This document shows, in pieces, positions 1 through 64,000 of a DNA stretch of 64,000 nt; positions within the stretch are counted from its first letter, which is position 1, and the number at the start of each line of letters is the position of its first letter. Where the stretch lies: the NCBI GenBank assembly GCA_030429955.1, contig JAUIGO010000007.1, positions 1 to 64,000 on the forward strand. Reading direction: 5' to 3'. The position numbers and the translations under genes are program-made. Under the pieces are notes generated by a model. It was not told the DNA's origin and did not search any database. It saw only the letters and a list, made by a program, of their open reading frames with translations. Source of the stretch: Bacteroidia bacterium. Lineage in GTDB: Bacteria > Bacteroidota > Bacteroidia > Flavobacteriales > Flavobacteriaceae.

Positions 1-1049
1 TCAGTTTTGCACTTATAGTTTTATTCACCTCATGTAGAACAGAGGAAATGGAATTTATACAAGCTCCACCTGAAGAGACTTTAGTGCCAAATTCTGTTGT
101 TGCTTCATTAATGGCTCAAACCACATTAAACGATGGATCTAACGATAATATTATTGACAATGCCAATTGTTTTAACATACAATTACCTGTTACTGTTATT
201 GTAAATGGCACAGAAATTACTGTAAATTCTGAAGATGATTATGATGATATTGAAGACATTTTTGACGAATTTGACGATGATAATGATACTTTGGAGATTA
301 CTTTTCCAATAACCATTATCCTGAGTGATTTCACAGAAATTGTCATTAATAATTATACTGAACTTTACAGCTATTCTAATAATTGTAATGGTGAAAACGA
401 ATATGATGACGATATAGAATGCTTAGATTTTATATACCCAATATCTGCTTCAATTTATAATTCCGATAATGAACTGATTACAACAATAACTTTTAATAGC
501 GATTATCAGCTACATGAGTTTATTGAAGCCTTTGATGATAGTGATATTGTGAGTCTAAATTTTCCAATTACAGTTGTTTTGTTAGATGGTACACAAATAA
601 CAATAAATAATTTAACAGAACTTCAAGACACTATAGAACTATATGATGACTATTGCGATGAAGATGATGACTACGATTATAATGATGACGATTGCAATAA
701 CTGTGACACCAGCCAATTGGAGGCTATTTTAACTGGCTGTTCAGATTGGTATGTAGATAAGCTTGAACGTTACGGAAATGACTATGACGATGTCTATGAA
801 GATTATTTGTTTAACTTCTTTACTGACGGAACGCTATCAGTTTCGTGGGATACGACAACCGTTTATGGCACTTGGACTGCTTCAGGTTCAGGCAACAATA
901 TTATGGTTGTTATCGATGTTCCTGCTTTACCATACTGTAATAATAATTGGTATTTACATGAAATTGAACAGTATTCAGGTGAAACAAAAGTAGACTTACG
1001 TGTTGGAGATGATGATAGACTTAGATACGAGAACGATAATTGCAATTAA
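1..1049 (+). CDS. Acidic repeat lipoprotein with lipocalin-like C-terminus (5' end outside window)
   Basis: The reading frame is open to the window edge. The codons before the first in-window ATG (position 48) encode a hydrophobic stretch ending LFTSC, a lipobox, so the true start lies upstream and the ATG at 48 is internal. The mature part holds four diverged repeats of about 40-45 residues, each a beta-prone segment (such as FPITIILSDFTEIVINN) followed by an Asp/Asn-rich linker. The last 100 residues contain a DGTLSVSWDTTTVYGTWTASG segment that resembles the next gene's product. Predicted location is the outer membrane or periplasm. No function is recognised; the acidic linkers could bind calcium (inference). 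Confidence is high for a real lipoprotein gene, low for function. Confidence 0.85.
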   Translation, partial: SFALIVLFTSCRTEEMEFIQAPPEETLVPNSVVASLMAQTTLNDGSNDNIIDNANCFNIQLPVTVIVNGTEITVNSEDDYDDIEDIFDEFDDDNDTLEITFPITIILSDFTEIVINNYTELYSYSNNCNGENEYDDDIECLDFIYPISASIYNSDNELITTITFNSDYQLHEFIEAFDDSDIVSLNFPITVVLLDGTQITINNLTELQDTIELYDDYCDEDDDYDYNDDDCNNCDTSQLEAILTGCSDWYVDKLERYGNDYDDVYEDYLFNFFTDGTLSVSWDTTTVYGTWTASGSGNNIMVVIDVPALPYCNNNWYLHEIEQYSGETKVDLRVGDDDRLRYENDNCN

Positions 1050-1082
1050 TATAAACCTTAAATCTTTAATTAAAATAGTATT

Positions 1083-1565
1083 ATGAAAAACAGAATTTTT
1101 TACAGCTTTTTAATCATGTTGAGCTTTTCTTTAATGTCATCAACATGTTCTTCAGATGATGATGGTTCATCAAACGATAACAGTCAGGAAATCATAGAAA
1201 TAGAAAATACTGCAGAATCTGGCACATGGATAATATCTAGTTATGTTGATTCTGGCCAAGATGAAACCAATGACTTTAATGGTTATGTGTTTACTTTTGC
1301 AGCCAACGGAACAGTAACAGCAACCAATGGAACCACAACATATAATGGTACTTGGTCTGTATCTGACAGTAGTAATAGCAGTGATGATAGTAGCAGCGAC
1401 GATGACATAGATTTTAATTTATCTTTTCCAGTGCCTGATACAGATGATTTTGAAGACTTAAATGATGATTGGGACATTGTTAGCTACAGCACAACCACTA
1501 TTAGCCTTATCGATATTAGTGGTGGAAATGGAGGAACAGACACTCTAGTGTTTCAAAAAAATTAA
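1083..1565 (+). CDS. Small Asp/Ser-rich lipoprotein, lipocalin-like
   Basis: The 160-residue product starts with a signal sequence ending SSTCSSDDD, the usual Bacteroidota lipoprotein pattern of Cys followed by Ser and Asp. A lipocalin-like core follows: SGTWIISSYVDSG, then FTFAANGTVTATNGTTTYNGTW, and a final TDTLVFQKN strand. It is interrupted by a low-complexity Ser/Asp run near residues 95-110. It lies 33 bp after the preceding acidic lipoprotein, in the same direction, and shares the TYNGTW/VYGTW motif with that protein's C-terminus, so the two are probably co-transcribed and distantly related. Ligand unknown. Confidence 0.82.
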   Translation: MKNRIFYSFLIMLSFSLMSSTCSSDDDGSSNDNSQEIIEIENTAESGTWIISSYVDSGQDETNDFNGYVFTFAANGTVTATNGTTTYNGTWSVSDSSNSSDDSSSDDDIDFNLSFPVPDTDDFEDLNDDWDIVSYSTTTISLIDISGGNGGTDTLVFQKN

Positions 1566-1590
1566 AAACATAGTTGAAAAAGAAAAATTT

Positions 1591-1674
1591 CCACTTATAA
1601 AGTGGTAACCGTTGTCCCAATTCGCATTTTATTGATAGCTGAAATCTGCTTCGACATTTAGTGTTGAAGCAGAT
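1591..1674. repeat. Two hairpins in a gap, including a 13-bp stem
   Basis: Within the 140-bp gap between the small lipoprotein and the OB-fold gene there is a short stem CCACTT/AAGTGG at about 1591-1605. A longer one follows at 1644-1674: ATCTGCTTCGACA, loop TTTAG, TGTTGAAGCAGAT, 13 pairs with one G-U. No T-run follows the longer stem, so it does not look like an ordinary intrinsic terminator. It could be a mobile palindromic repeat or an RNA structure in the leader of the next operon. Confidence 0.6.
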
Positions 1675-1705
1675 TAAAGCAAAGCCTACCTAAAAAACAA
1701 AGTTC

Positions 1706-2083
1706 ATGCGAAAATGGATTGCAATAATAGTAATACTAGTAATTGTAGCTTTTTTAAGTTACCATTATATCTATCAAGATCATAGAGATATTGAGAGCGA
1801 AACTGCAGCATTTACAATAACAGCTAAGGATATTACTAATGAATTTGAAATCAATTCTTCTGATGCTGAAACAAAATATTTAAACAAAACGATAGTCATA
1901 TCTGGCATTATTACAGAATTAAGTTCAAATCAGATTACTGTAAATGATAAAGTGTTTTGTCAGCTTACCAAAACAACTAATGTTTTAAAACCAAACCAAA
2001 AGGTAACATTAAAAGGCCGTTTTATTGGTTACGACAATCTATTGGATGAAATAAAATTAGATCAATGCTATATTATTAATTAA
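1706..2083 (+). CDS. Membrane-anchored OB-fold (tRNA_anti-like) protein
   Basis: The product has 125 residues. Residues 5-22 are a hydrophobic segment (IAIIVILVIVAFLSYHYIY) that would anchor it in the inner membrane. From about residue 38 it reads as an OB-fold of the tRNA_anti-like family: AKDITNEFEINSSDAETKYLNKTIVISG, then ITVNDKVFCQL, KVTLKGRFIGYD and the closing LDQCYIIN. These domains are common in Bacteroidota envelope proteins and need not bind nucleic acid. It begins the set of five genes running to 4493, 13 bp before the cupredoxin gene, so a role in the same periplasmic process is inferred. Molecular function is unknown. Confidence 0.8.
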   Translation: MRKWIAIIVILVIVAFLSYHYIYQDHRDIESETAAFTITAKDITNEFEINSSDAETKYLNKTIVISGIITELSSNQITVNDKVFCQLTKTTNVLKPNQKVTLKGRFIGYDNLLDEIKLDQCYIIN

Positions 2084-2096
2084 AAATTATTTGAAA

Positions 2097-2693
2097 ATGA
2101 AAACAAAATTACTTATCACGATTACAATACTTTTAGGAGTATCAAAAATGAACTCACAGACCACTCACAACTTAGATTGGTTTGCAGGAATTGGTCAAAA
2201 CGTGGACTTAACTATTGATGTTGGTGACACAGTTATTTGGACATGGACAAGTCCAAATCATACAGTAGAGAATGTCCCAGGCAACAGTGTAGAAGTCTTT
2301 GATAGCGGATTTTTAGGGCCTATTGGCTCAACTTACTCTTATACTTTTACAGTAGTAGGTGACAACGATTATTTTTGTGGTGTGCATGGTGCATTTAGTA
2401 TGTCAGGAACAATTACTGTTCAAAACAATTTAGGAGTCGATGATTTTAAAATTGATTCCAACTTTAATCTTTACCCAAACCCAACCAACTCTATATTAAG
2501 TATCTCTTTTAAAAATGAAATTCCTAATGGAACATTGGAAGTTTATGATATGCTAGGAAAAAAAGCTTTGTCTCAAGCTCTTGACTCTAATAAATTGACT
2601 TCAATCGATATTTCAAATCTTAACAGTGGTTTGTACTTAATTAAAGTCTCTTATGAGGGCAAATCTGAAACAAAGCAGTTTCTTAAAAATTAA
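2097..2693 (+). CDS. Secreted cupredoxin (plastocyanin-like) with T9SS type A sorting domain
   Basis: ATG at 2097 is chosen over an in-frame TTG at 2091 because the signal peptide MKTKLLITITILLG...NSQ starts there. Residues about 22-115 are a cupredoxin domain: GDTVIWTWTSPNHTVENVPG carries the first copper His, and YFCGVHGAFSMSG carries the Cys, second His and Met. So the type I copper ligands (His, Cys, His, Met) are all visible. Residues about 120-198 are a type IX secretion sorting domain, with FNLYPNPTNSILSIS, VYDMLGK and LNSGLYLIKV. The protein should be exported by the type IX machinery and stay outside the cell or on its surface as an electron carrier. A barrel protein and a haem lipoprotein are encoded next. 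Confidence 0.88.
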   Translation: MKTKLLITITILLGVSKMNSQTTHNLDWFAGIGQNVDLTIDVGDTVIWTWTSPNHTVENVPGNSVEVFDSGFLGPIGSTYSYTFTVVGDNDYFCGVHGAFSMSGTITVQNNLGVDDFKIDSNFNLYPNPTNSILSISFKNEIPNGTLEVYDMLGKKALSQALDSNKLTSIDISNLNSGLYLIKVSYEGKSETKQFLKN

Positions 2694-2728
2694 TTATCAC
2701 CAAATAAAATCAATTACATAAAATTGCT

Positions 2729-3580
2729 ATGAAAAAGTTATTGGTTTATTCAATGATGTGCATGTGTCTTAACACTTTTGCACAAGACGATTTATTGAGC
2801 GAAATTGATACTGAAGCAATTCAAAAGGACTTTGTGTTTGCTGCTTTTAAAGGTCTAAAAATTGTAAATTTTGAGTCCACAAAACTTACTGCAAAGAAAC
2901 AATTCACGTTTGTTGTTTCACACAGGTTCGGAAGTATTAAGAATGGAATAGACACTTTTTTTGGGCTTGATGATGCTGTTACTCGCCTCAATTTTATTTA
3001 TGGAATTTCTGATGCTGTTAATATTGGTGTATCCAGAAGCTCTTTTCAAAAAATATTTGAAGCTTCTATTAAGTATAGACTTATAAGACAAAAAGAAAAT
3101 GGGTTCCCTTTTACAATAGTTGGGTATAATTCTGTTTTGGTTAATACTGCACTTGAAAAAGATAATTTACCTAAACTGGAATTTAAACATAGATTAGGTT
3201 ATGCTTTTCAAGTTTTGGTTTCTAGTAAGGTCAGTGAAAATCTTTCTTTAGAATTGGCACCAACACTATTTCATGATAATTATGTAGTGATTAACAATCA
3301 AGACAATACACAATATGCTTTGGGCTTAGGAGGACGCTATAAACTAGGGAAACGTTGGTCTGTAAATGCTGATTATGGTTGGCATTTAAATAGAGCAGCA
3401 GAATCGCCTTACCATAACCCTTTGTCCATAGGTATTGATTTAGAAACTGGAGGTCATGTTTTTCAAATGCATTTTTCAAACGCACAAGCGATGAACGTAA
3501 ATGGGTTTTTGGGACAAAGCACAGGTAGTTGGAGTGATGGTAACATTTATTTTGGTTTTAATTTAAGTAGAGTATTTTAA
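2729..3580 (+). CDS. DUF5777 family outer-membrane beta-barrel protein
   Basis: The 283-residue product has a signal peptide ending NTFAQDD. Alternating hydrophobic strands throughout and a terminal Phe (FGFNLSRVF) indicate an outer-membrane beta-barrel. The KQFTFVVSHRFGSIKNGIDTFFGLDDA region is characteristic of DUF5777 as I recall it. It stops 2 bp before the c-type haem lipoprotein gene, so translation is probably coupled. In Bacteroidota such barrels often sit beside YceI and c-type cytochrome genes, as here, but their role is not established. A porin or structural partner for a surface redox complex is an inference only. Confidence 0.85.
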   Translation: MKKLLVYSMMCMCLNTFAQDDLLSEIDTEAIQKDFVFAAFKGLKIVNFESTKLTAKKQFTFVVSHRFGSIKNGIDTFFGLDDAVTRLNFIYGISDAVNIGVSRSSFQKIFEASIKYRLIRQKENGFPFTIVGYNSVLVNTALEKDNLPKLEFKHRLGYAFQVLVSSKVSENLSLELAPTLFHDNYVVINNQDNTQYALGLGGRYKLGKRWSVNADYGWHLNRAAESPYHNPLSIGIDLETGGHVFQMHFSNAQAMNVNGFLGQSTGSWSDGNIYFGFNLSRVF

Positions 3581-3582
3581 TT

Positions 3583-3942
3583 ATGAAAACACATTTTTTA
3601 ACTCTAGTTATTGTTGGGTTCTTGTTTTCTTGTACAAATGCAAGCGAAGAAGATTTAATTGATACCACACCAATAGAAGATATAGTGACCTATGCTGATG
3701 ATGTAAAAAGTATTATTGATAACAATTGCATTTTTTGCCACTCCAATCCTCCAGAAAATGGAGCTCCAATGCCACTTCTAACGTATGATCAAGTAAAAGA
3801 CGCTGTTGAAAATAGAGGATTAATAAGCAGGATTTCTTCGGAAGATTTGGCTTTTGTAATGCCTTTTGGTGGTCCAAGATTACCTCAAAACTTAATTGAC
3901 ACTGTAATTAAATGGCAAACTGATGGTCTACTGGAAGAATAA
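3583..3942 (+). CDS. Monohaem c-type cytochrome lipoprotein
   Basis: The 119-residue product has a lipoprotein signal (LVIVGFLFSCTNA) and one haem attachment motif, CIFCH, near residue 50. A Met in the DLAFVMPFGG segment near residue 100 is a plausible sixth iron ligand. The helical end (LIDTVIKWQTDGLLEE) is typical of planctomycete-type and related small c-type domains. It starts 2 bp after the DUF5777 barrel gene and is followed 11 bp later by a YceI gene. It should sit on the periplasmic face of a membrane and pass single electrons, perhaps to or from the cupredoxin encoded two genes upstream. Confidence 0.87.
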   Translation: MKTHFLTLVIVGFLFSCTNASEEDLIDTTPIEDIVTYADDVKSIIDNNCIFCHSNPPENGAPMPLLTYDQVKDAVENRGLISRISSEDLAFVMPFGGPRLPQNLIDTVIKWQTDGLLEE

Positions 3943-3953
3943 AATATTTAGTT

Positions 3954-4493
3954 ATGAAAAACATACTTTTTATATTACTGTTTTTTGGCTTGTTAACACA
4001 AGCTCAAGATAAATACTTAACCAAAATAGGAAGCGTAAATTTTGAAGCATCTGTGCCTTCATTTGAAGAGGTAGCTGCAAAAAACAACTCAGTTACTGCA
4101 ATTATTAGCACAGCAACTAATGAGTTTGCTGCTTTAGTTTTAGTTAAAGGTTTCAGGTTTAAAAATGCTCTAATGGAAGAACATTTTAATGAAAACTATG
4201 CGGAGTCTAATTTATATCCAAAGGCAACTTTTAAGGGAAATATCATAGGTAATAATTTAAAAGACAATACATCTGGCACATATAGCATTGATGGGGATTT
4301 AACTTTTCATGGAATTACAAAATCAATAAAAAACTTACCAGTTAAAATTACTTTTAATAATGATACCATTGTCTTAGAAGGAACTTTCTCTGTAAAAGCT
4401 TCAGATTATGAAATTAAAATCCCAAATATTGTAAAAAATAAAGTGTCAGATATAGTAGAAGTTAATTTTACTTTCAATTTAAAACAAAATTAA
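3954..4493 (+). CDS. YceI family periplasmic lipid-binding protein
   Basis: The 179-residue product has a signal peptide ending LLTQAQDK. The lipocalin-like YceI fold is recognisable: NFEASVPSFEEVAAKNNSVTA at the start, the central ALMEEHFNENYAESNLYPKATFKG with SNLYPKATF typical of the family, then GDLTFHGITKSI and the final VEVNFTFNL. YceI proteins bind long isoprenoid or fatty chains in other bacteria. It closes the envelope redox set that starts at 1706 and is followed by an intrinsic terminator at 4591. A quinone or other isoprenoid ligand would fit the cytochrome neighbour, but that is inference. Confidence 0.9.
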   Translation: MKNILFILLFFGLLTQAQDKYLTKIGSVNFEASVPSFEEVAAKNNSVTAIISTATNEFAALVLVKGFRFKNALMEEHFNENYAESNLYPKATFKGNIIGNNLKDNTSGTYSIDGDLTFHGITKSIKNLPVKITFNNDTIVLEGTFSVKASDYEIKIPNIVKNKVSDIVEVNFTFNLKQN

Positions 4494-4590
4494 TTTTGCA
4501 GGTTATTCTATTAAAGCATATTTCTATAATCCTGAAATCGATAAAAATTTATTGTTTGGTTCTAAAATAGGTCAATGTTCTTTACAAAAA

Positions 4591-4618
4591 CCTTTATCGA
4601 AAGATAAGGGCTTTTTTT
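4591..4618 (+). terminator. Intrinsic terminator after the YceI gene
   Basis: Stem CCTTTATC, tetraloop GAAA, GATAAGGG (8 pairs with one G-U), followed by C and seven T. It lies 98 bp downstream of the YceI stop and ends the envelope redox operon. Confidence 0.8.
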
Positions 4619-4716
4619 ATTTCTACTCTTTTATTGGTTTTATGTGTATATTTAAACATCAATAATTTTATTTAAATTGTTGTTCGTTTATTTTACTAAC
4701 TTTTAATTTACTAACC

Positions 4717-6324
4717 ATGATGACCAACCTTAAAAAAACCAACCTTTGGGTTTTAACATTCATGTTCTTGGGCTTTTGTAACCTTAGCTTTTCCCAGAAA
4801 AAATATTCAAAAAAGCAAATTGATAATCTTAAAACTGAAGTAGAGCAAATTGTAGAGTCAAACAAAAAACAATCACAAATAATGGTCGATAAGATTTTTA
4901 GTTTTGCTGAGCTTGGCTTTCAAGAATACGAATCTACAAAGTACTTAACAGGAATTTTAAAAGAAAATGGCTTTACCATTGAAAATGGAATTTCTGGTAT
5001 TACAACGGCATGGTTTGCTACTTGGAGCAATGGAGATGGTCCAACAATTGCTTTAGGAAGCGATGTAGATTGTATTCCAAAAGCCTCACAATATCCAGGA
5101 GTTGCCTATCATAAACCTATTGTTGATGGAGCTCCAGGACATGGAGAAGGACACAATTCTGGCATACCTTTAAATATAACGGCTGCACTTGCTGTAAAAC
5201 AGATCATGGAAAGGGAAAATATTCAAGGTACATTGATTTTATGGCCAGGAATTGCAGAAGAACTTGTTGCTGCTAAAGCTTGGTATGTTCGTGATGGTTT
5301 ATTTAAAGATATTGATATGTGTATTTTCACACATGTTAGTAGTAATTTAGGAGTGTCTTGGGGACCAACCAGAGGCACTGGACTTATTTCTGTTGAATAT
5401 TCTTTTGAAGGCGAAGCCGCACATTCAGCTGGTTCACCTTGGCGTGGGAGAAGTGCATTAGATGCGGCTGAGTTAATGAACGTTGGTTGGAATTATAAGA
5501 GAGAACATCTGCATCCTTTAAAACGATCACATTCCATTTTTACTGATGCTGGTGATCAGCCAAATGTGGTGCCATCTAAAGCTTCCATTTGGTATTATTT
5601 TAGAGATATAACTTATGATGGAATTATGGAAATGTATCACGAAGCTAATGATGTAGCCAAAGGAGCAGCCTTAATGACAGGCACAAAAGTGAACTCCAAA
5701 ATTTTAGGAACTGCTTGGCCAAGACATTATAATAAAACGATAGCTGAAACCATGTATGAGAATATTAAGCATGTTGGTTTGCCAGAATGGTCTGAAGATG
5801 ATCAAACTTTGGCAAAAGCGGTTCAAACAGAAGTAAATTCAAACGAGATTAAAGGGTTGAATACAGAATTATCACCTTTGGGATTGCCAGTTAAAGAGCC
5901 AGTTAGTGGAGGCTCTGATGATATTGGAGATATATCATGGACAGTTCCAACGGTAACTATGGGTTATCCTTCAAATATTCCCGGACTTCAAGGTCATCAT
6001 TGGAGCAATGCTATTGCAATGGCCACACCAATAGCACACAAGGGCGTTACTGCTGGAGCAAAAGTAGAAGCCATGACCATTTTAGATTTTTTATTAAAAC
6101 CAGAATTATTGACTCAAGCTTGGGATTATTTTAATAATGAACAGAGTAAAGAGACAAAATATAAACCAATGTTGGGAGCTGATGATATGCCTCCAAGTTA
6201 TTTAAATAAAGATAAACAAGAACAGTTTAGACCTCAGTTGGAGAAGTTTTATTACGATGAAACTAAATATGATAGTTATTTAGAACAATTAGGAATAAAA
6301 TATCCAACACTTAAGAAAAATTGA
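4717..6324 (+). CDS. Exported M20 family amidohydrolase/peptidase (AbgB-like)
   Basis: The 535-residue product has a signal peptide (residues 1-27, ending NLSFSQ); an ATG at 4720 is an equally possible start. It matches the M20D/AbgB type of metal-dependent amidohydrolase. The first metal segment is IALGSDVDCIP (112-121), then APGHGEGHNSG (139-149), the catalytic Glu pair in PGIAEELVAAKA (about 188), a dimerisation domain with EGEAAHSAGSPWRGRSALDA, and a late metal His in GLQGHHWSN. The usual Cys in the family's GHxCGH motif is Glu here (GHGEGH). Export to the periplasm suggests hydrolysis of an acylated amino acid or peptide from outside. Substrate cannot be read from sequence. It stands alone between two terminators. 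Confidence 0.88.
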   Translation: MMTNLKKTNLWVLTFMFLGFCNLSFSQKKYSKKQIDNLKTEVEQIVESNKKQSQIMVDKIFSFAELGFQEYESTKYLTGILKENGFTIENGISGITTAWFATWSNGDGPTIALGSDVDCIPKASQYPGVAYHKPIVDGAPGHGEGHNSGIPLNITAALAVKQIMERENIQGTLILWPGIAEELVAAKAWYVRDGLFKDIDMCIFTHVSSNLGVSWGPTRGTGLISVEYSFEGEAAHSAGSPWRGRSALDAAELMNVGWNYKREHLHPLKRSHSIFTDAGDQPNVVPSKASIWYYFRDITYDGIMEMYHEANDVAKGAALMTGTKVNSKILGTAWPRHYNKTIAETMYENIKHVGLPEWSEDDQTLAKAVQTEVNSNEIKGLNTELSPLGLPVKEPVSGGSDDIGDISWTVPTVTMGYPSNIPGLQGHHWSNAIAMATPIAHKGVTAGAKVEAMTILDFLLKPELLTQAWDYFNNEQSKETKYKPMLGADDMPPSYLNKDKQEQFRPQLEKFYYDETKYDSYLEQLGIKYPTLKKN

Positions 6325-6333
6325 AATAAAAAA

Positions 6334-6361
6334 AGCTCTAGATAACTCTAGAGCTTTTTTT
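6334..6361. terminator. Bidirectional intrinsic terminator
   Basis: Stem AGCTCTAGA, loop TAAC, TCTAGAGCT (9 perfect pairs), with a run of A before and a run of T after. It can serve the M20 gene (plus) and the small acidic lipoprotein gene (minus), which converge here. Confidence 0.9.
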
Positions 6362-6379
6362 ATTGACTTAAACTAATTG

Positions 6380-6589
6380 TTATAGGCCAGAAACAGAATC
6401 AGTTACTACTTCCACAGTTTCTTCAATAGTTTCTTCTGCATCTTCCATTACCTCTTCTGCATCTTCCATAGTTTCTTCCATTGTAGCTTCTACTTCAGCT
6501 TCAGTAGTTTCTTCTTTTTTCTCTCTGCAAGAATTAAAAGTTAAAGATAAGGCTAGAACAATTACTGTACTTAAGATTAATTTTTTCAT
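6380..6589 (-). CDS. Small Glu-rich lipoprotein
   Basis: The 69-residue product has a lipobox (LTFNSC, Cys at residue 20) and then an almost wholly acidic mature part with repeated heptad-like units (EETMEDAEEVMEDAEETIEE), probably one long amphipathic helix. A good Bacteroidota promoter lies 30-60 bp upstream and a terminator follows, so it is a monocistronic and probably well expressed gene. Similar tiny acidic lipoproteins occur widely in flavobacteria without known function. An envelope spacer or cation-binding role is speculation. Confidence 0.8.
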   Translation of the reverse strand: MKKLILSTVIVLALSLTFNSCREKKEETTEAEVEATMEETMEDAEEVMEDAEETIEETVEVVTDSVSGL

Positions 6590-6620
6590 TTTAGTGTCTT
6601 TTTAGTGTTAAAATTGCGTG

Positions 6621-6647
6621 CAAATGTATATTTAAATTATTTTACAA
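6621..6647 (-). promoter_or_regulatory. Promoter of the Glu-rich lipoprotein gene
   Basis: On the minus strand a TACATTTG box (plus-strand 6621-6628) matches the Bacteroidota -7 consensus TAnnTTTG exactly. A TTG (plus-strand 6645-6647) lies 16 bp upstream as the -33 element. The box is about 31 bp from the start codon. Confidence 0.65.
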
Positions 6648-6764
6648 TTATCATTTGCAGTTAATTATTTCTATTTACGTTTAAAACTTATTCTTGGATT
6701 CTTTTGTGTAAAAAAAATTCCTGCCATTTGGCAAGAATTTTTTAATCTATAAAAAAGGGTTGGT

Positions 6765-8507
6765 TTATTTTTTCTGATAGGAAGCTAAACCACCTTTTTC
6801 ACTATCAACATGAATGCTGTAGTTAGAATTTCCTTTTACAATCCAACGTACTTTTACAATGTCATTTCCAGGGATATTTTTTACTTCCAATTTCTCTGGA
6901 TTGTTTTTTTGCTCATGAGCTACACCAAAATCTTCATCAGTTACAAGCATTCCGCTAACTACATTGGCTCCTTTAATGCTTATGTAATCAGGTCTAGTAA
7001 TGTTGTATTTTAAATCTTGACTAGCATGTGTTGGCATTAAACGATCATTCTTAATATAAGCCGTGATTTCTGTTAAGCCTCCACCCAATGATTTTTCTTT
7101 TACATTATTAACAGAAAGCATTGGCATGTGAAATGCATGATAAAAGGTGAAAGCCATATTACGATGTAATTCTTCTTCCAACATAAAGCCAGGTGTTGCA
7201 CGACCAATGTTTTTTCTAAAACCTCCTATTTCTATCTCACCATAAGTTGGATGATTGTAAGGTTTCCAGTCAGTAAAAGCATCTCCCATCAACAGGTCTT
7301 TTTCAAACTCATACATCTGGTCACGATTATTGTTTTCTGTTTTGTAGTAAGCAAAGGAGCTAAATATTTCATTGGTAAACGTATAAATACCTCTGCTGCC
7401 ATAAAACCAATCAAGTTCACCACCAAATACAGAATATAAATCTTTATATACTACCATATAACGATAACCAGGCAACATACGTTCTCCTTTTTTACCTATG
7501 GCATCATAAATAGCTATATCTGCTCTATTGTAAGTTGACAAATCTTCTTCTGCACCTGGACCTCTTAATATCATGCCTCCTGAATTATGAAAACTTTGAG
7601 CTCCAGCAATGTTTGGACGACTTAATACAAAATCGGCAACTGCTCTTGTTTCAGGAGCTGAAAATGGATATTTGTAAGCACCACGTTGAATGTAATCTGG
7701 TTGCCATTTCCAAGCCCAATCTCTATTTGGATCATAATATCCTGGTCTATCTTCGTTAACTTCTCCATCACCATCATTGTCAATTCCTTCTGAGCCTAAA
7801 TACTCATAGCGTTGTGCTGTTACAACATCATCAGGTCCTATTTCTATCATCATTCTAGGATCTTTAGGATCCACAATCATATTACCATTTGGGTTTTTAC
7901 GTCGCATCGTGGTTACTGAACCATCACCATCTAAATCTTCAAGTCCATCTTCATCAAATAAACCATCGCGATCATCATCCATAGGAATCATACCTGCTCT
8001 CGGACTACTTCCTGTGTTGGCTTCTTTCATGTAATTATTTCGTGCATCAGGATTTATCGTTGGTACGATATAAAAAATACGATCGTTAAGCATGTTTGTA
8101 ATATAATCGATATCACCGAAATTTTCAGTCAGATACCAAGCTGTATAAGTACAGATTTCAGCACCTTGAATTTCGTTAGAGTGAATGTTACCATCTACAT
8201 AAAATCCAGGCTTTCTGTCAGCATCACCAACTTTATAATTGGTAATAGCCATCATCCAGATGTCTCTTCCTTCTGTTGATTTTCCAATAGATTTTCTTTT
8301 CACTAAATCAGGATAGGCATCAGCCATTTTTTTACTTAATGCTGCCAATCCTTCTGCTGTATAATATTTGTTAAAAGAAATTTGAACTTTTGGGTTGTGT
8401 GGAGAGCCTGCAGCTCTGAATATCTCGTCGTTTTTCTGGGCAAGTACTGCTAACGGAAACATAAGTGAAAGCAATACGAAGTGTAATATATATTTGTGTG
8501 ATTTCAT
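6765..8507 (-). CDS. Secreted M14 zinc carboxypeptidase with calcium-binding insert
   Basis: The 580-residue product has a signal peptide ending AVLAQ. Peptidase M14 active-site residues are all present: zinc ligands His109 and Glu112 (GNIHSNE), His307 (AQSFHNSG), substrate-binding NRDW at 261-264 and catalytic Glu380 (TFTNE). Between the first and second zinc segments lies an insert of DxDxDG-type loops (MDDDRDGLFDEDG at 176-188, DLDGDG at 191-196, DNDGDGEVNEDRPG at 243-256) that should bind calcium. A beta-domain of about 130 residues closes the protein. It starts 6 bp after the stop of a catalytically dead paralogue, so the two are co-translated. Likely role: trimming external peptides for uptake. 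Confidence in family is high, in substrate low. Confidence 0.92.
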   Translation of the reverse strand: MKSHKYILHFVLLSLMFPLAVLAQKNDEIFRAAGSPHNPKVQISFNKYYTAEGLAALSKKMADAYPDLVKRKSIGKSTEGRDIWMMAITNYKVGDADRKPGFYVDGNIHSNEIQGAEICTYTAWYLTENFGDIDYITNMLNDRIFYIVPTINPDARNNYMKEANTGSSPRAGMIPMDDDRDGLFDEDGLEDLDGDGSVTTMRRKNPNGNMIVDPKDPRMMIEIGPDDVVTAQRYEYLGSEGIDNDGDGEVNEDRPGYYDPNRDWAWKWQPDYIQRGAYKYPFSAPETRAVADFVLSRPNIAGAQSFHNSGGMILRGPGAEEDLSTYNRADIAIYDAIGKKGERMLPGYRYMVVYKDLYSVFGGELDWFYGSRGIYTFTNEIFSSFAYYKTENNNRDQMYEFEKDLLMGDAFTDWKPYNHPTYGEIEIGGFRKNIGRATPGFMLEEELHRNMAFTFYHAFHMPMLSVNNVKEKSLGGGLTEITAYIKNDRLMPTHASQDLKYNITRPDYISIKGANVVSGMLVTDEDFGVAHEQKNNPEKLEVKNIPGNDIVKVRWIVKGNSNYSIHVDSEKGGLASYQKK

Positions 8508-8513
8508 CTCTTC

Positions 8514-10142
8514 TTATTTTAAGTTTATGGTTGCATTACTTGTTCCTGTGTGAGCAGCTCCAGCTTGTATTGTTACAGAACCTTTACCCTTTACAAGCCA
8601 AGTAAGTTCTTCTGAGCTGTCGCCATCAATACTATCTATGAGTTGAGTTTTTCTACCAGAAATGATTTCTTGGTTTGAGTTCAAGTTTAGATCAACCTTT
8701 ATTCTACGTAACCATCGTGAGCGTTTTCCCATTTCGGTATGTGTAGGCAAAAAGCCTTTGTTGTGAACATTTACTGTGATTCGTGTAAGGTTATTGTCCA
8801 CATTTTCGGTCGTGATGTTTTCAATAGTGATGTTTGGTTGAAGCTTCGTGACTTCAAGTATAAAATCCGTATGTTTTTTACTGATATCATCAACCATATT
8901 GTATGGAGGATTTGTCATTTTATATGGTGCAATGCCACCAACTTCAACTTTCTTATTAGGGAAATCAGGATGGTTTACAGCTTTCCAGTCAACAAAATAG
9001 TTAGGTAAATTTTCCTGTTCAGCCCATTGTAAAAAGTTGGCTTTAGGGTTCTTTTTAGCTTTTACTGTAGAGTCACCTTCAAACTTTGGTGGCCACCAAC
9101 CTGGAGTTCCCATGGCTAATTTTCCGAAGTGAAAATAGGACCACTCAAAAAAGCCACCACCTTGTTCATCAACAGAAGGAGCATCTTTTGTACCTGTTAT
9201 TTTTTTGTATTTTTTTGAAAGAAACTCATTAAGGGAAGCATCATCCTTTAATATGCTTGTCACCACTCTTTTATTTGCATTTTGAGCATTGTATTTAAGT
9301 GGGTTTGATAAATTGTTAGCAGGACCTAAAGTTAATATGGCATAAACGTTCCATTGTTCATATAGGAAATCTAAAAGGGCACGATGTTCTTTTTCAGAGA
9401 CTGCATGCTCACCTGCTCCAGGAGTGAAATATGGATAGTTATAGGTAAGGTTTTTATTAAAATGAATGCCACCTTTTCCATCTTCATTATACTTTCCGTC
9501 TTTGTCATTATCAATACCTTCACTAAATACTTTATAATTACCTAATTCACCTTCATCTGAATTGGCTTTAACCATAATTCGTTCATCTTCTTTTAGCTTT
9601 ACGTAGTTGCCAGTGACATCTTCAACTCTTATAAGTGTAATTAATCCGTCTTTATTTAAGTCTTCAAAGGGATCTTCATTTAATTTTCCGTCTCTATCAT
9701 CGTCAGTGTCTTTTGCATTGCCTTGTGCTTCATACTTTAAGGAAGAAAAATATTGCTCTGTGGCATTTGGACTCATGTTTGGAAAAATATAAAACGTGGT
9801 ATGTTCTAAAATTTCAGAATGGTTTTCAAGAATGTTATTGGCAATATTCACTGCCATTTCTGTGCTTAAAAGCAAGCTGCCATCAACACCTCCAACAATA
9901 GCAATAGCTGGATTGTTTTCAGGTTTTCCTTTAAATAAAGTAAGTGCCCAAATATCGTGACCACCAACTGTTTTTGTTAGTGATTGTAGTTTAGCATTTG
10001 ATGTATGTTTGCTCTGAATTTGTTTGAGCGCATTGGATATCTCGTTGTTGTTCCTGTAATCTGTCTGAGCAAATACATTTATGGAAGCAAGACACATAGT
10101 TATCCAAAATAATTTGAATAATGGTTGGTTGGTTTTAAACAT
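8514..10142 (-). CDS. Catalytically inactive M14 carboxypeptidase paralogue
   Basis: The 542-residue product has a signal peptide ending NVFAQ and aligns by eye along its whole length with the M14 enzyme encoded next. Shared landmarks are DIWALTLFKGKPENNPAI, a FYIFPNMSPNA segment, the calcium-type loops TDDDRDGKLNED and DNDKDGKYNEDG, and the GGGFFEWSYFHFG region. Zinc and catalytic residues are gone: HSNE reads GSLL (88-91), the third zinc His is Gly (ILTLGP, 269-274), and the catalytic Glu falls on Pro (GTP, about 345-347). It is intact, so it is a maintained pseudoenzyme rather than a decaying gene. It is probably a partner, inhibitor or peptide-binding companion of the active enzyme, 6 bp downstream. 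Confidence 0.85.
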   Translation of the reverse strand: MFKTNQPLFKLFWITMCLASINVFAQTDYRNNNEISNALKQIQSKHTSNAKLQSLTKTVGGHDIWALTLFKGKPENNPAIAIVGGVDGSLLLSTEMAVNIANNILENHSEILEHTTFYIFPNMSPNATEQYFSSLKYEAQGNAKDTDDDRDGKLNEDPFEDLNKDGLITLIRVEDVTGNYVKLKEDERIMVKANSDEGELGNYKVFSEGIDNDKDGKYNEDGKGGIHFNKNLTYNYPYFTPGAGEHAVSEKEHRALLDFLYEQWNVYAILTLGPANNLSNPLKYNAQNANKRVVTSILKDDASLNEFLSKKYKKITGTKDAPSVDEQGGGFFEWSYFHFGKLAMGTPGWWPPKFEGDSTVKAKKNPKANFLQWAEQENLPNYFVDWKAVNHPDFPNKKVEVGGIAPYKMTNPPYNMVDDISKKHTDFILEVTKLQPNITIENITTENVDNNLTRITVNVHNKGFLPTHTEMGKRSRWLRRIKVDLNLNSNQEIISGRKTQLIDSIDGDSSEELTWLVKGKGSVTIQAGAAHTGTSNATINLK

Positions 10143-10245
10143 AATGTGTGCGAATTTAGTTTGTGATTATGTATGTAAGCCCTTTGAAAAGGGCATCTAA
10201 CAAACGTATTCGTTATTTGTATATAATCCAAAAAAAACGAAGGCT

Positions 10246-11508
10246 TTAACTTTTGTTTAAGTAAGTTATAATCTTGGCTACAGCGCCTTGGTTGTCTTTG
10301 ATATATGTTGAATTTTGGCTACCTGATTTCACTCTTAAATCTTCATCATTAATTAAATTGATTAGCACTGAATTTAATTCAGTTTGATTTGAAATGCTAA
10401 ACATCCCTTGTTTTTCAATCATTGCTGAAGCTTCAGGAAATTTTTTGTAGTGGTTACCAATTATTATCGGAACACCAAAAACAGCAGCTTCCAGCGTATT
10501 GTGCAATCCGCTTGTACCTAAGCCACCACCAACATAAGCAATATCAGCATAGCTGTAAATTTTAGACAGTATGCCAATGGTATCAATGATAAATACTTTT
10601 GCATTTTGCAAGTCAGAGGTGTCTTTTTCAGAATACAGAATAGTAGTTTGTTTTAACTTGGTTTTTAAGTTTGAAATTTGAGCGCTTTTAATGTTGTGCG
10701 GAGCAATAATATATTTGGTGTTAGACGTATCTTCATTGATAAAATTGATGAATAACGCCTCGTCATCAGGCCAAGAGCTTCCTACAACTACACAAAGATG
10801 GTCTTGTTTAAAAGTTTCAATAAAGTTTAAAGTATTGTCAATAGTTAGTTGGTTTGAAACCCTATCAAACCTTGTGTCACCAGAAATGATAACATCATTG
10901 TAACCAATGTTATTTAGCAGTTGTTTTGATTCTTCATTCTGAACAAAAATATGATTAAAGGCAAATAAGGCTTTTTGCATCCATTGTCCTGTAGGCTTAA
11001 AAAAACTTTGATTTTTTCTAAAAAGCGCAGAAATCAGAATAGCTTTAATATGTCGTTTTTTTACTTCCAATAAATAATTTGGCCAAATTTCATACTTCAC
11101 AAAAATCACTAACTCAGGATGTACAAGATTGAGGAATCTCTTAGCATTAGCAGAAGTGTCCAAAGGTAAATAAACAACCACATCAGCAATAGGAGTGTTT
11201 TTTTTAACCTCATAACCCGAAGGCGAAAAAAAAGTGAGCACAACCTTATGTTGAGGATACATTGTTTTTACTTTCTCAAAAACAGGTAGGCCTTGTTCGT
11301 ATTCGCCTAATGAAGCACAATGAAACCAAAGGGTTTTATCGTTATCAGACAATTTTGATTCTAACAAACCAAAGCTTGCTTTTCTACCCTTTACGCCAAG
11401 TTTCAACTTTTCATTAAACAAACCAATAAGGTTTAAGTGAAATCCTGCAATATGAGTTAAAATGTTATAGAAATGTTTCAACGAAAAAAGTTTAAAGCTA
11501 AAATACAT
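10246..11508 (-). CDS. kdtA: 3-deoxy-D-manno-octulosonic acid transferase (WaaA/KdtA)
   Basis: The 420-residue product is a two-domain GT-B glycosyltransferase that moves Kdo from CMP-Kdo to the lipid A precursor at the cytoplasmic face of the inner membrane. An N-terminal membrane-associated helix (about 11-31) precedes the conserved WFHCASLGEYEQG with the presumed catalytic Glu69. Further landmarks are FVKYEIWPNYL, SALFRKNQSFF, GDTRFDRV, YVGGGLGTSGLHNTLEAAVFGVPI (the nucleotide-sugar site) and a C-terminal helical tail. Homologues usually begin near the LKHFYNIL segment, so the first 8-10 residues may be untranslated; no better ATG exists. It is transcribed divergently from the DegT gene. 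Confidence 0.92.
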   Translation of the reverse strand: MYFSFKLFSLKHFYNILTHIAGFHLNLIGLFNEKLKLGVKGRKASFGLLESKLSDNDKTLWFHCASLGEYEQGLPVFEKVKTMYPQHKVVLTFFSPSGYEVKKNTPIADVVVYLPLDTSANAKRFLNLVHPELVIFVKYEIWPNYLLEVKKRHIKAILISALFRKNQSFFKPTGQWMQKALFAFNHIFVQNEESKQLLNNIGYNDVIISGDTRFDRVSNQLTIDNTLNFIETFKQDHLCVVVGSSWPDDEALFINFINEDTSNTKYIIAPHNIKSAQISNLKTKLKQTTILYSEKDTSDLQNAKVFIIDTIGILSKIYSYADIAYVGGGLGTSGLHNTLEAAVFGVPIIIGNHYKKFPEASAMIEKQGMFSISNQTELNSVLINLINDEDLRVKSGSQNSTYIKDNQGAVAKIITYLNKS

Positions 11509-11668
11509 TGTTTCTTTTAATTGATTGGATTTACTACATGGATTTTCGTATTTTCGCTATCTGCAAATGGGAAACTATTTCGATTTAACAATCAAAATTT
11601 TCGGATGAAACGAGCTTTAAAAATTTTTAACATTACTTCACAAAAGTCAATGGAAATAATTTTTAATG

Positions 11669-11697
11669 TGAGAACGAAGTGGTTACACACGTTCTCA
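11669..11697. repeat. Hairpin between kdtA and the aminotransferase gene
   Basis: TGAGAACG and CGTTCTCA form a perfect 8-bp stem around a 13-base loop in the 235-bp divergent gap 11509-11743. It lies about 50 bp before the start of the aminotransferase gene and could be an operator or a leader structure. Nothing else is recognised in the gap. Confidence 0.4.
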
Positions 11698-11743
11698 ATT
11701 TTATAATTTTTATATAATCAATTAATTACTAAAATTTAAGCGT

Positions 11744-12898
11744 GTGAAAAAAATACAAATGGTTGACCTTAAAGGTCAATATGAAGCTATCAAAGATACC
11801 ATTGATGCCTCAGTTATAGAAGTTATTGAATCTACTGCATTTATAAACGGACCAAAGGTTCATGAGTTTCAAAAAAATTTAGAAGACTACCTTGATGTCA
11901 AGCATGTAATCCCTTGTGCTAATGGAACTGATGCTTTACAAATTGCCATGATGGGCTTGGGCTTGAAACCAGGAGATGAGGTTATTACTGCCGATTTCAC
12001 CTTTGCAGCAACTGTTGAAGTTATTGCTTTGTTAGGTTTAACACCAGTTTTAGTTGATGTAGAGCCTGATACATTTAATATTGATATTGAAGCCATAAAA
12101 AAAGCCATTACTCCAAATACAAAAGCCATTGTTCCTGTACATTTATTTGGTCAATGTGCCAATATGGATGCGATTATGGATATTGCCAACGAACATAATT
12201 TATTTGTAATTGAAGATAATGCCCAAGCTATTGGAGCAACTTACACGTCATCTAATGGGAAAAAACAAAAAGCTGGAACTATTGGTCATGTAGCTTCAAC
12301 GTCATTTTTTCCATCCAAAAATTTAGGATGTTATGGTGATGGAGGAGCGATTTTTACTAATGATGATAAATTGGCTCATGTAATTAGAGGAATTGTAAAT
12401 CATGGCATGTACAGACGTTATTATCACGATGTTGTAGGTGTAAATTCAAGATTAGATTCTATTCAAGCCGTTATTCTCAATACAAAATTGGGTCATTTAG
12501 ATGCTTATAATAAAGCAAGACAGAATGCAGCTAGAAAATATAATGAGGCGTTTAAAGGTCAAGAATATATTGTAACTCCAATTACAAAAAGAACTTGTGA
12601 TAGTATTTGTTCAGATTGTGATTGTCATGTATTTCACCAGTACACTTTAAAAATAACCAATGGCAAAAGAGATGCGCTTGTTGAGCATTTGAATAGTTTA
12701 AACATTCCTTGTGGTATCTATTATCCAGTGCCATTACATTTGCAAGAAGCTTATAAAGATGCTCGCTACAATGAAGCCGATTTTAAAGTGACCAATCAAT
12801 TAATCAAAGAAGTTATTTCTTTGCCAATGCACACTGAACTTGATGATGAGCAAATAGAATACATCACCACTAAAGTAAAAGAATTTGTAAATGGATAA
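11744..12898 (+). CDS. DegT/DnrJ/EryC1/StrS family PLP-dependent aminotransferase
   Basis: The 384-residue product starts at a GTG (11744), because MKKIQMVDLKGQYEAIK is the normal beginning of flavobacterial members; an ATG five codons later is the alternative. Family landmarks are the GTDALQIAM cofactor-binding segment (61-69), EDNAQAIGA with Asp158, STSFFPSKNLGCYGDGGA with the PLP-binding Lys192, and SRLDSIQAV. It should transaminate a keto-sugar nucleotide for surface glycan. A Cys-rich insert (Cys285, 289, 292, 294) just before HVFHQY is unusual and might bind metal. The last 8 bp overlap galE, which fits joint nucleotide-sugar synthesis. Confidence 0.9.
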   Translation: MKKIQMVDLKGQYEAIKDTIDASVIEVIESTAFINGPKVHEFQKNLEDYLDVKHVIPCANGTDALQIAMMGLGLKPGDEVITADFTFAATVEVIALLGLTPVLVDVEPDTFNIDIEAIKKAITPNTKAIVPVHLFGQCANMDAIMDIANEHNLFVIEDNAQAIGATYTSSNGKKQKAGTIGHVASTSFFPSKNLGCYGDGGAIFTNDDKLAHVIRGIVNHGMYRRYYHDVVGVNSRLDSIQAVILNTKLGHLDAYNKARQNAARKYNEAFKGQEYIVTPITKRTCDSICSDCDCHVFHQYTLKITNGKRDALVEHLNSLNIPCGIYYPVPLHLQEAYKDARYNEADFKVTNQLIKEVISLPMHTELDDEQIEYITTKVKEFVNG

Positions 12899-13916
12899 AA
12901 TACTTGTAACTGGTGGTTTAGGCTTTATTGGTTCACATACAGTTGTTGAGCTTCAAAACAATGGTTATGATGTGGTAATTATTGACGATTTGTCAAATTC
13001 ATCTATTGATATCTTAGATAGAATTACTTCAATAACTGGAAAAAAACCACAATTTGAACAAATTGATTTAAAGGAGAAAGCAAAAGTTACAGCCTTTTTT
13101 AAAAATCATAATGATATAAAAGGGATCATACATTTTGCTGCAAGTAAAGCTGTTGGAGAAAGTGTAGACAATCCGTTAATGTATTATGAAAACAACATAA
13201 ACACCTTAGTTTATGTGTTGCAAGAGCTGAAAAAATTAGATCAAGCAAACTTCATTTTCAGTTCATCGTGTACAGTTTATGGTCAAGCAGATGAATTGCC
13301 TATTACAGAAAATGCACCTGTTAAAAAAGCCGAATCACCTTACGGAAATACAAAACAAATTGGTGAAGAGATTATAAGTGACACTTGCAAAGTGAACCCT
13401 AAGCTAAAGTCTATTGCATTGCGTTATTTTAATCCTATTGGTGCTCATGACAGTGCGAATATTGGTGAACTTCCTATTGGAGTGCCACAAAATTTAGTGC
13501 CATTTATTACGCAAACAGCAATTGGATTAAGAGACCAATTGTCTGTTTTTGGTAACGATTATCCAACACCTGATGGCACTTGCATTAGAGATTATATTCA
13601 TGTTGTTGATTTGGCTAAAGCGCATGTTGTGGCTTTAGAACGTTTGCTGCAAAACAAAAATGAATCAAACTACGAAACCTTCAATTTAGGTACTGGAACA
13701 GGAAGCTCTGTTTTGGAAGTCATTCAATCCTTTGAACGTGTTACAGGTCAACAACTCAACTACAAAATAGCAGATAGAAGAGCTGGAGATGTTATAGCTG
13801 CCTATGCTGATACCTCAAAGGCAAACAACGAATTAGGTTGGAAAGCTCAGCTAACTTTAGATGATGCCATGAAATCTGCTTGGAAATGGGAGCAAAACAT
13901 TCGAAAAAATACCTAA
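12891..13916 (+). CDS. galE: UDP-glucose 4-epimerase
   Basis: The 341-residue short-chain dehydrogenase-type enzyme interconverts UDP-glucose and UDP-galactose using bound NAD. Visible are the NAD motif GGLGFIG (8-14), the HFAASKAVGES segment, SSSCTVYG, the catalytic Tyr151 and Lys155 (YGNTK), RYFNPIGAH, and the substrate-side YPTPDGTCIRDYIHV. Length is normal for the family. The ATG lies inside the end of the aminotransferase gene in another frame, so translation is coupled. With that gene it forms a two-gene nucleotide-sugar unit divergent from kdtA. Confidence 0.95.
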   Translation: MDKILVTGGLGFIGSHTVVELQNNGYDVVIIDDLSNSSIDILDRITSITGKKPQFEQIDLKEKAKVTAFFKNHNDIKGIIHFAASKAVGESVDNPLMYYENNINTLVYVLQELKKLDQANFIFSSSCTVYGQADELPITENAPVKKAESPYGNTKQIGEEIISDTCKVNPKLKSIALRYFNPIGAHDSANIGELPIGVPQNLVPFITQTAIGLRDQLSVFGNDYPTPDGTCIRDYIHVVDLAKAHVVALERLLQNKNESNYETFNLGTGTGSSVLEVIQSFERVTGQQLNYKIADRRAGDVIAAYADTSKANNELGWKAQLTLDDAMKSAWKWEQNIRKNT

Positions 13917-13957
13917 ATTAGAAGCTTAATAACATTAACTTCTAACCAATTTTAAAA

Positions 13958-15235
13958 ATGAAAAAAATACTTTTTCTTTTAGTTGCAATGTATTCATTTA
14001 GCATTGTGGCTCAAAACACGTATTTACATTGCGGAAAAATTATCGATACAAAATCTGGTCAGGTACTAACCAATAAAACCATTGTTGTAAACGGAAATAA
14101 AATAACAGCCATTCAAGATGGATTTGTGAGCACAAAGAGAGCAGACGATATTATTATCGACTTAAAAGATAAAACTGTCATGCCTGGATTTATTGATATG
14201 CATGTGCATATAGAAGGTGAAACAAGCCCAACCCAATATCTTGATGCATTTACAAAAAACGATACTGACGTCGCTTACGATGCTGCTGAAATTGCACATC
14301 GTACTTTATTGGCTGGATTTACAACAGTTAGAGATTTGGGAGGTAGTGGTGTAAATGTAGCTTTACGTGATGCTATAAATAAAGGCAAAGTTCCAGGTTC
14401 ACGTATTTTCACAGTTGAAAAAGCGATTGGAACAACAGGTGGTCATGCAGATCCAACCAACGGAATGCGTCGTGATATGATGGGAGATCCAGGACCTGAT
14501 GAAGGCGTTATCAATAGTCCTGATGATGCTAGAAAAGCAGTGAGACAACGTTATAAAAATGGCGCAGATTTAATAAAAATCACTGCAACAGGTGGCGTTT
14601 TAAGCGTAAGCAAAAATGGAGTTAATCCTCAATTCACACAAGAAGAAGTTAATGAAATTGTTAAAACAGCTAATGAATATGGAATGAGCGTTGCTGCTCA
14701 TGCTCATGGTGTTGAAGGTATGAAACGCGCTATAAAAGCTGGTGTGCAAACCATTGAACATGGCTCTTTAATGGATTTGAAAACTGCTCAACTCATGAAA
14801 CAATATGGTACCTATTTGGTACCTACACTATCTGCAGGTCGTTATGTTGCCGGAAAGGCAGATGTGCCTAATTATTATCCCGAGATTATTGTCCCTAAAA
14901 TTAAATTGATAGATGCTCAACTTAAAAAAACCTTTGCAATGGTTCAAAAGGAAGGCGTGAATATTGCTTTTGGTACTGATGCTGGTGTTTTTCCTCATGG
15001 AGAAAATGCTAAGGAATTTGGTTATATGGTTGAAACAGGTTGGTCTCCAATGTTCTCTATTCAGTCAGCTACGATTACGAATGCTAAATTATTGGATATG
15101 GAAAATGAGTTAGGACAATTACAACCTGGTTTTATTGCTGATATTGTAGCCACAAACGAAGATCCTACCAAAAACATCAAGACTACTGAAAATGTTGTGT
15201 TTGTGATGAAAGAAGGCAAAATCTATAAACAATAA
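13958..15235 (+). CDS. Exported amidohydrolase family protein (imidazolonepropionase/prolidase-like)
   Basis: The 425-residue product has a signal peptide ending IVAQN. It shows a complete metal-dependent amidohydrolase core: His82 and His84 (DMHVHIEGE), the probably carboxylated Lys207 (LIKITATGG), His248 (AAHAHG), His268 (IEHGS) and Asp341 (GTDAGVFPHG). The C-terminal segment GQLQPGFIADIVATNEDP is the returning beta-domain typical of the group. Related exported enzymes hydrolyse Xaa-Pro or acyl dipeptides or organophosphate-like amides; the substrate here is unknown. It follows galE by 41 bp but looks functionally separate. Confidence 0.9.
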   Translation: MKKILFLLVAMYSFSIVAQNTYLHCGKIIDTKSGQVLTNKTIVVNGNKITAIQDGFVSTKRADDIIIDLKDKTVMPGFIDMHVHIEGETSPTQYLDAFTKNDTDVAYDAAEIAHRTLLAGFTTVRDLGGSGVNVALRDAINKGKVPGSRIFTVEKAIGTTGGHADPTNGMRRDMMGDPGPDEGVINSPDDARKAVRQRYKNGADLIKITATGGVLSVSKNGVNPQFTQEEVNEIVKTANEYGMSVAAHAHGVEGMKRAIKAGVQTIEHGSLMDLKTAQLMKQYGTYLVPTLSAGRYVAGKADVPNYYPEIIVPKIKLIDAQLKKTFAMVQKEGVNIAFGTDAGVFPHGENAKEFGYMVETGWSPMFSIQSATITNAKLLDMENELGQLQPGFIADIVATNEDPTKNIKTTENVVFVMKEGKIYKQ

Positions 15236-15360
15236 CAAAATTTCAATTCAGTATTCGTTAATAAATTTTGCCCATAGTTGCCAATATCACAACTATATAC
15301 TCATATTATTATGAATATCTTAATTAATATATTGATTAACAATGATTTAATATTATAAAC

Positions 15361-15391
15361 TTGGAATTGGTTGTTATCATTCGTTCCTTTG
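15361..15391 (+). promoter_or_regulatory. Likely promoter of the 63-residue conserved protein
   Basis: TTG at 15361, 20-bp spacer, then TTCCTTTG (15384-15391), one mismatch from the Bacteroidota -7 box. Expected transcript start is about 18 bp before the ATG at 15416. Confidence 0.45.
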
Positions 15392-15415
15392 CATCATAAT
15401 GATAAATGATTTATA

Positions 15416-15607
15416 ATGAAATTGATTAGTATTAAAAGAGAGACTAAACCTGAAACTAGGTTTACAAGAAAAATGGGAGCTTTGTCTATAAAGGTGACTT
15501 ACATTAAAAAGCAATTTTTAAATATTCCTTTTAAAACACTTCATAAATATAGAGAAACCTATTATGGTGAAGTGAAAGATTGTGAAGATTGCGTTTTAGC
15601 TAAATAA
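15416..15607 (+). CDS. Small conserved flavobacterial protein, unknown function
   Basis: The 63-residue basic protein has no signal peptide. It contains KMGALSIKVTYIKKQ, a central IPFKTLHKYRETYYGEVKD segment and a CEDC motif close to the C-terminus. I recall near-identical proteins in other Flavobacteriaceae, always as hypothetical proteins. It has its own promoter-like element, sits about 180 bp after the amidohydrolase gene and is followed immediately by a strong terminator, all of which favour a real gene. The CxxC could bind zinc or be redox active. Function is not recognised. Confidence 0.78.
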   Translation: MKLISIKRETKPETRFTRKMGALSIKVTYIKKQFLNIPFKTLHKYRETYYGEVKDCEDCVLAK

Positions 15608-15610
15608 CAA

Positions 15611-15639
15611 AAAAGCCTCTAGATTGTCTAGAGGCTTTT
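15611..15639. terminator. Bidirectional intrinsic terminator
   Basis: AAAAGCCTCTAGA, loop TTG, TCTAGAGGCTTTT: 13 perfect pairs with A- and T-rich flanks. It separates the small conserved gene (plus) from the end of lspA (minus). Confidence 0.92.
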
Positions 15640-15640
15640 C

Positions 15641-16141
15641 TTATTCCTTTATTTTTTCCTTTTTTCGATATAAAAAACTTGCAGCTAAAATCATTATCAT
15701 TCCTGTAGTGACTGATACATCTGCAATATTAAAGATTCCTGTTCTTAGTTTTCCGCCTAAATCTATATGAAGAAAATCGGTTACAGAACCATAAGCAAAT
15801 CTGTCAAATACATTGGCTATTCCACCACCAATAATACAACAAAATCCAACAAGAGACATGTTGTCAATAGTTTTGTCTCTAATAATATGAACAACAACTA
15901 ATCCCAATACAATCACTGGAAGAACCAACAATAAAATGGTTCTCCAAGGATCTGTTAAATCACTTCCCATTCCTAGGAAAGCACCTGTATTTTCAACATT
16001 ATGTAAGGTAAAAACATCACCAATTATCGAAGATTGGGAACCTTCAGAAACCTCAGCTCTAACCCAAACTTTTGAAATTTGATCAATAGCAATGTTAACA
16101 ATGATTAGTAGACTGATAAAAGCAGTTCGAGATAATTTCAT
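15641..16141 (-). CDS. lspA: Lipoprotein signal peptidase (signal peptidase II)
   Basis: The 166-residue inner-membrane aspartyl protease removes signal peptides from diacylated prolipoproteins. Four membrane segments are visible (about 7-24, 68-87, 95-112, 139-158). Family signatures are NVENTGAFLG (48-57), GGGIANVFDR (105-114), and the catalytic Asp122 (GSVTDFLH) and Asp141 (GIFNIADVS). Its start overlaps the fabD stop by one base (TAATG), so the pair is translationally coupled. It serves the many lipoproteins encoded in this window. Confidence 0.96.
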   Translation of the reverse strand: MKLSRTAFISLLIIVNIAIDQISKVWVRAEVSEGSQSSIIGDVFTLHNVENTGAFLGMGSDLTDPWRTILLLVLPVIVLGLVVVHIIRDKTIDNMSLVGFCCIIGGGIANVFDRFAYGSVTDFLHIDLGGKLRTGIFNIADVSVTTGMIMILAASFLYRKKEKIKE

Positions 16142-17034
16142 TAAGCTTCTGTTTGCAATGTTGCTGAAGACGTTTCAGCTTCAGAATTTATTTTTTTAAC
16201 TAAGCCTTGTAGTACTTTGCCTGGACCAACTTCGGTAAAATGAGTAGCACCATCAGCAATCATTTGTTGTACAGATTGTGTCCAACGTACAGGAGCTGTT
16301 AATTGTGAAATTAAATTGGCTTTTATTTCATTTTCATCAGTTACAGCACTTGCAGTAACATTTTGATAAATTGGGCAATTTGGTTTGCTAAAGGTTGTAT
16401 TTTCAATAGCGGCAGCCAATTCTTCTCTAGCTGGTTCCATCATTGGAGAGTGAAAGGCTCCACCAACTGGCAGCACCAAAGCACGTCTTGCACCTTCGGC
16501 TTTTAAGGCTTCGCAAGCTGCATTTACTGCTTCAACTTCGCCGGAAATGACTAATTGCCCTGGGCAATTATAGTTTGCAGCAACGACAACACCTTTAGTA
16601 GTGGCGCATATTTTTTCAACCACATCATCATCCAAACCTAAAACAGCAGCCATTGTGCTTGGTTGAATTTCGCAGGCTTTTTGCATAGCCAAAGCACGTT
16701 GTGAAACCAAACGCAAACCATCTTCAAAGGTCAACGCTCCAGCTGCAACCAATGCAGAAAATTCGCCTAAGGAATGACCAGCAACCATATCTGGTCTAAA
16801 ACTGTCACCTAGGGTTTTTGCCAAAATAACTGAGTGTAAAAAAATGGCTGGTTGTGTCACCTTAGTTTCTTTTAAATCTTCAGCAGAACCTTCAAACATT
16901 ATGTCTGTGATTGGAAACCCTAAAATTTCGTTAGCTTTTTCAAAAAGGTCTTGGGCCAATGGCGAGTTTTCGTATAAGTCTAAACCCATTCCTGTGAATT
17001 GAGCTCCTTGACCTGGAAATATATATGCGTTCAT
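16141..17034 (-). CDS. fabD: Malonyl-CoA:ACP transacylase
   Basis: The 297-residue cytosolic enzyme transfers malonyl from CoA to acyl carrier protein for fatty acid elongation. The N-terminal GQGAQ (8-12) is present, as are the nucleophile Ser88 in GHSLGE (86-91), the catalytic His195 in GGAFHSPMM, and the C-terminal FTEVGPGKVLQGLVKK. Length is normal apart from a 12-residue Ser/Thr-rich tail. It is upstream of and overlaps lspA. Confidence 0.96.
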   Translation of the reverse strand: MNAYIFPGQGAQFTGMGLDLYENSPLAQDLFEKANEILGFPITDIMFEGSAEDLKETKVTQPAIFLHSVILAKTLGDSFRPDMVAGHSLGEFSALVAAGALTFEDGLRLVSQRALAMQKACEIQPSTMAAVLGLDDDVVEKICATTKGVVVAANYNCPGQLVISGEVEAVNAACEALKAEGARRALVLPVGGAFHSPMMEPAREELAAAIENTTFSKPNCPIYQNVTASAVTDENEIKANLISQLTAPVRWTQSVQQMIADGATHFTEVGPGKVLQGLVKKINSEAETSSATLQTEA

Positions 17035-17074
17035 GTGTTTTATTTAAGTTGCAAAAATAGTAATAATATTAAAC

Positions 17075-18631
17075 TTATAATCTATTTGCAGCAGCTTCTG
17101 CACAGCGTTCGCCATCCATTGCAGCAGAAACAATGCCTCCAGCATAACCACCACCTTCACCACAAGGAAATAAATTATGTATCTCTGGATGCTGTAGGTT
17201 TTCATTTCTTGGGATATTTACTGGTGATGAGGTCCTGGATTCCACACCTATAACATTGGCTTCAGAAGTATAATATCCTCTCATTTTTTGACCAAAGGCT
17301 TCAAAACCTTTTCGTAATCTGCTACCAATTAATTTAGGTAATAACGAATGTAAAGGCGCTGATTTTATTCCTGGTTGATATGATGTTGGATTTAAATCTC
17401 TGGACAGTTGGCCTTCAACAAAATCGGTTAATCGTTGTGCTGGAGCAGTTTGTGTTCGTCCTCCAGAGGTAAAGGCTAATCGCTCTAAAGTCTTTTGATA
17501 TTCCAAACCTTTTAAAGCATCAAAATGCTCGTATTTTGGGATGTCCTTATCAACATTAATTTCAACCACAATACCAGAATTTGCAAATTCGTTATTTCGT
17601 TTTGAAGGCGACATACCATTAACAACCACTTCGCCATTGGCTGTTGCCGCAGGCACAATAAATCCGCCAGGACACATGCAAAACGAATACACACCTCTTT
17701 CATTCACTTGCTGCACCAAACTGTAAGCAGCAGCAGGAAGTAACTCATCTCTTTTGCCAGAGCAATGGTATTGAATAGAATCAATAATATGCTGTGGATG
17801 CTCCACTCTAACTCCCATGGCAAACGATTTTGCTTGTAAGGCGATCTTCTTTTTGTCCAATAAATAAAAAATATCTCGTGCCGAATGTCCTGTTGCTAAA
17901 ATGACTTTTTCGGTGGCAAGCTCTTTTCCATTTTGTAATTGAATGGCTTGTATGTTGTTGTTTTTTATTACGAAATCTGTCACACGACTTTCAAAATGGA
18001 TGTCTCCTCCATACTTTAAAATGGTTTCTCTAATATTCTGAACCACTTTGGGCAATTTGTTCGTACCAATATGTGGATGAGCATCTATCAAAATTTGTTC
18101 AGTAGCACCATGAAATACTAAGTTTTCAAAAATGCGTCTAACATCACCACGTTTTAAACTTCGAGTGTATAATTTTCCGTCAGAATAGGTTCCTGCACCA
18201 CCTTCGCCAAAGCAATAATTGGAATCTTCATTAACAAAATGATCTTGATTGATAGCTCGTAAATCGCGTCGTCTGTCTTGTACATTTTTTCCGCGTTCCA
18301 ACACAATGGGTTTAAAACCCAATTCTATACAACGCAAAGCCGCATACATGCCAGCTGGACCAAAACCAATGATATGAATGGGTTTGGCATTGGACACGTC
18401 TTTATAGTCAAATTGATACTCAGAGGTTTCAGGTAAAGGTTCTTTTATAAAAACAGAGACTTTGTAATTGAACATGATTTTAGGTTTTCTGGCATCAATG
18501 GATTTTCGAAGAATTTTGATGCCTGAAATATCAGCTTGCGGAACATTTAAAAATTCAGAAGACTTCTTAAGCAGAATATCTTGAATTTTTTCTTCTTCCA
18601 AAGAAATACGAAGCTGAATATCTCTAACCAT
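17075..18631 (-). CDS. FAD-dependent oxidoreductase (COG2509-like)
   Basis: The 518-residue product has an N-terminal alpha/beta domain of about 80 residues, then a dinucleotide-binding GFGPAGMYAA (89-98). It has the COG2509 landmarks LERGKNVQDRRRDL, CFGEGGAGTYSDGKLYTR and the C-terminal PCGEGGGYAGGIVSAAMDG flavin motif. Members are conserved across bacteria as uncharacterised FAD-dependent dehydrogenases. No signal peptide is seen, so it is cytosolic. It lies 40 bp upstream of fabD in the same direction and could be co-transcribed. Substrate unknown. Confidence 0.88.
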   Translation of the reverse strand: MVRDIQLRISLEEEKIQDILLKKSSEFLNVPQADISGIKILRKSIDARKPKIMFNYKVSVFIKEPLPETSEYQFDYKDVSNAKPIHIIGFGPAGMYAALRCIELGFKPIVLERGKNVQDRRRDLRAINQDHFVNEDSNYCFGEGGAGTYSDGKLYTRSLKRGDVRRIFENLVFHGATEQILIDAHPHIGTNKLPKVVQNIRETILKYGGDIHFESRVTDFVIKNNNIQAIQLQNGKELATEKVILATGHSARDIFYLLDKKKIALQAKSFAMGVRVEHPQHIIDSIQYHCSGKRDELLPAAAYSLVQQVNERGVYSFCMCPGGFIVPAATANGEVVVNGMSPSKRNNEFANSGIVVEINVDKDIPKYEHFDALKGLEYQKTLERLAFTSGGRTQTAPAQRLTDFVEGQLSRDLNPTSYQPGIKSAPLHSLLPKLIGSRLRKGFEAFGQKMRGYYTSEANVIGVESRTSSPVNIPRNENLQHPEIHNLFPCGEGGGYAGGIVSAAMDGERCAEAAANRL

Positions 18632-18785
18632 AGCGCAAAATTAGGTATATTTAGTTATTGAACTCATTTAAACTTTTGCCATTTGCTAAAAAATTGCTCT
18701 TTTTCGCCCTTTTTTTGTCTTTTTTTCGTTCCGTAGCTTTGCTATGCAACTCTAAAAAGTCTTCAAATGCACAAAAAACACCTAA

Positions 18786-18805
18786 TTTTCGCTTAAATGC
18801 GAAAA
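18786..18805. repeat. Short hairpin upstream of the SRPBCC gene
   Basis: TTTTCGC, loop TTAAAT, GCGAAAA, a perfect 7-bp stem in the 214-bp divergent gap 18632-18845. No T-run follows. The rest of this gap is AT-rich and holds nothing recognised. Confidence 0.4.
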
Positions 18806-18845
18806 GTTAAATAAGTTCAGTTTAAAATGATAATTAAGCATAAAG

Positions 18846-19235
18846 ATGGAGTTTACCTTAACAACAACAATAAAAGCAACTGCAAAACAGATTTATAAAT
18901 CGTGGTTGAGTACGCAAGGACATACAAAAATGACTGGAGGTGTTGCCTTTGTATCTGATAAAGTTGGCGACAAATTCACAGCTTGGGACGATTATATTAC
19001 AGGTGAAAATTTAGTGTTGGAACCTTACAACAGAATTGTACAATCGTGGCGAAGCACAAATTTTGAAGACCACGAACCAGATTCTCAAATAGAAATCATA
19101 CTGACTGAAAACGAAAATGACACTACCTTAACTTTAAAACATAGCAATGTGCCAGATTCTGGAGAGCATTATAAAATGGGTTGGGATAAACATTACTTTA
19201 CTCCAATGAAAAGGTATTTTGAGGTTTTGAGGTAG
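18846..19235 (+). CDS. SRPBCC/AHSA1 domain protein
   Basis: The 129-residue soluble protein is a single START-like fold of the activator-of-Hsp90-homology type. The pattern TTIKATAKQIYKSWLSTQGH at the start, DKVGDKFTAWDDYITG, the VQSWRSTNF strand, TLTLKHSNVP and the GWDKHYFTPMKRYFEVL helix fit this family well. Such proteins bind small hydrophobic ligands; the specific role is unknown. It is the only plus-strand gene between 15.6 and 26 kb. Confidence 0.87.
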   Translation: MEFTLTTTIKATAKQIYKSWLSTQGHTKMTGGVAFVSDKVGDKFTAWDDYITGENLVLEPYNRIVQSWRSTNFEDHEPDSQIEIILTENENDTTLTLKHSNVPDSGEHYKMGWDKHYFTPMKRYFEVLR

Positions 19236-19306
19236 AGATTTCGTTTAACTGCTTTCGTGTGAACGCTGTTAGGGTTTGACATTAAGTTAATAAACAAAAC
19301 TTACCA

Positions 19307-19885
19307 TTAGTTATTTAATTTCTTATTGTGGTCATTTATTTCGAAGAGAATAGCTTTTAAAAAAATATTACTTCTCATAAGTTTTTTTAACTCCTTATCT
19401 TCAGTTAGTTGTTCAAATATTAGTTTTTGGTAGTCACAACATTCTCCATTTAAATATTCAAAATGTTTTGAAAATAGTTGAATACCTTTAATCATTAAAT
19501 CCACAGTAATAGGATTGTTGTCAAAATGTGTTATAACAGAATTGTCATCAACGAAAAGCTCTCCGTTGCTACCATTTAAAACATCATAAACATTGTTTCC
19601 ATTTTTAGTTAAAAAAAGGACTAATTCGGCATTTGACTCCAAAGGTAGAGACCTAATATCACAAATCCACTCTTCCCAAATAGATACTGTTATTTCTTTT
19701 AAAGACTTCCCTTTGATTATGTTATGTACTTGAAATTCATAAGTAGAGTCTGTGACTTTTAGAATTTTCCCATGAACAATGAGGTCGGATTTTTCAATTA
19801 GCATTCCATAAAGCAAATTAGTTTGACTGACAGCATTTGAATTAATAGAAGTTAAAAGAAAAATAATAAAAGTTAATATTCTCAT
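19307..19885 (-). CDS. Exported hypothetical protein
   Basis: The 192-residue product has a signal peptide ending NSNAVSQT. The next part (SDLIVHGKILKVTDSTYEFQ, then NIIKGKSLKEITVSIW) reads like a small OB-like beta-barrel, as in netrin-type or similar secreted domains. A mostly helical, charged C-terminal half follows with an ECCDYQK pair of cysteines. No family is recognised with confidence. It stands alone, with gaps of about 70 bp and 120 bp around it. Confidence 0.7.
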   Translation of the reverse strand: MRILTFIIFLLTSINSNAVSQTNLLYGMLIEKSDLIVHGKILKVTDSTYEFQVHNIIKGKSLKEITVSIWEEWICDIRSLPLESNAELVLFLTKNGNNVYDVLNGSNGELFVDDNSVITHFDNNPITVDLMIKGIQLFSKHFEYLNGECCDYQKLIFEQLTEDKELKKLMRSNIFLKAILFEINDHNKKLNN

Positions 19886-20006
19886 CAGTTTAATTTTTAT
19901 GCCAATGTTATGTATCTAACGCTTAAATACTTCAATTAGTCTCATCACAAGTTGTTTTAAATCAAGTCTTAATCAAATTTCGACAATAAAGGTTAAAAAA
20001 TCAAGC

Positions 20007-20954
20007 TTACTTTTTCACATACGTCAAAAACGAAAACGCATAATCATGGTTCTCGTCTTTACCATGAAAGGTGTTGCTAGTTTCTTTCCAAAGAGAACCA
20101 TCTATTTTAGGAAAAAAAGTATCTGCTTCAAAGGAGTGATGCACTCTGGTGAGTTCAATTTTATCAGCCAAAGGCATGGCTTGTTTGTATATTTCGCCAC
20201 CACCAATTACAAAAGGTTGCTTGTCATTTCTAGCAGCATCAATAGCATCTTCAAGGCTATTAACTACAATAACACCATCTGGGACTTTGTAATTTGCTTG
20301 TCTGGAAATAACAATGTGCTTTCTGTTTGGTAATGGTTTCGGGAAACTTTCAAAGGTTTTGCGTCCCATGATAATATGGTGACCATTGGTTAAGCACTTA
20401 AACCGTTTTAAGTCGTCACTTAAATGCCAAATGAGTTGGTTGTCTTTGCCAATAGCATCGTTTTCGCCTGCTGCAACAATAATGGTTAGTTCAGAGGTTT
20501 TTTTTTTGGAGGTTTCTTCTATGGTTTTTTCGGTCGTTTTTTCAGCATTAGCTTCGTTGTACGCTTGGTTTTGAGCCATTAGCTTTTCTTCCTTTAAAAA
20601 GCCTTCTTTAAGTTTTTCTATGCGTTGTTGTTGTTTGGCTACTAATTTGTCAAGTTGTTGTTTTTCCCAATCTTTTCCCATGAACTTATGCGTGACAAAT
20701 ACGTTAAACACATGATAAACAAAGAAAAAGAGCCAAGCAAAAATGGCATACACAAACCAGTCAATACCAAAAAACTGAACGCCTTTACCTATGCCTAAAA
20801 CGGTATTGGCTAAGATTAAAAACACAGCACCAATTAAAAAAATGACAAAGTGAATGTATAGACGTTTTTTTTGACGAACACGTCGTTGTGCGTTTTCAAT
20901 AAGCTCTAGTTGCTCTTTATCTATATGTGGTGTTTGTTTTTTCTTTCCGAACAT
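20007..20954 (-). CDS. folA: 2TM domain fused to dihydrofolate reductase
   Basis: The 315-residue product joins two families. Residues 15-95 are a 2TM domain with membrane helices at about 33-52 and 66-86. Residues 97-155 form a charged, coiled-coil-like linker rich in Lys, Gln and Glu. Residues about 155-315 are a complete dihydrofolate reductase: IVAAGENDAIGKDNQLIWHL, the catalytic acid Asp181 (WHLSDDLKRF), IIMGRKTFESFPKPLPNRKHIVISR, FVIGGGEIYKQ and a normal end. It should reduce dihydrofolate while held at the inner membrane. The gene follows thyA by 36 bp, which makes dihydrofolate. No internal start with its own leader is obvious at the domain junction. Confidence 0.9.
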   Translation of the reverse strand: MFGKKKQTPHIDKEQLELIENAQRRVRQKKRLYIHFVIFLIGAVFLILANTVLGIGKGVQFFGIDWFVYAIFAWLFFFVYHVFNVFVTHKFMGKDWEKQQLDKLVAKQQQRIEKLKEGFLKEEKLMAQNQAYNEANAEKTTEKTIEETSKKKTSELTIIVAAGENDAIGKDNQLIWHLSDDLKRFKCLTNGHHIIMGRKTFESFPKPLPNRKHIVISRQANYKVPDGVIVVNSLEDAIDAARNDKQPFVIGGGEIYKQAMPLADKIELTRVHHSFEADTFFPKIDGSLWKETSNTFHGKDENHDYAFSFLTYVKK

Positions 20955-20990
20955 AATCTAAACAATTGTTGATGTAAAGTTAAGTCTTTT

Positions 20991-21815
20991 TTAAACAGCA
21001 ACCACACCTTTGATGTGTGGATAAGGGTCGTAATTTTCCAGAGTGAAATCATCAAACGTAAACTCAAAGATGTCTTTTATCTCTGGATTCAATTTCATTT
21101 GTGGTAAGGCTCTTGGCTCTCTTGAGAGCTGTAGTTCTAATTGCTCTAAATGATTGCTATAAATATGAGCATCTCCAAACGTGTGGATAAATTCTCCTGC
21201 TTCATAGCCACAAACTTGAGCCATCATCATCGTAAATAAAGCATAGGAAGCAATATTAAAAGGCACTCCCAAAAAGATATCTGCGCTTCTTTGGTACAAT
21301 TGGCAAGACAACTTGCCATTAGCCACATAAAACTGAAAAAACGCATGACAAGGAGGTAAGGCGGCTTTTCCGTTTGCTACATTTTCGCTAAATGATTTTG
21401 AGGTATCTGGTAATACTGATGGATTCCATGCAGAGACTAACATACGTCTGCTATCTGGATTATTCTTTAAGGTCTCAACCACTTCTTTTATTTGGTCTAT
21501 TTCATCGCTATTCCAATTGCGCCATTGATGTCCATATACAGGTCCTAAATCGCCATTTTCATCTGCCCATTCGTTCCAAATTCTAACACCATTTTCAGTT
21601 AAATAATTGATATTGGTATCACCTTTTAAAAACCATAACAACTCATGAACAATTGATTTAAGGTGTAGTTTTTTTGTGGTTACCATTGGGAACCCTTTAC
21701 TTAAATCAAAGCGCATTTGATAACCAAAAACACTTTTTGTTCCTGTTCCAGTTCTGTCTGCTTTTTCGTTTCCGTGTTCTAATACGTGTTTTACTAGGTC
21801 GTGATATTGTTTCAT
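20991..21815 (-). CDS. thyA: Thymidylate synthase
   Basis: The 274-residue enzyme methylates dUMP to dTMP with methylene-tetrahydrofolate, giving dihydrofolate. Conserved segments are [11 protein letters not shown] (21-31), [33 protein letters not shown], the nucleophile Cys156 in [28 protein letters not shown] and the C-terminal IKGVVAV. It is slightly longer than the 264-residue E. coli enzyme. It is upstream of the 2TM-dihydrofolate reductase gene, forming a folate-cycle operon. Confidence 0.97.
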
Positions 21816-21820
21816 ACAAT

Positions 21821-22028
21821 TTCCTGCGAAAGCAGGAATCTCATTAAAATTAAACTTGATTTTTTAGGCAGCATTGAATTTCTAGAATTAGATGCTTCGA
21901 CTGCGCTCAGCATGACAAAATTTATCAGCGTTTAAAAGTAAAAAAAAACAACAAACCATAAAGAATGAAGCTTTTTAATTATATAAAAAGTTATTAACTA
22001 TGTGTAAGATTCCTGTTTTCACAGGAAT
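21821..22028. repeat. Cluster of dispersed palindromic repeats between the nucleoside transporter gene and thyA
   Basis: Three elements fill this gap. TTCCTGC-GAAA-GCAGGAA (21821-21838) and ATTCCTGT-TTTC-ACAGGAAT (22009-22028) are the same hairpin type in opposite orientation, with complementary tetraloops. Between them at 21894-21917 is a GCTTCGACTGCGCTCAGCAT element whose core TCGACTGCGCTC recurs inside a coding sequence at 47244-47255. They resemble REP-type elements common in flavobacterial genomes. Confidence 0.75.
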
Positions 22029-22032
22029 TAGA

Positions 22033-23430
22033 TTATCCTATTATCATTCCAGCGATAGTTGCTGAAAGTAGAGAAGCAATAGTACCTCCAATTAAGGCTT
22101 TAAGGCCAAATTCAGATAAGGTTTTTCGCTGTCCTGGAGCTAAAGAACCTATACCACCAATTTGGATGCCAATGGATGCAAAATTTGCAAATCCGCAAAG
22201 CATGTAAGTGGCCATGATTACCGATTTTTCATGGGTTAAATGCAAAGCGTTTCCTATGTCTTTTAATTGAGCGAGTTGAATATATCCTATAAATTCACTT
22301 GCTACTAGTTTAACACCAAGCAATTGTCCCATTAAGGCTATGTCTTCTTTTGCAACACCTATGAGCCACATTAGAGGAGCAAATAGGTAGCCGAGTAAAA
22401 ATTCTAATGAAAGACTCTTATATATCGTATTTTCTACAATCCAATTATTTATGGTTGTTACATCACCAACCCAACCTAAAATACCATTAAACATTGCAAT
22501 AAATGCAAGAAAAACCAATAACATGGCACCAACATTTACAGCCAATTTTAAACCTTCTGTAGTTCCGTTGGCAATTGCATCTAAGATATTAGATCCTATG
22601 TTATCTTGGGTTACTTTTATTTCTGAATTAATTTTTTCTGTTTGAGGGTAAAGAATCTTAGAAATTACAACAGCACCTGGAGCTGCCATTACTGAAGCAG
22701 CTAATAAATGTTTCGCATAAAAAATCTCCATAACTGGATCACCTGCTCCCAAAAACTTAATATAGGCTGCTAATACACCTCCTGCAACTGTTGCCATTCC
22801 ACCAATCATCACTAGAAGTATTTCAGACCTATTCATTTTTTCTAGATAGGCTTTAATCATCAAGGGAGATTCTGTTTGTCCAAGAAAGATATTTCCAGCA
22901 ACACTCAAACTTTCAGCACCTGAAATTTGAAGTAATTTGGTAAGCATCCAAGCAAGGCCTTTAACTATTTTTTGAATAACTCCGAGATAAAACAAAACCG
23001 AAGTTAATGCTGAGAAGAATATGATTGTTGGAAGAATGGTAACTGCAAAATTAACAAGAGCATTATCAAGCTGATTTGAAATAAATGAGTTAAATAAAAA
23101 CTCTGTTCCAGCCATTGTAAAGTTAAGAATGCTAACGAAAATACCACCAACCCATTCAAATATTGCTTGTATGAAAGGCACTTTTAAAACTCCTACTGCC
23201 AATAACAATTGAGCAGATAGTCCCAATCCTACAGTTCGCCAATTAATGGATTTTCTACTTTTACTAAGAAATATAGAAATTACTAGTAGGACTACCATTC
23301 CTAAAGCACCACGCATTAAACTGCCTGCTGAGAACCCTTCACTTGGAATAATATTAGTTGATACATCTTGAGCAAAAATTGGAGAAATCACAAAAAAAAC
23401 AGCAATAAGAGCTAAAAAATATTTTTTCAT
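22033..23430 (-). CDS. Concentrative nucleoside transporter (CNT/NupC family)
   Basis: The 465-residue inner-membrane protein takes up nucleosides with sodium or protons. It has an apparent signal-like start (MKKYFLALIAVFFVISPIFAQ) followed by about ten membrane segments. Family signatures include GVIQKIVKGLAWMLTKLLQISGAES, the substrate-binding VAGNIFLGQTESPLMIKAYL and the late CGFANFASIGIQIGGIGSLAPGQR. It starts 9 bp after the DUF151 gene stop, so it belongs to that transcription unit. The extra signal-type N-terminus is usual in Bacteroidota members. Nucleoside salvage would complement the nearby thyA. Confidence 0.93.
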   Translation of the reverse strand: MKKYFLALIAVFFVISPIFAQDVSTNIIPSEGFSAGSLMRGALGMVVLLVISIFLSKSRKSINWRTVGLGLSAQLLLAVGVLKVPFIQAIFEWVGGIFVSILNFTMAGTEFLFNSFISNQLDNALVNFAVTILPTIIFFSALTSVLFYLGVIQKIVKGLAWMLTKLLQISGAESLSVAGNIFLGQTESPLMIKAYLEKMNRSEILLVMIGGMATVAGGVLAAYIKFLGAGDPVMEIFYAKHLLAASVMAAPGAVVISKILYPQTEKINSEIKVTQDNIGSNILDAIANGTTEGLKLAVNVGAMLLVFLAFIAMFNGILGWVGDVTTINNWIVENTIYKSLSLEFLLGYLFAPLMWLIGVAKEDIALMGQLLGVKLVASEFIGYIQLAQLKDIGNALHLTHEKSVIMATYMLCGFANFASIGIQIGGIGSLAPGQRKTLSEFGLKALIGGTIASLLSATIAGMIIG

Positions 23431-23439
23431 ATAAATAAT

Positions 23440-24054
23440 TTAATTGCGTTTTGAAATTTCATCACGAAGTCTTGCTGCTGTTTCGTAGTCTTCGTTAGCA
23501 ACTGCTTGATCAAGTAGGTTGTGCAGCTCTTCTAGTGTTTTGTCTTTAAAACCTGCTGGAGATTTAGTTTCAATTTCTTCGGCTAAAACTTCATCTAATA
23601 AGATATTGTCGTCTTGCTTTTCTTCATCTTTATTCGGATTTACTTTCAAATAAATTCCGGCTTTATCCAAGATATTTTTGTAAGTGAAAATTGGTGCATC
23701 AAAACGTAAGGCAAGTGCAATGGCATCACTGGTTCTGGCATCAATTATTTCTTCAATTTTATCGCGTTCACAAATTAAACTGGAATAAAAAACACCATCA
23801 ACCAATTTATGAATGATCACTTGTTTTACAACAATGTCAAACCTATCAGAAAAATTTTTAAATAAATCGTGGGTAAGAGGTCGAGGCGGTTTTATCTCTT
23901 TTTCTAAAGCAATGGCAATAGATTGTGCTTCAAATGCACCAATAACTATTGGTAATTTTCTATCTCCATCAACCTCGTTTAAAATTAGAGCATAAGCTCC
24001 ATTTTGTGTTTGGCTATAAGAAATGCCTTTTATGTTAAGACGTACTAAACTCAT
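23440..24054 (-). CDS. Bifunctional nuclease family protein (DUF151) with UVR-like tail
   Basis: The 204-residue cytosolic protein has a DUF151 domain in residues 1-135: GAYALILNEVDGDRKLPIVIG, FEAQSIAIALE, PRPLTHDLFKNF, and RTSDAIALALRFDAPIF. After an acidic linker (about 140-165) comes a UvrB/C-type interaction motif, LHNLLDQAVANEDYETAARLRDEI. Members elsewhere have RNase and DNase activity. The operon partner immediately downstream is a nucleoside transporter, hinting at nucleic-acid scavenging, though the protein has no export signal. Confidence 0.9.
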   Translation of the reverse strand: MSLVRLNIKGISYSQTQNGAYALILNEVDGDRKLPIVIGAFEAQSIAIALEKEIKPPRPLTHDLFKNFSDRFDIVVKQVIIHKLVDGVFYSSLICERDKIEEIIDARTSDAIALALRFDAPIFTYKNILDKAGIYLKVNPNKDEEKQDDNILLDEVLAEEIETKSPAGFKDKTLEELHNLLDQAVANEDYETAARLRDEISKRN

Positions 24055-24166
24055 AATTATTAAAAGACAAAGAACTGTTTAAATTAGGACTTTACCAAAC
24101 TGCCAAAGGCAGTTTTAGACGTAATGCAATTTAAACAGTCCTTTTATAGATACAATTTAAAAAATT

Positions 24167-25123
24167 TTAAGCGTTTTGCGCTTTAAATTCTTTTAATTTT
24201 TCGATAAGTGCAGGCACAACTTCAAACGCATCACCTACAACGCCATAGTCTGCTGCTTTAAAAAATGGTGCTTCAGGATCAGTGTTTATTACTACTTTAA
24301 CTTTAGAAGCATTAATTCCTGCTAAATGTTGAATTGCTCCTGAAATACCTATTGCAATATATAAGTTAGAAGCTACAGGTTTTCCTGTTTGCCCTACGTG
24401 CTCGCTGTGTGGTCTCCATCCTAAATCTGATACTGGTTTTGAGCAGGCTGTTGCTGCTCCTAAAACCTCTGCTAATTCTTCAATCATTCCCCAATTTTCA
24501 GGGCCTTTTAATCCGCGACCACCGGAAACCACTATCTCAGCATCTGCAATAGATACTTTGTCTGTTGCTTTATCAACAGATTCCACTTTTACATTTGATG
24601 AGGGTAAATTAGGAGAAAAGCTTTCCATTGTCGCATTTCCTGATGCCTCTACCAATCCGAAAGAATTGTTTGAAACAGCAACGATTTTAATATCAGTGCT
24701 TATCTCTGTAAACGCAAATGCTTTGTTTGTAAATGCTGTGCGTTTTACTACAAAAGGCGCTGTACTAGTTGGAAGTGCTACCACGTTTGAAGCGTAGCCA
24801 GCATCAAGACCAACAGCCAATAAAGGCGCTAAATAAGTACTATCTGATGTTGAACTTAATACGACAACTTTAGAGCCTTCAGTAGTTGCCGCCTGTTTAA
24901 TGGCATCTGCATACACTTTGGCATCAAAACCATTGCTGTTTGAGACGTTTAATACTTTATCTACACCATATTTGCCTAATTCTGAAGCATCAGTTACATT
25001 GAATGTTACCGCTGTTACTGAGGTGCCTAATTTATCTGCCACTGCTTTCCCATAGGAAGCCACTTCTAGAGCTGATTTTTTAAATTTTCCTTGATCTGAT
25101 TCTATATATACTAAAACTGACAT
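24167..25123 (-). CDS. etfA: Electron transfer flavoprotein, alpha subunit
   Basis: The 318-residue subunit carries FAD and passes electrons from acyl-CoA dehydrogenases to the quinone pool. The N-terminal half is the alpha/beta domain; the C-terminal half has the FAD motifs VSGGRGLKGPENW, RPHSEHVGQTGKPV, YIAIGISGAIQHLAGI and VINTDPEAPFFKAADYG. Length matches the family. The gene lies 102 bp downstream of etfB, the gap being occupied by palindromic repeats. Confidence 0.96.
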   Translation of the reverse strand: MSVLVYIESDQGKFKKSALEVASYGKAVADKLGTSVTAVTFNVTDASELGKYGVDKVLNVSNSNGFDAKVYADAIKQAATTEGSKVVVLSSTSDSTYLAPLLAVGLDAGYASNVVALPTSTAPFVVKRTAFTNKAFAFTEISTDIKIVAVSNNSFGLVEASGNATMESFSPNLPSSNVKVESVDKATDKVSIADAEIVVSGGRGLKGPENWGMIEELAEVLGAATACSKPVSDLGWRPHSEHVGQTGKPVASNLYIAIGISGAIQHLAGINASKVKVVINTDPEAPFFKAADYGVVGDAFEVVPALIEKLKEFKAQNA

Positions 25124-25143
25124 TTTATTTTTTGTTTTTTGTC

Positions 25144-25214
25144 ATCCTGAACTTGATTCAGGATCTTATTAATGTTTACTTTATCTTCAAAAGATTCCGA
25201 AACAAGTTCGGAAT
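25144..25214. repeat. Paired palindromic (REP-like) element between etfB and etfA
   Basis: ATCCTGAA, loop CTTGA, TTCAGGAT (25144-25164) and ATTCCGAA, loop ACAAG, TTCGGAAT (25194-25214) form two 8-bp hairpins about 30 bp apart. They match the widespread 'cctgaacttgattcagg / ttccgaaacaagttcgga' type of dispersed repeat. The second has no T-run, so etfB transcription probably reads through to etfA, possibly with attenuation. Confidence 0.75.
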
Positions 25215-25225
25215 GATTTAGCAGG

Positions 25226-25978
25226 CTAAATCACTTTAGCTTCGTTATGAAGTAAGTTTACTAATTCGCCTATATTATCTGGAGACACTAAAGTTACAGC
25301 ACCTTTTGGAGCAGGTTTTTCAAACTTAACTGAAGTTGTTTCAGCATTTGCTCCAACTGGTTCAACTACTGTTAATGGTTTTTGTCTAGCCATCATAATA
25401 CCTCTCATGTTTGGAATACGTAAGTCGCTTTCTTCAACCAAGCCTTTTTGTCCGCCAATAACTAATGGAAGCGAAGTTGAAACAGTTTCCTTTCCGCCAT
25501 CAATCTCCCTAATAGCTGTTGCTGAGCTTGTCGAAGCATCAATTTCTAAACCAATGCATTTGTTTACAAAATTTGCATTTGTAAGCGCAGCAATCATTCC
25601 AGGCACCATACCTCCATTGTAATCAATAGATTCACGACCAGCAATAACCAAATCAAAACCTCTGTCTTTAATTACATTTGCAAGCTCTTTAGCAACGGCA
25701 AAACCATCTTTAGCTTCAGTATTTATTCTAATGGCTTCGTCTGCACCAATAGCTAATGCTTTTCTTAAGGTAGGTTCGGTTTCAGGACCACCAACATTGG
25801 CAACTGCTACTGAAGCACCTTGTTTTTCTTTAAACCACATAGCTCTTGTAAGACCAAATTCGTCATTAGGATTAATGACAAACTGCACACCATTAGTATC
25901 AAATTTAGTGTCGCCATCTGTAAAATTAATCTTTGATGTAGTGTCAGGAACGTGACTGATACATACTAATATTTTCAT
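25226..25978 (-). CDS. etfB: Electron transfer flavoprotein, beta subunit
   Basis: The start is set at the ATG at 25978, giving 250 residues beginning MKILVCISHVPDTTSKI; the frame is open a further 19 codons upstream, but that extension is not seen in the family. It shows the AMP-binding beta-subunit pattern: NPNDEFGLTRAMWFKE, ADEAIRINTEAKDGF, VIAGRESIDYNGGMVPGMIA and LPLVIGGQKGLVEESDLRIPN. It partners the alpha subunit encoded downstream in fatty acid or amino acid oxidation. Confidence 0.96.
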   Translation of the reverse strand: MKILVCISHVPDTTSKINFTDGDTKFDTNGVQFVINPNDEFGLTRAMWFKEKQGASVAVANVGGPETEPTLRKALAIGADEAIRINTEAKDGFAVAKELANVIKDRGFDLVIAGRESIDYNGGMVPGMIAALTNANFVNKCIGLEIDASTSSATAIREIDGGKETVSTSLPLVIGGQKGLVEESDLRIPNMRGIMMARQKPLTVVEPVGANAETTSVKFEKPAPKGAVTLVSPDNIGELVNLLHNEAKVI

Positions 25979-26168
25979 TTTGAATAGTTTATATTTAATA
26001 TTTTTGTTTTTTAACCAAAAGGTTGAGAGTATCAACTACTGCCAACTGCGAATGAAAACTGTTGACTGAAATTGAGGATACGAAGGTAATCAAAATTCTA
26101 ATAATTTCCTATGCACGCATAATAAATATTTAAACGTTGGTTTCTCTTATTTTTTTATCAATAATTGT

Positions 26169-26176
26169 TACTTTTG
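26169..26176 (+). promoter_or_regulatory. -7 promoter box of pdhB
   Basis: TACTTTTG matches TAnnTTTG exactly and lies 22 bp before the ATG at 26199. No clear -33 TTG is at the right distance, so the box is the main evidence. Confidence 0.5.
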
Positions 26177-26198
26177 CTGTTCTAATAATTAATTGTAC

Positions 26199-27176
26199 AT
26201 GAAAACAATCCAGTTTAGAGAAGCCGTTTGTGAGGCTATGAGTGAAGAAATGCGTAGAGACGAAAGTATCTACTTAATGGGAGAAGAAGTTGCCGAATAT
26301 AATGGCGCTTACAAAGCTTCAAAAGGTATGTTAGATGAATTTGGTCCAAAACGAGTTATTGACACTCCAATTGCCGAATTAGGTTTCGCTGGAATAGCAG
26401 TAGGTTCTACTATGACTGGAAACAGACCAATTGTAGAGTTTATGACCTTTAACTTTGCTTTGGTTGGTATTGATCAAATTATCAATAATGCCGCAAAAAT
26501 CAGACAAATGTCTGGTGGTCAATTTAAATGTCCAATTGTGTTTAGAGGTCCAACAGCTTCTGCAGGACAGCTAGCTGCAACACACTCTCAAGCTTTTGAA
26601 AGTTGGTATGCTAACACACCTGGACTGAAAGTAATTGTGCCTTCAAACCCTTATGACGCTAAAGGCTTACTAAAAGCTGCCATTCGTGATGACGATCCAG
26701 TAATTTTTATGGAAAGTGAGCAAATGTATGGCGATAAAGGCGAAGTGCCAGAAGGTGAGTATGTTTTGCCAATAGGTGTTGCCGATATAAAACGAGAAGG
26801 TACAGACGTAACAATCGTATCTTTTGGTAAAATTATTAAGGAAGCTTATAAAGCTGCAGATGAATTGGAGAAAGAAGGAATTTCCTGTGAGATTATTGAC
26901 TTAAGAACGGTTCGTCCTATGGATCATGATGCTATTCTTAATTCGGTTAAAAAAACCAATAGATTGGTCATTTTAGAAGAAGCATGGCCTTTTGGAAACG
27001 TGGCTACAGAAATTACTTATCAAGTACAATCTCAAGCGTTTGATTATTTAGACGCACCAATTATAAAGATAAATACAGCTGATACTCCAGCACCTTATTC
27101 TCCAGTTTTATTGGAAGAATGGTTGCCAAACAGTAACGATGTTGTTAAGGCTGTGAAAAAGGTAATGTATAAATAA
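26199..27176 (+). CDS. pdhB: Pyruvate dehydrogenase E1 component, beta subunit
   Basis: The ATG at 26199 is preferred over an in-frame TTG at 26193 because MKTIQFREAVCEAMSEEM is the normal start. The 325-residue subunit forms the thiamine diphosphate enzyme with an alpha subunit not in this window. Landmarks are MGEEVAEYNGAYKASKGML, DTPIAELGFAGIAVGSTMTG, FRGPTASAGQLAATHSQ, ESEQMYGDKGEVP and the C-terminal transketolase-type domain with ILEEAWPFGNVATEI. It is free-standing, has its own promoter box, and is closed by a terminator at 27207. Confidence 0.95.
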   Translation: MKTIQFREAVCEAMSEEMRRDESIYLMGEEVAEYNGAYKASKGMLDEFGPKRVIDTPIAELGFAGIAVGSTMTGNRPIVEFMTFNFALVGIDQIINNAAKIRQMSGGQFKCPIVFRGPTASAGQLAATHSQAFESWYANTPGLKVIVPSNPYDAKGLLKAAIRDDDPVIFMESEQMYGDKGEVPEGEYVLPIGVADIKREGTDVTIVSFGKIIKEAYKAADELEKEGISCEIIDLRTVRPMDHDAILNSVKKTNRLVILEEAWPFGNVATEITYQVQSQAFDYLDAPIIKINTADTPAPYSPVLLEEWLPNSNDVVKAVKKVMYK

Positions 27177-27206
27177 CCAATAAAAAGTTTACATTTACGT
27201 TATATA

Positions 27207-27235
27207 AACTTCATCAACTATTGATGAAGTTTTTT
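27207..27235 (+). terminator. Intrinsic terminator of pdhB
   Basis: AACTTCATCA, loop ACTAT, TGATGAAGTT (10 perfect pairs) then a T-run. The right arm contains ATG (27224) in frame with the next gene, which argues that translation of that gene begins later, at 27242. Confidence 0.88.
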
Positions 27236-27241
27236 ATTAAT

Positions 27242-29734
27242 ATGAGATATAGATTACTTTTCCTCTTTTTATTTTCAGTTATTTTTATAGCAAAAGCTCA
27301 AACTAAGGTTGGTGGTTATGTGTTTGATGCTTATAACGAACCCGTTGCCTTTGCTAATGTAATCTTTAAAGATTCATCTGAAGGAACCATTACAGATGAA
27401 AATGGTCGCTTTTATTTAGAATCTGACCAAACTTGGACTGAGATTATTATATCTTTCATTGGTTATGAAACCATAGAACTCCCTTTAGAAAAAAGAGTAA
27501 ATCTCGATTTAAAACTCATTCTCAATGAATCAGCAGCGCAACTGAACGAAGTTGTTTTGGTCGCAGGAAAACAATCTAAAAAAAACAATCCAGCCATTGA
27601 TATTCTCAGGAAAATTTGGGCAAATAAACGTGAAAATGGTTTGAAACGCTTCAAACAATACGAATACGATAAATACGAAAAAGTAGAATTTGATATCAAT
27701 ACCATAGACAGCGCATTGATAAAAAGCAAACTGTTTAGAGGTATGGAGTTTGTTTTTAATCAAGTAGACACCTCCAAAGTTACAGGAAAAACCTACTTGC
27801 CAATGTTTATTAACGAAGCAGCTTCGCGAGTCTATGGTGATAATCTAATCAACAAAGAAAAAGAAGTTTTAAAAGGAAACAAAAACTCAGGCTTTAATGA
27901 TAATCAAGTTATCATCGACTTTGTTGACGATTTGTATTCAGATTATGACGTGTACGATAACTACTTAAAATTCTTTGATAAAAGTTTTGTAAGCCCACTA
28001 TCCAGAACAGGAATTAATACTTATAACTATGTGTTGTCTGACAGCGCGTTTATAGACAATAAATGGTGCTACAATATTATTTATTACCCAAGACGAAAAA
28101 ACGAACTTACATTTAAAGGCGATTTTTGGGTTGCAGATACTACGTATGCAATCAAGGAAATTAATTTACAAGCTTCAAAAAGTGCTAACATCAATTGGGT
28201 GAAAGAAATTTACATTGAGCAAGAATTTGAAGTGCTCAATGATTCATTATTCCTTGTAAAGCGCGATTATATGATGTCTGATTTCGCCTTTAGTAAAAAG
28301 GAGAAATCACGAGGTGTTTACGGAAAACGTACCACGCTTTATAACAATTATCTGTTTGATGTACAAAAAGAAAAAAAGTTTTATGACGAAGAGGTTTATG
28401 ATTATGACCAAGATGTTTATGATAGAGACGACAGTTTTTGGGATGCAAACCGTTTGGAAAAATTAAACAATGACGAAGTTGGTGTTTACAAAATGCTTGA
28501 CACTCTTAAAACGGTTACAAAGTTTAAACGGTTGTATAACTTAGGAAGCATATTGTCTTCAGGTTATATTGAGTTTAATACATTACCTCTGGATTATGGT
28601 CCTATTTTTTCAACCTTTGGATTTAATGACGTTGAAGGATTACGACTTAGAACAGGTGGAAGAACCTATTTTGGCAGAAACGATATTTGGCGATTAGAAG
28701 GCTTTTTGGCTTATGGTTTTAGAGATGATAAATTTAAGTATGGACTATCTGGAAAATGGTTGCTGGACAAGAAAAGCCGACTCATTATTTCTGGAGGAAA
28801 TCGAAGAGACGTAGAGCAAATAGGAGCAAGTTTAACCACATCAACAGATGTTTTGGGTCGCAGTTTAGCATCATCATCAGTTGTTGGAACAGGAACCAAT
28901 GATAAGTTAACATCTATTAACTTAACAAGTTTTGCAGTAGAAATGGAGCCTTGGCGAAATTTTATTTTAAGGCTTGGTGCTAATTACAGAACTTTAGAAT
29001 CAGCTTCAGACACTTTTAGTTTAGATTATTACGATGATGAGTCACCTTCAGGAATAGCCTCTGAAGTGAAGCAGTTTGAAACCACATTATCAATGTCGTA
29101 TTTTCCAGGCAGAAAAATGACTGGTTTTGGCGTAGAGCGTCATGATGCCAATGATGATTATTCAAGACTTTTTGCACAAGTAAGTTTTGGAGATAAGAGT
29201 GTTTTAAATAGTGATTTTGATTATACCAAAGTGCAATTTTCATACCTACAGCCATGGCAAATAGGAGGTTTTGGGCGTTTGTACTCTACTGTTGAAGTTG
29301 GTAAAACCTTTGGCGAAGTACCACTTGGATTGTTAAGTGTTGTGCCTGGAAACCAATCATATTTTTCAATTTATAACACCTTTTCACAGCTTGATTTTTA
29401 TGAGTTTGTGACAGACACTTATGCGTCCTTACATTTAGAGCATAATTTTAATGGACGTTTCTTTTCAAGAATTCCTTGGCTGAGAAAATTAAATCTTCGA
29501 GAAATTGTAAGTTTCAGAACCGTTTGGGGAGAAATTTCAGACGCCAATAAGGCACTCAATGCGTCTGGACTTATTTACAATGCGCCAGATAAAGAAATGT
29601 ATTATGAGTATAGCTTAGGAGTTGGTAATATTTTTAAAGTCTTTAGGTTAGATTTTAATTTTAGAGGCAATTACCTTGACAATCCAGATGCTAGAAAATT
29701 TGGTGTGACTGGGACGTTTGGGTTTCATTTTTAG
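27242..29734 (+). CDS. DUF5686 outer-membrane protein with carboxypeptidase-like regulatory domain
   Basis: The start is set at ATG 27242 because upstream in-frame candidates lie within the pdhB terminator stem; this gives 830 residues beginning MRYRLLFLFLFSVIFIAKAQ, a clean signal peptide. Residues about 22-105 are a CarboxypepD_reg-like beta-sandwich (GGYVFDAYNEPVAFANVIFK, GTITDENGRFYLES). The remainder is DUF5686: NPAIDILRKIWANKRENGLKRFKQYEYDKYEK, LTFKGDFWVADTTYAIKEI, then a long beta-strand-rich barrel ending FGVTGTFGFHF. This is the architecture of many Bacteroidota outer-membrane proteins related to, but distinct from, TonB receptors. Cargo or function unknown. Confidence 0.9.
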   Translation: MRYRLLFLFLFSVIFIAKAQTKVGGYVFDAYNEPVAFANVIFKDSSEGTITDENGRFYLESDQTWTEIIISFIGYETIELPLEKRVNLDLKLILNESAAQLNEVVLVAGKQSKKNNPAIDILRKIWANKRENGLKRFKQYEYDKYEKVEFDINTIDSALIKSKLFRGMEFVFNQVDTSKVTGKTYLPMFINEAASRVYGDNLINKEKEVLKGNKNSGFNDNQVIIDFVDDLYSDYDVYDNYLKFFDKSFVSPLSRTGINTYNYVLSDSAFIDNKWCYNIIYYPRRKNELTFKGDFWVADTTYAIKEINLQASKSANINWVKEIYIEQEFEVLNDSLFLVKRDYMMSDFAFSKKEKSRGVYGKRTTLYNNYLFDVQKEKKFYDEEVYDYDQDVYDRDDSFWDANRLEKLNNDEVGVYKMLDTLKTVTKFKRLYNLGSILSSGYIEFNTLPLDYGPIFSTFGFNDVEGLRLRTGGRTYFGRNDIWRLEGFLAYGFRDDKFKYGLSGKWLLDKKSRLIISGGNRRDVEQIGASLTTSTDVLGRSLASSSVVGTGTNDKLTSINLTSFAVEMEPWRNFILRLGANYRTLESASDTFSLDYYDDESPSGIASEVKQFETTLSMSYFPGRKMTGFGVERHDANDDYSRLFAQVSFGDKSVLNSDFDYTKVQFSYLQPWQIGGFGRLYSTVEVGKTFGEVPLGLLSVVPGNQSYFSIYNTFSQLDFYEFVTDTYASLHLEHNFNGRFFSRIPWLRKLNLREIVSFRTVWGEISDANKALNASGLIYNAPDKEMYYEYSLGVGNIFKVFRLDFNFRGNYLDNPDARKFGVTGTFGFHF

Positions 29735-30106
29735 GAGGCTAGTCTTTTTATGATTAAGTCAAAAAGGAATGACATTAAAAAAACGCAAATAATTTTTAAA
29801 AAACCCTTGTATTTCAATTTTTTGTTTTTCATTTGCACTGTTATTAGCTGAACAAATTGAAATCTGTTTTTATGTTCGGGCTTTTGAAAATTAGGAAGTC
29901 ACATTCAAGAGCTGCTTATCGTTTAAGAAACCGAATTTTAGAGCTAACTTCCGTTTTCCCTATCGCTGCAAGCCAGCATAACTTTGGTTTTGTGCCTACT
30001 ACACAAAATCCAATTCAAGTTTGATTTCCATTCATTATTTACTATATTGAAACCTATTAGGTTCAAGTTTTTAATCTCAAAATAAATAATAGTTTTAAAA
30101 TAAAGA
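29735..30106 (+). other. 372-bp gap before the polyamine operon, with a possible 50-codon Arg-rich ORF
   Basis: The only open frame of note is 29872-30024, beginning MFGLLKIRKSHSRAAYRLRN and ending TTQNPIQV, with five Arg in the first 21 residues. I recognise no family. It could be a leader peptide for the arginine decarboxylase gene 83 bp downstream, a remnant of a broken gene, or chance. The remaining sequence is AT-rich with no clear promoter box or terminator. Confidence 0.35.
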
Positions 30107-31504
30107 ATGAATACTAAATACATTGATTTAATCAGTCAAACTTTCGATTTCCCACAAGATGAATTTAAACTCACCGACAATAAACTTCGCTTTCATGATG
30201 TAGACCTCATGCAGTTGGTTGAAGAGTATGGAGCACCTTTAAAATTCACCTATTTACCGCAAATATCAAACAATATACAACGTGCTAAAAATTGGTTTAA
30301 TACAGCCATTGAAAAGCATAACTATAAAGGAAAATATAACTATTGCTATTGTACTAAAAGTTCGCATTTTAAGCATGTGCTACACGAAGCTTTAAAAAAT
30401 GATATTCATATTGAAACCTCCTCGGCTTTTGACATTGACATTGTTGAAAACCTTAAAAAAGAAGGAAAAATCAATGATGATACTTATGTTATTAGTAATG
30501 GGTTTAAAAGAGCGCAATATGTCACAAATATTGCTAGGTTAATAAATAATGGCCACAAAAATGCTATTCCAATAATAGATAATTATGAAGAAATTGATTT
30601 GCTTTCAGAAGAAATAAAAGGCAAATTTAATATTGGGATTCGTATTGCCTCAGAAGAAGAACCAAAATTTGAGTTTTATACTTCTCGATTAGGCATTGGC
30701 TATAAAAATATAGTTCCTTTCTACAAAAATCAAATTAAAAACAATAAGAAAGTAAAACTAAAGATGTTGCACTTTTTTATAAACACAGGCATTAGAGATA
30801 ATGCTTATTATTGGAATGAATTGCTAAAATGTCTCAAGGTTTACACAAGCCTTAAAAAGATTTGTCCAACCTTAGACAGCTTAAATATTGGAGGAGGGTT
30901 TCCAATAAAAAATTCATTGGTTTTTGATTTTGATTATGAATATTTAGTTGACGAAATCGTAAATCAAATACAAGTCACTTGTGAAGAAGAAGGGGTTGAT
31001 GTACCAAATATTTTTACTGAATTTGGAAGTTTTACCGTTGGTGAAAGTGGTGGAGCTATTTATGAAATCTTATACCAAAAACAACAAAACGATCGTGAAA
31101 AGTGGAATATGATTAACTCATCATTTATCACTACACTTCCTGATACTTGGGCCATTAACAAACGTTTTATCATGTTGCCAATAAATCGATGGAATGACAC
31201 TTACGAACGTGTTTTACTTGGCGGACTCACTTGCGATAGCGATGATTATTACAATAGCGAACAGCACATGAACGCTATTTATTTGCCAAAATATAACAAA
31301 GACAAGCCATTATATATAGGCTTCTTTAATACTGGAGCTTACCAAGAAACCATTGGAGGATTTGGAGGTTTGCAACACTGTTTAATTCCGTCACCAAAAC
31401 ACATATTAATTGATCGAGATGAAGACGGAAACATCTCAACAAAATTATTTAGTGAACAACAAAAAAGTGAAGACTTACTTAAAATTTTAGGTTATGAAAA
31501 CTAA
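30107..31504 (+). CDS. speA: Biosynthetic arginine decarboxylase (fold III, PLP-dependent)
   Basis: The 465-residue protein is an alanine-racemase-fold decarboxylase of the Orn/DAP/Arg group, converting arginine to agmatine. The PLP Lys is Lys84 (YCYCTKSSHFKH). Further landmarks are IETSSAFDIDIV, HFFINTGIRDN, LNIGGGFPIK (phosphate-binding Gly-rich loop), FTEFGSFTVGESGG, LGGLTCDSDDYY with the active-site Cys-Asp, and FFNTGAYQET. It is shorter than the about 630-residue E. coli SpeA, as is usual for the Bacteroidota form. The last 11 bp overlap the agmatinase gene, which uses its product. Confidence 0.92.
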   Translation: MNTKYIDLISQTFDFPQDEFKLTDNKLRFHDVDLMQLVEEYGAPLKFTYLPQISNNIQRAKNWFNTAIEKHNYKGKYNYCYCTKSSHFKHVLHEALKNDIHIETSSAFDIDIVENLKKEGKINDDTYVISNGFKRAQYVTNIARLINNGHKNAIPIIDNYEEIDLLSEEIKGKFNIGIRIASEEEPKFEFYTSRLGIGYKNIVPFYKNQIKNNKKVKLKMLHFFINTGIRDNAYYWNELLKCLKVYTSLKKICPTLDSLNIGGGFPIKNSLVFDFDYEYLVDEIVNQIQVTCEEEGVDVPNIFTEFGSFTVGESGGAIYEILYQKQQNDREKWNMINSSFITTLPDTWAINKRFIMLPINRWNDTYERVLLGGLTCDSDDYYNSEQHMNAIYLPKYNKDKPLYIGFFNTGAYQETIGGFGGLQHCLIPSPKHILIDRDEDGNISTKLFSEQQKSEDLLKILGYEN

Positions 31505-32435
31505 AACCTACGCTGGAATTCCAGAAGAGCTTGCAAAATTAGAACAAGCAAAAATCGTATTGATTCCTGTACCTTATGATGGTACAAGTACATGGCAAAA
31601 AGGAGCTGATAAAGGTCCTGAAGCATTTTTAAATGCTTCCGAAAACATGGAGTTGTATGATATTGAGACTGACACCGAAGTTTATAAACAAGGTGTGTAT
31701 TTAGCTGATGCTGTGACCGAAAACAGTTCGCCAGAAGCTATGGTTGATGCTGTGCATGAAGCGACAAAAAGGTACATAAAGAAAAACAAATTTGTGACCA
31801 TTTTTGGAGGTGAACATTCTATCTCAATTGGTACCATTCGTGCTTTTAATGAAATGTATCCAAGCCTAACAGTTTTACAATTGGATGCTCATGCAGATTT
31901 ACGCAAAAGTTATGAAGGCTCAAAATGCAATCATGCTTGTGCTGTATATGAGGCTAGCCAAACAACCAATTTAATTCAAGTAGGTATTCGTTCTATGGAT
32001 ATTATAGAAAAAACGGTTATGGACGAAGACAAAACGTATTTTGCTCACGAAATGGCAGTTGATGATACTTGGATGGATTCAGCTATAGACCAAATGACAG
32101 ATAACGTGTTTATTACCATTGATCTGGATGCTTTTGATCCTTCAATTTTACCAAGCACAGGAACTCCCGAACCAGGAGGATTATTATGGTACGAAACACT
32201 AGAGTTTTTAAAGCAAGTATTTGAAGAAAAAAATGTGGTAGGTTTTGATATTGTAGAACTTTGTCCAAACCCTAAAGAAAAATCTTCAGATTTTCTTGCT
32301 GCAAAATTGTATTATAAAATGTTAAGTTATAAATTTCAAGATGAAGAAGCAGAAGATGATTATGACAACTCTTTTGACAGTTCATACGTAAATAAAAGTA
32401 ACAACTCAAAATTTAACGACGACGATGACTACTAA
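31494..32435 (+). CDS. speB: Agmatinase (ureohydrolase family)
   Basis: The 313-residue manganese enzyme hydrolyses agmatine to putrescine and urea. All metal ligands are visible: His108 (FGGEHSISIG), Asp131, His133 and Asp135 (DAHADLR), Asp210 and Asp212 (TIDLDAFDPS). The start is PVPYDGTSTWQKGADKGPEA, typical of the family. An unusual acidic, Asn/Ser-rich tail of about 30 residues follows the catalytic domain. It overlaps the upstream decarboxylase and the downstream DHS-like gene by 11 bp each, so three proteins are translationally coupled. Confidence 0.95.
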   Translation: MKTKTYAGIPEELAKLEQAKIVLIPVPYDGTSTWQKGADKGPEAFLNASENMELYDIETDTEVYKQGVYLADAVTENSSPEAMVDAVHEATKRYIKKNKFVTIFGGEHSISIGTIRAFNEMYPSLTVLQLDAHADLRKSYEGSKCNHACAVYEASQTTNLIQVGIRSMDIIEKTVMDEDKTYFAHEMAVDDTWMDSAIDQMTDNVFITIDLDAFDPSILPSTGTPEPGGLLWYETLEFLKQVFEEKNVVGFDIVELCPNPKEKSSDFLAAKLYYKMLSYKFQDEEAEDDYDNSFDSSYVNKSNNSKFNDDDDY

Positions 32436-33399
32436 AGGACCAATTTCTCAATTTATTCAAAAGCACTATTTACACTTTAATGCAGCAGCCTTGGTTGATG
32501 CAGCAAAAGGTTATGAAGCACAACTAGAATCTGGTGCAAAAATGCTAGTGTCGCTTGCTGGTGCTATGAGTACTGCAGAATTGGGTAAAAGTTTTGCTGA
32601 AATGATTCGTCAAGATAAAGTGCATATCATCTCTTGTACAGGAGCTAACCTTGAAGAAGACATCATGAATTTAGTGGCGCATTCGCATTACAAACGTGTG
32701 CCAAACTATCGCGATCTTACGCCTCAGGAAGAATGGGATTTACTTGAAAAAGGGCTGAATAGAGTAACAGATACTTGCATCCCAGAACACGAAGCTTTCA
32801 GGCGTTTGCAAGCACATATTTTTGATATCTGGAAAGAAGCTGAAGCTAAAGGCGAACGCTATTTACCACATGAATATATGTACAAAATGTTGTTATCTGG
32901 AGTATTGGAGCAATATTATGAAATTGATGTAAAAGACTCCTGGATGTATGCAGCTGCCGAAAAAAACCTGCCAATTGTATGCCCAGGTTGGGAAGACAGT
33001 ACGATGGGAAACATCTTTGCAAGCTATGTGCTTAAGGGAGAACTCAAAGCAAGTACCATGAAATCTGGTATTGAATACATGACCTTTTTAGCCGATTGGT
33101 ACACAGATAATTCTCAAAAAGACATTGGGTTTTTCCAAATAGGAGGCGGAATTGCAGGAGATTTTCCAATATGCGTCGTGCCAATGTTATACCAAGACAT
33201 GGAACGTACAGATACACCATTCTGGAGTTATTTCTGTCAAATAAGTGATTCAACCACAAGTTATGGTTCTTACTCTGGTGCTGTGCCAAATGAAAAGATC
33301 ACGTGGGGGAAATTAGATATCAATACACCAAAATTTATTATAGAAAGTGATGCAACTATAGTTGCGCCTTTAATTTTTGCTTATCTTTTAGGCATGTAA
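32425..33399 (+). CDS. Deoxyhypusine synthase-like protein (probable polyamine aminobutyl transferase)
   Basis: The 324-residue product is a bacterial member of the deoxyhypusine synthase family. NAD-site segments SLAGAMSTAELG (43-54) and SCTGANLEEDIM (70-81) are present, as are NLPIVCPGWEDSTMG (181-195), GFFQIGGGIAGDFP (235-248) and the presumed catalytic Lys296 in ITWGKLD. Bacteria lack eIF5A, the usual protein substrate. Overlap with agmatinase suggests it acts on putrescine or spermidine by the same NAD-dependent aminobutyl transfer, as in homospermidine formation; this is inference. Family assignment is firm, reaction uncertain. Confidence 0.88.
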   Translation: MTTKGPISQFIQKHYLHFNAAALVDAAKGYEAQLESGAKMLVSLAGAMSTAELGKSFAEMIRQDKVHIISCTGANLEEDIMNLVAHSHYKRVPNYRDLTPQEEWDLLEKGLNRVTDTCIPEHEAFRRLQAHIFDIWKEAEAKGERYLPHEYMYKMLLSGVLEQYYEIDVKDSWMYAAAEKNLPIVCPGWEDSTMGNIFASYVLKGELKASTMKSGIEYMTFLADWYTDNSQKDIGFFQIGGGIAGDFPICVVPMLYQDMERTDTPFWSYFCQISDSTTSYGSYSGAVPNEKITWGKLDINTPKFIIESDATIVAPLIFAYLLGM

Positions 33400-33426
33400 A
33401 TCATAATTTGTTTTCAAACTAAAAAA

Positions 33427-33765
33427 ATGAAAAATAGAAACGACAATAAAAAACGTGTTATCGTTGATTTTAAAAAGCTAACACCAGAAATATTGGGCTT
33501 GTTGGTAGAAAAATATCCTGATGGTTATGATGAAGATCATATCATTACTTTCAGAAATGCTAAAAATGAATTGGTAGAAGCTGTACAAGTTGATACAGAA
33601 GACACCAAATATTTGGTGAAAGTGAGCACCAAATTGGTGAAAACCATGGAGAATTATGATGAAGATGATTATGAAGATTTTGACGATGATGATCCAGATG
33701 CAGTTCAAGATCCAGATATAGATGCTGACATTGAACCATCAGAAGAACCAGAAGATTTCGATTAA
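33427..33765 (+). CDS. Small conserved acidic protein
   Basis: The 112-residue soluble protein has a basic start (MKNRNDNKKRVIVDFKKLTP), a compact middle (LLVEKYPDGYDEDHIITFRN, DTKYLVKVSTKLVKTMENYD) and a strongly acidic tail of about 40 residues. I recall similar flavobacterial hypothetical proteins, sometimes labelled as DNA primase without basis. It begins 28 bp after the DHS-like gene and precedes another small protein by 14 bp. Function unknown; the acidic tail could bind a basic partner. Confidence 0.75.
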   Translation: MKNRNDNKKRVIVDFKKLTPEILGLLVEKYPDGYDEDHIITFRNAKNELVEAVQVDTEDTKYLVKVSTKLVKTMENYDEDDYEDFDDDDPDAVQDPDIDADIEPSEEPEDFD

Positions 33766-33778
33766 AATTTGAAATGAC

Positions 33779-34009
33779 ATGGAAACAGCTGTTTTTAAAT
33801 CTTACGAAAACGGTTATTATACCTTTTTGTTTGACAATGGTGAAGACATGGTTTTTGAAGAAGTGCATCCACGTGTGTTAAAGCAATACGATTTAAAAAA
33901 CGATAAAACCCTTATCAATAAAAAGTTTAGTGTTTTATTTGTTGAAGTTTTTGACGATACAGACGATGATTTTTTAATCTATAGAATTGAAAGTTTAAAA
34001 CCTTTATAA
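33779..34009 (+). CDS. Small conserved hypothetical protein
   Basis: The 76-residue product has no signal peptide or Cys. It reads as a compact beta-rich domain: METAVFKSYENGYYTFLFDN, MVFEEVHPRVLKQYDL, then FSVLFVEVFDDTDDDFLIYR. It lies 14 bp after the acidic protein gene and probably shares its transcript. No family is recognised. Tight spacing, conserved-looking hydrophobic pattern and neighbour-like codon use support a real gene. Confidence 0.7.
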   Translation: METAVFKSYENGYYTFLFDNGEDMVFEEVHPRVLKQYDLKNDKTLINKKFSVLFVEVFDDTDDDFLIYRIESLKPL

Positions 34010-34106
34010 TTTTACCTATGAAATGCCTAAACAATAAGTTGATTTCAACCAAAAAGACAATTAAGGCATTGCATCTGACCTCTTTAAAACTAAAAAACAT
34101 TATCAG

Positions 34107-34520
34107 ATGAAAACTTCATTCCATTTGTCTTTACCATGCTTGAGCGTAAAAGACACAAAAAAATTTTATGTAGATATTATTGGTGCTTCCTTAGGTCGCA
34201 CTTCACAAAACTGGGTAGATGTTAATTTATTTGGCCATCAATTGACGTTTATTAAAGCTGCAAAATTTAATTTTAATAACCCAAATTACGTGTTTGAAGG
34301 TAAAATTTTACCATCCTTCCACTTTGGAATTATTGTAGATGTAGATACGTGGGGAAAAATTTACGCTAAACTTAGCGAACAGAATCTTGAAGTTGTAGCA
34401 CAAACCACCTTTTTAAAAGATAAAAACGGAGAGCATTTATCTTTTTTTGTAAAAGATCCAAACGATTATATGTTGGAGTTTAAAAGCTTTAAGGAACCAA
34501 GTCACATGTTTAAACCATAA
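34107..34520 (+). CDS. VOC (glyoxalase/bleomycin-resistance fold) family protein
   Basis: The 137-residue protein is one vicinal-oxygen-chelate domain: FHLSLPCLSVKDTKKFYVDIIG at the start, VDVNLFGHQLTFIKA with a candidate metal His, the second half beginning FHFGIIVDVDTWGKIYAKL, and the closing FVKDPNDYMLEFKSF with the family Glu. Likely a metal-dependent lyase or dioxygenase-like enzyme, substrate unknown. Its stop directly abuts the ATG of the RMD1-type gene. Confidence 0.88.
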   Translation: MKTSFHLSLPCLSVKDTKKFYVDIIGASLGRTSQNWVDVNLFGHQLTFIKAAKFNFNNPNYVFEGKILPSFHFGIIVDVDTWGKIYAKLSEQNLEVVAQTTFLKDKNGEHLSFFVKDPNDYMLEFKSFKEPSHMFKP

Positions 34521-35297
34521 ATGTATACTGTAGTTGCCTATAATGTAGCTAACACTATCAATATTAAAACTAGTAAACAGCAATTGCAATGGCAGTTGCT
34601 GTTTCAGGATAGTGACGAACTGTTTTATACCAGTTCAAAAAATAAATTTGTTTATATTTTTCATTATGGCATGGTTAGCTTTTTTAACATGACCAATGAT
34701 GAAATTGATGAGGTGTTTGAACAAATTAAACCTTTCTGCGATGAATATTTATCTGAAAAATCTTCAGAAGCCATTAACGTTCTGGTTGAAGAAAACACTT
34801 TAAAAGTTCAGTTTGAAGACGTGGTTCTACCAGAACTAAACTCTGAAATGATTCGTTTGGTAATGCTCAACGCATCACAATCTGTTGCATTAAATCGTTA
34901 TGCGGAAATTACCGAATCGTTGTTGGTAGAAACCAATGTACATACAACATACCTTGAAAACAAAGGGAAACTTGACATTTCAGGAAACAAACTAAAACGT
35001 TTTATTGGCAAAGTATTAAACATTAAGAACAAGATTTCTGAAAACCTATATATTTTTGATTCGCCAGATAGTACTTGGGAAGATGAGCAACTAAATCGTT
35101 TAAATTCTGAACTGAAAAACACCTTCGATCTTAAGGATCGTTACCAACTTATTCACGATCGTATAGATATTATAAAAGAAAATCTAGATCTTTTTAAAGA
35201 TATCATGGATCATAAGGAAAGTAGCAGATTAGAATGGATTATAATTATACTAATTGTTATAGAAGTTGTTGATATGTTTATTTTAAAATTTGTGTAA
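34521..35297 (+). CDS. RMD1/DUF155 family membrane-anchored protein
   Basis: The 258-residue product matches the RMD1 (DUF155) pattern: a soluble N-terminal part, the NASQSVALNRYAEITESLL segment at about 116-133, a helical region with IGKVLNIKNKISENLYIFDSPD, a helix with DRYQLIHDRIDIIKENLDLF, and a single C-terminal membrane helix (LEWIIIILIVIEVVDMFIL). Yeast relatives act in mitochondrial translation and sporulation; bacterial roles are unknown. It begins right after the VOC gene stop without a gap. Confidence 0.85.
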   Translation: MYTVVAYNVANTINIKTSKQQLQWQLLFQDSDELFYTSSKNKFVYIFHYGMVSFFNMTNDEIDEVFEQIKPFCDEYLSEKSSEAINVLVEENTLKVQFEDVVLPELNSEMIRLVMLNASQSVALNRYAEITESLLVETNVHTTYLENKGKLDISGNKLKRFIGKVLNIKNKISENLYIFDSPDSTWEDEQLNRLNSELKNTFDLKDRYQLIHDRIDIIKENLDLFKDIMDHKESSRLEWIIIILIVIEVVDMFILKFV

Positions 35298-35349
35298 TCT
35301 AGCAGCACTTTAAAATCGTATATACTAAAAAGATATAAGGCCACGCGTA

Positions 35350-35370
35350 ACTTCATGAAGTAAGCTTACT
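35350..35370. repeat. Two overlapping perfect palindromes
   Basis: ACTTCATGAAGT (35350-35361) and AGTAAGCTTACT (35359-35370) are each perfectly palindromic and share AGT. They lie in the 149-bp gap about 77 bp before the start at 35447, and could be a regulator-binding site. Confidence 0.4.
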
Positions 35371-35446
35371 AAAAGCGATTTTCGGACTTGATGTGGTAAA
35401 TTTCCGAAGAAAATAAAATAATTTTCAACATTAATTTTTAATTAAA

Positions 35447-35791
35447 ATGAAAGCAAAATCAATTACAATTGTTAGTGTTTTATTCATGTCTTTTCTTTTA
35501 TTAACCTCTATGAAAGTGGTACAAGATACTGAAACTTTTGAAGGAACTTTTGATGGTAAAGAAGACTATGGTTATAATTTTATAGGAATAGACGAAGATG
35601 GTGATGAATACACCATGACGTTTCATCAAGTAGATGCTAAAGCTTTAGAGGCTTATAACTTAGATTCTGATGACTTAATAGGAAATAAGTTTACGGTTAC
35701 TTATAAAACAAAAAAGGAAACCATAAAAGATGAAGATGGTTATGAAGAGGATATTGAAACCCTGATCATTATAGGTCTTACAAAACTTTAA
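35447..35791 (+). CDS. Exported small hypothetical protein
   Basis: The 114-residue product has a signal peptide (MKAKSITIVSVLFMSFLLLTS). The mature part looks like a small OB-like beta-barrel: ETFEGTFDGKEDYGYNFIGID, DEYTMTFHQVDAKAL, and NKFTVTYKTKKETIKDEDGY, ending TLIIIGLTKL. No family is recognised. It stands alone with an intrinsic terminator 22 bp downstream. Confidence 0.75.
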   Translation: MKAKSITIVSVLFMSFLLLTSMKVVQDTETFEGTFDGKEDYGYNFIGIDEDGDEYTMTFHQVDAKALEAYNLDSDDLIGNKFTVTYKTKKETIKDEDGYEEDIETLIIIGLTKL

Positions 35792-35803
35792 CCTTATTAA
35801 ACA

Positions 35804-37171
35804 CTACCTATAAGCCAGCTCTTTTGAGTTGGCTTTTTTTATAAAAACTTCCCAAATAAAAATGCTATAGACTATAAGATATTCTAAAGCAATAATCCAA
35901 AGGTTTTCAACAGTGTCATTATTGCCGTAAGCTAAGTAGCTTAAAATTATTACAAAACTCCAAACCAAAGGAAATTTATATTTGGTAAATATGGAAAGTA
36001 TCAGAAGTGTTGCAATGTACCAAGGATGTACTGTGGTTGCTGTAAAGTAATAAAGCGATAAGGCAAAAAGCATCGCAGTGATAAGTTGAATCGCAGATAA
36101 ATTTCTTCGGAAGAAAGCCATTGCAATAACAAAAAGAAACACAATAATAGCAGTGAATGTTCCAATAATGGCAATTTCGTTGTAACCTGTAATAGAGTAA
36201 CCGATTTCTCTGGCTATGTAATACAAGCTTGCATTGAATTCAAAATTATGAAACCATAAACCAACAGTTTCGGCATAGTTGCTTACAAATTGCGATGAGT
36301 AAAATGGTAGAAAAAATAAAATAGTAGTAGCACCTACGATGGCATAAAATGACATTGATTTTGTTATGTTCAGCTTAGTTGGCGCTTCTCCTTTTGCAAA
36401 CCATTGATAGAAAAGAGGTAAGAATAACAAGGGAATCAACTTAATGGACACAGAGCAAGCAAACACAACAGCAGCAAGTTTCCATTTACCAGAATGAAGC
36501 AAATACAAACTCCATACTAAAAAGAAAATCATCACACCTTCAAAGTGCAAATTTCCTGTAAGTTCAATAATAATAAACGGATTTAAAACATACCAAAAGA
36601 TGTTATGAGCAGGCAATTTTAGTTTTTCTAATAGTTTTTTTCCAAAATGGAGTGTGCCAAAATCGGCTGCAATAATAATGAGCCTTAAAACCACAACAGA
36701 ACCCAAAATACTTTTTCCGGCAAATAATCCAGCAATGACAAAACACAATTGATTTAAAGGTGGATAATTGGTGTAATGACTAGCACTTAAACTTCCCATT
36801 CCATCATATAATTCTTGTACTTGTGTTATTAGGAATTCGCCATTTGCAATAAACGATTCTGGAGTAAATAGATAAGGGTTAAATCCTTCCAAAATCATAC
36901 GACCATCCCATAAAAAACGATAAAAATCTTGAGAGAGATTTGGAATGGCCAAAATGAAAATGGCTCTAAACCCAAAAGCAATCCAAGTGAGTAATTTTAA
37001 ATTGTGCTTTGAGATTTGAACAAGTTTATAAAACAGAAAAAATAATCCAGTATATAAACCGATTAGTTTAATATAGTCAGTTCTAACGAGGTCGTAAGCA
37101 AAAGAAAAGTAAAATAAAACTGAAGTTATTGATAACAGTATTGGGATTTTATGAAGCTTCCAATACTGCAT
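35804..37171 (-). CDS. Polytopic polyprenol-sugar-dependent glycosyltransferase (mannosyltransferase-like)
   Basis: The 455-residue inner-membrane protein has about 11-12 membrane helices. The first periplasmic loop carries LSQDFYRFLWDGRMILEGFNPY with an acidic catalytic-type motif, and ASHYTNYPPLNQLCF follows, as in GT-C enzymes that use polyprenol-phosphate sugars. Later loops hold HFEGVMIFFLVWSL and TATTVHPWYIATLL. Its start overlaps the upstream GT2 gene by one base (TAATG). With the two preceding transferases it forms a small glycan or glycolipid operon; the acceptor is unknown. Confidence 0.85.
   Translation of the reverse strand: MQYWKLHKIPILLSITSVLFYFSFAYDLVRTDYIKLIGLYTGLFFLFYKLVQISKHNLKLLTWIAFGFRAIFILAIPNLSQDFYRFLWDGRMILEGFNPYLFTPESFIANGEFLITQVQELYDGMGSLSASHYTNYPPLNQLCFVIAGLFAGKSILGSVVVLRLIIIAADFGTLHFGKKLLEKLKLPAHNIFWYVLNPFIIIELTGNLHFEGVMIFFLVWSLYLLHSGKWKLAAVVFACSVSIKLIPLLFLPLFYQWFAKGEAPTKLNITKSMSFYAIVGATTILFFLPFYSSQFVSNYAETVGLWFHNFEFNASLYYIAREIGYSITGYNEIAIIGTFTAIIVFLFVIAMAFFRRNLSAIQLITAMLFALSLYYFTATTVHPWYIATLLILSIFTKYKFPLVWSFVIILSYLAYGNNDTVENLWIIALEYLIVYSIFIWEVFIKKANSKELAYR
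35813..35840 (+). terminator. Intrinsic terminator overlapping the end of a convergent gene
   Basis: AGCCAGCTC, loop TTTT, GAGTTGGCT (one G-U) followed by a T-run. It ends the 35447-35791 gene. The hairpin also encodes residues near the C-terminus (KANSKELAY) of the minus-strand glycosyltransferase gene. Confidence 0.82.
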
Positions 37172-38661
37172 TAAACTTTTGATGTTATCGATTTAAAAAA
37201 CACATAACCAAAGCCAAAAAATAACATCAAGTGAAATGGAAACAATCCGAAATCGCCACCTTGATCACCAACTACAAAAGCGCTATACATGCCAAAAGCA
37301 AAATAGAGCATCAGTAGACCTTCAAAAATCACATTCAAAGAGATATTTTTCTTTAGGTATTTATTGCCTTTCCAACTATCTTTTAGAGAGTTGATGTTGA
37401 ATTTTGGCGTACGAATAAAATCGCTTCGTTTACCAAAATGACCTTCTAATACTGCAATGGAATTATGTAACGAAAAACCCATTGCTATTGAGAAAAAGGT
37501 AATAAACATGACCATGTATTTTATAAAACCTTTTAAACTACTTCCGTATGTTTTTTTGAACATGTACCAATAACAAACAAAAAAGATGAGTGTGCTAATC
37601 ACGAAAAAACTCATCACATAAAAATACATTTTTAAGTGTGCATGCTCATTTTTAATGTACAGCATTGGAATACTTAAAACAGCCACGATCAAAACATTTA
37701 AAAACATGGTACTATTTAATAAATGCAATAGTCCATGAACTTTAGTTTTAGCTGAAATATTTTCGTTTTTTAATACTTTCCACATCATTTTTCTAAAGTT
37801 CTCGGCACCACCTTTATTCCATCTAAATTGCTGTGTTCTCGCTGCACTAATTACTACAGGCAATTCAGCAGGCGTTTCAACATCTTCTAAATATTTGAAC
37901 TTCCAATTTTTAAGCTGAGCTCTGTAGCTTAAATCTAAATCTTCAGTGAGTGTGTCACCTTCCCAATTTCCAGCATCAATGATGCATTGTTTTCGCCAAA
38001 CTCCTGCAGTTCCATTAAAATTGATAAAATGGCCTTTGCTATTGCGTCCAACTTGTTCTAAAGAGAAATGAGCATCCAAAGCAAAGGCTTGTACTTTGGT
38101 AAGTATGGAATAATTTCTATTAATATGTCCCCAACGTGTTTGTACCACACCAACTTCTGAATCTTTGAAATAAGGAATAGTTCGCTTTAGCCAATCTCTT
38201 TTTGGCATAAAATCGGCATCAAAAATGGCAATAAATTCACCTTTAGCAACTTTCAACCCTTCTTTTAAAGCGCCTGCTTTAAAGTTTTTTCTACCATCAC
38301 GAAGTACGTGTTTTATATCCAGTCCTGATTGTTGTAGTACTTTAATATGATTTGCTGTCGCTTGAAACGATTCGTCAGTAGAATCATCCAATACTTGAAT
38401 TTCCAACTTATCTTTTGGATAGTCGATTTTAGAAATATTTTCCAGTAAGCGTTCCATTACATACAGTTCGTTATATACAGGAAGCTGTATCGTCACAAAA
38501 GGAATTTCATCAGGATTTGATAAATCAAATTTTGGAGCTTGGTCTTGTTTTTTTTGAGCAGATAGGTAATTAAATAATAGGTTTAACTGCGCCAAGGCAT
38601 ACATAAAAATCAGTATGAGCGCTGTAGAATAAATAATGATAATGATGGTTTCTAAAATCAT
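37171..38661 (-). CDS. Processive-type GT2 glycosyltransferase (cellulose-synthase-like)
   Basis: The 496-residue membrane enzyme starts with one membrane helix, then a GT-A domain: VTIQLPVYNELYVMERLL, VLDDSTDESF, FDADF (the metal-binding DxD type), TEDLDLSYRA (catalytic base Asp region) and QQFRWNKG (the Q..RW acceptor motif). About four to five membrane helices follow. This is the layout of beta-mannan, glucan or ceramide-type transferases. Its start overlaps the upstream GT2 gene by 4 bp, and its stop overlaps the next start by one base, so the trio is tightly coupled. Confidence 0.9.
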   Translation of the reverse strand: MILETIIIIIYSTALILIFMYALAQLNLLFNYLSAQKKQDQAPKFDLSNPDEIPFVTIQLPVYNELYVMERLLENISKIDYPKDKLEIQVLDDSTDESFQATANHIKVLQQSGLDIKHVLRDGRKNFKAGALKEGLKVAKGEFIAIFDADFMPKRDWLKRTIPYFKDSEVGVVQTRWGHINRNYSILTKVQAFALDAHFSLEQVGRNSKGHFINFNGTAGVWRKQCIIDAGNWEGDTLTEDLDLSYRAQLKNWKFKYLEDVETPAELPVVISAARTQQFRWNKGGAENFRKMMWKVLKNENISAKTKVHGLLHLLNSTMFLNVLIVAVLSIPMLYIKNEHAHLKMYFYVMSFFVISTLIFFVCYWYMFKKTYGSSLKGFIKYMVMFITFFSIAMGFSLHNSIAVLEGHFGKRSDFIRTPKFNINSLKDSWKGNKYLKKNISLNVIFEGLLMLYFAFGMYSAFVVGDQGGDFGLFPFHLMLFFGFGYVFFKSITSKV

Positions 38662-39350
38662 TGTTTAAAGCTGTATTTAAAAATCCAACCTAGTATTTTT
38701 ATGCCTGCAAATATAGCACCTTTTACAGTTCCAGACACTTTTGAAACTCCAATTCGGTTTCTGTAGTTTACAGGAATTTCAACGTAACTTAATTTTTGTT
38801 TTAAGACTTTTAATTGCATTTCTACAGTCCAACCATAGGTTTTATCTTCCATATTTAAAGCTAATAGCTTTTCATATTTAATAGCTCTAAAAGGACCTAA
38901 ATCTGTAAATTTTGAATTAAACATAAAACGCATTAAAGTAGTGGCAAGCCAATTGCCAAAAATTTGAGGTAAGGTCATAGAGCCTTGCTCTCTAAGTCGT
39001 TTAACACGAGCACCAATTACAAAATCAATGTCTTCTTTTACAATTGGTTCTACTATTTTGGTAAGTTCTTCAGGATAGTCACTATAATCACCATCAAGAA
39101 ATACAATAATGTCTGGTTTTATTTCCTGCTTTGAGACATAATTCATACCTTTTAAACAAGCATAGCCATAACCTTTTTGATTTTCGGTTAAAACAGTTGC
39201 TCCAGCTTGTTTGGCATTTGCTTCAGTAGCATCAGTAGAATTATTACTTACAACAATAACTTCATCTACAATGTTTGGAATATCATTAATGACATTCGCA
39301 ATAGAATCGGCTTCGTTATAAGCAGGAATGATGACTTTTATTTTTGGCAT
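38658..39350 (-). CDS. GT2 glycosyltransferase (dolichol/polyprenol-phosphate sugar synthase-like)
   Basis: The 230-residue cytosolic enzyme matches the DPM1/DPG-synthase type: KVIIPAYNEADSIANVI, VSNNSTDATEANAKQAGA, GYGYACLKGMNYV, FLDGDYSDYPEE with the metal-binding Asp residues, and GPFRAIKYEKLLAL. It has no membrane anchor. It probably makes a polyprenol-phosphate sugar that the GT-C-type enzyme two genes downstream uses, an attractive but unproved link. It is first in the operon, with a promoter box 22 bp upstream. Confidence 0.9.
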   Translation of the reverse strand: MPKIKVIIPAYNEADSIANVINDIPNIVDEVIVVSNNSTDATEANAKQAGATVLTENQKGYGYACLKGMNYVSKQEIKPDIIVFLDGDYSDYPEELTKIVEPIVKEDIDFVIGARVKRLREQGSMTLPQIFGNWLATTLMRFMFNSKFTDLGPFRAIKYEKLLALNMEDKTYGWTVEMQLKVLKQKLSYVEIPVNYRNRIGVSKVSGTVKGAIFAGIKILGWIFKYSFKQ

Positions 39351-39371
39351 TTAGTGTTTGCTTTGAGGTTG

Positions 39372-39379
39372 CAAAAGTA
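39372..39379 (-). promoter_or_regulatory. -7 promoter box of the glycosyltransferase operon
   Basis: On the minus strand TACTTTTG matches TAnnTTTG exactly, about 22 bp before the start codon at 39350. No convincing -33 element at the right spacing. Confidence 0.45.
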
Positions 39380-39450
39380 CAATAGTTTTTATTGAAGTGT
39401 TTGACGTTTTTTAATTTGGAAGCTAACACATTAATTATCTAAATTGTACT

Positions 39451-40269
39451 ATGGTTTTTAAAAATGTAATTCCTGAGCCACCACTAGACGATTTTGTTTT
39501 AAGCATTGTGTATTATAAGGATTTTGAGGTTGAACACACAATGGATAAGTTTCTTCCAGATGGTACAACAAACTTAGTTGTCAATTTGTTTGAAGCGCCA
39601 CGTTATATTTATGATAATGACACTTTAAAGGAAAAACAAGCTTGTGTTGAAGCCTGGTTTTCTGGTATGCATACCGAATATTTAACCATCAGTTCAGACA
39701 ATGAATCTGAAATGTTGGTCATTACCTTTAAACCTGGAGCAAGTTTTCCGTTTATAAAACAATCTATAGATACTTTTAATAATAAAGTGGTGCATGCCAA
39801 AACTGTTTTTGGAGAAGACGTGCTAGATTTTAGAAAAGATATTATCAAAGAAGAAGATGAAGATCAAAAGATTGAAATAGCAAAAAATTGGTTGAAATCT
39901 AAATTAAACGAAGTGTCTTTTGAAGGTGAAATAATTAAGCAATTTGTTTCTCAAATCCAGAATTCATCAGAAAGCATCAATTTTAAAAATCTAGCTGAAA
40001 AGTCAGGTTATTCGCAAAAACAATTCATTCATCTATTTAAAAAATATGTTGGCTTAACACCAAAACAGTTTCATCGAATAGTCAGGTTTAATGAGATTTT
40101 AAACGCCATATTTGAAAAAGAAAAAGTTGATTGGGCTTTTGTGGCAAATGAATTTGGGTATTATGACCAAGCTCATTTCATTAAAGATTTTCAGGCATTT
40201 TCAGGTCATAATCCTAAACAATACATTGACGATCAAGGTGATTGGCCGCATTATATCCCAGTGAGGTAA
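39451..40269 (+). CDS. AraC family transcriptional regulator
   Basis: The 272-residue protein has an N-terminal beta-rich sensor domain of about 130 residues (FVLSIVYYKDFEVEHTMDKF, LPDGTTNLVVNLF, VITFKPGASFPFI), a short helical linker, and a C-terminal double helix-turn-helix at about 165-262 (INFKNLAEKSGYSQKQFIHL, VGLTPKQFHRIVRF, WAFVANEFGYYDQAHFIKDF). The signal it senses is unknown. It is transcribed divergently from the glycosyltransferase operon and just upstream of a TolB-like lipoprotein gene, either of which could be its target. Confidence 0.92.
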   Translation: MVFKNVIPEPPLDDFVLSIVYYKDFEVEHTMDKFLPDGTTNLVVNLFEAPRYIYDNDTLKEKQACVEAWFSGMHTEYLTISSDNESEMLVITFKPGASFPFIKQSIDTFNNKVVHAKTVFGEDVLDFRKDIIKEEDEDQKIEIAKNWLKSKLNEVSFEGEIIKQFVSQIQNSSESINFKNLAEKSGYSQKQFIHLFKKYVGLTPKQFHRIVRFNEILNAIFEKEKVDWAFVANEFGYYDQAHFIKDFQAFSGHNPKQYIDDQGDWPHYIPVR

Positions 40270-40301
40270 ATTTTTTACAATGCTTATCTTTTTTACAGTT
40301 A

Positions 40302-40309
40302 TATATTTG
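40302..40309 (+). promoter_or_regulatory. -7 promoter box of the TolB-like lipoprotein gene
   Basis: TATATTTG, an exact TAnnTTTG match, 20 bp before ATG 40329. It lies within the longer open frame that starts at 40242, so it supports the later start. Confidence 0.55.
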
Positions 40310-40328
40310 GATGTATAAAATAAAACAC

Positions 40329-41297
40329 ATGAAAAACTATCTTATCATTTTATTGCTTGTCGTTGTCAGCTGTAAATCAGAATTAAAAAAAGAAACCGAA
40401 AAATCATACTCATTAAAAATTGCGTATAACGTGCTTTTTGATGAAGAAAACGATGATTACGAAGTGTTTTCGATGGATTTAGATGGAAACAACAAACAAA
40501 ACATCACGAATTTTAAAGGTGTAGAATGGACCTATTATGCTTTTGATGATGATATTTATTTTGTAACAGATAAAGACACAGCTTATAGAAATTACCAACT
40601 ATATAAAATGAAAGCTGATGGAAGCAATAAAATTAAAATAAGTGATATCAGATTAAATGATAGTTGGAATAGTAGTCGATATAACGGAAGCGAAATTATA
40701 GTCAGACCTCACAATAGTGTTGACACGGCTTTTTATGTATTAAGTAATTCAGGAAAAATTTTAAGCAAGCTACAGCCAGACTTAAAATATTTAAGTGATC
40801 CTGCTTATTCACCTGATGGTTCACAAATTGTATTTAGAGGAGCACATCAACCATTTAAAAAAGATATTGGTTATATAGATGAATTGTACTTGATGAACCC
40901 TGATGGAAGTAATTTAAAACAATTGACAAACTACCCAAAGGCTGACACTACAGCTAATTGGTATAACTATCATGCTGGACCACCAAAATGGCATCCAACT
41001 GAAAATTTTATTAGTTATGGAAGTTTCCAAAATGGAAAATACAGTTTGTATGCTATTAAGCCAGACGGAAATAAGCAATGGAAATTATTGCCTGAAACAA
41101 AAACATCAAGTAGCATTTGGCATGATTGGAGTCCTGATGGAAAATGGTTGGTTTACGGATTTTCAACAAGTGACGATTCACCTTATCATATCGAGTTAAT
41201 GAATTGGGAAACTAAAGAAACCAAGGTCCTAACTTATGATTCACCATATAAATATCATCAATCACCAGTTTTTGTGAAGGTGTACAAAAAACAATAA
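40329..41297 (+). CDS. TolB-like beta-propeller lipoprotein
   Basis: The start at 40329 gives 322 residues beginning MKNYLIILLLVVVSCKSE, a clear lipobox; upstream ATGs in the frame lie on or before the promoter box. The mature protein is made of WD40-like PD40/TolB repeats such as YEVFSMDLDGNNKQNITNF, YQLYKMKADGSNKIKIS, DPAYSPDGSQIVFRG, LYLMNPDGSNLKQLTNY and HDWSPDGKWLVYG, each with the SPDG or DG turn. A six-bladed propeller is likely. It probably binds a protein or peptide in the periplasm; partner unknown. Confidence 0.88.
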   Translation: MKNYLIILLLVVVSCKSELKKETEKSYSLKIAYNVLFDEENDDYEVFSMDLDGNNKQNITNFKGVEWTYYAFDDDIYFVTDKDTAYRNYQLYKMKADGSNKIKISDIRLNDSWNSSRYNGSEIIVRPHNSVDTAFYVLSNSGKILSKLQPDLKYLSDPAYSPDGSQIVFRGAHQPFKKDIGYIDELYLMNPDGSNLKQLTNYPKADTTANWYNYHAGPPKWHPTENFISYGSFQNGKYSLYAIKPDGNKQWKLLPETKTSSSIWHDWSPDGKWLVYGFSTSDDSPYHIELMNWETKETKVLTYDSPYKYHQSPVFVKVYKKQ

Positions 41298-41300
41298 ATT

Positions 41301-41337
41301 CCTTCCCTTTTTAAGGGAAGGTGTCCGTAGGACGGAA
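41301..41337. repeat. REP-like hairpin after the TolB-like gene
   Basis: CCTTCCCTT, loop TTT, AAGGGAAGG (41301-41321, 9 perfect pairs), followed by GTCCGTAGGAC, itself a short inverted repeat. It fills most of the 103-bp gap between convergent genes. There is no T-run directly after it, and the sequence resembles dispersed flavobacterial repeats, so a repeat is likelier than a terminator. Confidence 0.55.
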
Positions 41338-41400
41338 GGGTTATTCAACCATCTCGTCACTTTTTGACACTACTCTTTAGAAAGGAGTAGAATAGGTGTA

Positions 41401-42981
41401 TTATTTCTGATTCACCAAATCCATTAAATCCACATCATTACCAAGAAGGATTTCTGTAGCATTGATACGGCCTTTTTCAGGTCCATTTTCTAATTTTAAA
41501 ACACCTCTTGGGCAAACTGCAGAACAAATGCCGCATCCAACACAACTAGCACGTACAATATTTTCTCCTTTTTGCGCATAAGCCCTTACATCAATACCTT
41601 GTTCGCAATAAGTAGAACAATTACCACATGAGATACATTGCCCACCATTCGTCGTAATTCTGAATCGTGATTTGAAGCGTTGCACAATGCCTAAGTAAGC
41701 TGCTAAAGGACAGCCAAAGCGACACCAAACACGATTTCCAAAGATTGGATAAAACCCAGTACCAATAACTCCAGCAAACATGGCTCCAATTAAAAATCCA
41801 TAAATATCTTGAATGGTTTGTGTTTTAATACCTAGCACTGCGTCTGTTCCAGAAAAGTAGGAGTAAAGTGTGAACCCTGTCATGACTAATGCAAATACCA
41901 AAACACCATGTACAACCCAACGTTCAAGTTGCCATGCTTTTAAAGATTTATCAGACAAATGTCGGTAAGGATCACCAAGTGTTTCTGCTAAGCCACCACA
42001 ACCACAAACCCAAGAGCAGTACCAACGTTTTCCGAAGAAATACACCATTACAGGAACGATAACGAGTGTGAGGACAATTCCCCATACCAAAATAAAAATT
42101 CCTAAACCACCACTTGCGATAAGCTCATTTAAATTCCAACTAAAAAAGAAATCGTAATCTAAAGGAAATGCGTTTTTGAAATCGTACCAAGGTTTCTCAA
42201 AGCGGACTAAAATTTCAGGAATTAGAAATGCAAACACAATTTGAAAGAACAAAACAGAGGTAGTGCGTAACGTTTGATATTTATTATGACGATACTTTAT
42301 GTACATTCTTACTGCCATTACAGTCATAACGGTACAATATAAAAAGCCATATAAAAACCATTGACTTGCTAAATTACCACTTAAACTTTCACTAATAGGG
42401 TCGACAATGTAAGTCCAATTCACAATATAGTCTGGTCTGAAATAGAGTAGCAAATAAAAGCCAACTAAAAAGACAAATGCAAACCAACCAATCCAACCTC
42501 TGTTGGTGGCTGCATTAAACCAAATACCATTGTTTTTGATCCCAGGTGGCCCTTTTACAACCACATTTGGAATGATATACATGAGTGCTCCAATGATACC
42601 TAATCCAAAGGTAAGCCACCAAAACAACCATTTATTGTCCTTAACTAAACCGTTTCCTGAATGTTTTGCAATTTCATAGGAAAGGCTATGAGGTTTGTCC
42701 CAAATCAATTTATCCCATTCACTATTTTGCTTGTGTGTTTCGTTTGTACTTTTTAAGGCTGAAGTAATTTCAGTTGAAAACGAAAACGGATTGGTGAATT
42801 CTTTTCCAACAACATGACTATTCATGGTATTAATGAAAAGTTCACTTTTTATGCCTTTGTTGTTGATTAGATTCTCCAGAATCTCAGGAGTAACTTCGTA
42901 CTTTCCAAAGAAAATAAGTGAAGTAAATATGGTGAGACCAACTAAAAATAAAGCTAGTCCAATATTTTGAATTGTTTTCAT
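41401..42981 (-). CDS. Membrane polyferredoxin (NapH/NosR/CcoG-like 4Fe-4S protein)
   Basis: The 526-residue inner-membrane protein has about eight membrane helices. Two short Cys motifs lie in loops (WYCSWVCGCGG near 325, WCRFGCPLAA near 420). Two classical ferredoxin clusters follow near the C-terminus: CISCGNCSTYC and CVGCGICSAVCP. The periplasmic loop at about 30-110 has no flavin motif, so this is not a full NosR. It should pass electrons across or along the membrane. Its start is 1 bp after the stop of an FAD/NAD(P)-dependent oxidoreductase gene, the obvious electron donor or acceptor partner. Confidence 0.9.
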   Translation of the reverse strand: MKTIQNIGLALFLVGLTIFTSLIFFGKYEVTPEILENLINNKGIKSELFINTMNSHVVGKEFTNPFSFSTEITSALKSTNETHKQNSEWDKLIWDKPHSLSYEIAKHSGNGLVKDNKWLFWWLTFGLGIIGALMYIIPNVVVKGPPGIKNNGIWFNAATNRGWIGWFAFVFLVGFYLLLYFRPDYIVNWTYIVDPISESLSGNLASQWFLYGFLYCTVMTVMAVRMYIKYRHNKYQTLRTTSVLFFQIVFAFLIPEILVRFEKPWYDFKNAFPLDYDFFFSWNLNELIASGGLGIFILVWGIVLTLVIVPVMVYFFGKRWYCSWVCGCGGLAETLGDPYRHLSDKSLKAWQLERWVVHGVLVFALVMTGFTLYSYFSGTDAVLGIKTQTIQDIYGFLIGAMFAGVIGTGFYPIFGNRVWCRFGCPLAAYLGIVQRFKSRFRITTNGGQCISCGNCSTYCEQGIDVRAYAQKGENIVRASCVGCGICSAVCPRGVLKLENGPEKGRINATEILLGNDVDLMDLVNQK

Positions 42982-42982
42982 T

Positions 42983-44326
42983 TTAATTGGTTTGAAAGAT
43001 TCGTTTCCAGCTTTTCTTTTTTAGTTGGATATTGGTGTTATTTTCAGCATTGAATTTTGCTACAATGTCTTTCTCATGAAGTTTATAAAACTCAGGATCA
43101 AAATTAGCATCAGCTAAATGTTCTAGAACAAATTCAATAGTTTTTTTCTCAGTAAGAACTTTATCAAAAAACTCATGACGCATTCGTATGCCGAAATTAT
43201 TAATACCTATAAATTCAAGCGTATTTTTATCATAACTCATATGAATGCATTTTTTGCCACTTTCGTGTTCCCAATAAAAGCGTGCTTCATTTTCTTTAGG
43301 TTGAGCCCAAACCCAACCATAAGTTTGATATTCAATATCAAAAAACTTAGCTGAATTGAACCAATGTCCAGGTTTGTATTCTATTTTGTTGCCACAAATG
43401 GTTTGTGCTACAGTTTCTCCCATCATGCGTCCTGTGTACCAAACTGCTTCAATTGGTTTGCGATTCCCAATGGCATCATGTTGTTCAGCACAATCGCCAA
43501 TAGCATAAATATTCGCAATGTTCGTTTCTAAAAAGCGATTCACTTTTACGCCTCTACCAGTTTCTATTTCTGAATTTTTAACAACATCAATATTAGGAGA
43601 AACTCCAGCTGTTAATCCAACAAAATCACAGAAAATTTCTTCACCAGTTTCTTCAATAATTATAGATTTCACTTTTCCGTTTTCATCAGATTTAATTTCT
43701 TTTAAATTGTAAGATAGTCTTAAATCAATACCATTATTAAGGATTTCTTTGTTTATCATAGCGCTTTCTTCTTCAGGTAGAACACCATTCCAAAAACTAC
43801 TTTCACGAACTAAAAAGGTCACAGGAATATGACGAGAATGTAGCATTTCAGCTAACTCAATTCCAATAAGTCCACCACCAACAATAACAGCCTGTTTACA
43901 AGTTTTGTTATTTGGCGCATAGACTTCAAGGTTTTCTAAATCTTGCTTGCTATACAATCCTTGAACGCCTTTTAGGTCTTGTCCTGGCCATCCAAATTTG
44001 TTCGGTTTGCTTCCTGTAGCAATAATGAGTTTGTTGTATTGTAAAGTGTCACCTTCGGCAAAATGTAACGTGTTATTTTTTGTGTCAATATGTTCAACAT
44101 ACCCTTTTTTTAAATCGATGCGATTTTTTTTCCAAAACCAGTTTTCGTAAGGTTGTGTATGCTCAAACTTCATGTGTCCCATATATACATACATAAGTGC
44201 GGTACGCGAAAAGAAATAGTCAGATTCGGCAGAAACGATAGTAATTTTTTTATCAGAAAGCTTTCGGATATGCCTTGCTGCAGTGACGCCAGAAATTCCG
44301 TTTCCAATAATGACTATATGCTCCAT
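42983..44326 (-). CDS. FAD/NAD(P)-dependent oxidoreductase (NirB/rubredoxin-reductase type)
   Basis: The 447-residue pyridine-nucleotide-disulphide oxidoreductase lacks a redox CxxxxC. It has an FAD motif IIGNGISGVTAARH (6-19), the family's YFFSRTALMYVYMG, a NAD(P) motif VIVGGGLIGIELAEML at about 148-163, and IYAIGDCAEQHDA. The C-terminal 120 residues are an extra domain not typical of plain NADH dehydrogenases. Cytosolic. It lies directly upstream of the polyferredoxin gene, and the two probably form one NAD(P)H-linked electron transfer unit. The electron acceptor is unknown. Confidence 0.9.
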   Translation of the reverse strand: MEHIVIIGNGISGVTAARHIRKLSDKKITIVSAESDYFFSRTALMYVYMGHMKFEHTQPYENWFWKKNRIDLKKGYVEHIDTKNNTLHFAEGDTLQYNKLIIATGSKPNKFGWPGQDLKGVQGLYSKQDLENLEVYAPNNKTCKQAVIVGGGLIGIELAEMLHSRHIPVTFLVRESSFWNGVLPEEESAMINKEILNNGIDLRLSYNLKEIKSDENGKVKSIIIEETGEEIFCDFVGLTAGVSPNIDVVKNSEIETGRGVKVNRFLETNIANIYAIGDCAEQHDAIGNRKPIEAVWYTGRMMGETVAQTICGNKIEYKPGHWFNSAKFFDIEYQTYGWVWAQPKENEARFYWEHESGKKCIHMSYDKNTLEFIGINNFGIRMRHEFFDKVLTEKKTIEFVLEHLADANFDPEFYKLHEKDIVAKFNAENNTNIQLKKKSWKRIFQTN

Positions 44327-44420
44327 GAATGTGGTTTAGTTGAATGGTTTGTCGAACGTTTTGTTAAATCCTTAACTAGATAATTTCAGATTGTTTAAAT
44401 TTAGAAATTAATTAACACTT

Positions 44421-45428
44421 ATGAAGATTCTTTTTAGGCTTTGTTTGATATTTCTTTTTTGTTCATGTAGCATGACTACTGTAAAAACGCCAAAAATAAA
44501 TGGCGTGAGTTTTGTGGCATCTAGAGATTCTATTTCTGAAAAACACATTCAGCCTGTTTTAAATATAAATGCCAATTATGCTGCTATAATGCCTTTTGGG
44601 TTTTTTAGAGATATTGACAACCCTGAGATTATTTACAATACAAATAGGCAATGGTTTGGGGAATCGAAATTGGGAGCAAAACAATACATTGAAGCGCTAC
44701 ATGAACAAGATATAAAAGTTATGATGAAGCCTCATATTTGGATTGGTAGAGGTGATTTTACAGGTCATGTAACAATGACTTCGGAAGACAAATGGCGACA
44801 GCTTGAAGCTTCATATTCAAAATTTATACTCGATTTTGCTGAATTAGCCCAAGAAACAAATGCTGAAATACTTTGTATTGGAACAGAATTAGAAAAATTT
44901 ATTGAGCACAGACCAGCGTATTGGCACGAATTAATTAAAAAAATCAAATCGGTTTATAAAGGCAAACTGACGTATGCTGCCAATTGGGATGAATTTAAAC
45001 GCACGCCTTTTTGGGGCGAATTAGATTATATTGGTGTTGATGCTTATTTTCCAGTAAGCGATGCACAAACACCAACTGTTGAAGAGTGCAGACTAGGTTG
45101 GCAAAAGCATAAATCTGAAATTGAAAGTTCTTCTAAAAAATACGACAAACCTATTTTGTTTACTGAATTTGGTTATAGAAGTGTAGATTATTCGGGAAAA
45201 GAACCTTGGAAAAGTGATCGCTATGAAGATGAAGCTAATTTTGAAGCTCAAAACAATACAACTCAAGCTTTATTTGATGAATTCTGGAAAGAAGATTGGT
45301 TTGCTGGAGGCTTTATTTGGAAGTGGTTTCATAATTACGAAAAAAGTGGAGGCGAAAACAACAATCAATTTACACCGCAAAACAAACCTGTTGAAACAAT
45401 TATAAAATTGTATTATTCAAAGGAATGA
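44421..45428 (+). CDS. GH113-like glycoside hydrolase lipoprotein
   Basis: The 335-residue product has a lipoprotein signal (LCLIFLFCSCS). The mature protein is a TIM barrel of the GH113 type: KINGVSFVAS, ANYAAIMPFGFF, GAKQYIEALHEQDIKVMMKP, the acid/base candidate Glu156 in CIGTELEKF, WDEFKRTPFWGELDYIGVDAYF and the nucleophile candidate Glu249 in ILFTEFGYRS, with GGFIWKWFHNY at the end. GH113 members known are beta-mannanases and related enzymes. It overlaps the next gene (Omp85-like) by 4 bp, suggesting paired function at the outer membrane. Confidence 0.85.
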   Translation: MKILFRLCLIFLFCSCSMTTVKTPKINGVSFVASRDSISEKHIQPVLNINANYAAIMPFGFFRDIDNPEIIYNTNRQWFGESKLGAKQYIEALHEQDIKVMMKPHIWIGRGDFTGHVTMTSEDKWRQLEASYSKFILDFAELAQETNAEILCIGTELEKFIEHRPAYWHELIKKIKSVYKGKLTYAANWDEFKRTPFWGELDYIGVDAYFPVSDAQTPTVEECRLGWQKHKSEIESSSKKYDKPILFTEFGYRSVDYSGKEPWKSDRYEDEANFEAQNNTTQALFDEFWKEDWFAGGFIWKWFHNYEKSGGENNNQFTPQNKPVETIIKLYYSKE

Positions 45429-46684
45429 GGTTATTTATTTTACTGTTATTTTTAGGAAACCAATACTTAAGTTTTGGCCAAAATGTATTTGTTGAAGAAT
45501 TTAAAATTCAAGGCAATAAAAAACTAAAGACATCTTTTATTAATAAAGTAACATTGCTTAAAGCAGGTGCTGTTTTAGATTCTCTAATAATTGAAAACGA
45601 TATTGTTAGGCTGAAACAATTGCCTTCAGTTTCACACGCTACTTATCAAGTTATCCCCTTAAATGACAATCAAAGTCAAGTTGTTTATACCATTGAGGAA
45701 AACTTCACTATTATTCCTTCGGTCAATGTGTATACGACCAATGAAGATGAATTTGCTTATCGCATAGGTTTGTATGAGTTTAATTTATTTGGTCAGAATA
45801 TGATATTTGGAGGTTTCTATCAGAAAGATATTTATAGCTCTTATGCTTTAAATTTTAGAGCGCCTTATTTGTTTGACAGACAGTTCGGACTAGCGGTTAA
45901 TCATCAAAATTTGGCGACTCAAGAACCTGTTTTCTTTGACGATACCACAGCTGATTATAAATACCAAAATAAGTCCTTTGAAGTGGTTGGTTTATATGAG
46001 TATAATTTTCAGAATAAGTTTGAACTTGGTCTGAATATTTTCACAGAACAATATGATTATAAATCTGGAGCTACAAATCTAGACGTACCTTTAAATTTGA
46101 AAGCCAATAAATTATTAGTTAAAGGTATTTATGATTATAATAACTTAGACTATTACTATCAATATGTAACAGGATTTCGCAGCTTGTTAAATATTCAGTA
46201 TGTAAATTCAAGTATAGATTTGCTTCCTAATTTTGTGATTGGTTGGAATGATTTTCATTTGTATAAACGTTTAGGAAAATCAGGCAATTGGGCGAGCAGA
46301 TTGCATTTAGGCTTATCAAGCAACAATGATACTCCTTTTGCACCTTTTTCGGTTGATAATAATATCAATATTAGAGGCGTTGGCAATACTATTGACAGAG
46401 GAACAGGATCTATAGTACTCAATACAGAGTACAGACATACCTTATATGAAAAGAACTGGTTTGTAATGCAAGGCAATGTGTTTTTGGATTCTGGAACTTG
46501 GCGAAATCCAGGAGGAGAATTAAGTGATTTTACAAATGCCGATAATGTAAAAGTGTACTCTGGATTAGGCTTGCGTTTTATTCATAAAAAAATCTTCAAT
46601 GCGATTTTTAGAATTGATTATGGCTTCGGAATATCTAAAAACGGAACACAAGGTTTAGTGTTTGGAATTGGGCAGTATTTTTAG
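45425..46684 (+). CDS. Omp85/BamA-superfamily outer-membrane protein with one POTRA domain
   Basis: The 419-residue product has a signal peptide ending LSFGQN. Residues about 20-95 form a single POTRA domain (FVEEFKIQGNKKLKTSFINK, RLKQLPSVSHATYQVIP, VVYTIEENFTIIPSVNV). The rest is a 16-strand-like barrel with the superfamily's NINIRGVGNTIDRGTGSIVLN segment, corresponding to the VRGY/F..-type loop-6 motif, and an ending aromatic residue (GIGQYF). It is too small for BamA and is more like small Omp85 or TpsB-like proteins. It starts inside the end of the GH113-like gene. Its stop overlaps the stop of the convergent glycosyltransferase gene. Confidence 0.87.
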   Translation: MRLFILLLFLGNQYLSFGQNVFVEEFKIQGNKKLKTSFINKVTLLKAGAVLDSLIIENDIVRLKQLPSVSHATYQVIPLNDNQSQVVYTIEENFTIIPSVNVYTTNEDEFAYRIGLYEFNLFGQNMIFGGFYQKDIYSSYALNFRAPYLFDRQFGLAVNHQNLATQEPVFFDDTTADYKYQNKSFEVVGLYEYNFQNKFELGLNIFTEQYDYKSGATNLDVPLNLKANKLLVKGIYDYNNLDYYYQYVTGFRSLLNIQYVNSSIDLLPNFVIGWNDFHLYKRLGKSGNWASRLHLGLSSNNDTPFAPFSVDNNINIRGVGNTIDRGTGSIVLNTEYRHTLYEKNWFVMQGNVFLDSGTWRNPGGELSDFTNADNVKVYSGLGLRFIHKKIFNAIFRIDYGFGISKNGTQGLVFGIGQYF

Positions 46685-47415
46685 GCAATATACTTCTTAT
46701 AATAGCTATGCAGTTCTTCAGCAGAAGCACCTAACCACTTTTTCACATAAATAGTCCAAAAGTGATATTGCAATTTCCAAATGCCATATTTTTCATAACG
46801 TCTTGCTGAGGTTCGAAGTTTTTTGTTAATTACCTTAAACTGCTTACGTTTATAAAGCTCATTAATTAAAATATTGTCTTCATAAATAATATAGCCTTCA
46901 TCAAAACCACCAATCTCATCAAAAAGTTCTTTAGTTATAAACTGACTTTGGTCGCCACCTCTACAGGCTCTCCAATGAAATTGCGTAAGCCAACTTGCTA
47001 ATCGAAGCCACCAATGAGAATGGTTAAACTGTAATCTAAAACAACCAGCAAGATGACCATTTTCAACTTCATTAATAATGTGTTGGTCAAAATCTTTAGG
47101 AGGAAACGAATCGGCATGTAAAAAATATAGAATGCTTCCTGCAGCAACTTTAGAGCCTGTATTCATTTGTTTGGCTCTGCCTTTTTCTGAGTTTAATACA
47201 ACAATTGCAGTCTCCTCGAGCGCAGTCGAGAGGTCAATAGGTCTCGACTGCGCTCGACCTGACAGGATCTCTAAAGAACCATCAGCACTTCCACCATCAA
47301 CAACAATAATTTCTGCAATGTTTTTCTTTGAAGAGTTTTCAATTAGATGATTAAGCAGTTTTTCAATAGTTTCTGCTTCATTAAGAATTGGAATAATGAT
47401 TGAAATTTTAGTCAT
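46681..47415 (-). CDS. TIGR04283-type arsenosugar biosynthesis glycosyltransferase with repeat-derived insert
   Basis: The 244-residue GT2 enzyme has the family landmarks ISIIIPILNEAETIEKLL, VVDGGSADGSLEI, EKGRAKQMNTGSKVA, ILYFLHADSFPP (the DxD-type HAD motif) and CRGGDQSQFI. Members accompany ArsM/ArsS genes. Between DGSLEI and VVLNSEKGR lie about 19 extra residues (51-69, LSGRAQSRPIDLSTALEET) encoded by a perfect inverted repeat at 47216-47257, an apparent in-frame mobile repeat insertion. It is the last gene of the operon and overlaps the DUF547 gene by 8 bp. Exact sugar transfer unknown. Confidence 0.88.
   Translation of the reverse strand: MTKISIIIPILNEAETIEKLLNHLIENSSKKNIAEIIVVDGGSADGSLEILSGRAQSRPIDLSTALEETAIVVLNSEKGRAKQMNTGSKVAAGSILYFLHADSFPPKDFDQHIINEVENGHLAGCFRLQFNHSHWWLRLASWLTQFHWRACRGGDQSQFITKELFDEIGGFDEGYIIYEDNILINELYKRKQFKVINKKLRTSARRYEKYGIWKLQYHFWTIYVKKWLGASAEELHSYYKKYIA
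47216..47257. repeat. Palindromic repeat inserted in-frame in a coding sequence
   Basis: TCGAGCGCAGTCGAGA (47216-47231), loop of 10, TCTCGACTGCGCTCGA (47242-47257): 16 perfect pairs. The core TCGACTGCGCTC is also found in the intergenic repeat at 21897-21908. It lies wholly within the glycosyltransferase gene and keeps its frame. Confidence 0.85.
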
Positions 47416-48160
47416 TCAAGTCCCAATTGTAATCTTTATATCGCTTTTTGGCGTTTGGTGAAATGTTGACTTCTGTATATAGGTTTAAGAAATCAATCAA
47501 GCTTCCATTTTTAGTAAAGTCTTTAGAAAACCAATCGAATATTTTTGAAATCGTAATACTGTTTTCTGAAATTTCGTTACGGTTCTTATCTGTTAAAAAT
47601 TCTTTTGTGGCTTTCGTTAATTGCTGGTCTAACTTCTCTGCAGTAAAGGCTTCATTCTGCAATTTAGGACAAGAATAGGAAGCACACACAATAGCAAAAT
47701 GGATACGAGGTTCGTTCATGTTGCGTAAAATATCGTGTTCAATTTCATCTAAATCATACATGTTATCACCTAATTTCCATAAACGTTGTTTCCAAGGATT
47801 TTTAATGTCTTTGATGCTCTCAACTGGATAATTTCTAAGAATTAAATCAACAGTTAAAGCGTTGTAGGCATTAATCCAGTAAGCTAGTTTTTCTTCATTT
47901 GCCCAACTGTTATTAGGCACATTTTCAGCCAATACATTGATGTATTCTTGAAGTTTAGCGTTATCTGCTTTAAAAGCTATATAATCTACGTTTCCATTTT
48001 CAGACACATGACTTTGTAATAAGTCTGCCCAAATACCATGATTGAAATTCACGTTTTTTGTTTCAGAAACCGAACTAATGTTCTTTTCAGATTCTTTCTT
48101 ATTGGTTTGGTAACCAAATGCAATAAAGATGAAGTAACTAATAATGATTAAATATTTCAT
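47408..48160 (-). CDS. DUF547 domain protein, exported
   Basis: The 250-residue product has a signal-like N-terminus (MKYLIIISYFIFIAFGYQTN). The DUF547 core is clear: WADLLQSHVSENGNVDYIAF, EEKLAYWINAYNALTVDLIL, NYPVESIKDI, LDEIEHDILR, PRIHFAIVCASYSCPKLQNEAF with a Cys, Ser, Cys pattern, and KIFDWFSKDF. The fold belongs to the papain/transglutaminase-like group, and the Cys may be catalytic. It sits between the membrane oxygenase (13 bp) and the glycosyltransferase (8-bp overlap) in the arsenosugar operon; its biochemical role there is unknown. Confidence 0.88.
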   Translation of the reverse strand: MKYLIIISYFIFIAFGYQTNKKESEKNISSVSETKNVNFNHGIWADLLQSHVSENGNVDYIAFKADNAKLQEYINVLAENVPNNSWANEEKLAYWINAYNALTVDLILRNYPVESIKDIKNPWKQRLWKLGDNMYDLDEIEHDILRNMNEPRIHFAIVCASYSCPKLQNEAFTAEKLDQQLTKATKEFLTDKNRNEISENSITISKIFDWFSKDFTKNGSLIDFLNLYTEVNISPNAKKRYKDYNWDLND

Positions 48161-48173
48161 TAAGGTATAAGTT

Positions 48174-49076
48174 TTATTTGTGAGATTCCCGCTTTCGCGA
48201 GAATGCTGGATACATTTCCTGTCCTATAAAATCTTTTGGAAAATTTTCATCACCATCAAAACCTAGTTCGATATCTCTTCCGCTATGCGGAATGTAATCG
48301 GTTTTAAAAAGATAATCCCAAAGACTTAAAGTCAGTCCGAAATTTGCTCCATACCTTACATGTTCAGGCAATTTTTTGGCATGATGCCAAATATGCATTT
48401 TAGGATTGTTGAATATGTATTTTAAAAATCCGTAATCCCAACCCAAATTCGCATGATTTAAATGACCAATAACTATGGCAAAGAAATGTACAATGGCAAC
48501 CTGTTGCGCGTCAAAACCACCAATAATGGCAATAGGAATATAAAGAAGTGATTTATATACAATAGGTTCCATCCAATGATAACGCAAGTGTGCAGCAAAT
48601 CCCATTTCTTTAACGCTGTGATGCACTTTATGAAAATTCCATAAGAAATTGGAACGATGTAATAATCTGTGTGTATTCCATTGTACAAAATCGCTTACCA
48701 AGAAGAAAATAAGTAAGCCTAACCAAAGCGGTAAATTGTCAACATCAAACAATTGAAAACTAGAAACAGATAAACCGACAATACCTAAGATATCATCAAA
48801 TAATTTTGAAGCTGTATTTGACAATGCGATGAGTACAATTAAGTTCAGTAAAAAGAAATTAAAGAACATGTAAAAGGTGTCTAGCCAAAAATCTTTTCTA
48901 AACAAGGCTTGGTTTTTGCGCCAAGGAAATGCAATTTCAAGCAACCACACAATAAGTGAAATGGCAATTAAGCCATAAAAATAATTGTCCCAATGGTTGA
49001 TGGTAATTATTTCATTTTTTAAATAATTCCAATAACCAGAATAGGAGTTTTTAATCAGTTCTAAGTAATCATTCAT
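48174..49076 (-). CDS. Sterol desaturase/fatty acid hydroxylase family di-iron membrane protein
   Basis: The start is set at ATG 49076 (MNDYLELIKNSYSGYWNYL), giving 300 residues; an in-frame ATG at 49103 would add nine. Three to four membrane helices surround the histidine boxes HRLLH, HKVHH and HIWHH, which bind two irons and define the family. It should hydroxylate or desaturate a lipid or similar hydrophobic substrate. The last residues (AFSRKRESHK) are encoded by a dispersed palindrome at 48185-48204, so the natural C-terminus has probably been extended or replaced. It lies between arsM and the DUF547 gene. A role in arsenolipid formation is conceivable but only inferred. Confidence 0.88.
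   Translation of the reverse strand: MNDYLELIKNSYSGYWNYLKNEIITINHWDNYFYGLIAISLIVWLLEIAFPWRKNQALFRKDFWLDTFYMFFNFFLLNLIVLIALSNTASKLFDDILGIVGLSVSSFQLFDVDNLPLWLGLLIFFLVSDFVQWNTHRLLHRSNFLWNFHKVHHSVKEMGFAAHLRYHWMEPIVYKSLLYIPIAIIGGFDAQQVAIVHFFAIVIGHLNHANLGWDYGFLKYIFNNPKMHIWHHAKKLPEHVRYGANFGLTLSLWDYLFKTDYIPHSGRDIELGFDGDENFPKDFIGQEMYPAFSRKRESHK
48185..48204. repeat. Dispersed palindrome encoding a protein C-terminus
   Basis: ATTCCCGC-TTTC-GCGAGAAT with one mismatch, the same tetraloop type as the intergenic elements at 21821 and 22009. Read on the minus strand it encodes FSRKRES, followed two codons later by the stop of the membrane oxygenase gene. Confidence 0.78.
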
Positions 49077-49125
49077 AAATGTAAAAGTACTAAATATTGT
49101 CATCTAATTTAGTGACTTTTGCTAC

Positions 49126-50097
49126 TTAACAACAACCTCCACCATCATAATGGTAAGTTGATTCGCTAATAAATATATCGTCTCTATTAAGTGCAGCTAA
49201 AGCTCCAGCAGTTTTATCACAAATGGCTAAAGGTTGATTTTTCAATAAAATATGTCCAGCATTGTCATCAACATAATCGTCATCACCAAAATAAATGGCA
49301 GCCTTTCCAGTAAACACACATGGTCCATCTGCAGGCATTGGGTCTTTAATGGCAGCAACTTCAATCGATTCAATGTAAATTAACTCATCTGTCGCATAAT
49401 GTTTAGGGTCTAAAATTCGGTAAGGTTTTCTGGCGCGAATTTCAATGGTTCCAAAACCAGCATCAGTAAGCATTTTTACATACTCTGCAATTGGCAAGCT
49501 ACCACTTAGGCATAAAGCTCTAAGTCTGTCATCATTACGTAATTCCTCATTCATTGGTTGTTCGCAAGTTGGATCGCTCATTACTAATCGTCCATGAGGT
49601 TTGAGTACACGATACATTTCGGCAATGGCTTTTTTTAAATCATCAGCTTTAAAAATATTGAACAAGCAATTTTGTGCAGCCACATCGATGCTATTATCTT
49701 CAACTGGAAGATTCATCGCATCGCCTTTTTTTAATTCTACAAAGTCACTCTTAAACCAAGGATTTAAGGCTTCAGCTTCAATGAAATTTTTTCTTGACGC
49801 TTCTAACATTTCATCAACCACATCAACACCAATCACACCACCTTTTGTTCTATTGAAATAGGAAAACTGCAGTAATTCCATGCCTCCACCAACACCAACA
49901 TATAACATTTTAGGATTGTTGGTCAAATCTCGAGCATGAACTGTACTTCCACAACCATAATTCATTTCCTGCATGATGCGTGGAATTTTTAAACCTGGTA
50001 ATTCCCAAATAGGATTTGTGGTGCAGCATAAGCCAACATCTGGAGTTAATGCTGCTTCTTTATATACATTATGTGTGGTTTCTAAGTAGTTGCTCAT
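49126..50097 (-). CDS. arsM: Arsenosugar-type arsenite methyltransferase
   Basis: The 323-residue SAM-dependent methyltransferase should turn arsenite into mono- and dimethylated forms. The SAM site is MLYVGVGGGMELLQF (64-78), and GDAMNLPVEDNSIDV follows. Three cysteines sit where ArsM enzymes bind As(III): Cys49 (MNYGCGST), Cys144 (AAQNCLFNIF) and Cys196 (RALCLSGS). Extra cysteines are a pair at 24-25 and a terminal GGGCC (319-323), suggesting additional thiol binding. It is 2 bp downstream of the purine nucleoside phosphorylase gene in the operon. Assignment rests on these residues plus the ArsS neighbour. Confidence 0.92.
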   Translation of the reverse strand: MSNYLETTHNVYKEAALTPDVGLCCTTNPIWELPGLKIPRIMQEMNYGCGSTVHARDLTNNPKMLYVGVGGGMELLQFSYFNRTKGGVIGVDVVDEMLEASRKNFIEAEALNPWFKSDFVELKKGDAMNLPVEDNSIDVAAQNCLFNIFKADDLKKAIAEMYRVLKPHGRLVMSDPTCEQPMNEELRNDDRLRALCLSGSLPIAEYVKMLTDAGFGTIEIRARKPYRILDPKHYATDELIYIESIEVAAIKDPMPADGPCVFTGKAAIYFGDDDYVDDNAGHILLKNQPLAICDKTAGALAALNRDDIFISESTYHYDGGGCC

Positions 50098-50099
50098 AT

Positions 50100-50912
50100 T
50101 TATAACGTCTTTATAAGTTCTTTAAATAAAGTGATCATTTCTGGTTCGGCTTTATTAGCCATAGCAATGATTTCTTCAATGTTTACAGGTTTTAGATTAT
50201 CTGGGTCGCATTCATCTGTTAAAACTGACACTGCTGCTGCTTTTAATTTTAAATGATTAGCCACAATGATTTCTGGAACAGTACTCATTCCTACAGCATC
50301 TGCACCAATTATTTTAAGCATTCTGTATTCTGCTCTGGTTTCCAACTGAGGTCCAACCATTGATGCATACACACCTTTATGAAGCTTGATGTTGTGATTT
50401 TTCGCAATGTCTTCAATCTTTTTATTGATTTCTAAATCATAAGGTGCACTCATATCGGCAAAACGTTCTCCTAATTGTGAAACACCTTTAAATGCCAAAG
50501 GAGAACTGCCTTGTAAGTTAATGTGGTCATCAATGAGCATTAACTCTCCTTTTTTGAAATTCAAATTGATTGCACCAGAAGCGTTTGAAACTAACAAGGT
50601 GTGAATACCCAATTTTTCCATAATGCGAACAGGATAAGTTACATCTTGAAGCGAGTAACCTTCATAAACATGAAAACGTCCTTGCATAATCACGACTTTT
50701 TTACCTTCCAAAATACCATAAATCAATTTTCCTTTATGGAATTCAACAGTAGCTGTTGGGAAGTAAGGTATGTGGTTATAACTTGCTTCTTTTAAGACTT
50801 CAACTTCATCAATTAATTGTCCTAAACCAGTTCCTAGAATGATGCCTATTTCTGGTTTGTCGAATCCTTTTTCTATTAAGTATTCGGTTGTTTTTTCTAT
50901 TTGTTTTATCAT
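50100..50912 (-). CDS. Purine nucleoside phosphorylase (family 2, PNP/MTAP type)
   Basis: The 270-residue trimeric-type phosphorylase has IGIILGTGLGQLIDE at the phosphate site, QGRFHVYEGYSLQDVTYPVR, SNASGAINLNFKKGELMLIDDHIN, YASMVGPQLETRAEYRMLK, GADAVGMSTVPEII and LTDECDPDNL. It normally cleaves purine nucleosides to base and ribose-1-phosphate. In this operon it could cleave adenine from the dimethylarsinoyl-deoxyadenosine made by ArsS, as MTA phosphorylase does with methylthioadenosine (inference). It overlaps the upstream TIGR04282-type gene by 4 bp and is 2 bp before arsM. Confidence 0.93.
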   Translation of the reverse strand: MIKQIEKTTEYLIEKGFDKPEIGIILGTGLGQLIDEVEVLKEASYNHIPYFPTATVEFHKGKLIYGILEGKKVVIMQGRFHVYEGYSLQDVTYPVRIMEKLGIHTLLVSNASGAINLNFKKGELMLIDDHINLQGSSPLAFKGVSQLGERFADMSAPYDLEINKKIEDIAKNHNIKLHKGVYASMVGPQLETRAEYRMLKIIGADAVGMSTVPEIIVANHLKLKAAAVSVLTDECDPDNLKPVNIEEIIAMANKAEPEMITLFKELIKTL

Positions 50913-51511
50913 TTAGAAATGAGTTTTAAAAATTTTGGATATCCTTGAAGATCTTCAAAGGTATCAATATCATTTAGAGTTTCAATGAGTGATACTTCAA
51001 TTTTTTTCTGTTTTAATTCTGCTAACGTTTCTTCTAATAAGTTTGAAGTACTCCATGCTTTGTTTTCAAAAATGCAATTGTGAAATTTGGACATTCCAAT
51101 AAGATAATAACCTCCATCTTCAGCAGGACCGAAAACAACATCATTGTGCATTAATGACCTAAAACCTTTATGAATAATGGTTTTGGTAATATTCGGCAAG
51201 TCTGACCCAATGAGTACAATTTCGGCATAACCATCATCAAATCCATCTTGAAAAGCATTGCTCATTCGTTCGCCTAAATCAGCTCCTTTTTGGACTGCTT
51301 TATAATCATTTGGCCATTTTTCATCAATAATTGCATCTGAAAAATAAATACGTTTATCAATGTTAATAGTTGATGTCGCTTTCTCTGTAACTTCAACTAA
51401 GGCCTTATAAACTGTAAACGCATTCTCGTCACCAATAGTTTTGGCTAAGCGTGTTTTAACTTTTCCAAGTTTGATATTTTTAACAAAAATGATGAGTAGT
51501 TTTTTTGACAT
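50909..51511 (-). CDS. TIGR04282-type arsenosugar biosynthesis glycosyltransferase
   Basis: The start is set at ATG 51511 (MSKKLLIIFVKNIKLGKVKT), giving 200 residues; the open frame extends upstream into arsS but without family similarity. The nucleotide-diphospho-sugar-transferase-like fold shows KTRLAKTIGDENAF, KGADLGERMSNAFQDGF, VLIGSDLPNITKTII and the hallmark FGPAEDGGYYLIGM. Members are found with arsenosugar genes and resemble CofC-type guanylyl- and nucleotidyltransferases, so nucleotidyl transfer is an alternative to glycosyl transfer. It is 2 bp after arsS and overlaps the phosphorylase gene by 4 bp. Confidence 0.9.
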   Translation of the reverse strand: MSKKLLIIFVKNIKLGKVKTRLAKTIGDENAFTVYKALVEVTEKATSTINIDKRIYFSDAIIDEKWPNDYKAVQKGADLGERMSNAFQDGFDDGYAEIVLIGSDLPNITKTIIHKGFRSLMHNDVVFGPAEDGGYYLIGMSKFHNCIFENKAWSTSNLLEETLAELKQKKIEVSLIETLNDIDTFEDLQGYPKFLKLISK

Positions 51512-51513
51512 AT

Positions 51514-52578
51514 TTAAGCTACAGAACCTTGACAACTGCTTCCTGCTCCAGCAGTACAACCATAACAATGTTGAGAAATCACAATGTTTCTGTCATTGAG
51601 TAAATCTTCGTTATAATCACTAATGTGCTTCACTTTACTTGCAACCTTTAAATCCAGCATTTGATTAAAATCGCAATCGTACAACCATCCATCCCAACTT
51701 ATGGAAATGGTATTGGTGCACATCACATTTGCAACAGCTGTAGGATTATAAGCATCAACTAAAGCATACATATAATCTTCATAATTTTCTGACGCAATTA
51801 AATAATCTAAAAACCTTGAAATCGGCAGATTGGTAATCGCAAATAAATTATGGAACTGAATATTGAAATCTTCTAACAAAGCTTTCTTAAAGTCTTTCTC
51901 CATCGAAGCTTGGTCGCTTGGTAAAAAGGCACCTGAAGGATTGTAAACCAAATCCAATTTTAAATCGCTATTTGGCATGCCATAACCGATGGCATTTAAG
52001 TCTTGTAAGGCTTTAATGGATTGGTCGAAAACGCCTTCACCACGTTGTTTATCTGTTTTGCCGCGTGTCCAATGTGGCATCGAACTCACCACATGAACAT
52101 TGTGTTTTTTGAAGAATTCTGGTAAATCGTAATACTTTTTATTAGCTCTAATAATGGTTAAGTTAGAACGAACAATAAAATCTTTTATGCCTGCTTTTGA
52201 AGCTTCCTCAACAAACCATCTAAAGTTGGAGTTCATTTCGGGTGCTCCTCCCGTTAAATCCAAGGTATGAGCTCCAGTATTTTTAATGACCTCTAAACAT
52301 TGTTGCATGGTTTCACGTGTCATTATTTCTTTACGGTCTGGACCAGCATCTACGTGGCAATGCTCACAAACTTGGTTGCACATGTAGCCAACATTAATTT
52401 GAAGGATTTCCAGTTTTTTAGGCCTTAAAGGAAACTTTCCAATTTCAGCAATTTTGTCTTTAAACTTTGGTAATTCTCCAGTTTTAAAAATGCCATTAGA
52501 AAGGATTTCAAGTTGCCTATTGCTATTGGCTAATTCGCTTTCGCGTTTGTGTAAAGATTGTGTTTTGAGTTTTGTCAT
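51514..52578 (-). CDS. arsS: Arsenosugar biosynthesis radical SAM protein
   Basis: The 354-residue radical SAM enzyme should join the adenosyl 5'-carbon of SAM to dimethylated arsenic, giving dimethylarsinoyl-deoxyadenosine. The cluster motif is Cys67, Cys71, Cys74 (MCNQVCEHC), followed by DLTGGAPEMNSNF (the GGE-like SAM motif), VRSNLTI and SISWDGWLYDCDFNQML. The end CYGCTAGAGSSCQG (Cys338, 341, 349) is the family's Cys-rich tail; some relatives carry selenocysteine there, but this gene ends normally with TAA. It is 66 bp after the AhpD-like gene and 2 bp before the TIGR04282-type gene. Confidence 0.93.
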   Translation of the reverse strand: MTKLKTQSLHKRESELANSNRQLEILSNGIFKTGELPKFKDKIAEIGKFPLRPKKLEILQINVGYMCNQVCEHCHVDAGPDRKEIMTRETMQQCLEVIKNTGAHTLDLTGGAPEMNSNFRWFVEEASKAGIKDFIVRSNLTIIRANKKYYDLPEFFKKHNVHVVSSMPHWTRGKTDKQRGEGVFDQSIKALQDLNAIGYGMPNSDLKLDLVYNPSGAFLPSDQASMEKDFKKALLEDFNIQFHNLFAITNLPISRFLDYLIASENYEDYMYALVDAYNPTAVANVMCTNTISISWDGWLYDCDFNQMLDLKVASKVKHISDYNEDLLNDRNIVISQHCYGCTAGAGSSCQGSVA

Positions 52579-52644
52579 AATTGTTTACCGAGTAAGTGGA
52601 AATCTATTTTACTTCAAGCTTCGGTCTTCGGTCTTCTAGCTTTT

Positions 52645-52980
52645 TTATCCATCCAATTTATTCACCTTGTTCATCATTTGAACACCATGAACTAAGGCAG
52701 CACCACTTTTTATAGCTGCACCAACATGAACCGCTTCCATCATTTCTTCTTTGGTAATACCTCGTTGCAATCCATCTTTAGAATAAGCATCAATGCAATA
52801 AGGACATTTTTCGGTATGAGACACTGCTAAAGCGATTAAAGATTTTTCTCTTGCAGTAAGTGCACCTTCTTGAAAAACGGAGTTATAATAATCAAAAAAT
52901 TTAGTTCCTAATTCTTCACTCCATTCCGTGATGTTGCCAAATTTTCTAAGATCTGCTGGGTCGTAATATGTTTTAGACAT
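52645..52980 (-). CDS. Arsenosugar-associated AhpD-like (carboxymuconolactone decarboxylase fold) protein
   Basis: The 111-residue all-helical protein has the AhpD core EKSLIALAVSHTEKCPYCID with the redox pair Cys59 and Cys62. The His expected four residues after the second Cys is Tyr66 here, so it may not work as a classical alkylhydroperoxidase. It matches the small peroxidase-like family described next to arsenosugar genes. As the first gene of the minus-strand operon it may handle arsenic-thiol redox chemistry (inference). A weak TATATTTT box lies about 34 bp upstream of its start. Confidence 0.88.
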   Translation of the reverse strand: MSKTYYDPADLRKFGNITEWSEELGTKFFDYYNSVFQEGALTAREKSLIALAVSHTEKCPYCIDAYSKDGLQRGITKEEMMEAVHVGAAIKSGAALVHGVQMMNKVNKLDG

Positions 52981-53116
52981 GTATTTTGATTTAAGTCGTT
53001 TTCTTTAGTTCGGAAAATATATAAAAGATTACAACAAGCTTATTAAAAAGTTGTAAAATATAGATTGAAATCAAATTTACTTGCTTACCAATGACATTAC
53101 TAATTTTATATTCCTT

Positions 53117-53707
53117 TTAGTTTAAAAATTCACTTTGTACTATCATTGGGATTACGAGGCCAACAACTACAGCAGAGATCACCATAATCCAATCACGTTT
53201 TTTTAACCTAAATAGGGTCTGTGTTATGTGGCCAAGAAAAAGAACAATACATACAATGATTACCTGAGATAGCTCGATGCCCAAAGCAAATTCGATTAAA
53301 ATAGCTAGCTTATTTTCCGCTCTTCCAACTAGAATTTGAAACTCCCTTGCAAAACCCAAACCATGTACCAATCCAAAAAATAAAGTTGATAGAAAAAGCA
53401 CGTTTATTTTTTCTTTTTCGGCATTTTTACCAGCTGTAAATACATTATACAGGGCAACAATTAAAATAGTTACAGGAATTAAAAACTCTACCAATTGGCC
53501 ATTTACACTAACTATTTTATAAGCTGCCAAAACTAATGATAATGTATGGCCTAAAGTAAACAAAGAAACTAATAGCAAAACACGTTTCCAATCTTTAAAG
53601 AGGTATGGAACTGTTAAAACGACAAGAAACAATACGTGGTCGTAAGCATTAATATCAAGTACGTGATTAATGCCGTATTTTACATTGAACCAAAAATCTT
53701 CAAACAT
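53117..53707 (-). CDS. HupE/UreJ-type membrane protein
   Basis: The 196-residue inner-membrane protein has about six helices. Family landmarks are the N-terminal GINHVLDINAYDHVLFLVVL with metal-type His and Asp, TLGHTLSLVLAAY, and LFFGLVHGLGFAREFQIL. HupE/UreJ relatives move nickel or cobalt or act as accessory membrane proteins; this second HupE/UreJ subgroup is uncharacterised. It is upstream of the arsenosugar operon on the same strand but separated by 136 bp, so it is likely its own unit, with a good promoter box upstream. Confidence 0.87.
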   Translation of the reverse strand: MFEDFWFNVKYGINHVLDINAYDHVLFLVVLTVPYLFKDWKRVLLLVSLFTLGHTLSLVLAAYKIVSVNGQLVEFLIPVTILIVALYNVFTAGKNAEKEKINVLFLSTLFFGLVHGLGFAREFQILVGRAENKLAILIEFALGIELSQVIIVCIVLFLGHITQTLFRLKKRDWIMVISAVVVGLVIPMIVQSEFLN

Positions 53708-53733
53708 TATTTAAAATAGGGTTTTGTTTTTTC

Positions 53734-53741
53734 CAAAGATA
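53734..53741 (-). promoter_or_regulatory. -7 promoter box of the HupE-like gene
   Basis: Minus-strand TATCTTTG, an exact TAnnTTTG match, 26 bp before the start at 53707. The rest of the divergent gap 53708-54003 is AT-rich with no clear box for the large plus-strand gene. Confidence 0.5.
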
Positions 53742-54003
53742 TAATTTTAAGGTAACATTCCAGATTTTGTTATTTCAACTTAATATGGTTAATTAATTTT
53801 AATGACTTATTGTAATTTTTTTAAGTTTAAAAAGTACAGATGTAAACACTTTTTATTTATTACCACTATAGTAATAGTTGACTTTATCAATACAAGTTAG
53901 TGTTTTGTCCAAAATATTTGTGATTTTGTGAATAATAAATGAATTTTCCCCATATTTACTCTTGTAACAACATAGAATTACAATAATTGACCCAAATTAT
54001 AAA

Positions 54004-57000
54004 GTGAAAAATCAGATAAAACATATTGCTTTTTTTCTACTATTAACTATTCCAACCCTAGCTTTATCTCAAACTAATTTAGGTAAACAGCAGGCGTCAA
54101 TAAAAAAGAACAATAATAATTTCATTGAAAATAAAGGACAAATTATTGATCAATTTGGCAAAGAAAATCCTGATGTTAAGTTTTTATTGAATACTCCTGG
54201 CTTAAATGTTCAGCTACGCCCAACAGGATTTTCTTACGATGTCTATAGTATTGAGGAAACAGAAACTAAACTTAAAACTAATCATCAAAGTATACAGGAT
54301 TCAATTGATCAAAAGCAAATTGATTATTCATTTCATAGACTTGATATTGATTTTGTTGGAGCAAACCCTAATGTTGAAATTATTTCTTTAGAAAAAGCAA
54401 TTCACTATTATAACTATTACAACGTCCCGTACAAAGATGAAATTACTCATGTTAGAAACTTTAAGAGAATAGTATATAAGGATTTGTATCCTAATATAGA
54501 TATGGAATTTTTCATTCCAGAAGACACCAATAAAGTTGTTGAGTATAATTTTATTGTTCACGAAGATGGTGATTTATCTGATATTAAGATGAAATTCTCT
54601 GGTGTTAATGTCAATAATTGTGAAACATACCTTGAATATGAAATGAAACAAGGTCTTATGCATGAAACGATTCCTTTAAGCTGGACAGAATCAATAGAAG
54701 GGAATACAAAAATTAATATTACTTACAATGAAATTGAACCCAATGTATTTAGCTTTAAGAACAATAGTTTAGCTCAACTTGGCTCAAAAATCATCATTGA
54801 CCCAACTCCTGTTAGACAATGGGGAACCTATTTTGGAGGCGAAAAAAGTGATGCCACTTGGGAATCGGATCTTTCAGCTGATAGTTATGAAAATATTATT
54901 CTTGTTGGTCAAACAAAGAGCTATACAAACATTGCAACTTCTGGCAGTCATCAAGACACAAATCCTATTCCTACAACGGAAGGCAATCCACAACCACAAG
55001 GTTTTATGGCTAAGTTTGATAAAGATGGAATTTTGTTGTGGGCTACTTATTATGGAGGTAATCATTTTACAAAATTTACTGATGTTGTTGTAGATAGTAA
55101 TGATGATATTATTGGAGTTGGAAAAACGCAAAGCTTGATAAATATTTCAACAATTGGAGCTCATCAAGAAACAATAGGTGGTAATGTAACTTTAGGCCAA
55201 GATGGATTTATTGTTAAGTTTAATTCAAGCGGAGTAAGACTTTGGGGAAGTTATTATGGAGGAGAAAACTTTGCTGAGGCTGTTACAACTGTAACTATTG
55301 ATAATATTGATAATATATATATAGCCGGATTTACTCAAAGTATTACTAATATTTCTACTCCAGGAGCGTATAGTGAAGCAGGTGCAGGAAGAGCGGATGG
55401 ATTTTTAGCAAAATTTGATAAAAATGGAGTAAGAGAATGGGGAACTTATTATGGAGGGGAAGATTCTGACAAATTTTCCAAAATTGAGTTAGATAATTTT
55501 GGGAATATTTATTTAGTTGGTGAAACAGAAAGTAGAACAGGGATTTCTACAACTGGATCATTTCAAGAAGAGCTAGGTGATGATGGAAACAATCATAGGC
55601 CCGATATTTTTTTGGTAAAATTTAATAATTCTGGTGAAAGAATTTGGGCAACTTATTTTGGAGGATTTGATATGGAAATGGGAGCTAGTTTAGCAATAGA
55701 TAATTTAAATAACCCTATTATTTCAGGAGGTACTAGAAGTAATGAGAATATTGCATTTTATAACTCACACCAACCTAATAAAGGAGGAGATATACCTGAC
55801 TTTGACACTTTTCTTGCAAAATTTAATCCAATTGGTGAGCTTCAATGGAGCACCTGGTATGGTGGTAATGATCTTGATTTTTGGACTGCTATAGCTTCTG
55901 CAGTTCGAGTTGATGTAGATAGTGAAAATAACATCTATTTGGCTGGTGAATCGATGAGTGATAATAATATTTCAACACCTAATGCCTTCCAAGAAAATAA
56001 TTTAGCTCAATATTTTGACTCATTCATTGCTAAATTTGATCCACTTGGTAATAGAATTTGGGGGACTTATTTAGGAAGTAATAAAGAAACACATACGTCA
56101 GGATTAAAAATTATCAATGATAATATTTATATAAGTGGTTTAACTATTAGTGACTCAGGAATTTCAACTGTTGGAGCTCATCAAGAAAATTATGGTGGAG
56201 GAAATGAAGATAGTTTTCTAGTAAAGTTCAAAGATTGTTTATCTCTAATAGAGGTAAATGCTACAGAGTTTATTTGTGAAAATGATAATATTGAGTTTAA
56301 TGCAACTGGAGGAGATTCTTACTATTGGGAAGGTCCTAATGGATTTACAAGCACTTATGCTAATCCAATAATCCCTAATGCTAGTTTAATTGATTCTGGT
56401 ACTTACACAGTTTATATTGAATCTATTGAAGGATGCACACAAACATTAGAATTTGATGTTTTAGTATCTGTAAGGCCAGAAGCAAATACAATAGGTGATT
56501 TGTACGCTTGTGAAGATACCTTCAATTCAGGTTTCTCATCTCAATTTAATACTTCCACAATTGAGTCTCAGGTTTTGGGTGCACAAACCAACATGAAAGT
56601 TAGTTACTTTGATGGTAATGGAAATGAGCTTCCGTCTCCATTACCAAACCCAATGACCAATAGTATTGCTAATAGTGAAACCATAACCGTTAGAGTTTCA
56701 AATGAAAATAATCCTGAGTGTTATGCTGAAAGCACTTTTGAATTGTTTGTTCAGCCAATACCTGAAGTATTTGACATTAATGATTTATATGAGTGTGATG
56801 ATAATACAGACGGCTTCGCAAATTTTGATTTAAGTAATATAGAATCAACAGTTCTCGGAGGTCAAACTGGAATGACGGTTTCGTACTTTGATGGCAACGG
56901 AAACCCATTACCAAACCCATTGCCTAACCCTTATGTGAATAGTATACTCAATCAAGAAACTATAACTGTGAGAGTAACCAATGATGCCACAGATTGTTAT

Positions 57001-58287
57001 AATGAAACAACCTTTATCTTAAATGTAAATGAACTTCCAGTGGCCAATCCGCTAGATACCTTAATAGGCTGTGACGATAATAATGACGGCATTTCAGAGT
57101 ACTTTGATACCACAAATATCGAGAGCCAAACCATAGGTTCGCAAGCAGGAATGCAAGTTTCCTATTATGATGCAATGGGAAATTTGTTACCAAACCCTTT
57201 ACCAAATCCATTTACAAATACTGAAGCTAACGTACAGAATATTACAGTAAGAGTTACTAACTCACAAACAGGTTGTTATTCAGAGACACTATTAACCCTT
57301 GAAACTGCTGCTCAGCCAAATATCAATCAGCCAAATAGCCTATATGCCTGTGATGAAGGCAGTGGTTTTGCATATTTTGATATGTCTAACATTGAAGATA
57401 TACTCATTGGAAATCAAACAGGATTAGAGATTTTCTATTTTGATGAAAGCGGAAATACTCTGCCAAGCCCTTTGCCAGCATCATTTTTGAACACAAATCC
57501 ATATACACAAACCATTAATGTAAGGGTTGAGAACACTCTGAACAGGCTTTGTTATTCAGAAACAAGTTTTAATTTAATTGTTAACGAATTACCAGAAATT
57601 ACACTTGAAGATGAATACTTAATTTGCAATTTAGAACCATCATTAGCACTTTCCGTAAGTCCTGATTATTATTCATACGCTTGGTATTATGGCACAGAGT
57701 TAATATCAGAAGCTTATGAAGCAACACTAATAGAAGAAGGAAATTATAGACTTGTTGTAAGCGAGTTGTTAAATGGAATTGAGTGTGATAACACCTTCGA
57801 TTTTACTTTGTCTAGATCTATTTTACCAGAAATTGTTGAGGTAGAATATGATGAACTAGGTAACAATTTCATAAAAATTATTGCCTCAGGAGATGGTGAT
57901 TTTGAGTATTCAATAGATGGGATAAATTATCAAGGCAGTAACTATTTCGATAATATATCAGGAGGTATCTACACAGTTTACGTAAGAGATAAATATGGTT
58001 GCGGAGAAGACTCACGAGAGGTAACCTTAATAGATTACCCAAAATTTTTCACACCTAACAACGATGGCTATAAGGACACTTGGCAAATTTATGGTGTAAG
58101 AAACTTTAATGAAGCTAAAATATTTATTTATGATAGATATGGAAAACTATTAAAGCAGATAGATCCAAGCGGAACAGGCTGGGACGGGACCTTTAATGGT
58201 CAACTCTTAGGTTCTAATGATTTTTGGTTTATCGTAGATTTAGGAAACGGAAAAACGTTTAAAGGTCATTTTGCCTTAAAAAGATAG
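54004..58287 (+). CDS. Large secreted SBBP-repeat/PKD-like protein with T9SS type B sorting domain
   Basis: The 1427-residue product starts at GTG (54004) with a signal peptide ending LALSQT. Residues about 35-260 are the conserved N-terminal region seen before SBBP repeats (NFIENKGQIIDQFG, IHYYNYYNVPYKDEI). Residues about 270-745 hold seven SBBP propeller repeats marked by WGTYYGG-like motifs and AKFDKDG-like turns. An Ig-like domain follows (about 750-825). Four repeats of about 85 residues come next, each with a Cys-Asp start and SYFDGNGNPLPNPLPNP, then a CNLEPSLALSVS domain. The gliding-motility-associated type B sorting domain is last (FFTPNNDGYKDTWQI, IFIYDRYGKLLKQI). A surface adhesin or scaffold is likely. 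Confidence 0.92.
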   Translation: MKNQIKHIAFFLLLTIPTLALSQTNLGKQQASIKKNNNNFIENKGQIIDQFGKENPDVKFLLNTPGLNVQLRPTGFSYDVYSIEETETKLKTNHQSIQDSIDQKQIDYSFHRLDIDFVGANPNVEIISLEKAIHYYNYYNVPYKDEITHVRNFKRIVYKDLYPNIDMEFFIPEDTNKVVEYNFIVHEDGDLSDIKMKFSGVNVNNCETYLEYEMKQGLMHETIPLSWTESIEGNTKINITYNEIEPNVFSFKNNSLAQLGSKIIIDPTPVRQWGTYFGGEKSDATWESDLSADSYENIILVGQTKSYTNIATSGSHQDTNPIPTTEGNPQPQGFMAKFDKDGILLWATYYGGNHFTKFTDVVVDSNDDIIGVGKTQSLINISTIGAHQETIGGNVTLGQDGFIVKFNSSGVRLWGSYYGGENFAEAVTTVTIDNIDNIYIAGFTQSITNISTPGAYSEAGAGRADGFLAKFDKNGVREWGTYYGGEDSDKFSKIELDNFGNIYLVGETESRTGISTTGSFQEELGDDGNNHRPDIFLVKFNNSGERIWATYFGGFDMEMGASLAIDNLNNPIISGGTRSNENIAFYNSHQPNKGGDIPDFDTFLAKFNPIGELQWSTWYGGNDLDFWTAIASAVRVDVDSENNIYLAGESMSDNNISTPNAFQENNLAQYFDSFIAKFDPLGNRIWGTYLGSNKETHTSGLKIINDNIYISGLTISDSGISTVGAHQENYGGGNEDSFLVKFKDCLSLIEVNATEFICENDNIEFNATGGDSYYWEGPNGFTSTYANPIIPNASLIDSGTYTVYIESIEGCTQTLEFDVLVSVRPEANTIGDLYACEDTFNSGFSSQFNTSTIESQVLGAQTNMKVSYFDGNGNELPSPLPNPMTNSIANSETITVRVSNENNPECYAESTFELFVQPIPEVFDINDLYECDDNTDGFANFDLSNIESTVLGGQTGMTVSYFDGNGNPLPNPLPNPYVNSILNQETITVRVTNDATDCYNETTFILNVNELPVANPLDTLIGCDDNNDGISEYFDTTNIESQTIGSQAGMQVSYYDAMGNLLPNPLPNPFTNTEANVQNITVRVTNSQTGCYSETLLTLETAAQPNINQPNSLYACDEGSGFAYFDMSNIEDILIGNQTGLEIFYFDESGNTLPSPLPASFLNTNPYTQTINVRVENTLNRLCYSETSFNLIVNELPEITLEDEYLICNLEPSLALSVSPDYYSYAWYYGTELISEAYEATLIEEGNYRLVVSELLNGIECDNTFDFTLSRSILPEIVEVEYDELGNNFIKIIASGDGDFEYSIDGINYQGSNYFDNISGGIYTVYVRDKYGCGEDSREVTLIDYPKFFTPNNDGYKDTWQIYGVRNFNEAKIFIYDRYGKLLKQIDPSGTGWDGTFNGQLLGSNDFWFIVDLGNGKTFKGHFALKR

Positions 58288-58322
58288 CTTTTATCTACTT
58301 TAGCATGAAATTTAAGCATAAA

Positions 58323-58353
58323 AAAACCCACAACATTGTTTGTTATGGGTTTT
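58323..58353 (-). terminator. Terminator of the tRNA-Leu gene
   Basis: Minus strand: AAAACCCA and TGGGTTTT arms with additional AACA/TGTT pairs inside, followed by seven T in the minus direction. On the plus strand the T-run is short, so it mainly serves the tRNA. Confidence 0.75.
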
Positions 58354-58357
58354 AAAG

Positions 58358-58439
58358 TACTCAAGGTGGGAATCGAACCCACACTTCCGAAGAAACTGGA
58401 TTTTGAATCCAGCGCGTCTACCAATTCCGCCACTTGAGC
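58358..58439 (-). tRNA. tRNA-Leu (anticodon CAA)
   Basis: Read on the minus strand, GCTCAAG begins the acceptor stem and pairs with CTTGAGT (one G-U). GTGGCGGAATTGGTAGACGC is the class II D-arm. The anticodon arm CTGGA-TTCAAAA-TCCAG has CAA in the loop, a short variable arm follows, and GGTTCGATTCC is the T arm. It is 82 nt long with no encoded CCA. It decodes UUG. Confidence 0.97.
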
Positions 58440-58524
58440 AAAAGAGAATGCAAAATTATAAAAATAATTACGACAAACAATTAAAAATAGTGGCTTTTAT
58501 CCTTTTTCAGTCCAAATAAATTCA

Positions 58525-58532
58525 TAAATTTG
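58525..58532 (+). promoter_or_regulatory. -7 promoter box upstream of prs
   Basis: TAAATTTG, an exact TAnnTTTG match, 51 bp before the prs ATG, just beyond the divergent tRNA-Leu gene. No clear -33 TTG. Confidence 0.42.
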
Positions 58533-58583
58533 CACCTCATTTAGCAAAAACAGAATAAATCGTTATAATTTAAGACTTTAGCA

Positions 58584-59525
58584 ATGCCTAACGTAGTTAC
58601 AGAAGCCAAAATATTTGCATGTTCTCAAAGTGAAGAGCTGGCAAGAAAAATTGCAATAAATTTTGGTGTAAGTTTAGGTAACGTCATTACATCAACATAT
58701 AGTGATGGTGAGTTTCAGCCTTCTTATGAAGAGTCCATTCGTGGTACAAGAATTTTCATCATAGGCTCTACTCATCCAGGACCAAGAAATTTAATGGAAA
58801 TGTTATTGATGATTGATGCTGCTAAACGTGCATCAGCAAGACATATCACTGCTGTATTACCTTACTTTGGTTGGGCAAGACAAGATAGAAAAGATAAGCC
58901 TAGAGTACCAATTGCAGCAAAATTAGTAGCTAAAATGTTAGAAGCTGCTGGAGCAACTCGAATTATAACAATGGATTTGCATGCTGACCAAATTCAAGGG
59001 TTTTTTGAAAAACCTGTAGATCATTTATTTGCATCAACCATTTTCTTACCATACTTACAGAGTTTGGCTTTAGAGAATTTAACCATTGCTTCTCCTGATA
59101 TGGGAGGATCAAAACGTGCGTATGCTTATTCAAAAGCATTAGAAAGTGATGTTGTAATATGTTATAAGCAACGTGCTAAAGCCAATGTGATTTCACACAT
59201 GGAACTTATTGGAGATGTAACTGGTAAAAACGTTGTGCTAGTCGATGATATGGTAGACACTGCAGGAACGCTTACCAAAGCAGCAGACTTGATGATGGAA
59301 AGAGGAGCGCTAAGTGTAAGAGCGATTTGTACACATCCTATTTTGTCAGGAAAGGCTTATGAACGCATTGAAAATTCTAAGTTGGAAGAATTAATCGTAA
59401 CAGATTCTATTCCTCTGTCTCAAGAAAGTTCAAAAATAAGAGTATTGAGTTGTGCAGATTTGTTTGCTCATGTAATGAAAAAAGTACATCATAACGAATC
59501 AATCAGTTCTCAATTTATAATGTAA
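58584..59525 (+). CDS. prs: Ribose-phosphate pyrophosphokinase
   Basis: The 313-residue enzyme makes PRPP from ribose-5-phosphate and ATP for nucleotide, His and Trp synthesis. Conserved parts are YSDGEFQPSYEESIRGTRIF, the ATP-binding YFGWARQDRKDKPRVPI, the metal-binding MDLHADQIQGFF, KRAKANV-type loop residues (YKQRAKANVI), and the PRPP loop VLVDDMVDTAGTLTKAA. Length matches the class I enzyme. It is followed 27 bp later by rplY, the common prs-rplY-pth order. Confidence 0.97.
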   Translation: MPNVVTEAKIFACSQSEELARKIAINFGVSLGNVITSTYSDGEFQPSYEESIRGTRIFIIGSTHPGPRNLMEMLLMIDAAKRASARHITAVLPYFGWARQDRKDKPRVPIAAKLVAKMLEAAGATRIITMDLHADQIQGFFEKPVDHLFASTIFLPYLQSLALENLTIASPDMGGSKRAYAYSKALESDVVICYKQRAKANVISHMELIGDVTGKNVVLVDDMVDTAGTLTKAADLMMERGALSVRAICTHPILSGKAYERIENSKLEELIVTDSIPLSQESSKIRVLSCADLFAHVMKKVHHNESISSQFIM

Positions 59526-59552
59526 ATTAATATTTAACTATAATTTTTTAAA

Positions 59553-60209
59553 ATGAAATCAATTACAATTAATGGATCTAAAAGAGAAAGCGTAGGCAAA
59601 AAAGCAACAAAAGCCTTACGTAATGCTGGAGAGGTTCCTTGCGTATTATACGGAGGAGATCAGCCATTGCATTTCTCTGCACCTGAATTGGCATTTTCTC
59701 AACTGGTTTATACGCCTAATGCGCATACAGTTGTGATTGCCTTAGACAATGGAGACACTTTAAACGCAGTGCTTCAAGATATTCAATTTCACCCTGTTAC
59801 AGACAGAATTTTACACGTGGACTTCTATCAGTTATTTGAAGATAAAGAAATAGCTATGGATATTCCTGTAGTTTTAGTTGGTAATTCAAGAGGTGTTAAA
59901 AATGGAGGTGTTTTAAGAAGGAACAACAGAAAACTTCGTATTAAAGCATTGCCTACTAACTTGCCTGATTTTATCGAGATAGATATTACTCCAATGAAAA
60001 TTGGTGATAAATTCTACGTTCGTGATTTAGATCAAGAAAAATACAGATTCTTACACACAGACAACACAGTTGTATGTCAAATTAAGACAGCTAGAACTGC
60101 TATTGTTGATGAAGAAGAAGAGGAAGAAGAGCTTGAAGAAGGTGCAGAAGCAGCAACTCCAACAGAAGGAGGAGAAGCAGCTCCAGCAGCAGAAGCAACT
60201 CAAGAATAA
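59553..60209 (+). CDS. rplY: 50S ribosomal protein L25 (CTC form)
   Basis: The 218-residue long form of L25 binds 5S rRNA. The L25 domain covers about 1-95 ([41 protein letters not shown]). The TL5-type beta domain covers about 96-185 ([36 protein letters not shown]). An acidic Glu/Ala tail of about 35 residues ends it, as in other Bacteroidota. A strong terminator follows. Confidence 0.96.
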
Positions 60210-60232
60210 ATTCAATTTTATTTATAATATTA

Positions 60233-60264
60233 AAAAGCATTCTGTTAATTCAGGATGCTTTTTT
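60233..60264 (+). terminator. Intrinsic terminator of prs-rplY
   Basis: AAAAGCATTCTG, loop TTAATT, CAGGATGCTTTT (12 pairs with one G-U) running into a T-run. It lies 24 bp after the rplY stop. Confidence 0.9.
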
Positions 60265-60288
60265 ACTTTTACATTATATTGATGTATA

Positions 60289-60921
60289 ATGTTCAAAATT
60301 TTTAATTGGTTTTTTGGCAAAAGCAAAACAACTTCAACTGAAGACAATCAGGTAATGAAAAAATATTTAATTGTAGGCCTAGGAAATATTGGAGAGAAAT
60401 ACGAAAATACAAGACATAATATTGGCTTTAAAATTTTAGATTATTTCTGCTCAAAAGAAGAGGTAACTTTTAGTACAGATAAACTTGCAGATCGAGCTGA
60501 GTATAAACTAAAAGGACGCTTGTTTATATTTATTAAGCCTAATACCTATATGAATTTAAGCGGAAAAGCAGTTCAGTATTGGTTGCAAAAAGAAAATATT
60601 CCATTAGAAAATTTATTAGTCATTACTGATGATTTAAACTTAGCTTTTGGAACATTGCGTATAAAAACTAAAGGGAGTGATGGTGGTCATAATGGTCTTA
60701 AAGATGTTCAAGATAAATTAGGCACAACCAACTACAATCGATTCAGGTTTGGAATAAGCGATAGCTTTAGTAAAGGCAGGCAAGTTGATTATGTGTTGGG
60801 AGAATGGACAGAGGAAGAACAAGAAAAATTACCTGAACGTTTATCAAAAAGCATAGAAATTATCAAATCATTTGTGCTTTCAGGCATTAATAATACAATG
60901 AATTCATTTAACGGTAAATAA
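60289..60921 (+). CDS. pth: Peptidyl-tRNA hydrolase
   Basis: The 210-residue enzyme frees tRNA from stalled peptidyl-tRNA. The catalytic core starts at MKKYLIVGLGNIGEKY (residue 23), with His43 in NTRHNIGF, the substrate-binding KPNTYMNLSG, DDLNLAFGTLRIKTKGSDGGHNGL and the C-terminal NSFNGK. A 22-residue basic/aromatic N-terminal extension (MFKIFNWFFGKSKTT) occurs in other flavobacterial Pth proteins as I recall, so the upstream ATG is kept; ATG 60355 is the alternative. The gap to ribF is 9 bp. Confidence 0.94.
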   Translation: MFKIFNWFFGKSKTTSTEDNQVMKKYLIVGLGNIGEKYENTRHNIGFKILDYFCSKEEVTFSTDKLADRAEYKLKGRLFIFIKPNTYMNLSGKAVQYWLQKENIPLENLLVITDDLNLAFGTLRIKTKGSDGGHNGLKDVQDKLGTTNYNRFRFGISDSFSKGRQVDYVLGEWTEEEQEKLPERLSKSIEIIKSFVLSGINNTMNSFNGK

Positions 60922-60930
60922 ACAGCATTC

Positions 60931-61863
60931 TTGAAAATTAAAACCGCTTCAGATTACAAGTTACTTTCCAATTCAGTGGTTACAATTGGAACTTTTGATG
61001 GTGTTCATGTTGGACATAAGAAAATTATCAAACGGTTGGTGAAAATTGCTAAAAAGGAAAATTTACAAGCTATTGTATTGACGTTTTTTCCGCATCCTAG
61101 AATGGTAGTGCAGAAAGATACAGATATAAAAATGCTGAATACCATCGACGAAAAAAACAAGTTGATGGAAGCTGAAGGCATTGATCATTTAGTGGTAAAA
61201 AAATTCACAAAACAATTCTCACGTCTTTCAGCGCAAGACTATGTAAGAGATGTTTTGGTTGAAACCTTGCATGTGAAGCATATAATAATAGGTTACGATC
61301 ATCATTTTGGTCGCAACCGAACTGCAAACATCAACGACTTAAAAGCCTTTGGAGAGATTTACGATTTTAAAGTCACTGAAATTTCAGCTCAAGAAATTGA
61401 TGAAGTCACAGTGAGTTCTACAAAAATCAGAAAAGCCCTTTTAGAAGGCGACGTACAAACAGCCAATACATTTTTAGGCTACAACTTCATGCTTACTGGA
61501 AAAGTTGTTAAAGGCAAGGGATTGGGAAAACAACTTAACTACCCAACTGCTAACATTAAGATTAAAGAGTCCTATAAACTCATTCCTAAAAATGGCGTTT
61601 ATGTAGTAAAAGCAAACATCAAAGGAACTACTGTTTTTGGGATGATGAATATTGGCACCAACCCAACAGTTGATGGTAAAGTACAATCTATTGAAGTGCA
61701 TTTCTTTAATTTCAATCAGGATATTTATGGGAAGACCTTAGAAATTGAAATTTTAGAACGTTTACGTGACGAACAAAAATTTGATTCACTTGACGATCTG
61801 AAAAATCAGCTATCTAAAGATCTTATGAATTCTAATCACTTTTTGAATCAAAACGATGATTAA
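60931..61863 (+). CDS. ribF: Bifunctional riboflavin kinase/FAD synthetase
   Basis: The 310-residue enzyme converts riboflavin to FMN and then FAD. It starts at TTG (60931), which gives the usual short lead before VVTIGTFDGVHVGHKKIIKRL, the nucleotidyltransferase motif. TFFPHPRMVV and VSSTKIRKALLEGDV close the adenylyl domain. The C-terminal riboflavin kinase domain begins MLTGKVVKGKGLGKQLNYPTANI and has MMNIGTNPTVDG. There is no in-frame ATG between the pth stop and the conserved motif. It overlaps the HTTM gene by 8 bp. Confidence 0.95.
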   Translation: MKIKTASDYKLLSNSVVTIGTFDGVHVGHKKIIKRLVKIAKKENLQAIVLTFFPHPRMVVQKDTDIKMLNTIDEKNKLMEAEGIDHLVVKKFTKQFSRLSAQDYVRDVLVETLHVKHIIIGYDHHFGRNRTANINDLKAFGEIYDFKVTEISAQEIDEVTVSSTKIRKALLEGDVQTANTFLGYNFMLTGKVVKGKGLGKQLNYPTANIKIKESYKLIPKNGVYVVKANIKGTTVFGMMNIGTNPTVDGKVQSIEVHFFNFNQDIYGKTLEIEILERLRDEQKFDSLDDLKNQLSKDLMNSNHFLNQNDD

Positions 61864-63187
61864 TCGTTGGCTATTTAAACATATTGATAATAGTGCACTC
61901 ATCATTTTTAGAGTCTTTTTTGGCTTACTCATTACACTTGAATCCTTTGGTGCCATACTAACAGGTTGGATTAAGCAAACCTTAATAGAACCTCAATTTA
62001 CCTTTTCATTTATTGGCTTTGAATGGCTTCAACCGCTTCCAGGACATTGGATGTATATCTATTTTGCTGTCATGGGACTGTTTGGCATTGGTGTGATGCT
62101 TGGTTATAAATACAGAACGAGTATTATTGGTTTTACCATTCTTTGGGCTGGCGTTTATTTCATGCAAAAAGCATCATATAACAATCATTATTATTTATTG
62201 GTTTTGCTCAATTTGTTTATGTGCATAATGCCAGCAAACAGATATTTTTCAATAGATGTAAAACAAAATCCGTCCTTGTTAAAGCAAAGCATGCCACAAT
62301 GGTGTAGCCTAATGATAATTGCTCAAATGGCCATTGTGTACACTTACGCAGCTATTGCCAAAATATATCCAGATTGGCTAGATACTACCTTTATGGAAAT
62401 ACTGATGAGAGGCAGAAAAGGCTATTACCTTATTGGCGATTTTCTTCAGCAAAAATGGTTGCATTATTTGTTAGCCTATGGAGGTATTTTATTCGATTTA
62501 CTGATTGTACCACTGTTACTCTGGAGAAGAACCAGAAAATGGGCTTTTATTACTGCTATTTTCTTTCATCTATTCAATTCTATCGTTTTTCAAATAGGTA
62601 TTTTTCCGTATATGTCAATTGCACTTTGCGTGTTCTTTTTTCCAGTTAAAAACATTCAAAAGCTATTTTTTAAAAGCAAACAGTTTTATGAAGAAGGAGA
62701 ACTTGTTGTGCCAAGCTATAAACCAATTTTGCTAACTGTTTTTTTTGGATTGTATTTCATAATCCAATTGGCTTTACCATTACGTCATTGGTTTATAAAA
62801 GATGATGTGTTGTGGACAGAAGAAGCGCATCGTTTATCCTGGCGAATGATGCTTCGTGCAAAACATGGCATCGCTCATTTTACAGTTGTAGATAAAGAAA
62901 CTAACAAAAGAACAATTATTAAGTTAGACGATTATTTGACTAAAAAACAAAAAGGAATTGCAAGCACCAAACCAGATGTTATTTGGCAATTTGCACAGCG
63001 CTTAAAACATCAATTTGCAGCTGAAGGTCAAGATGTTGCTGTTTATGTTGATTGCAGAATAAGTGTTAATGACAGACCTTTAAAACAACTTATAGATCCT
63101 AAAGTTGATCTAGCTTCTGTAAAGTGGAATGCTTTTAAACACAACGAATGGATTTTACCTTCAAATGAAGATTTATTTACTAAGTAA
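61856..63187 (+). CDS. HTTM domain (vitamin K-dependent gamma-carboxylase-like) membrane protein
   Basis: The 443-residue protein has an N-terminal helical membrane region of about seven to eight segments, with family signatures SALIIFRVFFGLLITLESFG, a QKASYNNHYYLLVLLNLFMC loop, YTYAAIAKIYPDWLDTTFME with Lys-type active-site candidates, and FHLFNSIVFQIGIFPYMSIA. The C-terminal 130 residues are soluble (RLSWRMMLRAKHGIAHFTVV). Bacterial relatives of the gamma-carboxylase have unknown substrates. It overlaps ribF by 8 bp and is 68 bp before serS. Confidence 0.88.
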   Translation: MINRWLFKHIDNSALIIFRVFFGLLITLESFGAILTGWIKQTLIEPQFTFSFIGFEWLQPLPGHWMYIYFAVMGLFGIGVMLGYKYRTSIIGFTILWAGVYFMQKASYNNHYYLLVLLNLFMCIMPANRYFSIDVKQNPSLLKQSMPQWCSLMIIAQMAIVYTYAAIAKIYPDWLDTTFMEILMRGRKGYYLIGDFLQQKWLHYLLAYGGILFDLLIVPLLLWRRTRKWAFITAIFFHLFNSIVFQIGIFPYMSIALCVFFFPVKNIQKLFFKSKQFYEEGELVVPSYKPILLTVFFGLYFIIQLALPLRHWFIKDDVLWTEEAHRLSWRMMLRAKHGIAHFTVVDKETNKRTIIKLDDYLTKKQKGIASTKPDVIWQFAQRLKHQFAAEGQDVAVYVDCRISVNDRPLKQLIDPKVDLASVKWNAFKHNEWILPSNEDLFTK

Positions 63188-63255
63188 TTCCGTAAATTTG
63201 TCGCTTTATTCTTCGTAGCTATGTGAAGCGAAGATGAACTTAAATTTTTCACCCA

Positions 63256-64000
63256 ATGTTACAAGTACCTTTTATTAGAGAGCATCAAGAATTAGTCATC
63301 AAGCGTTTGGCAAAACGTAATATAGATGCTACTGAAATGATTAATGAAGTGATTAAACTTGACGAAGAGCGCAGGCAAACCCAATCTGAGTTGGATAACA
63401 CTTTGGCTGAATCTAATTCGCTTTCTAAAGAAATTGGGATGCTTTATAAATCTGGTAATGCAGATCAAGCGAATGCTCTTAAAAAAAGAACGACGCAACT
63501 AAAGGATGATAGCAAAGCATTGATTGAAAAATTAAATGCTGTATCTGAAAAGTTAGATGAGTTATTGTGCAAAATCCCAAATGTACCAAATGACTTAGTT
63601 CCTGCTGGAAATTCTGAAGATGATAATAAAGAAGTATATCGCGAAGGTGACATTCCAGAATTACCAAAAAATGCTTTACCACATTGGGAACTAGCCAGTA
63701 AATACGACATTATCGATTTTGAACTTGGTAATAAAATTACTGGAGCTGGATTTCCTGTGTATAAAGGAAAAGGCGCAAAATTGCAACGTGCACTCATCAA
63801 TTATTTTTTAGATAAAAATACTGCAGCTGGTTATAGCGAAGTACAAGTACCACATTTAGTGAATGAAGCTTCAGGGTTTGGTACAGGACAACTTCCAGAC
63901 AAGGAAGGACAAATGTATCATGTTACAGAAGATAATTTGTATTTAATTCCTACAGCTGAGGTTCCTGCAACCAACTTGTTTCGTGGCGATTTGTTAGCTG
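63256..64000 (+). CDS. serS: Seryl-tRNA synthetase (3' end outside window)
   Basis: The first 248 codons of serS are present from ATG 63256 (MLQVPFIREHQELVIKRLAK) and remain open to the window edge. Residues about 25-105 are the long antiparallel coiled-coil that grips tRNA-Ser. IPNVPNDLVPAG and LPHWELASKYDIIDFELGNK lead into the class II catalytic domain, with GAGFPVYKGKGAKLQRALINY (motif 1 region), YSEVQVPHLVNEAS, GTGQLPDKEGQMYHV and LIPTAEVPATN. It charges tRNA-Ser with serine. It needs no special context. Confidence 0.96.
   Translation, partial: MLQVPFIREHQELVIKRLAKRNIDATEMINEVIKLDEERRQTQSELDNTLAESNSLSKEIGMLYKSGNADQANALKKRTTQLKDDSKALIEKLNAVSEKLDELLCKIPNVPNDLVPAGNSEDDNKEVYREGDIPELPKNALPHWELASKYDIIDFELGNKITGAGFPVYKGKGAKLQRALINYFLDKNTAAGYSEVQVPHLVNEASGFGTGQLPDKEGQMYHVTEDNLYLIPTAEVPATNLFRGDLLA

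Follow-up and report, generated by a model that had tools for sequence, protein, structure and literature searches.

A distinct subfamily of deoxyhypusine synthase-fold enzymes, proposed to make homospermidine in Bacteroidota and also carried on viral contigs

A three-gene locus around a DHS-fold enzyme

The window, a 64,000-nucleotide stretch of a Flavobacteriaceae contig, carries an operon in which a gene of the deoxyhypusine synthase (DHS) family follows two genes of arginine and agmatine metabolism. An initial annotation had described three open reading frames, for a decarboxylase, an agmatinase and a DHS-family protein, joined by 11-bp overlaps, and we find exactly these at 30107-33399 on the + strand. 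The features are as follows.

30107..31504, + strand: AR-fold arginine decarboxylase, short and SpeA-like, 465 aa (open reading frame; PF02784; solved-structure matches)
31494..32435, + strand: agmatinase, 313 aa, with an 11-bp overlap with the decarboxylase gene (TIGR01230, PF00491)
32425..33399, + strand: 324-aa enzyme with a DHS fold, member of a distinct subfamily and proposed homospermidine synthase, with an 11-bp overlap with the agmatinase gene
33310..33312, + strand: codon for Lys296, which alignment identifies as the catalytic lysine
33427..33765, + strand: small protein with an acidic tail, 112 aa, next downstream of the DHS gene

Profile searches support both upstream assignments. 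The decarboxylase matches PF02784 at 48.6 bits (cut-off 23.4) and scores 155-170 bits against SpeA models, under their cut-offs; the three solved structures that it matches (3n2o, 3nzq and 3nzp) are all arginine decarboxylases. The agmatinase reaches 231 bits against TIGR01230 (cut-off 174.3) and also matches PF00491. Pfam and NCBIfam profiles gave no match to the acidic-tail protein. Promoter and terminator scans yielded about as much as shuffled sequence, and the sole match in an Rfam search was a tRNA.

The arrangement is conserved among close relatives. We counted neighbours in the best 80 named loci of at least 594 relatives; these are the closest relatives, mostly Flavobacteriaceae, so the counts over-represent the window's own family. 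The decarboxylase is close to the DHS gene in 79 of these 80 loci, the acidic protein in 68 and the agmatinase in 61, and the three-gene arrangement is far beyond chance. Linkage is looser across the class: of the 76 window-type loci processed, 20 have a decarboxylase no more than four genes away, and the acidic protein is downstream of the DHS gene in only 9 of 79 loci.

Family, fold and active site

The protein has a DHS fold with a catalytic lysine and is a member of the DS superfamily. It passes PF01916 at 146.5 bits (cut-off 27) and falls under every NCBIfam cut-off for DHS, SpeY and CdmS. DHS models score 75.5-109.2 bits, among them the true-DHS equivalogs PRK02301, PRK00805 and dhys at 98.6-109.2 bits against cut-offs of 304.25-434; the SpeY model NF001980 gives 107.1 bits against 450 and the CdmS model NF002699 90.4 bits against 500. 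An AlphaFold2 model with a mean pLDDT of 92.2 aligns with 6w3z_C (Z 29.6, 292 residues, rmsd 3.1) and with human DHS 1dhs (Z 29.4, 292 residues), and the crystal chains at Z near 29 share 16-22% identity with the protein.

PF01916 proteins of the phylum fall into four types: CdmS-type, SpeY-type, archaeal-like (a single locus, L165) and the window type. The four phylum CdmS-type proteins that were scanned score 563-599 bits, and the one SpeY-type protein 566.5. A tree of 83 proteins, built by a quick method and carrying a long-branch warning, sets the window type apart from its nine outgroup rows, across a branch of 4.14 changes per column that has support of 100. On profile scores and tree, we assign window-type proteins to a subfamily apart from SpeY and CdmS, one that has no NCBIfam equivalog model of its own. 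Conservation within the subfamily is very high: across 80 sequences, 138 of the 324 columns show at least 98% identity, and members share 64-92% identity with the window's protein.

Alignment locates the active site and the residues peculiar to the subfamily. The catalytic Lys296 proposed at the outset is indeed present, within a TWGK motif, in 80 of 80 window-type sequences, where Glu290, Trp294 and Asp191 are likewise invariant. Glu290 aligns with CdmS Glu293. We take human Trp327, Glu323 and His288 to correspond to Trp294, Glu290 and Asp246. Using the numbering in excerpts of PMC10981699, Lys296 aligns with human DHS Lys329 and CdmS Lys299, and the human Asp316 and Asp243 are replaced by Tyr283 and Asn196. 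At these two spermidine-site positions (window Asn196/Tyr283), human DHS has Asp/Asp, CdmS Phe/Leu and SpeY Met/Leu; together with Asp246 and Cys250, Asn196 and Tyr283 are specific to the subfamily. Because of Asn196 and Tyr283, its substrate could differ from those of human DHS, CdmS and SpeY.

The closest known triamine-forming and DHS systems each resemble the window's enzyme in part. Bacterial homospermidine synthase (HSS, Blastochloris type) and carboxyspermidine dehydrogenase share triamine products in bacteria but belong to another fold family, and we found no such equivalog in the window's genome. HSS presumably belongs to PF03435. This genome has four PF03435 places; of the two best, solved relatives mark one as a saccharopine dehydrogenase (L154; 2axq), and the other is a weak relative of carboxynorspermidine synthase at 54.3 bits against a cut-off of 800 (L153), with L155 and L156 read as open reading frames only. 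Eukaryotic and archaeal DHS share the fold (Z about 29), glycines 240-242 and the active-site Lys, Glu and Trp, but no such substrate protein was found here: the absence of eIF5A, which the initial annotation had assumed for bacteria, agrees with zero PF01287 matches in the window's genome (93% complete), and the EF-P lysine is not conserved among carriers. CdmS of Thermus shares fold family, catalytic lysine and a partner ureohydrolase, but uses agmatine as its only substrate according to excerpts of PMC10981699 and has Asn at the position of Asp246. SpeY, described from Anabaena and Pelagibacter in the accessible part of PMC9992855, is a bacterial DHS-fold enzyme with the catalytic lysine and the same product as proposed here, and in Pelagibacter it adjoins arginine-to-putrescine genes; it differs in forming a separate clade and in having Asn at position 246.

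Distribution, putrescine supply and the proposed reaction

Homospermidine is a standard marker of Flavobacteriaceae, and the DHS-like gene is a candidate for its synthase. The available text of PMC3072086 calls homospermidine the major polyamine of all members of the family, and excerpts of PMC8570120 give 27.3 and 20.5 umol/g homospermidine in two Flavobacterium species, with 0.2 and 0.3 spermidine. A literature search, in which most candidate papers were judged by their listing, found no report on this subfamily and no paper naming the enzyme that makes homospermidine in Flavobacteriaceae. DHS homologues yielding bacterial homospermidine are already known (PMC9992855 and PMC10407285, each in part), and since SpeY and CdmS have been published, a homospermidine role poses no riddle in principle. 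The enzyme question for Flavobacteriaceae can now be tested by a single gene deletion.

DHS-like genes and canonical spermidine routes exclude each other across the class. We sampled 197 class genomes and, separately, the phylum. A PF01916 gene occurs in 142 of the 197, of the window type (typed by score) in 139; almost every carrier has one such gene, and G111 and G326 have two. A CdmS-like gene replaces the window type in G022, G064 and G054, the last of which was scanned and passes the CdmS cut-off. Likewise, among 80 wide class loci the best match is window-type in 76 and CdmS in three, the remaining locus (L112) lacking an open reading frame match. We counted nspC as a spermidine route at 338 bits or more against TIGR01047, which selects 32 genomes, 25 above the curated cut-off and 7 below. 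Some TIGR01047 match exists in 139 of 197 genomes; those not counted score about 103 bits or less among the matches listed and were taken for other decarboxylases. SpeE exceeds its cut-off in 13 of the 197, and with one genome having both, nspC or SpeE is present in 44. These 44 are all among the 55 genomes without PF01916, against none of the 142 with it (Fisher 6e-34, a value from counts across related genomes that ignores shared descent). All three genes are absent from 11 of the 197, and five family-level groups (f3, f20, f33, f56 and f61) contain both states.

The exclusion holds for canonical routes only. At looser limits a SpeD-family protein appears in 12 PF01916 genomes, and 11 have SpeD together with weaker SpeE relatives, nine of them window-type; in PF01916-positive G186 the two are apparently fused. 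In the window's own genome, nspC, SpeE and SpeD were not matched at the thresholds used, absences that its 93% completeness makes uncertain. In the phylum sample the window's own family is represented by 19 genomes, and two of these (G279 and G308) gave no PF01916 match.

Putrescine supply appears to be kept by one route or another. With a ureohydrolase match defined as TIGR01230 at 1e-15 and a full-length agmatine deiminase as at least 340 bits, the deiminase occurs in 14 of the 15 window-type genomes that lack a ureohydrolase match and in 9 of the 124 that have one (Fisher 2e-12, again ignoring descent). This replacement favours putrescine over agmatine as the substrate. Ureohydrolase is not found in every carrier, as it would be for CdmS: TIGR01230 is absent from 15 of the 139 genomes with the window type. 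In 37 genomes the agmatinase scores 184 bits or more, and every one of them carries the window type. Three deiminase genomes without a ureohydrolase match (G062, G095 and G196) belong to the window's own family, and at the G062 and G196 loci the decarboxylase directly precedes the DHS-like gene.

We consider it likely that the operon converts arginine to homospermidine, with the DHS-fold enzyme coupling putrescine in an NAD-dependent reaction. The decarboxylase would convert arginine to agmatine and the agmatinase agmatine to putrescine. The DHS-fold enzyme would then use bound NAD to oxidise one putrescine, whose four-carbon unit would be held on Lys296 as an imine until a second putrescine accepts it at its amino group, forming sym-homospermidine. 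We infer the order of steps, substrate and product from the observed gene family, fold, catalytic-residue conservation and genome patterns. Putrescine coupling fits the operon, the exclusion of spermidine routes, the replacement of ureohydrolase by deiminase and the family's published polyamine content. Several observations count against it: the two own-family genomes without PF01916, in a family where the trait is described as universal; the 64-92% identity, high for a small-molecule enzyme; the loose class-wide linkage to the decarboxylase; the substitutions Asn196 and Tyr283; and the 11 genomes with SpeD and SpeE relatives. The initial annotation had offered two roles. Aminobutyl transfer to a small molecule, for which it named homospermidine formation as an example, is the better supported; its other suggestion, modification of a bacterial protein, found no support.

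That second role, aminobutyl transfer to a lysine of a protein such as EF-P or the downstream acidic protein, strikes us as very improbable. The very high conservation of 138 columns would suit it, as would the position of efp, which adjoins or lies near the agmatinase gene in at least eight carrier genomes, much as aIF5A and agmatinase are neighbours in Euryarchaeota (PMC5178350, in part). As the relative of eIF5A in bacteria, EF-P is the obvious candidate among proteins. It was examined in 48 of the 197 genomes, and its loop residue was resolved in 35 carriers: 18 have Asn, 16 Lys and one Arg; a further carrier, G173, has Lys by eye. The lysine missing from 19 of 35 carriers rules out EF-P as a general target. 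It is also absent from six of the eight genomes with efp near agmatinase, and a block of efp, agmatinase and cysteine desulfurase occurs mostly in genomes without it, while it is kept in 10 (of 44) spermidine-route and 2 (of 11) neither-route genomes in which the residue was resolved. Universal EF-P modification is thus excluded; other proteins, or EF-P in some species, may still be targets. In an alignment of 69 sequences of the acidic protein, Lys17 and Lys65 are conserved (1.00 after rounding), but the protein is rarely downstream across the class, and the viral pieces examined gave no match to it. Mutual exclusion with spermidine synthesis points instead to a free polyamine.

A caldomycin-type route to the same product is unlikely, though the least improbable of the alternatives. 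Here two agmatines would be joined into 1,9-bis(guanidino)-5-azanonane, from which a ureohydrolase would trim both ends to leave homospermidine, as the accessible text of PMC10981699 describes for the DHS homologue CdmS of Thermus. The agmatinase directly preceding the enzyme gene is consistent with this route, as are an arginase-family gene that overlaps the DHS-like gene on one viral contig (L268) and the true CdmS-type genes of phylum relatives. Against it stand the distance of the window's protein from CdmS, in both profile score and tree branch, and the deiminase in 14 of 15 genomes without a ureohydrolase match, three in the window's own family. A deiminase route through caldomycin is not known to have been described. 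Least probable of all is another small-molecule transfer, such as spermidine cleavage, transfer to cadaverine or diaminopropane, or formation of a longer polyamine. The subfamily-specific Asn196, Tyr283, Asp246 and Cys250 leave room for it, and excerpts of PMC8437039 term homospermidine synthases of the DHS family promiscuous; yet at the thresholds used no gene for spermidine synthesis was matched in the window's genome, and homospermidine is the family's major polyamine in the part of PMC3072086 cited above.

Copies on viral contigs

A scan of viral contigs places the DHS-like gene on 54 IMG/VR contigs, from uncultivated viruses, at 43-79% identity. Forty-nine of the 54 loci have an open reading frame match, and 39 copies were compared after near copies and one partial sequence were dropped. 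All 39 keep Lys296, Trp294, Glu290 and Asp191, and they retain 89-138 of the 138 conserved columns. They also vary where bacteria never do, with Glu150 kept in 32 of 39 and Ser274 in 19 of 39. On the 83-protein tree the phage label requires six changes, two of them forced by starred branches.

Several of these contigs carry phage hallmark genes, and for those host contamination is unsupported as the origin; single contigs may still be misassigned. Terminase PF03237 was matched in 5 of 50 viral records, four above the cut-off, and in none of the other 45 (L262, L280, L308 and L310 were excluded). The four above the cut-off are records of 464, 154, 115 and 97 kb. On contig L272 a match to a major head protein lies 1.7 kb away from the DHS-like gene, and L260 has a match to a head maturation protease that also matches ATP-dependent proteases. 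We also searched 116 proteins, each 240-800 aa long, chosen from 11 contigs; a terminase family is matched by at least three of them, and a portal, a major head and a head-tail adaptor family by at least one each.

Phage carriage is the new element of the finding. The 2023 virosphere survey, in the accessible part of PMC9992855, found neither a DHS nor a SpeY homologue among viruses, and our literature search on DHS in phages found no report; intact copies on viral contigs would extend phage polyamine metabolism beyond that survey. The window's protein had no match in 50,697 GenBank phages (INPHARED) or in PHROGs, and in PLSDB only two archaeal DHS match it, at 23-24% identity.

The phage copies probably perform the same reaction during infection, drawing on host putrescine. 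Taken as one proposition, that the subfamily is the missing homospermidine synthase of Bacteroidota without spermidine routes and that phages have repeatedly acquired it for a triamine of their own, the balance is even. The gene would have been taken up several times, including by the phage with the 464-kb contig, and used during infection, where the triamine perhaps serves DNA packaging or translation. No decarboxylase or deiminase relatives were found in the viral pieces examined. Besides the overlapping arginase-family gene of L268, one other contig (L290) carries an arginase-family gene, divergent and beside its DHS-like gene.

DHS genes on viral contigs

Window-type DHS genes, the PF01916 subfamily of the window's own DHS-fold protein and distinct from SpeY and CdmS, also occur on viral sequences. 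A viral-contig scan recovered 54 IMG/VR contigs carrying them (L257-L310), several of which also encode terminase, head or portal genes. Searches of GenBank phages and PHROGs with the window's DHS protein returned no matches. On two of the IMG/VR contigs, DHS is paired with an arginase-family ureohydrolase gene:

L268, 4168-5966: ureohydrolase and DHS genes, overlapping
L290, 1334-3417: ureohydrolase gene flanking the DHS gene

Each pair is a mini polyamine operon.

Other genes in the window

33427-33765, plus strand: 112-aa protein with an acidic tail, next downstream of DHS
58357-58439, minus strand: tRNA-Leu (caa), the sole Rfam match within the window

The acidic-tail gene lies close to DHS in 68 of 80 named loci, the best 80 of at least 594 relatives in a genome scan. 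Lys17 and Lys65 are conserved across an alignment of 69 sequences, and a family search against Pfam and NCBIfam gave no matches to the protein.

EF-P, agmatinase and polyamine gene copies

A block of efp, agmatinase and cysteine desulfurase genes recurs at six loci (L346-L351; genomes G036, G104, G134, G149, G093 and G194). EF-P, a bacterial eIF5A relative considered as a DHS target through its loop lysine, has the loop PGNLR at these loci, and the lysine normally present is missing from it.

The window's genome holds a second agmatinase-family gene at a separate location (G000:C18:20086-20850; 196.6 bits, above cut-off). One relative, G326, carries two window-type DHS genes (L174 and L175; 87% and 67% identity to the window's DHS). 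In eight DHS-positive genomes (G038, G039, G076, G103, G113, G169, G174 and G182), a SpeD-family gene shares a contig with a SpeE-like protein of ~500 aa.
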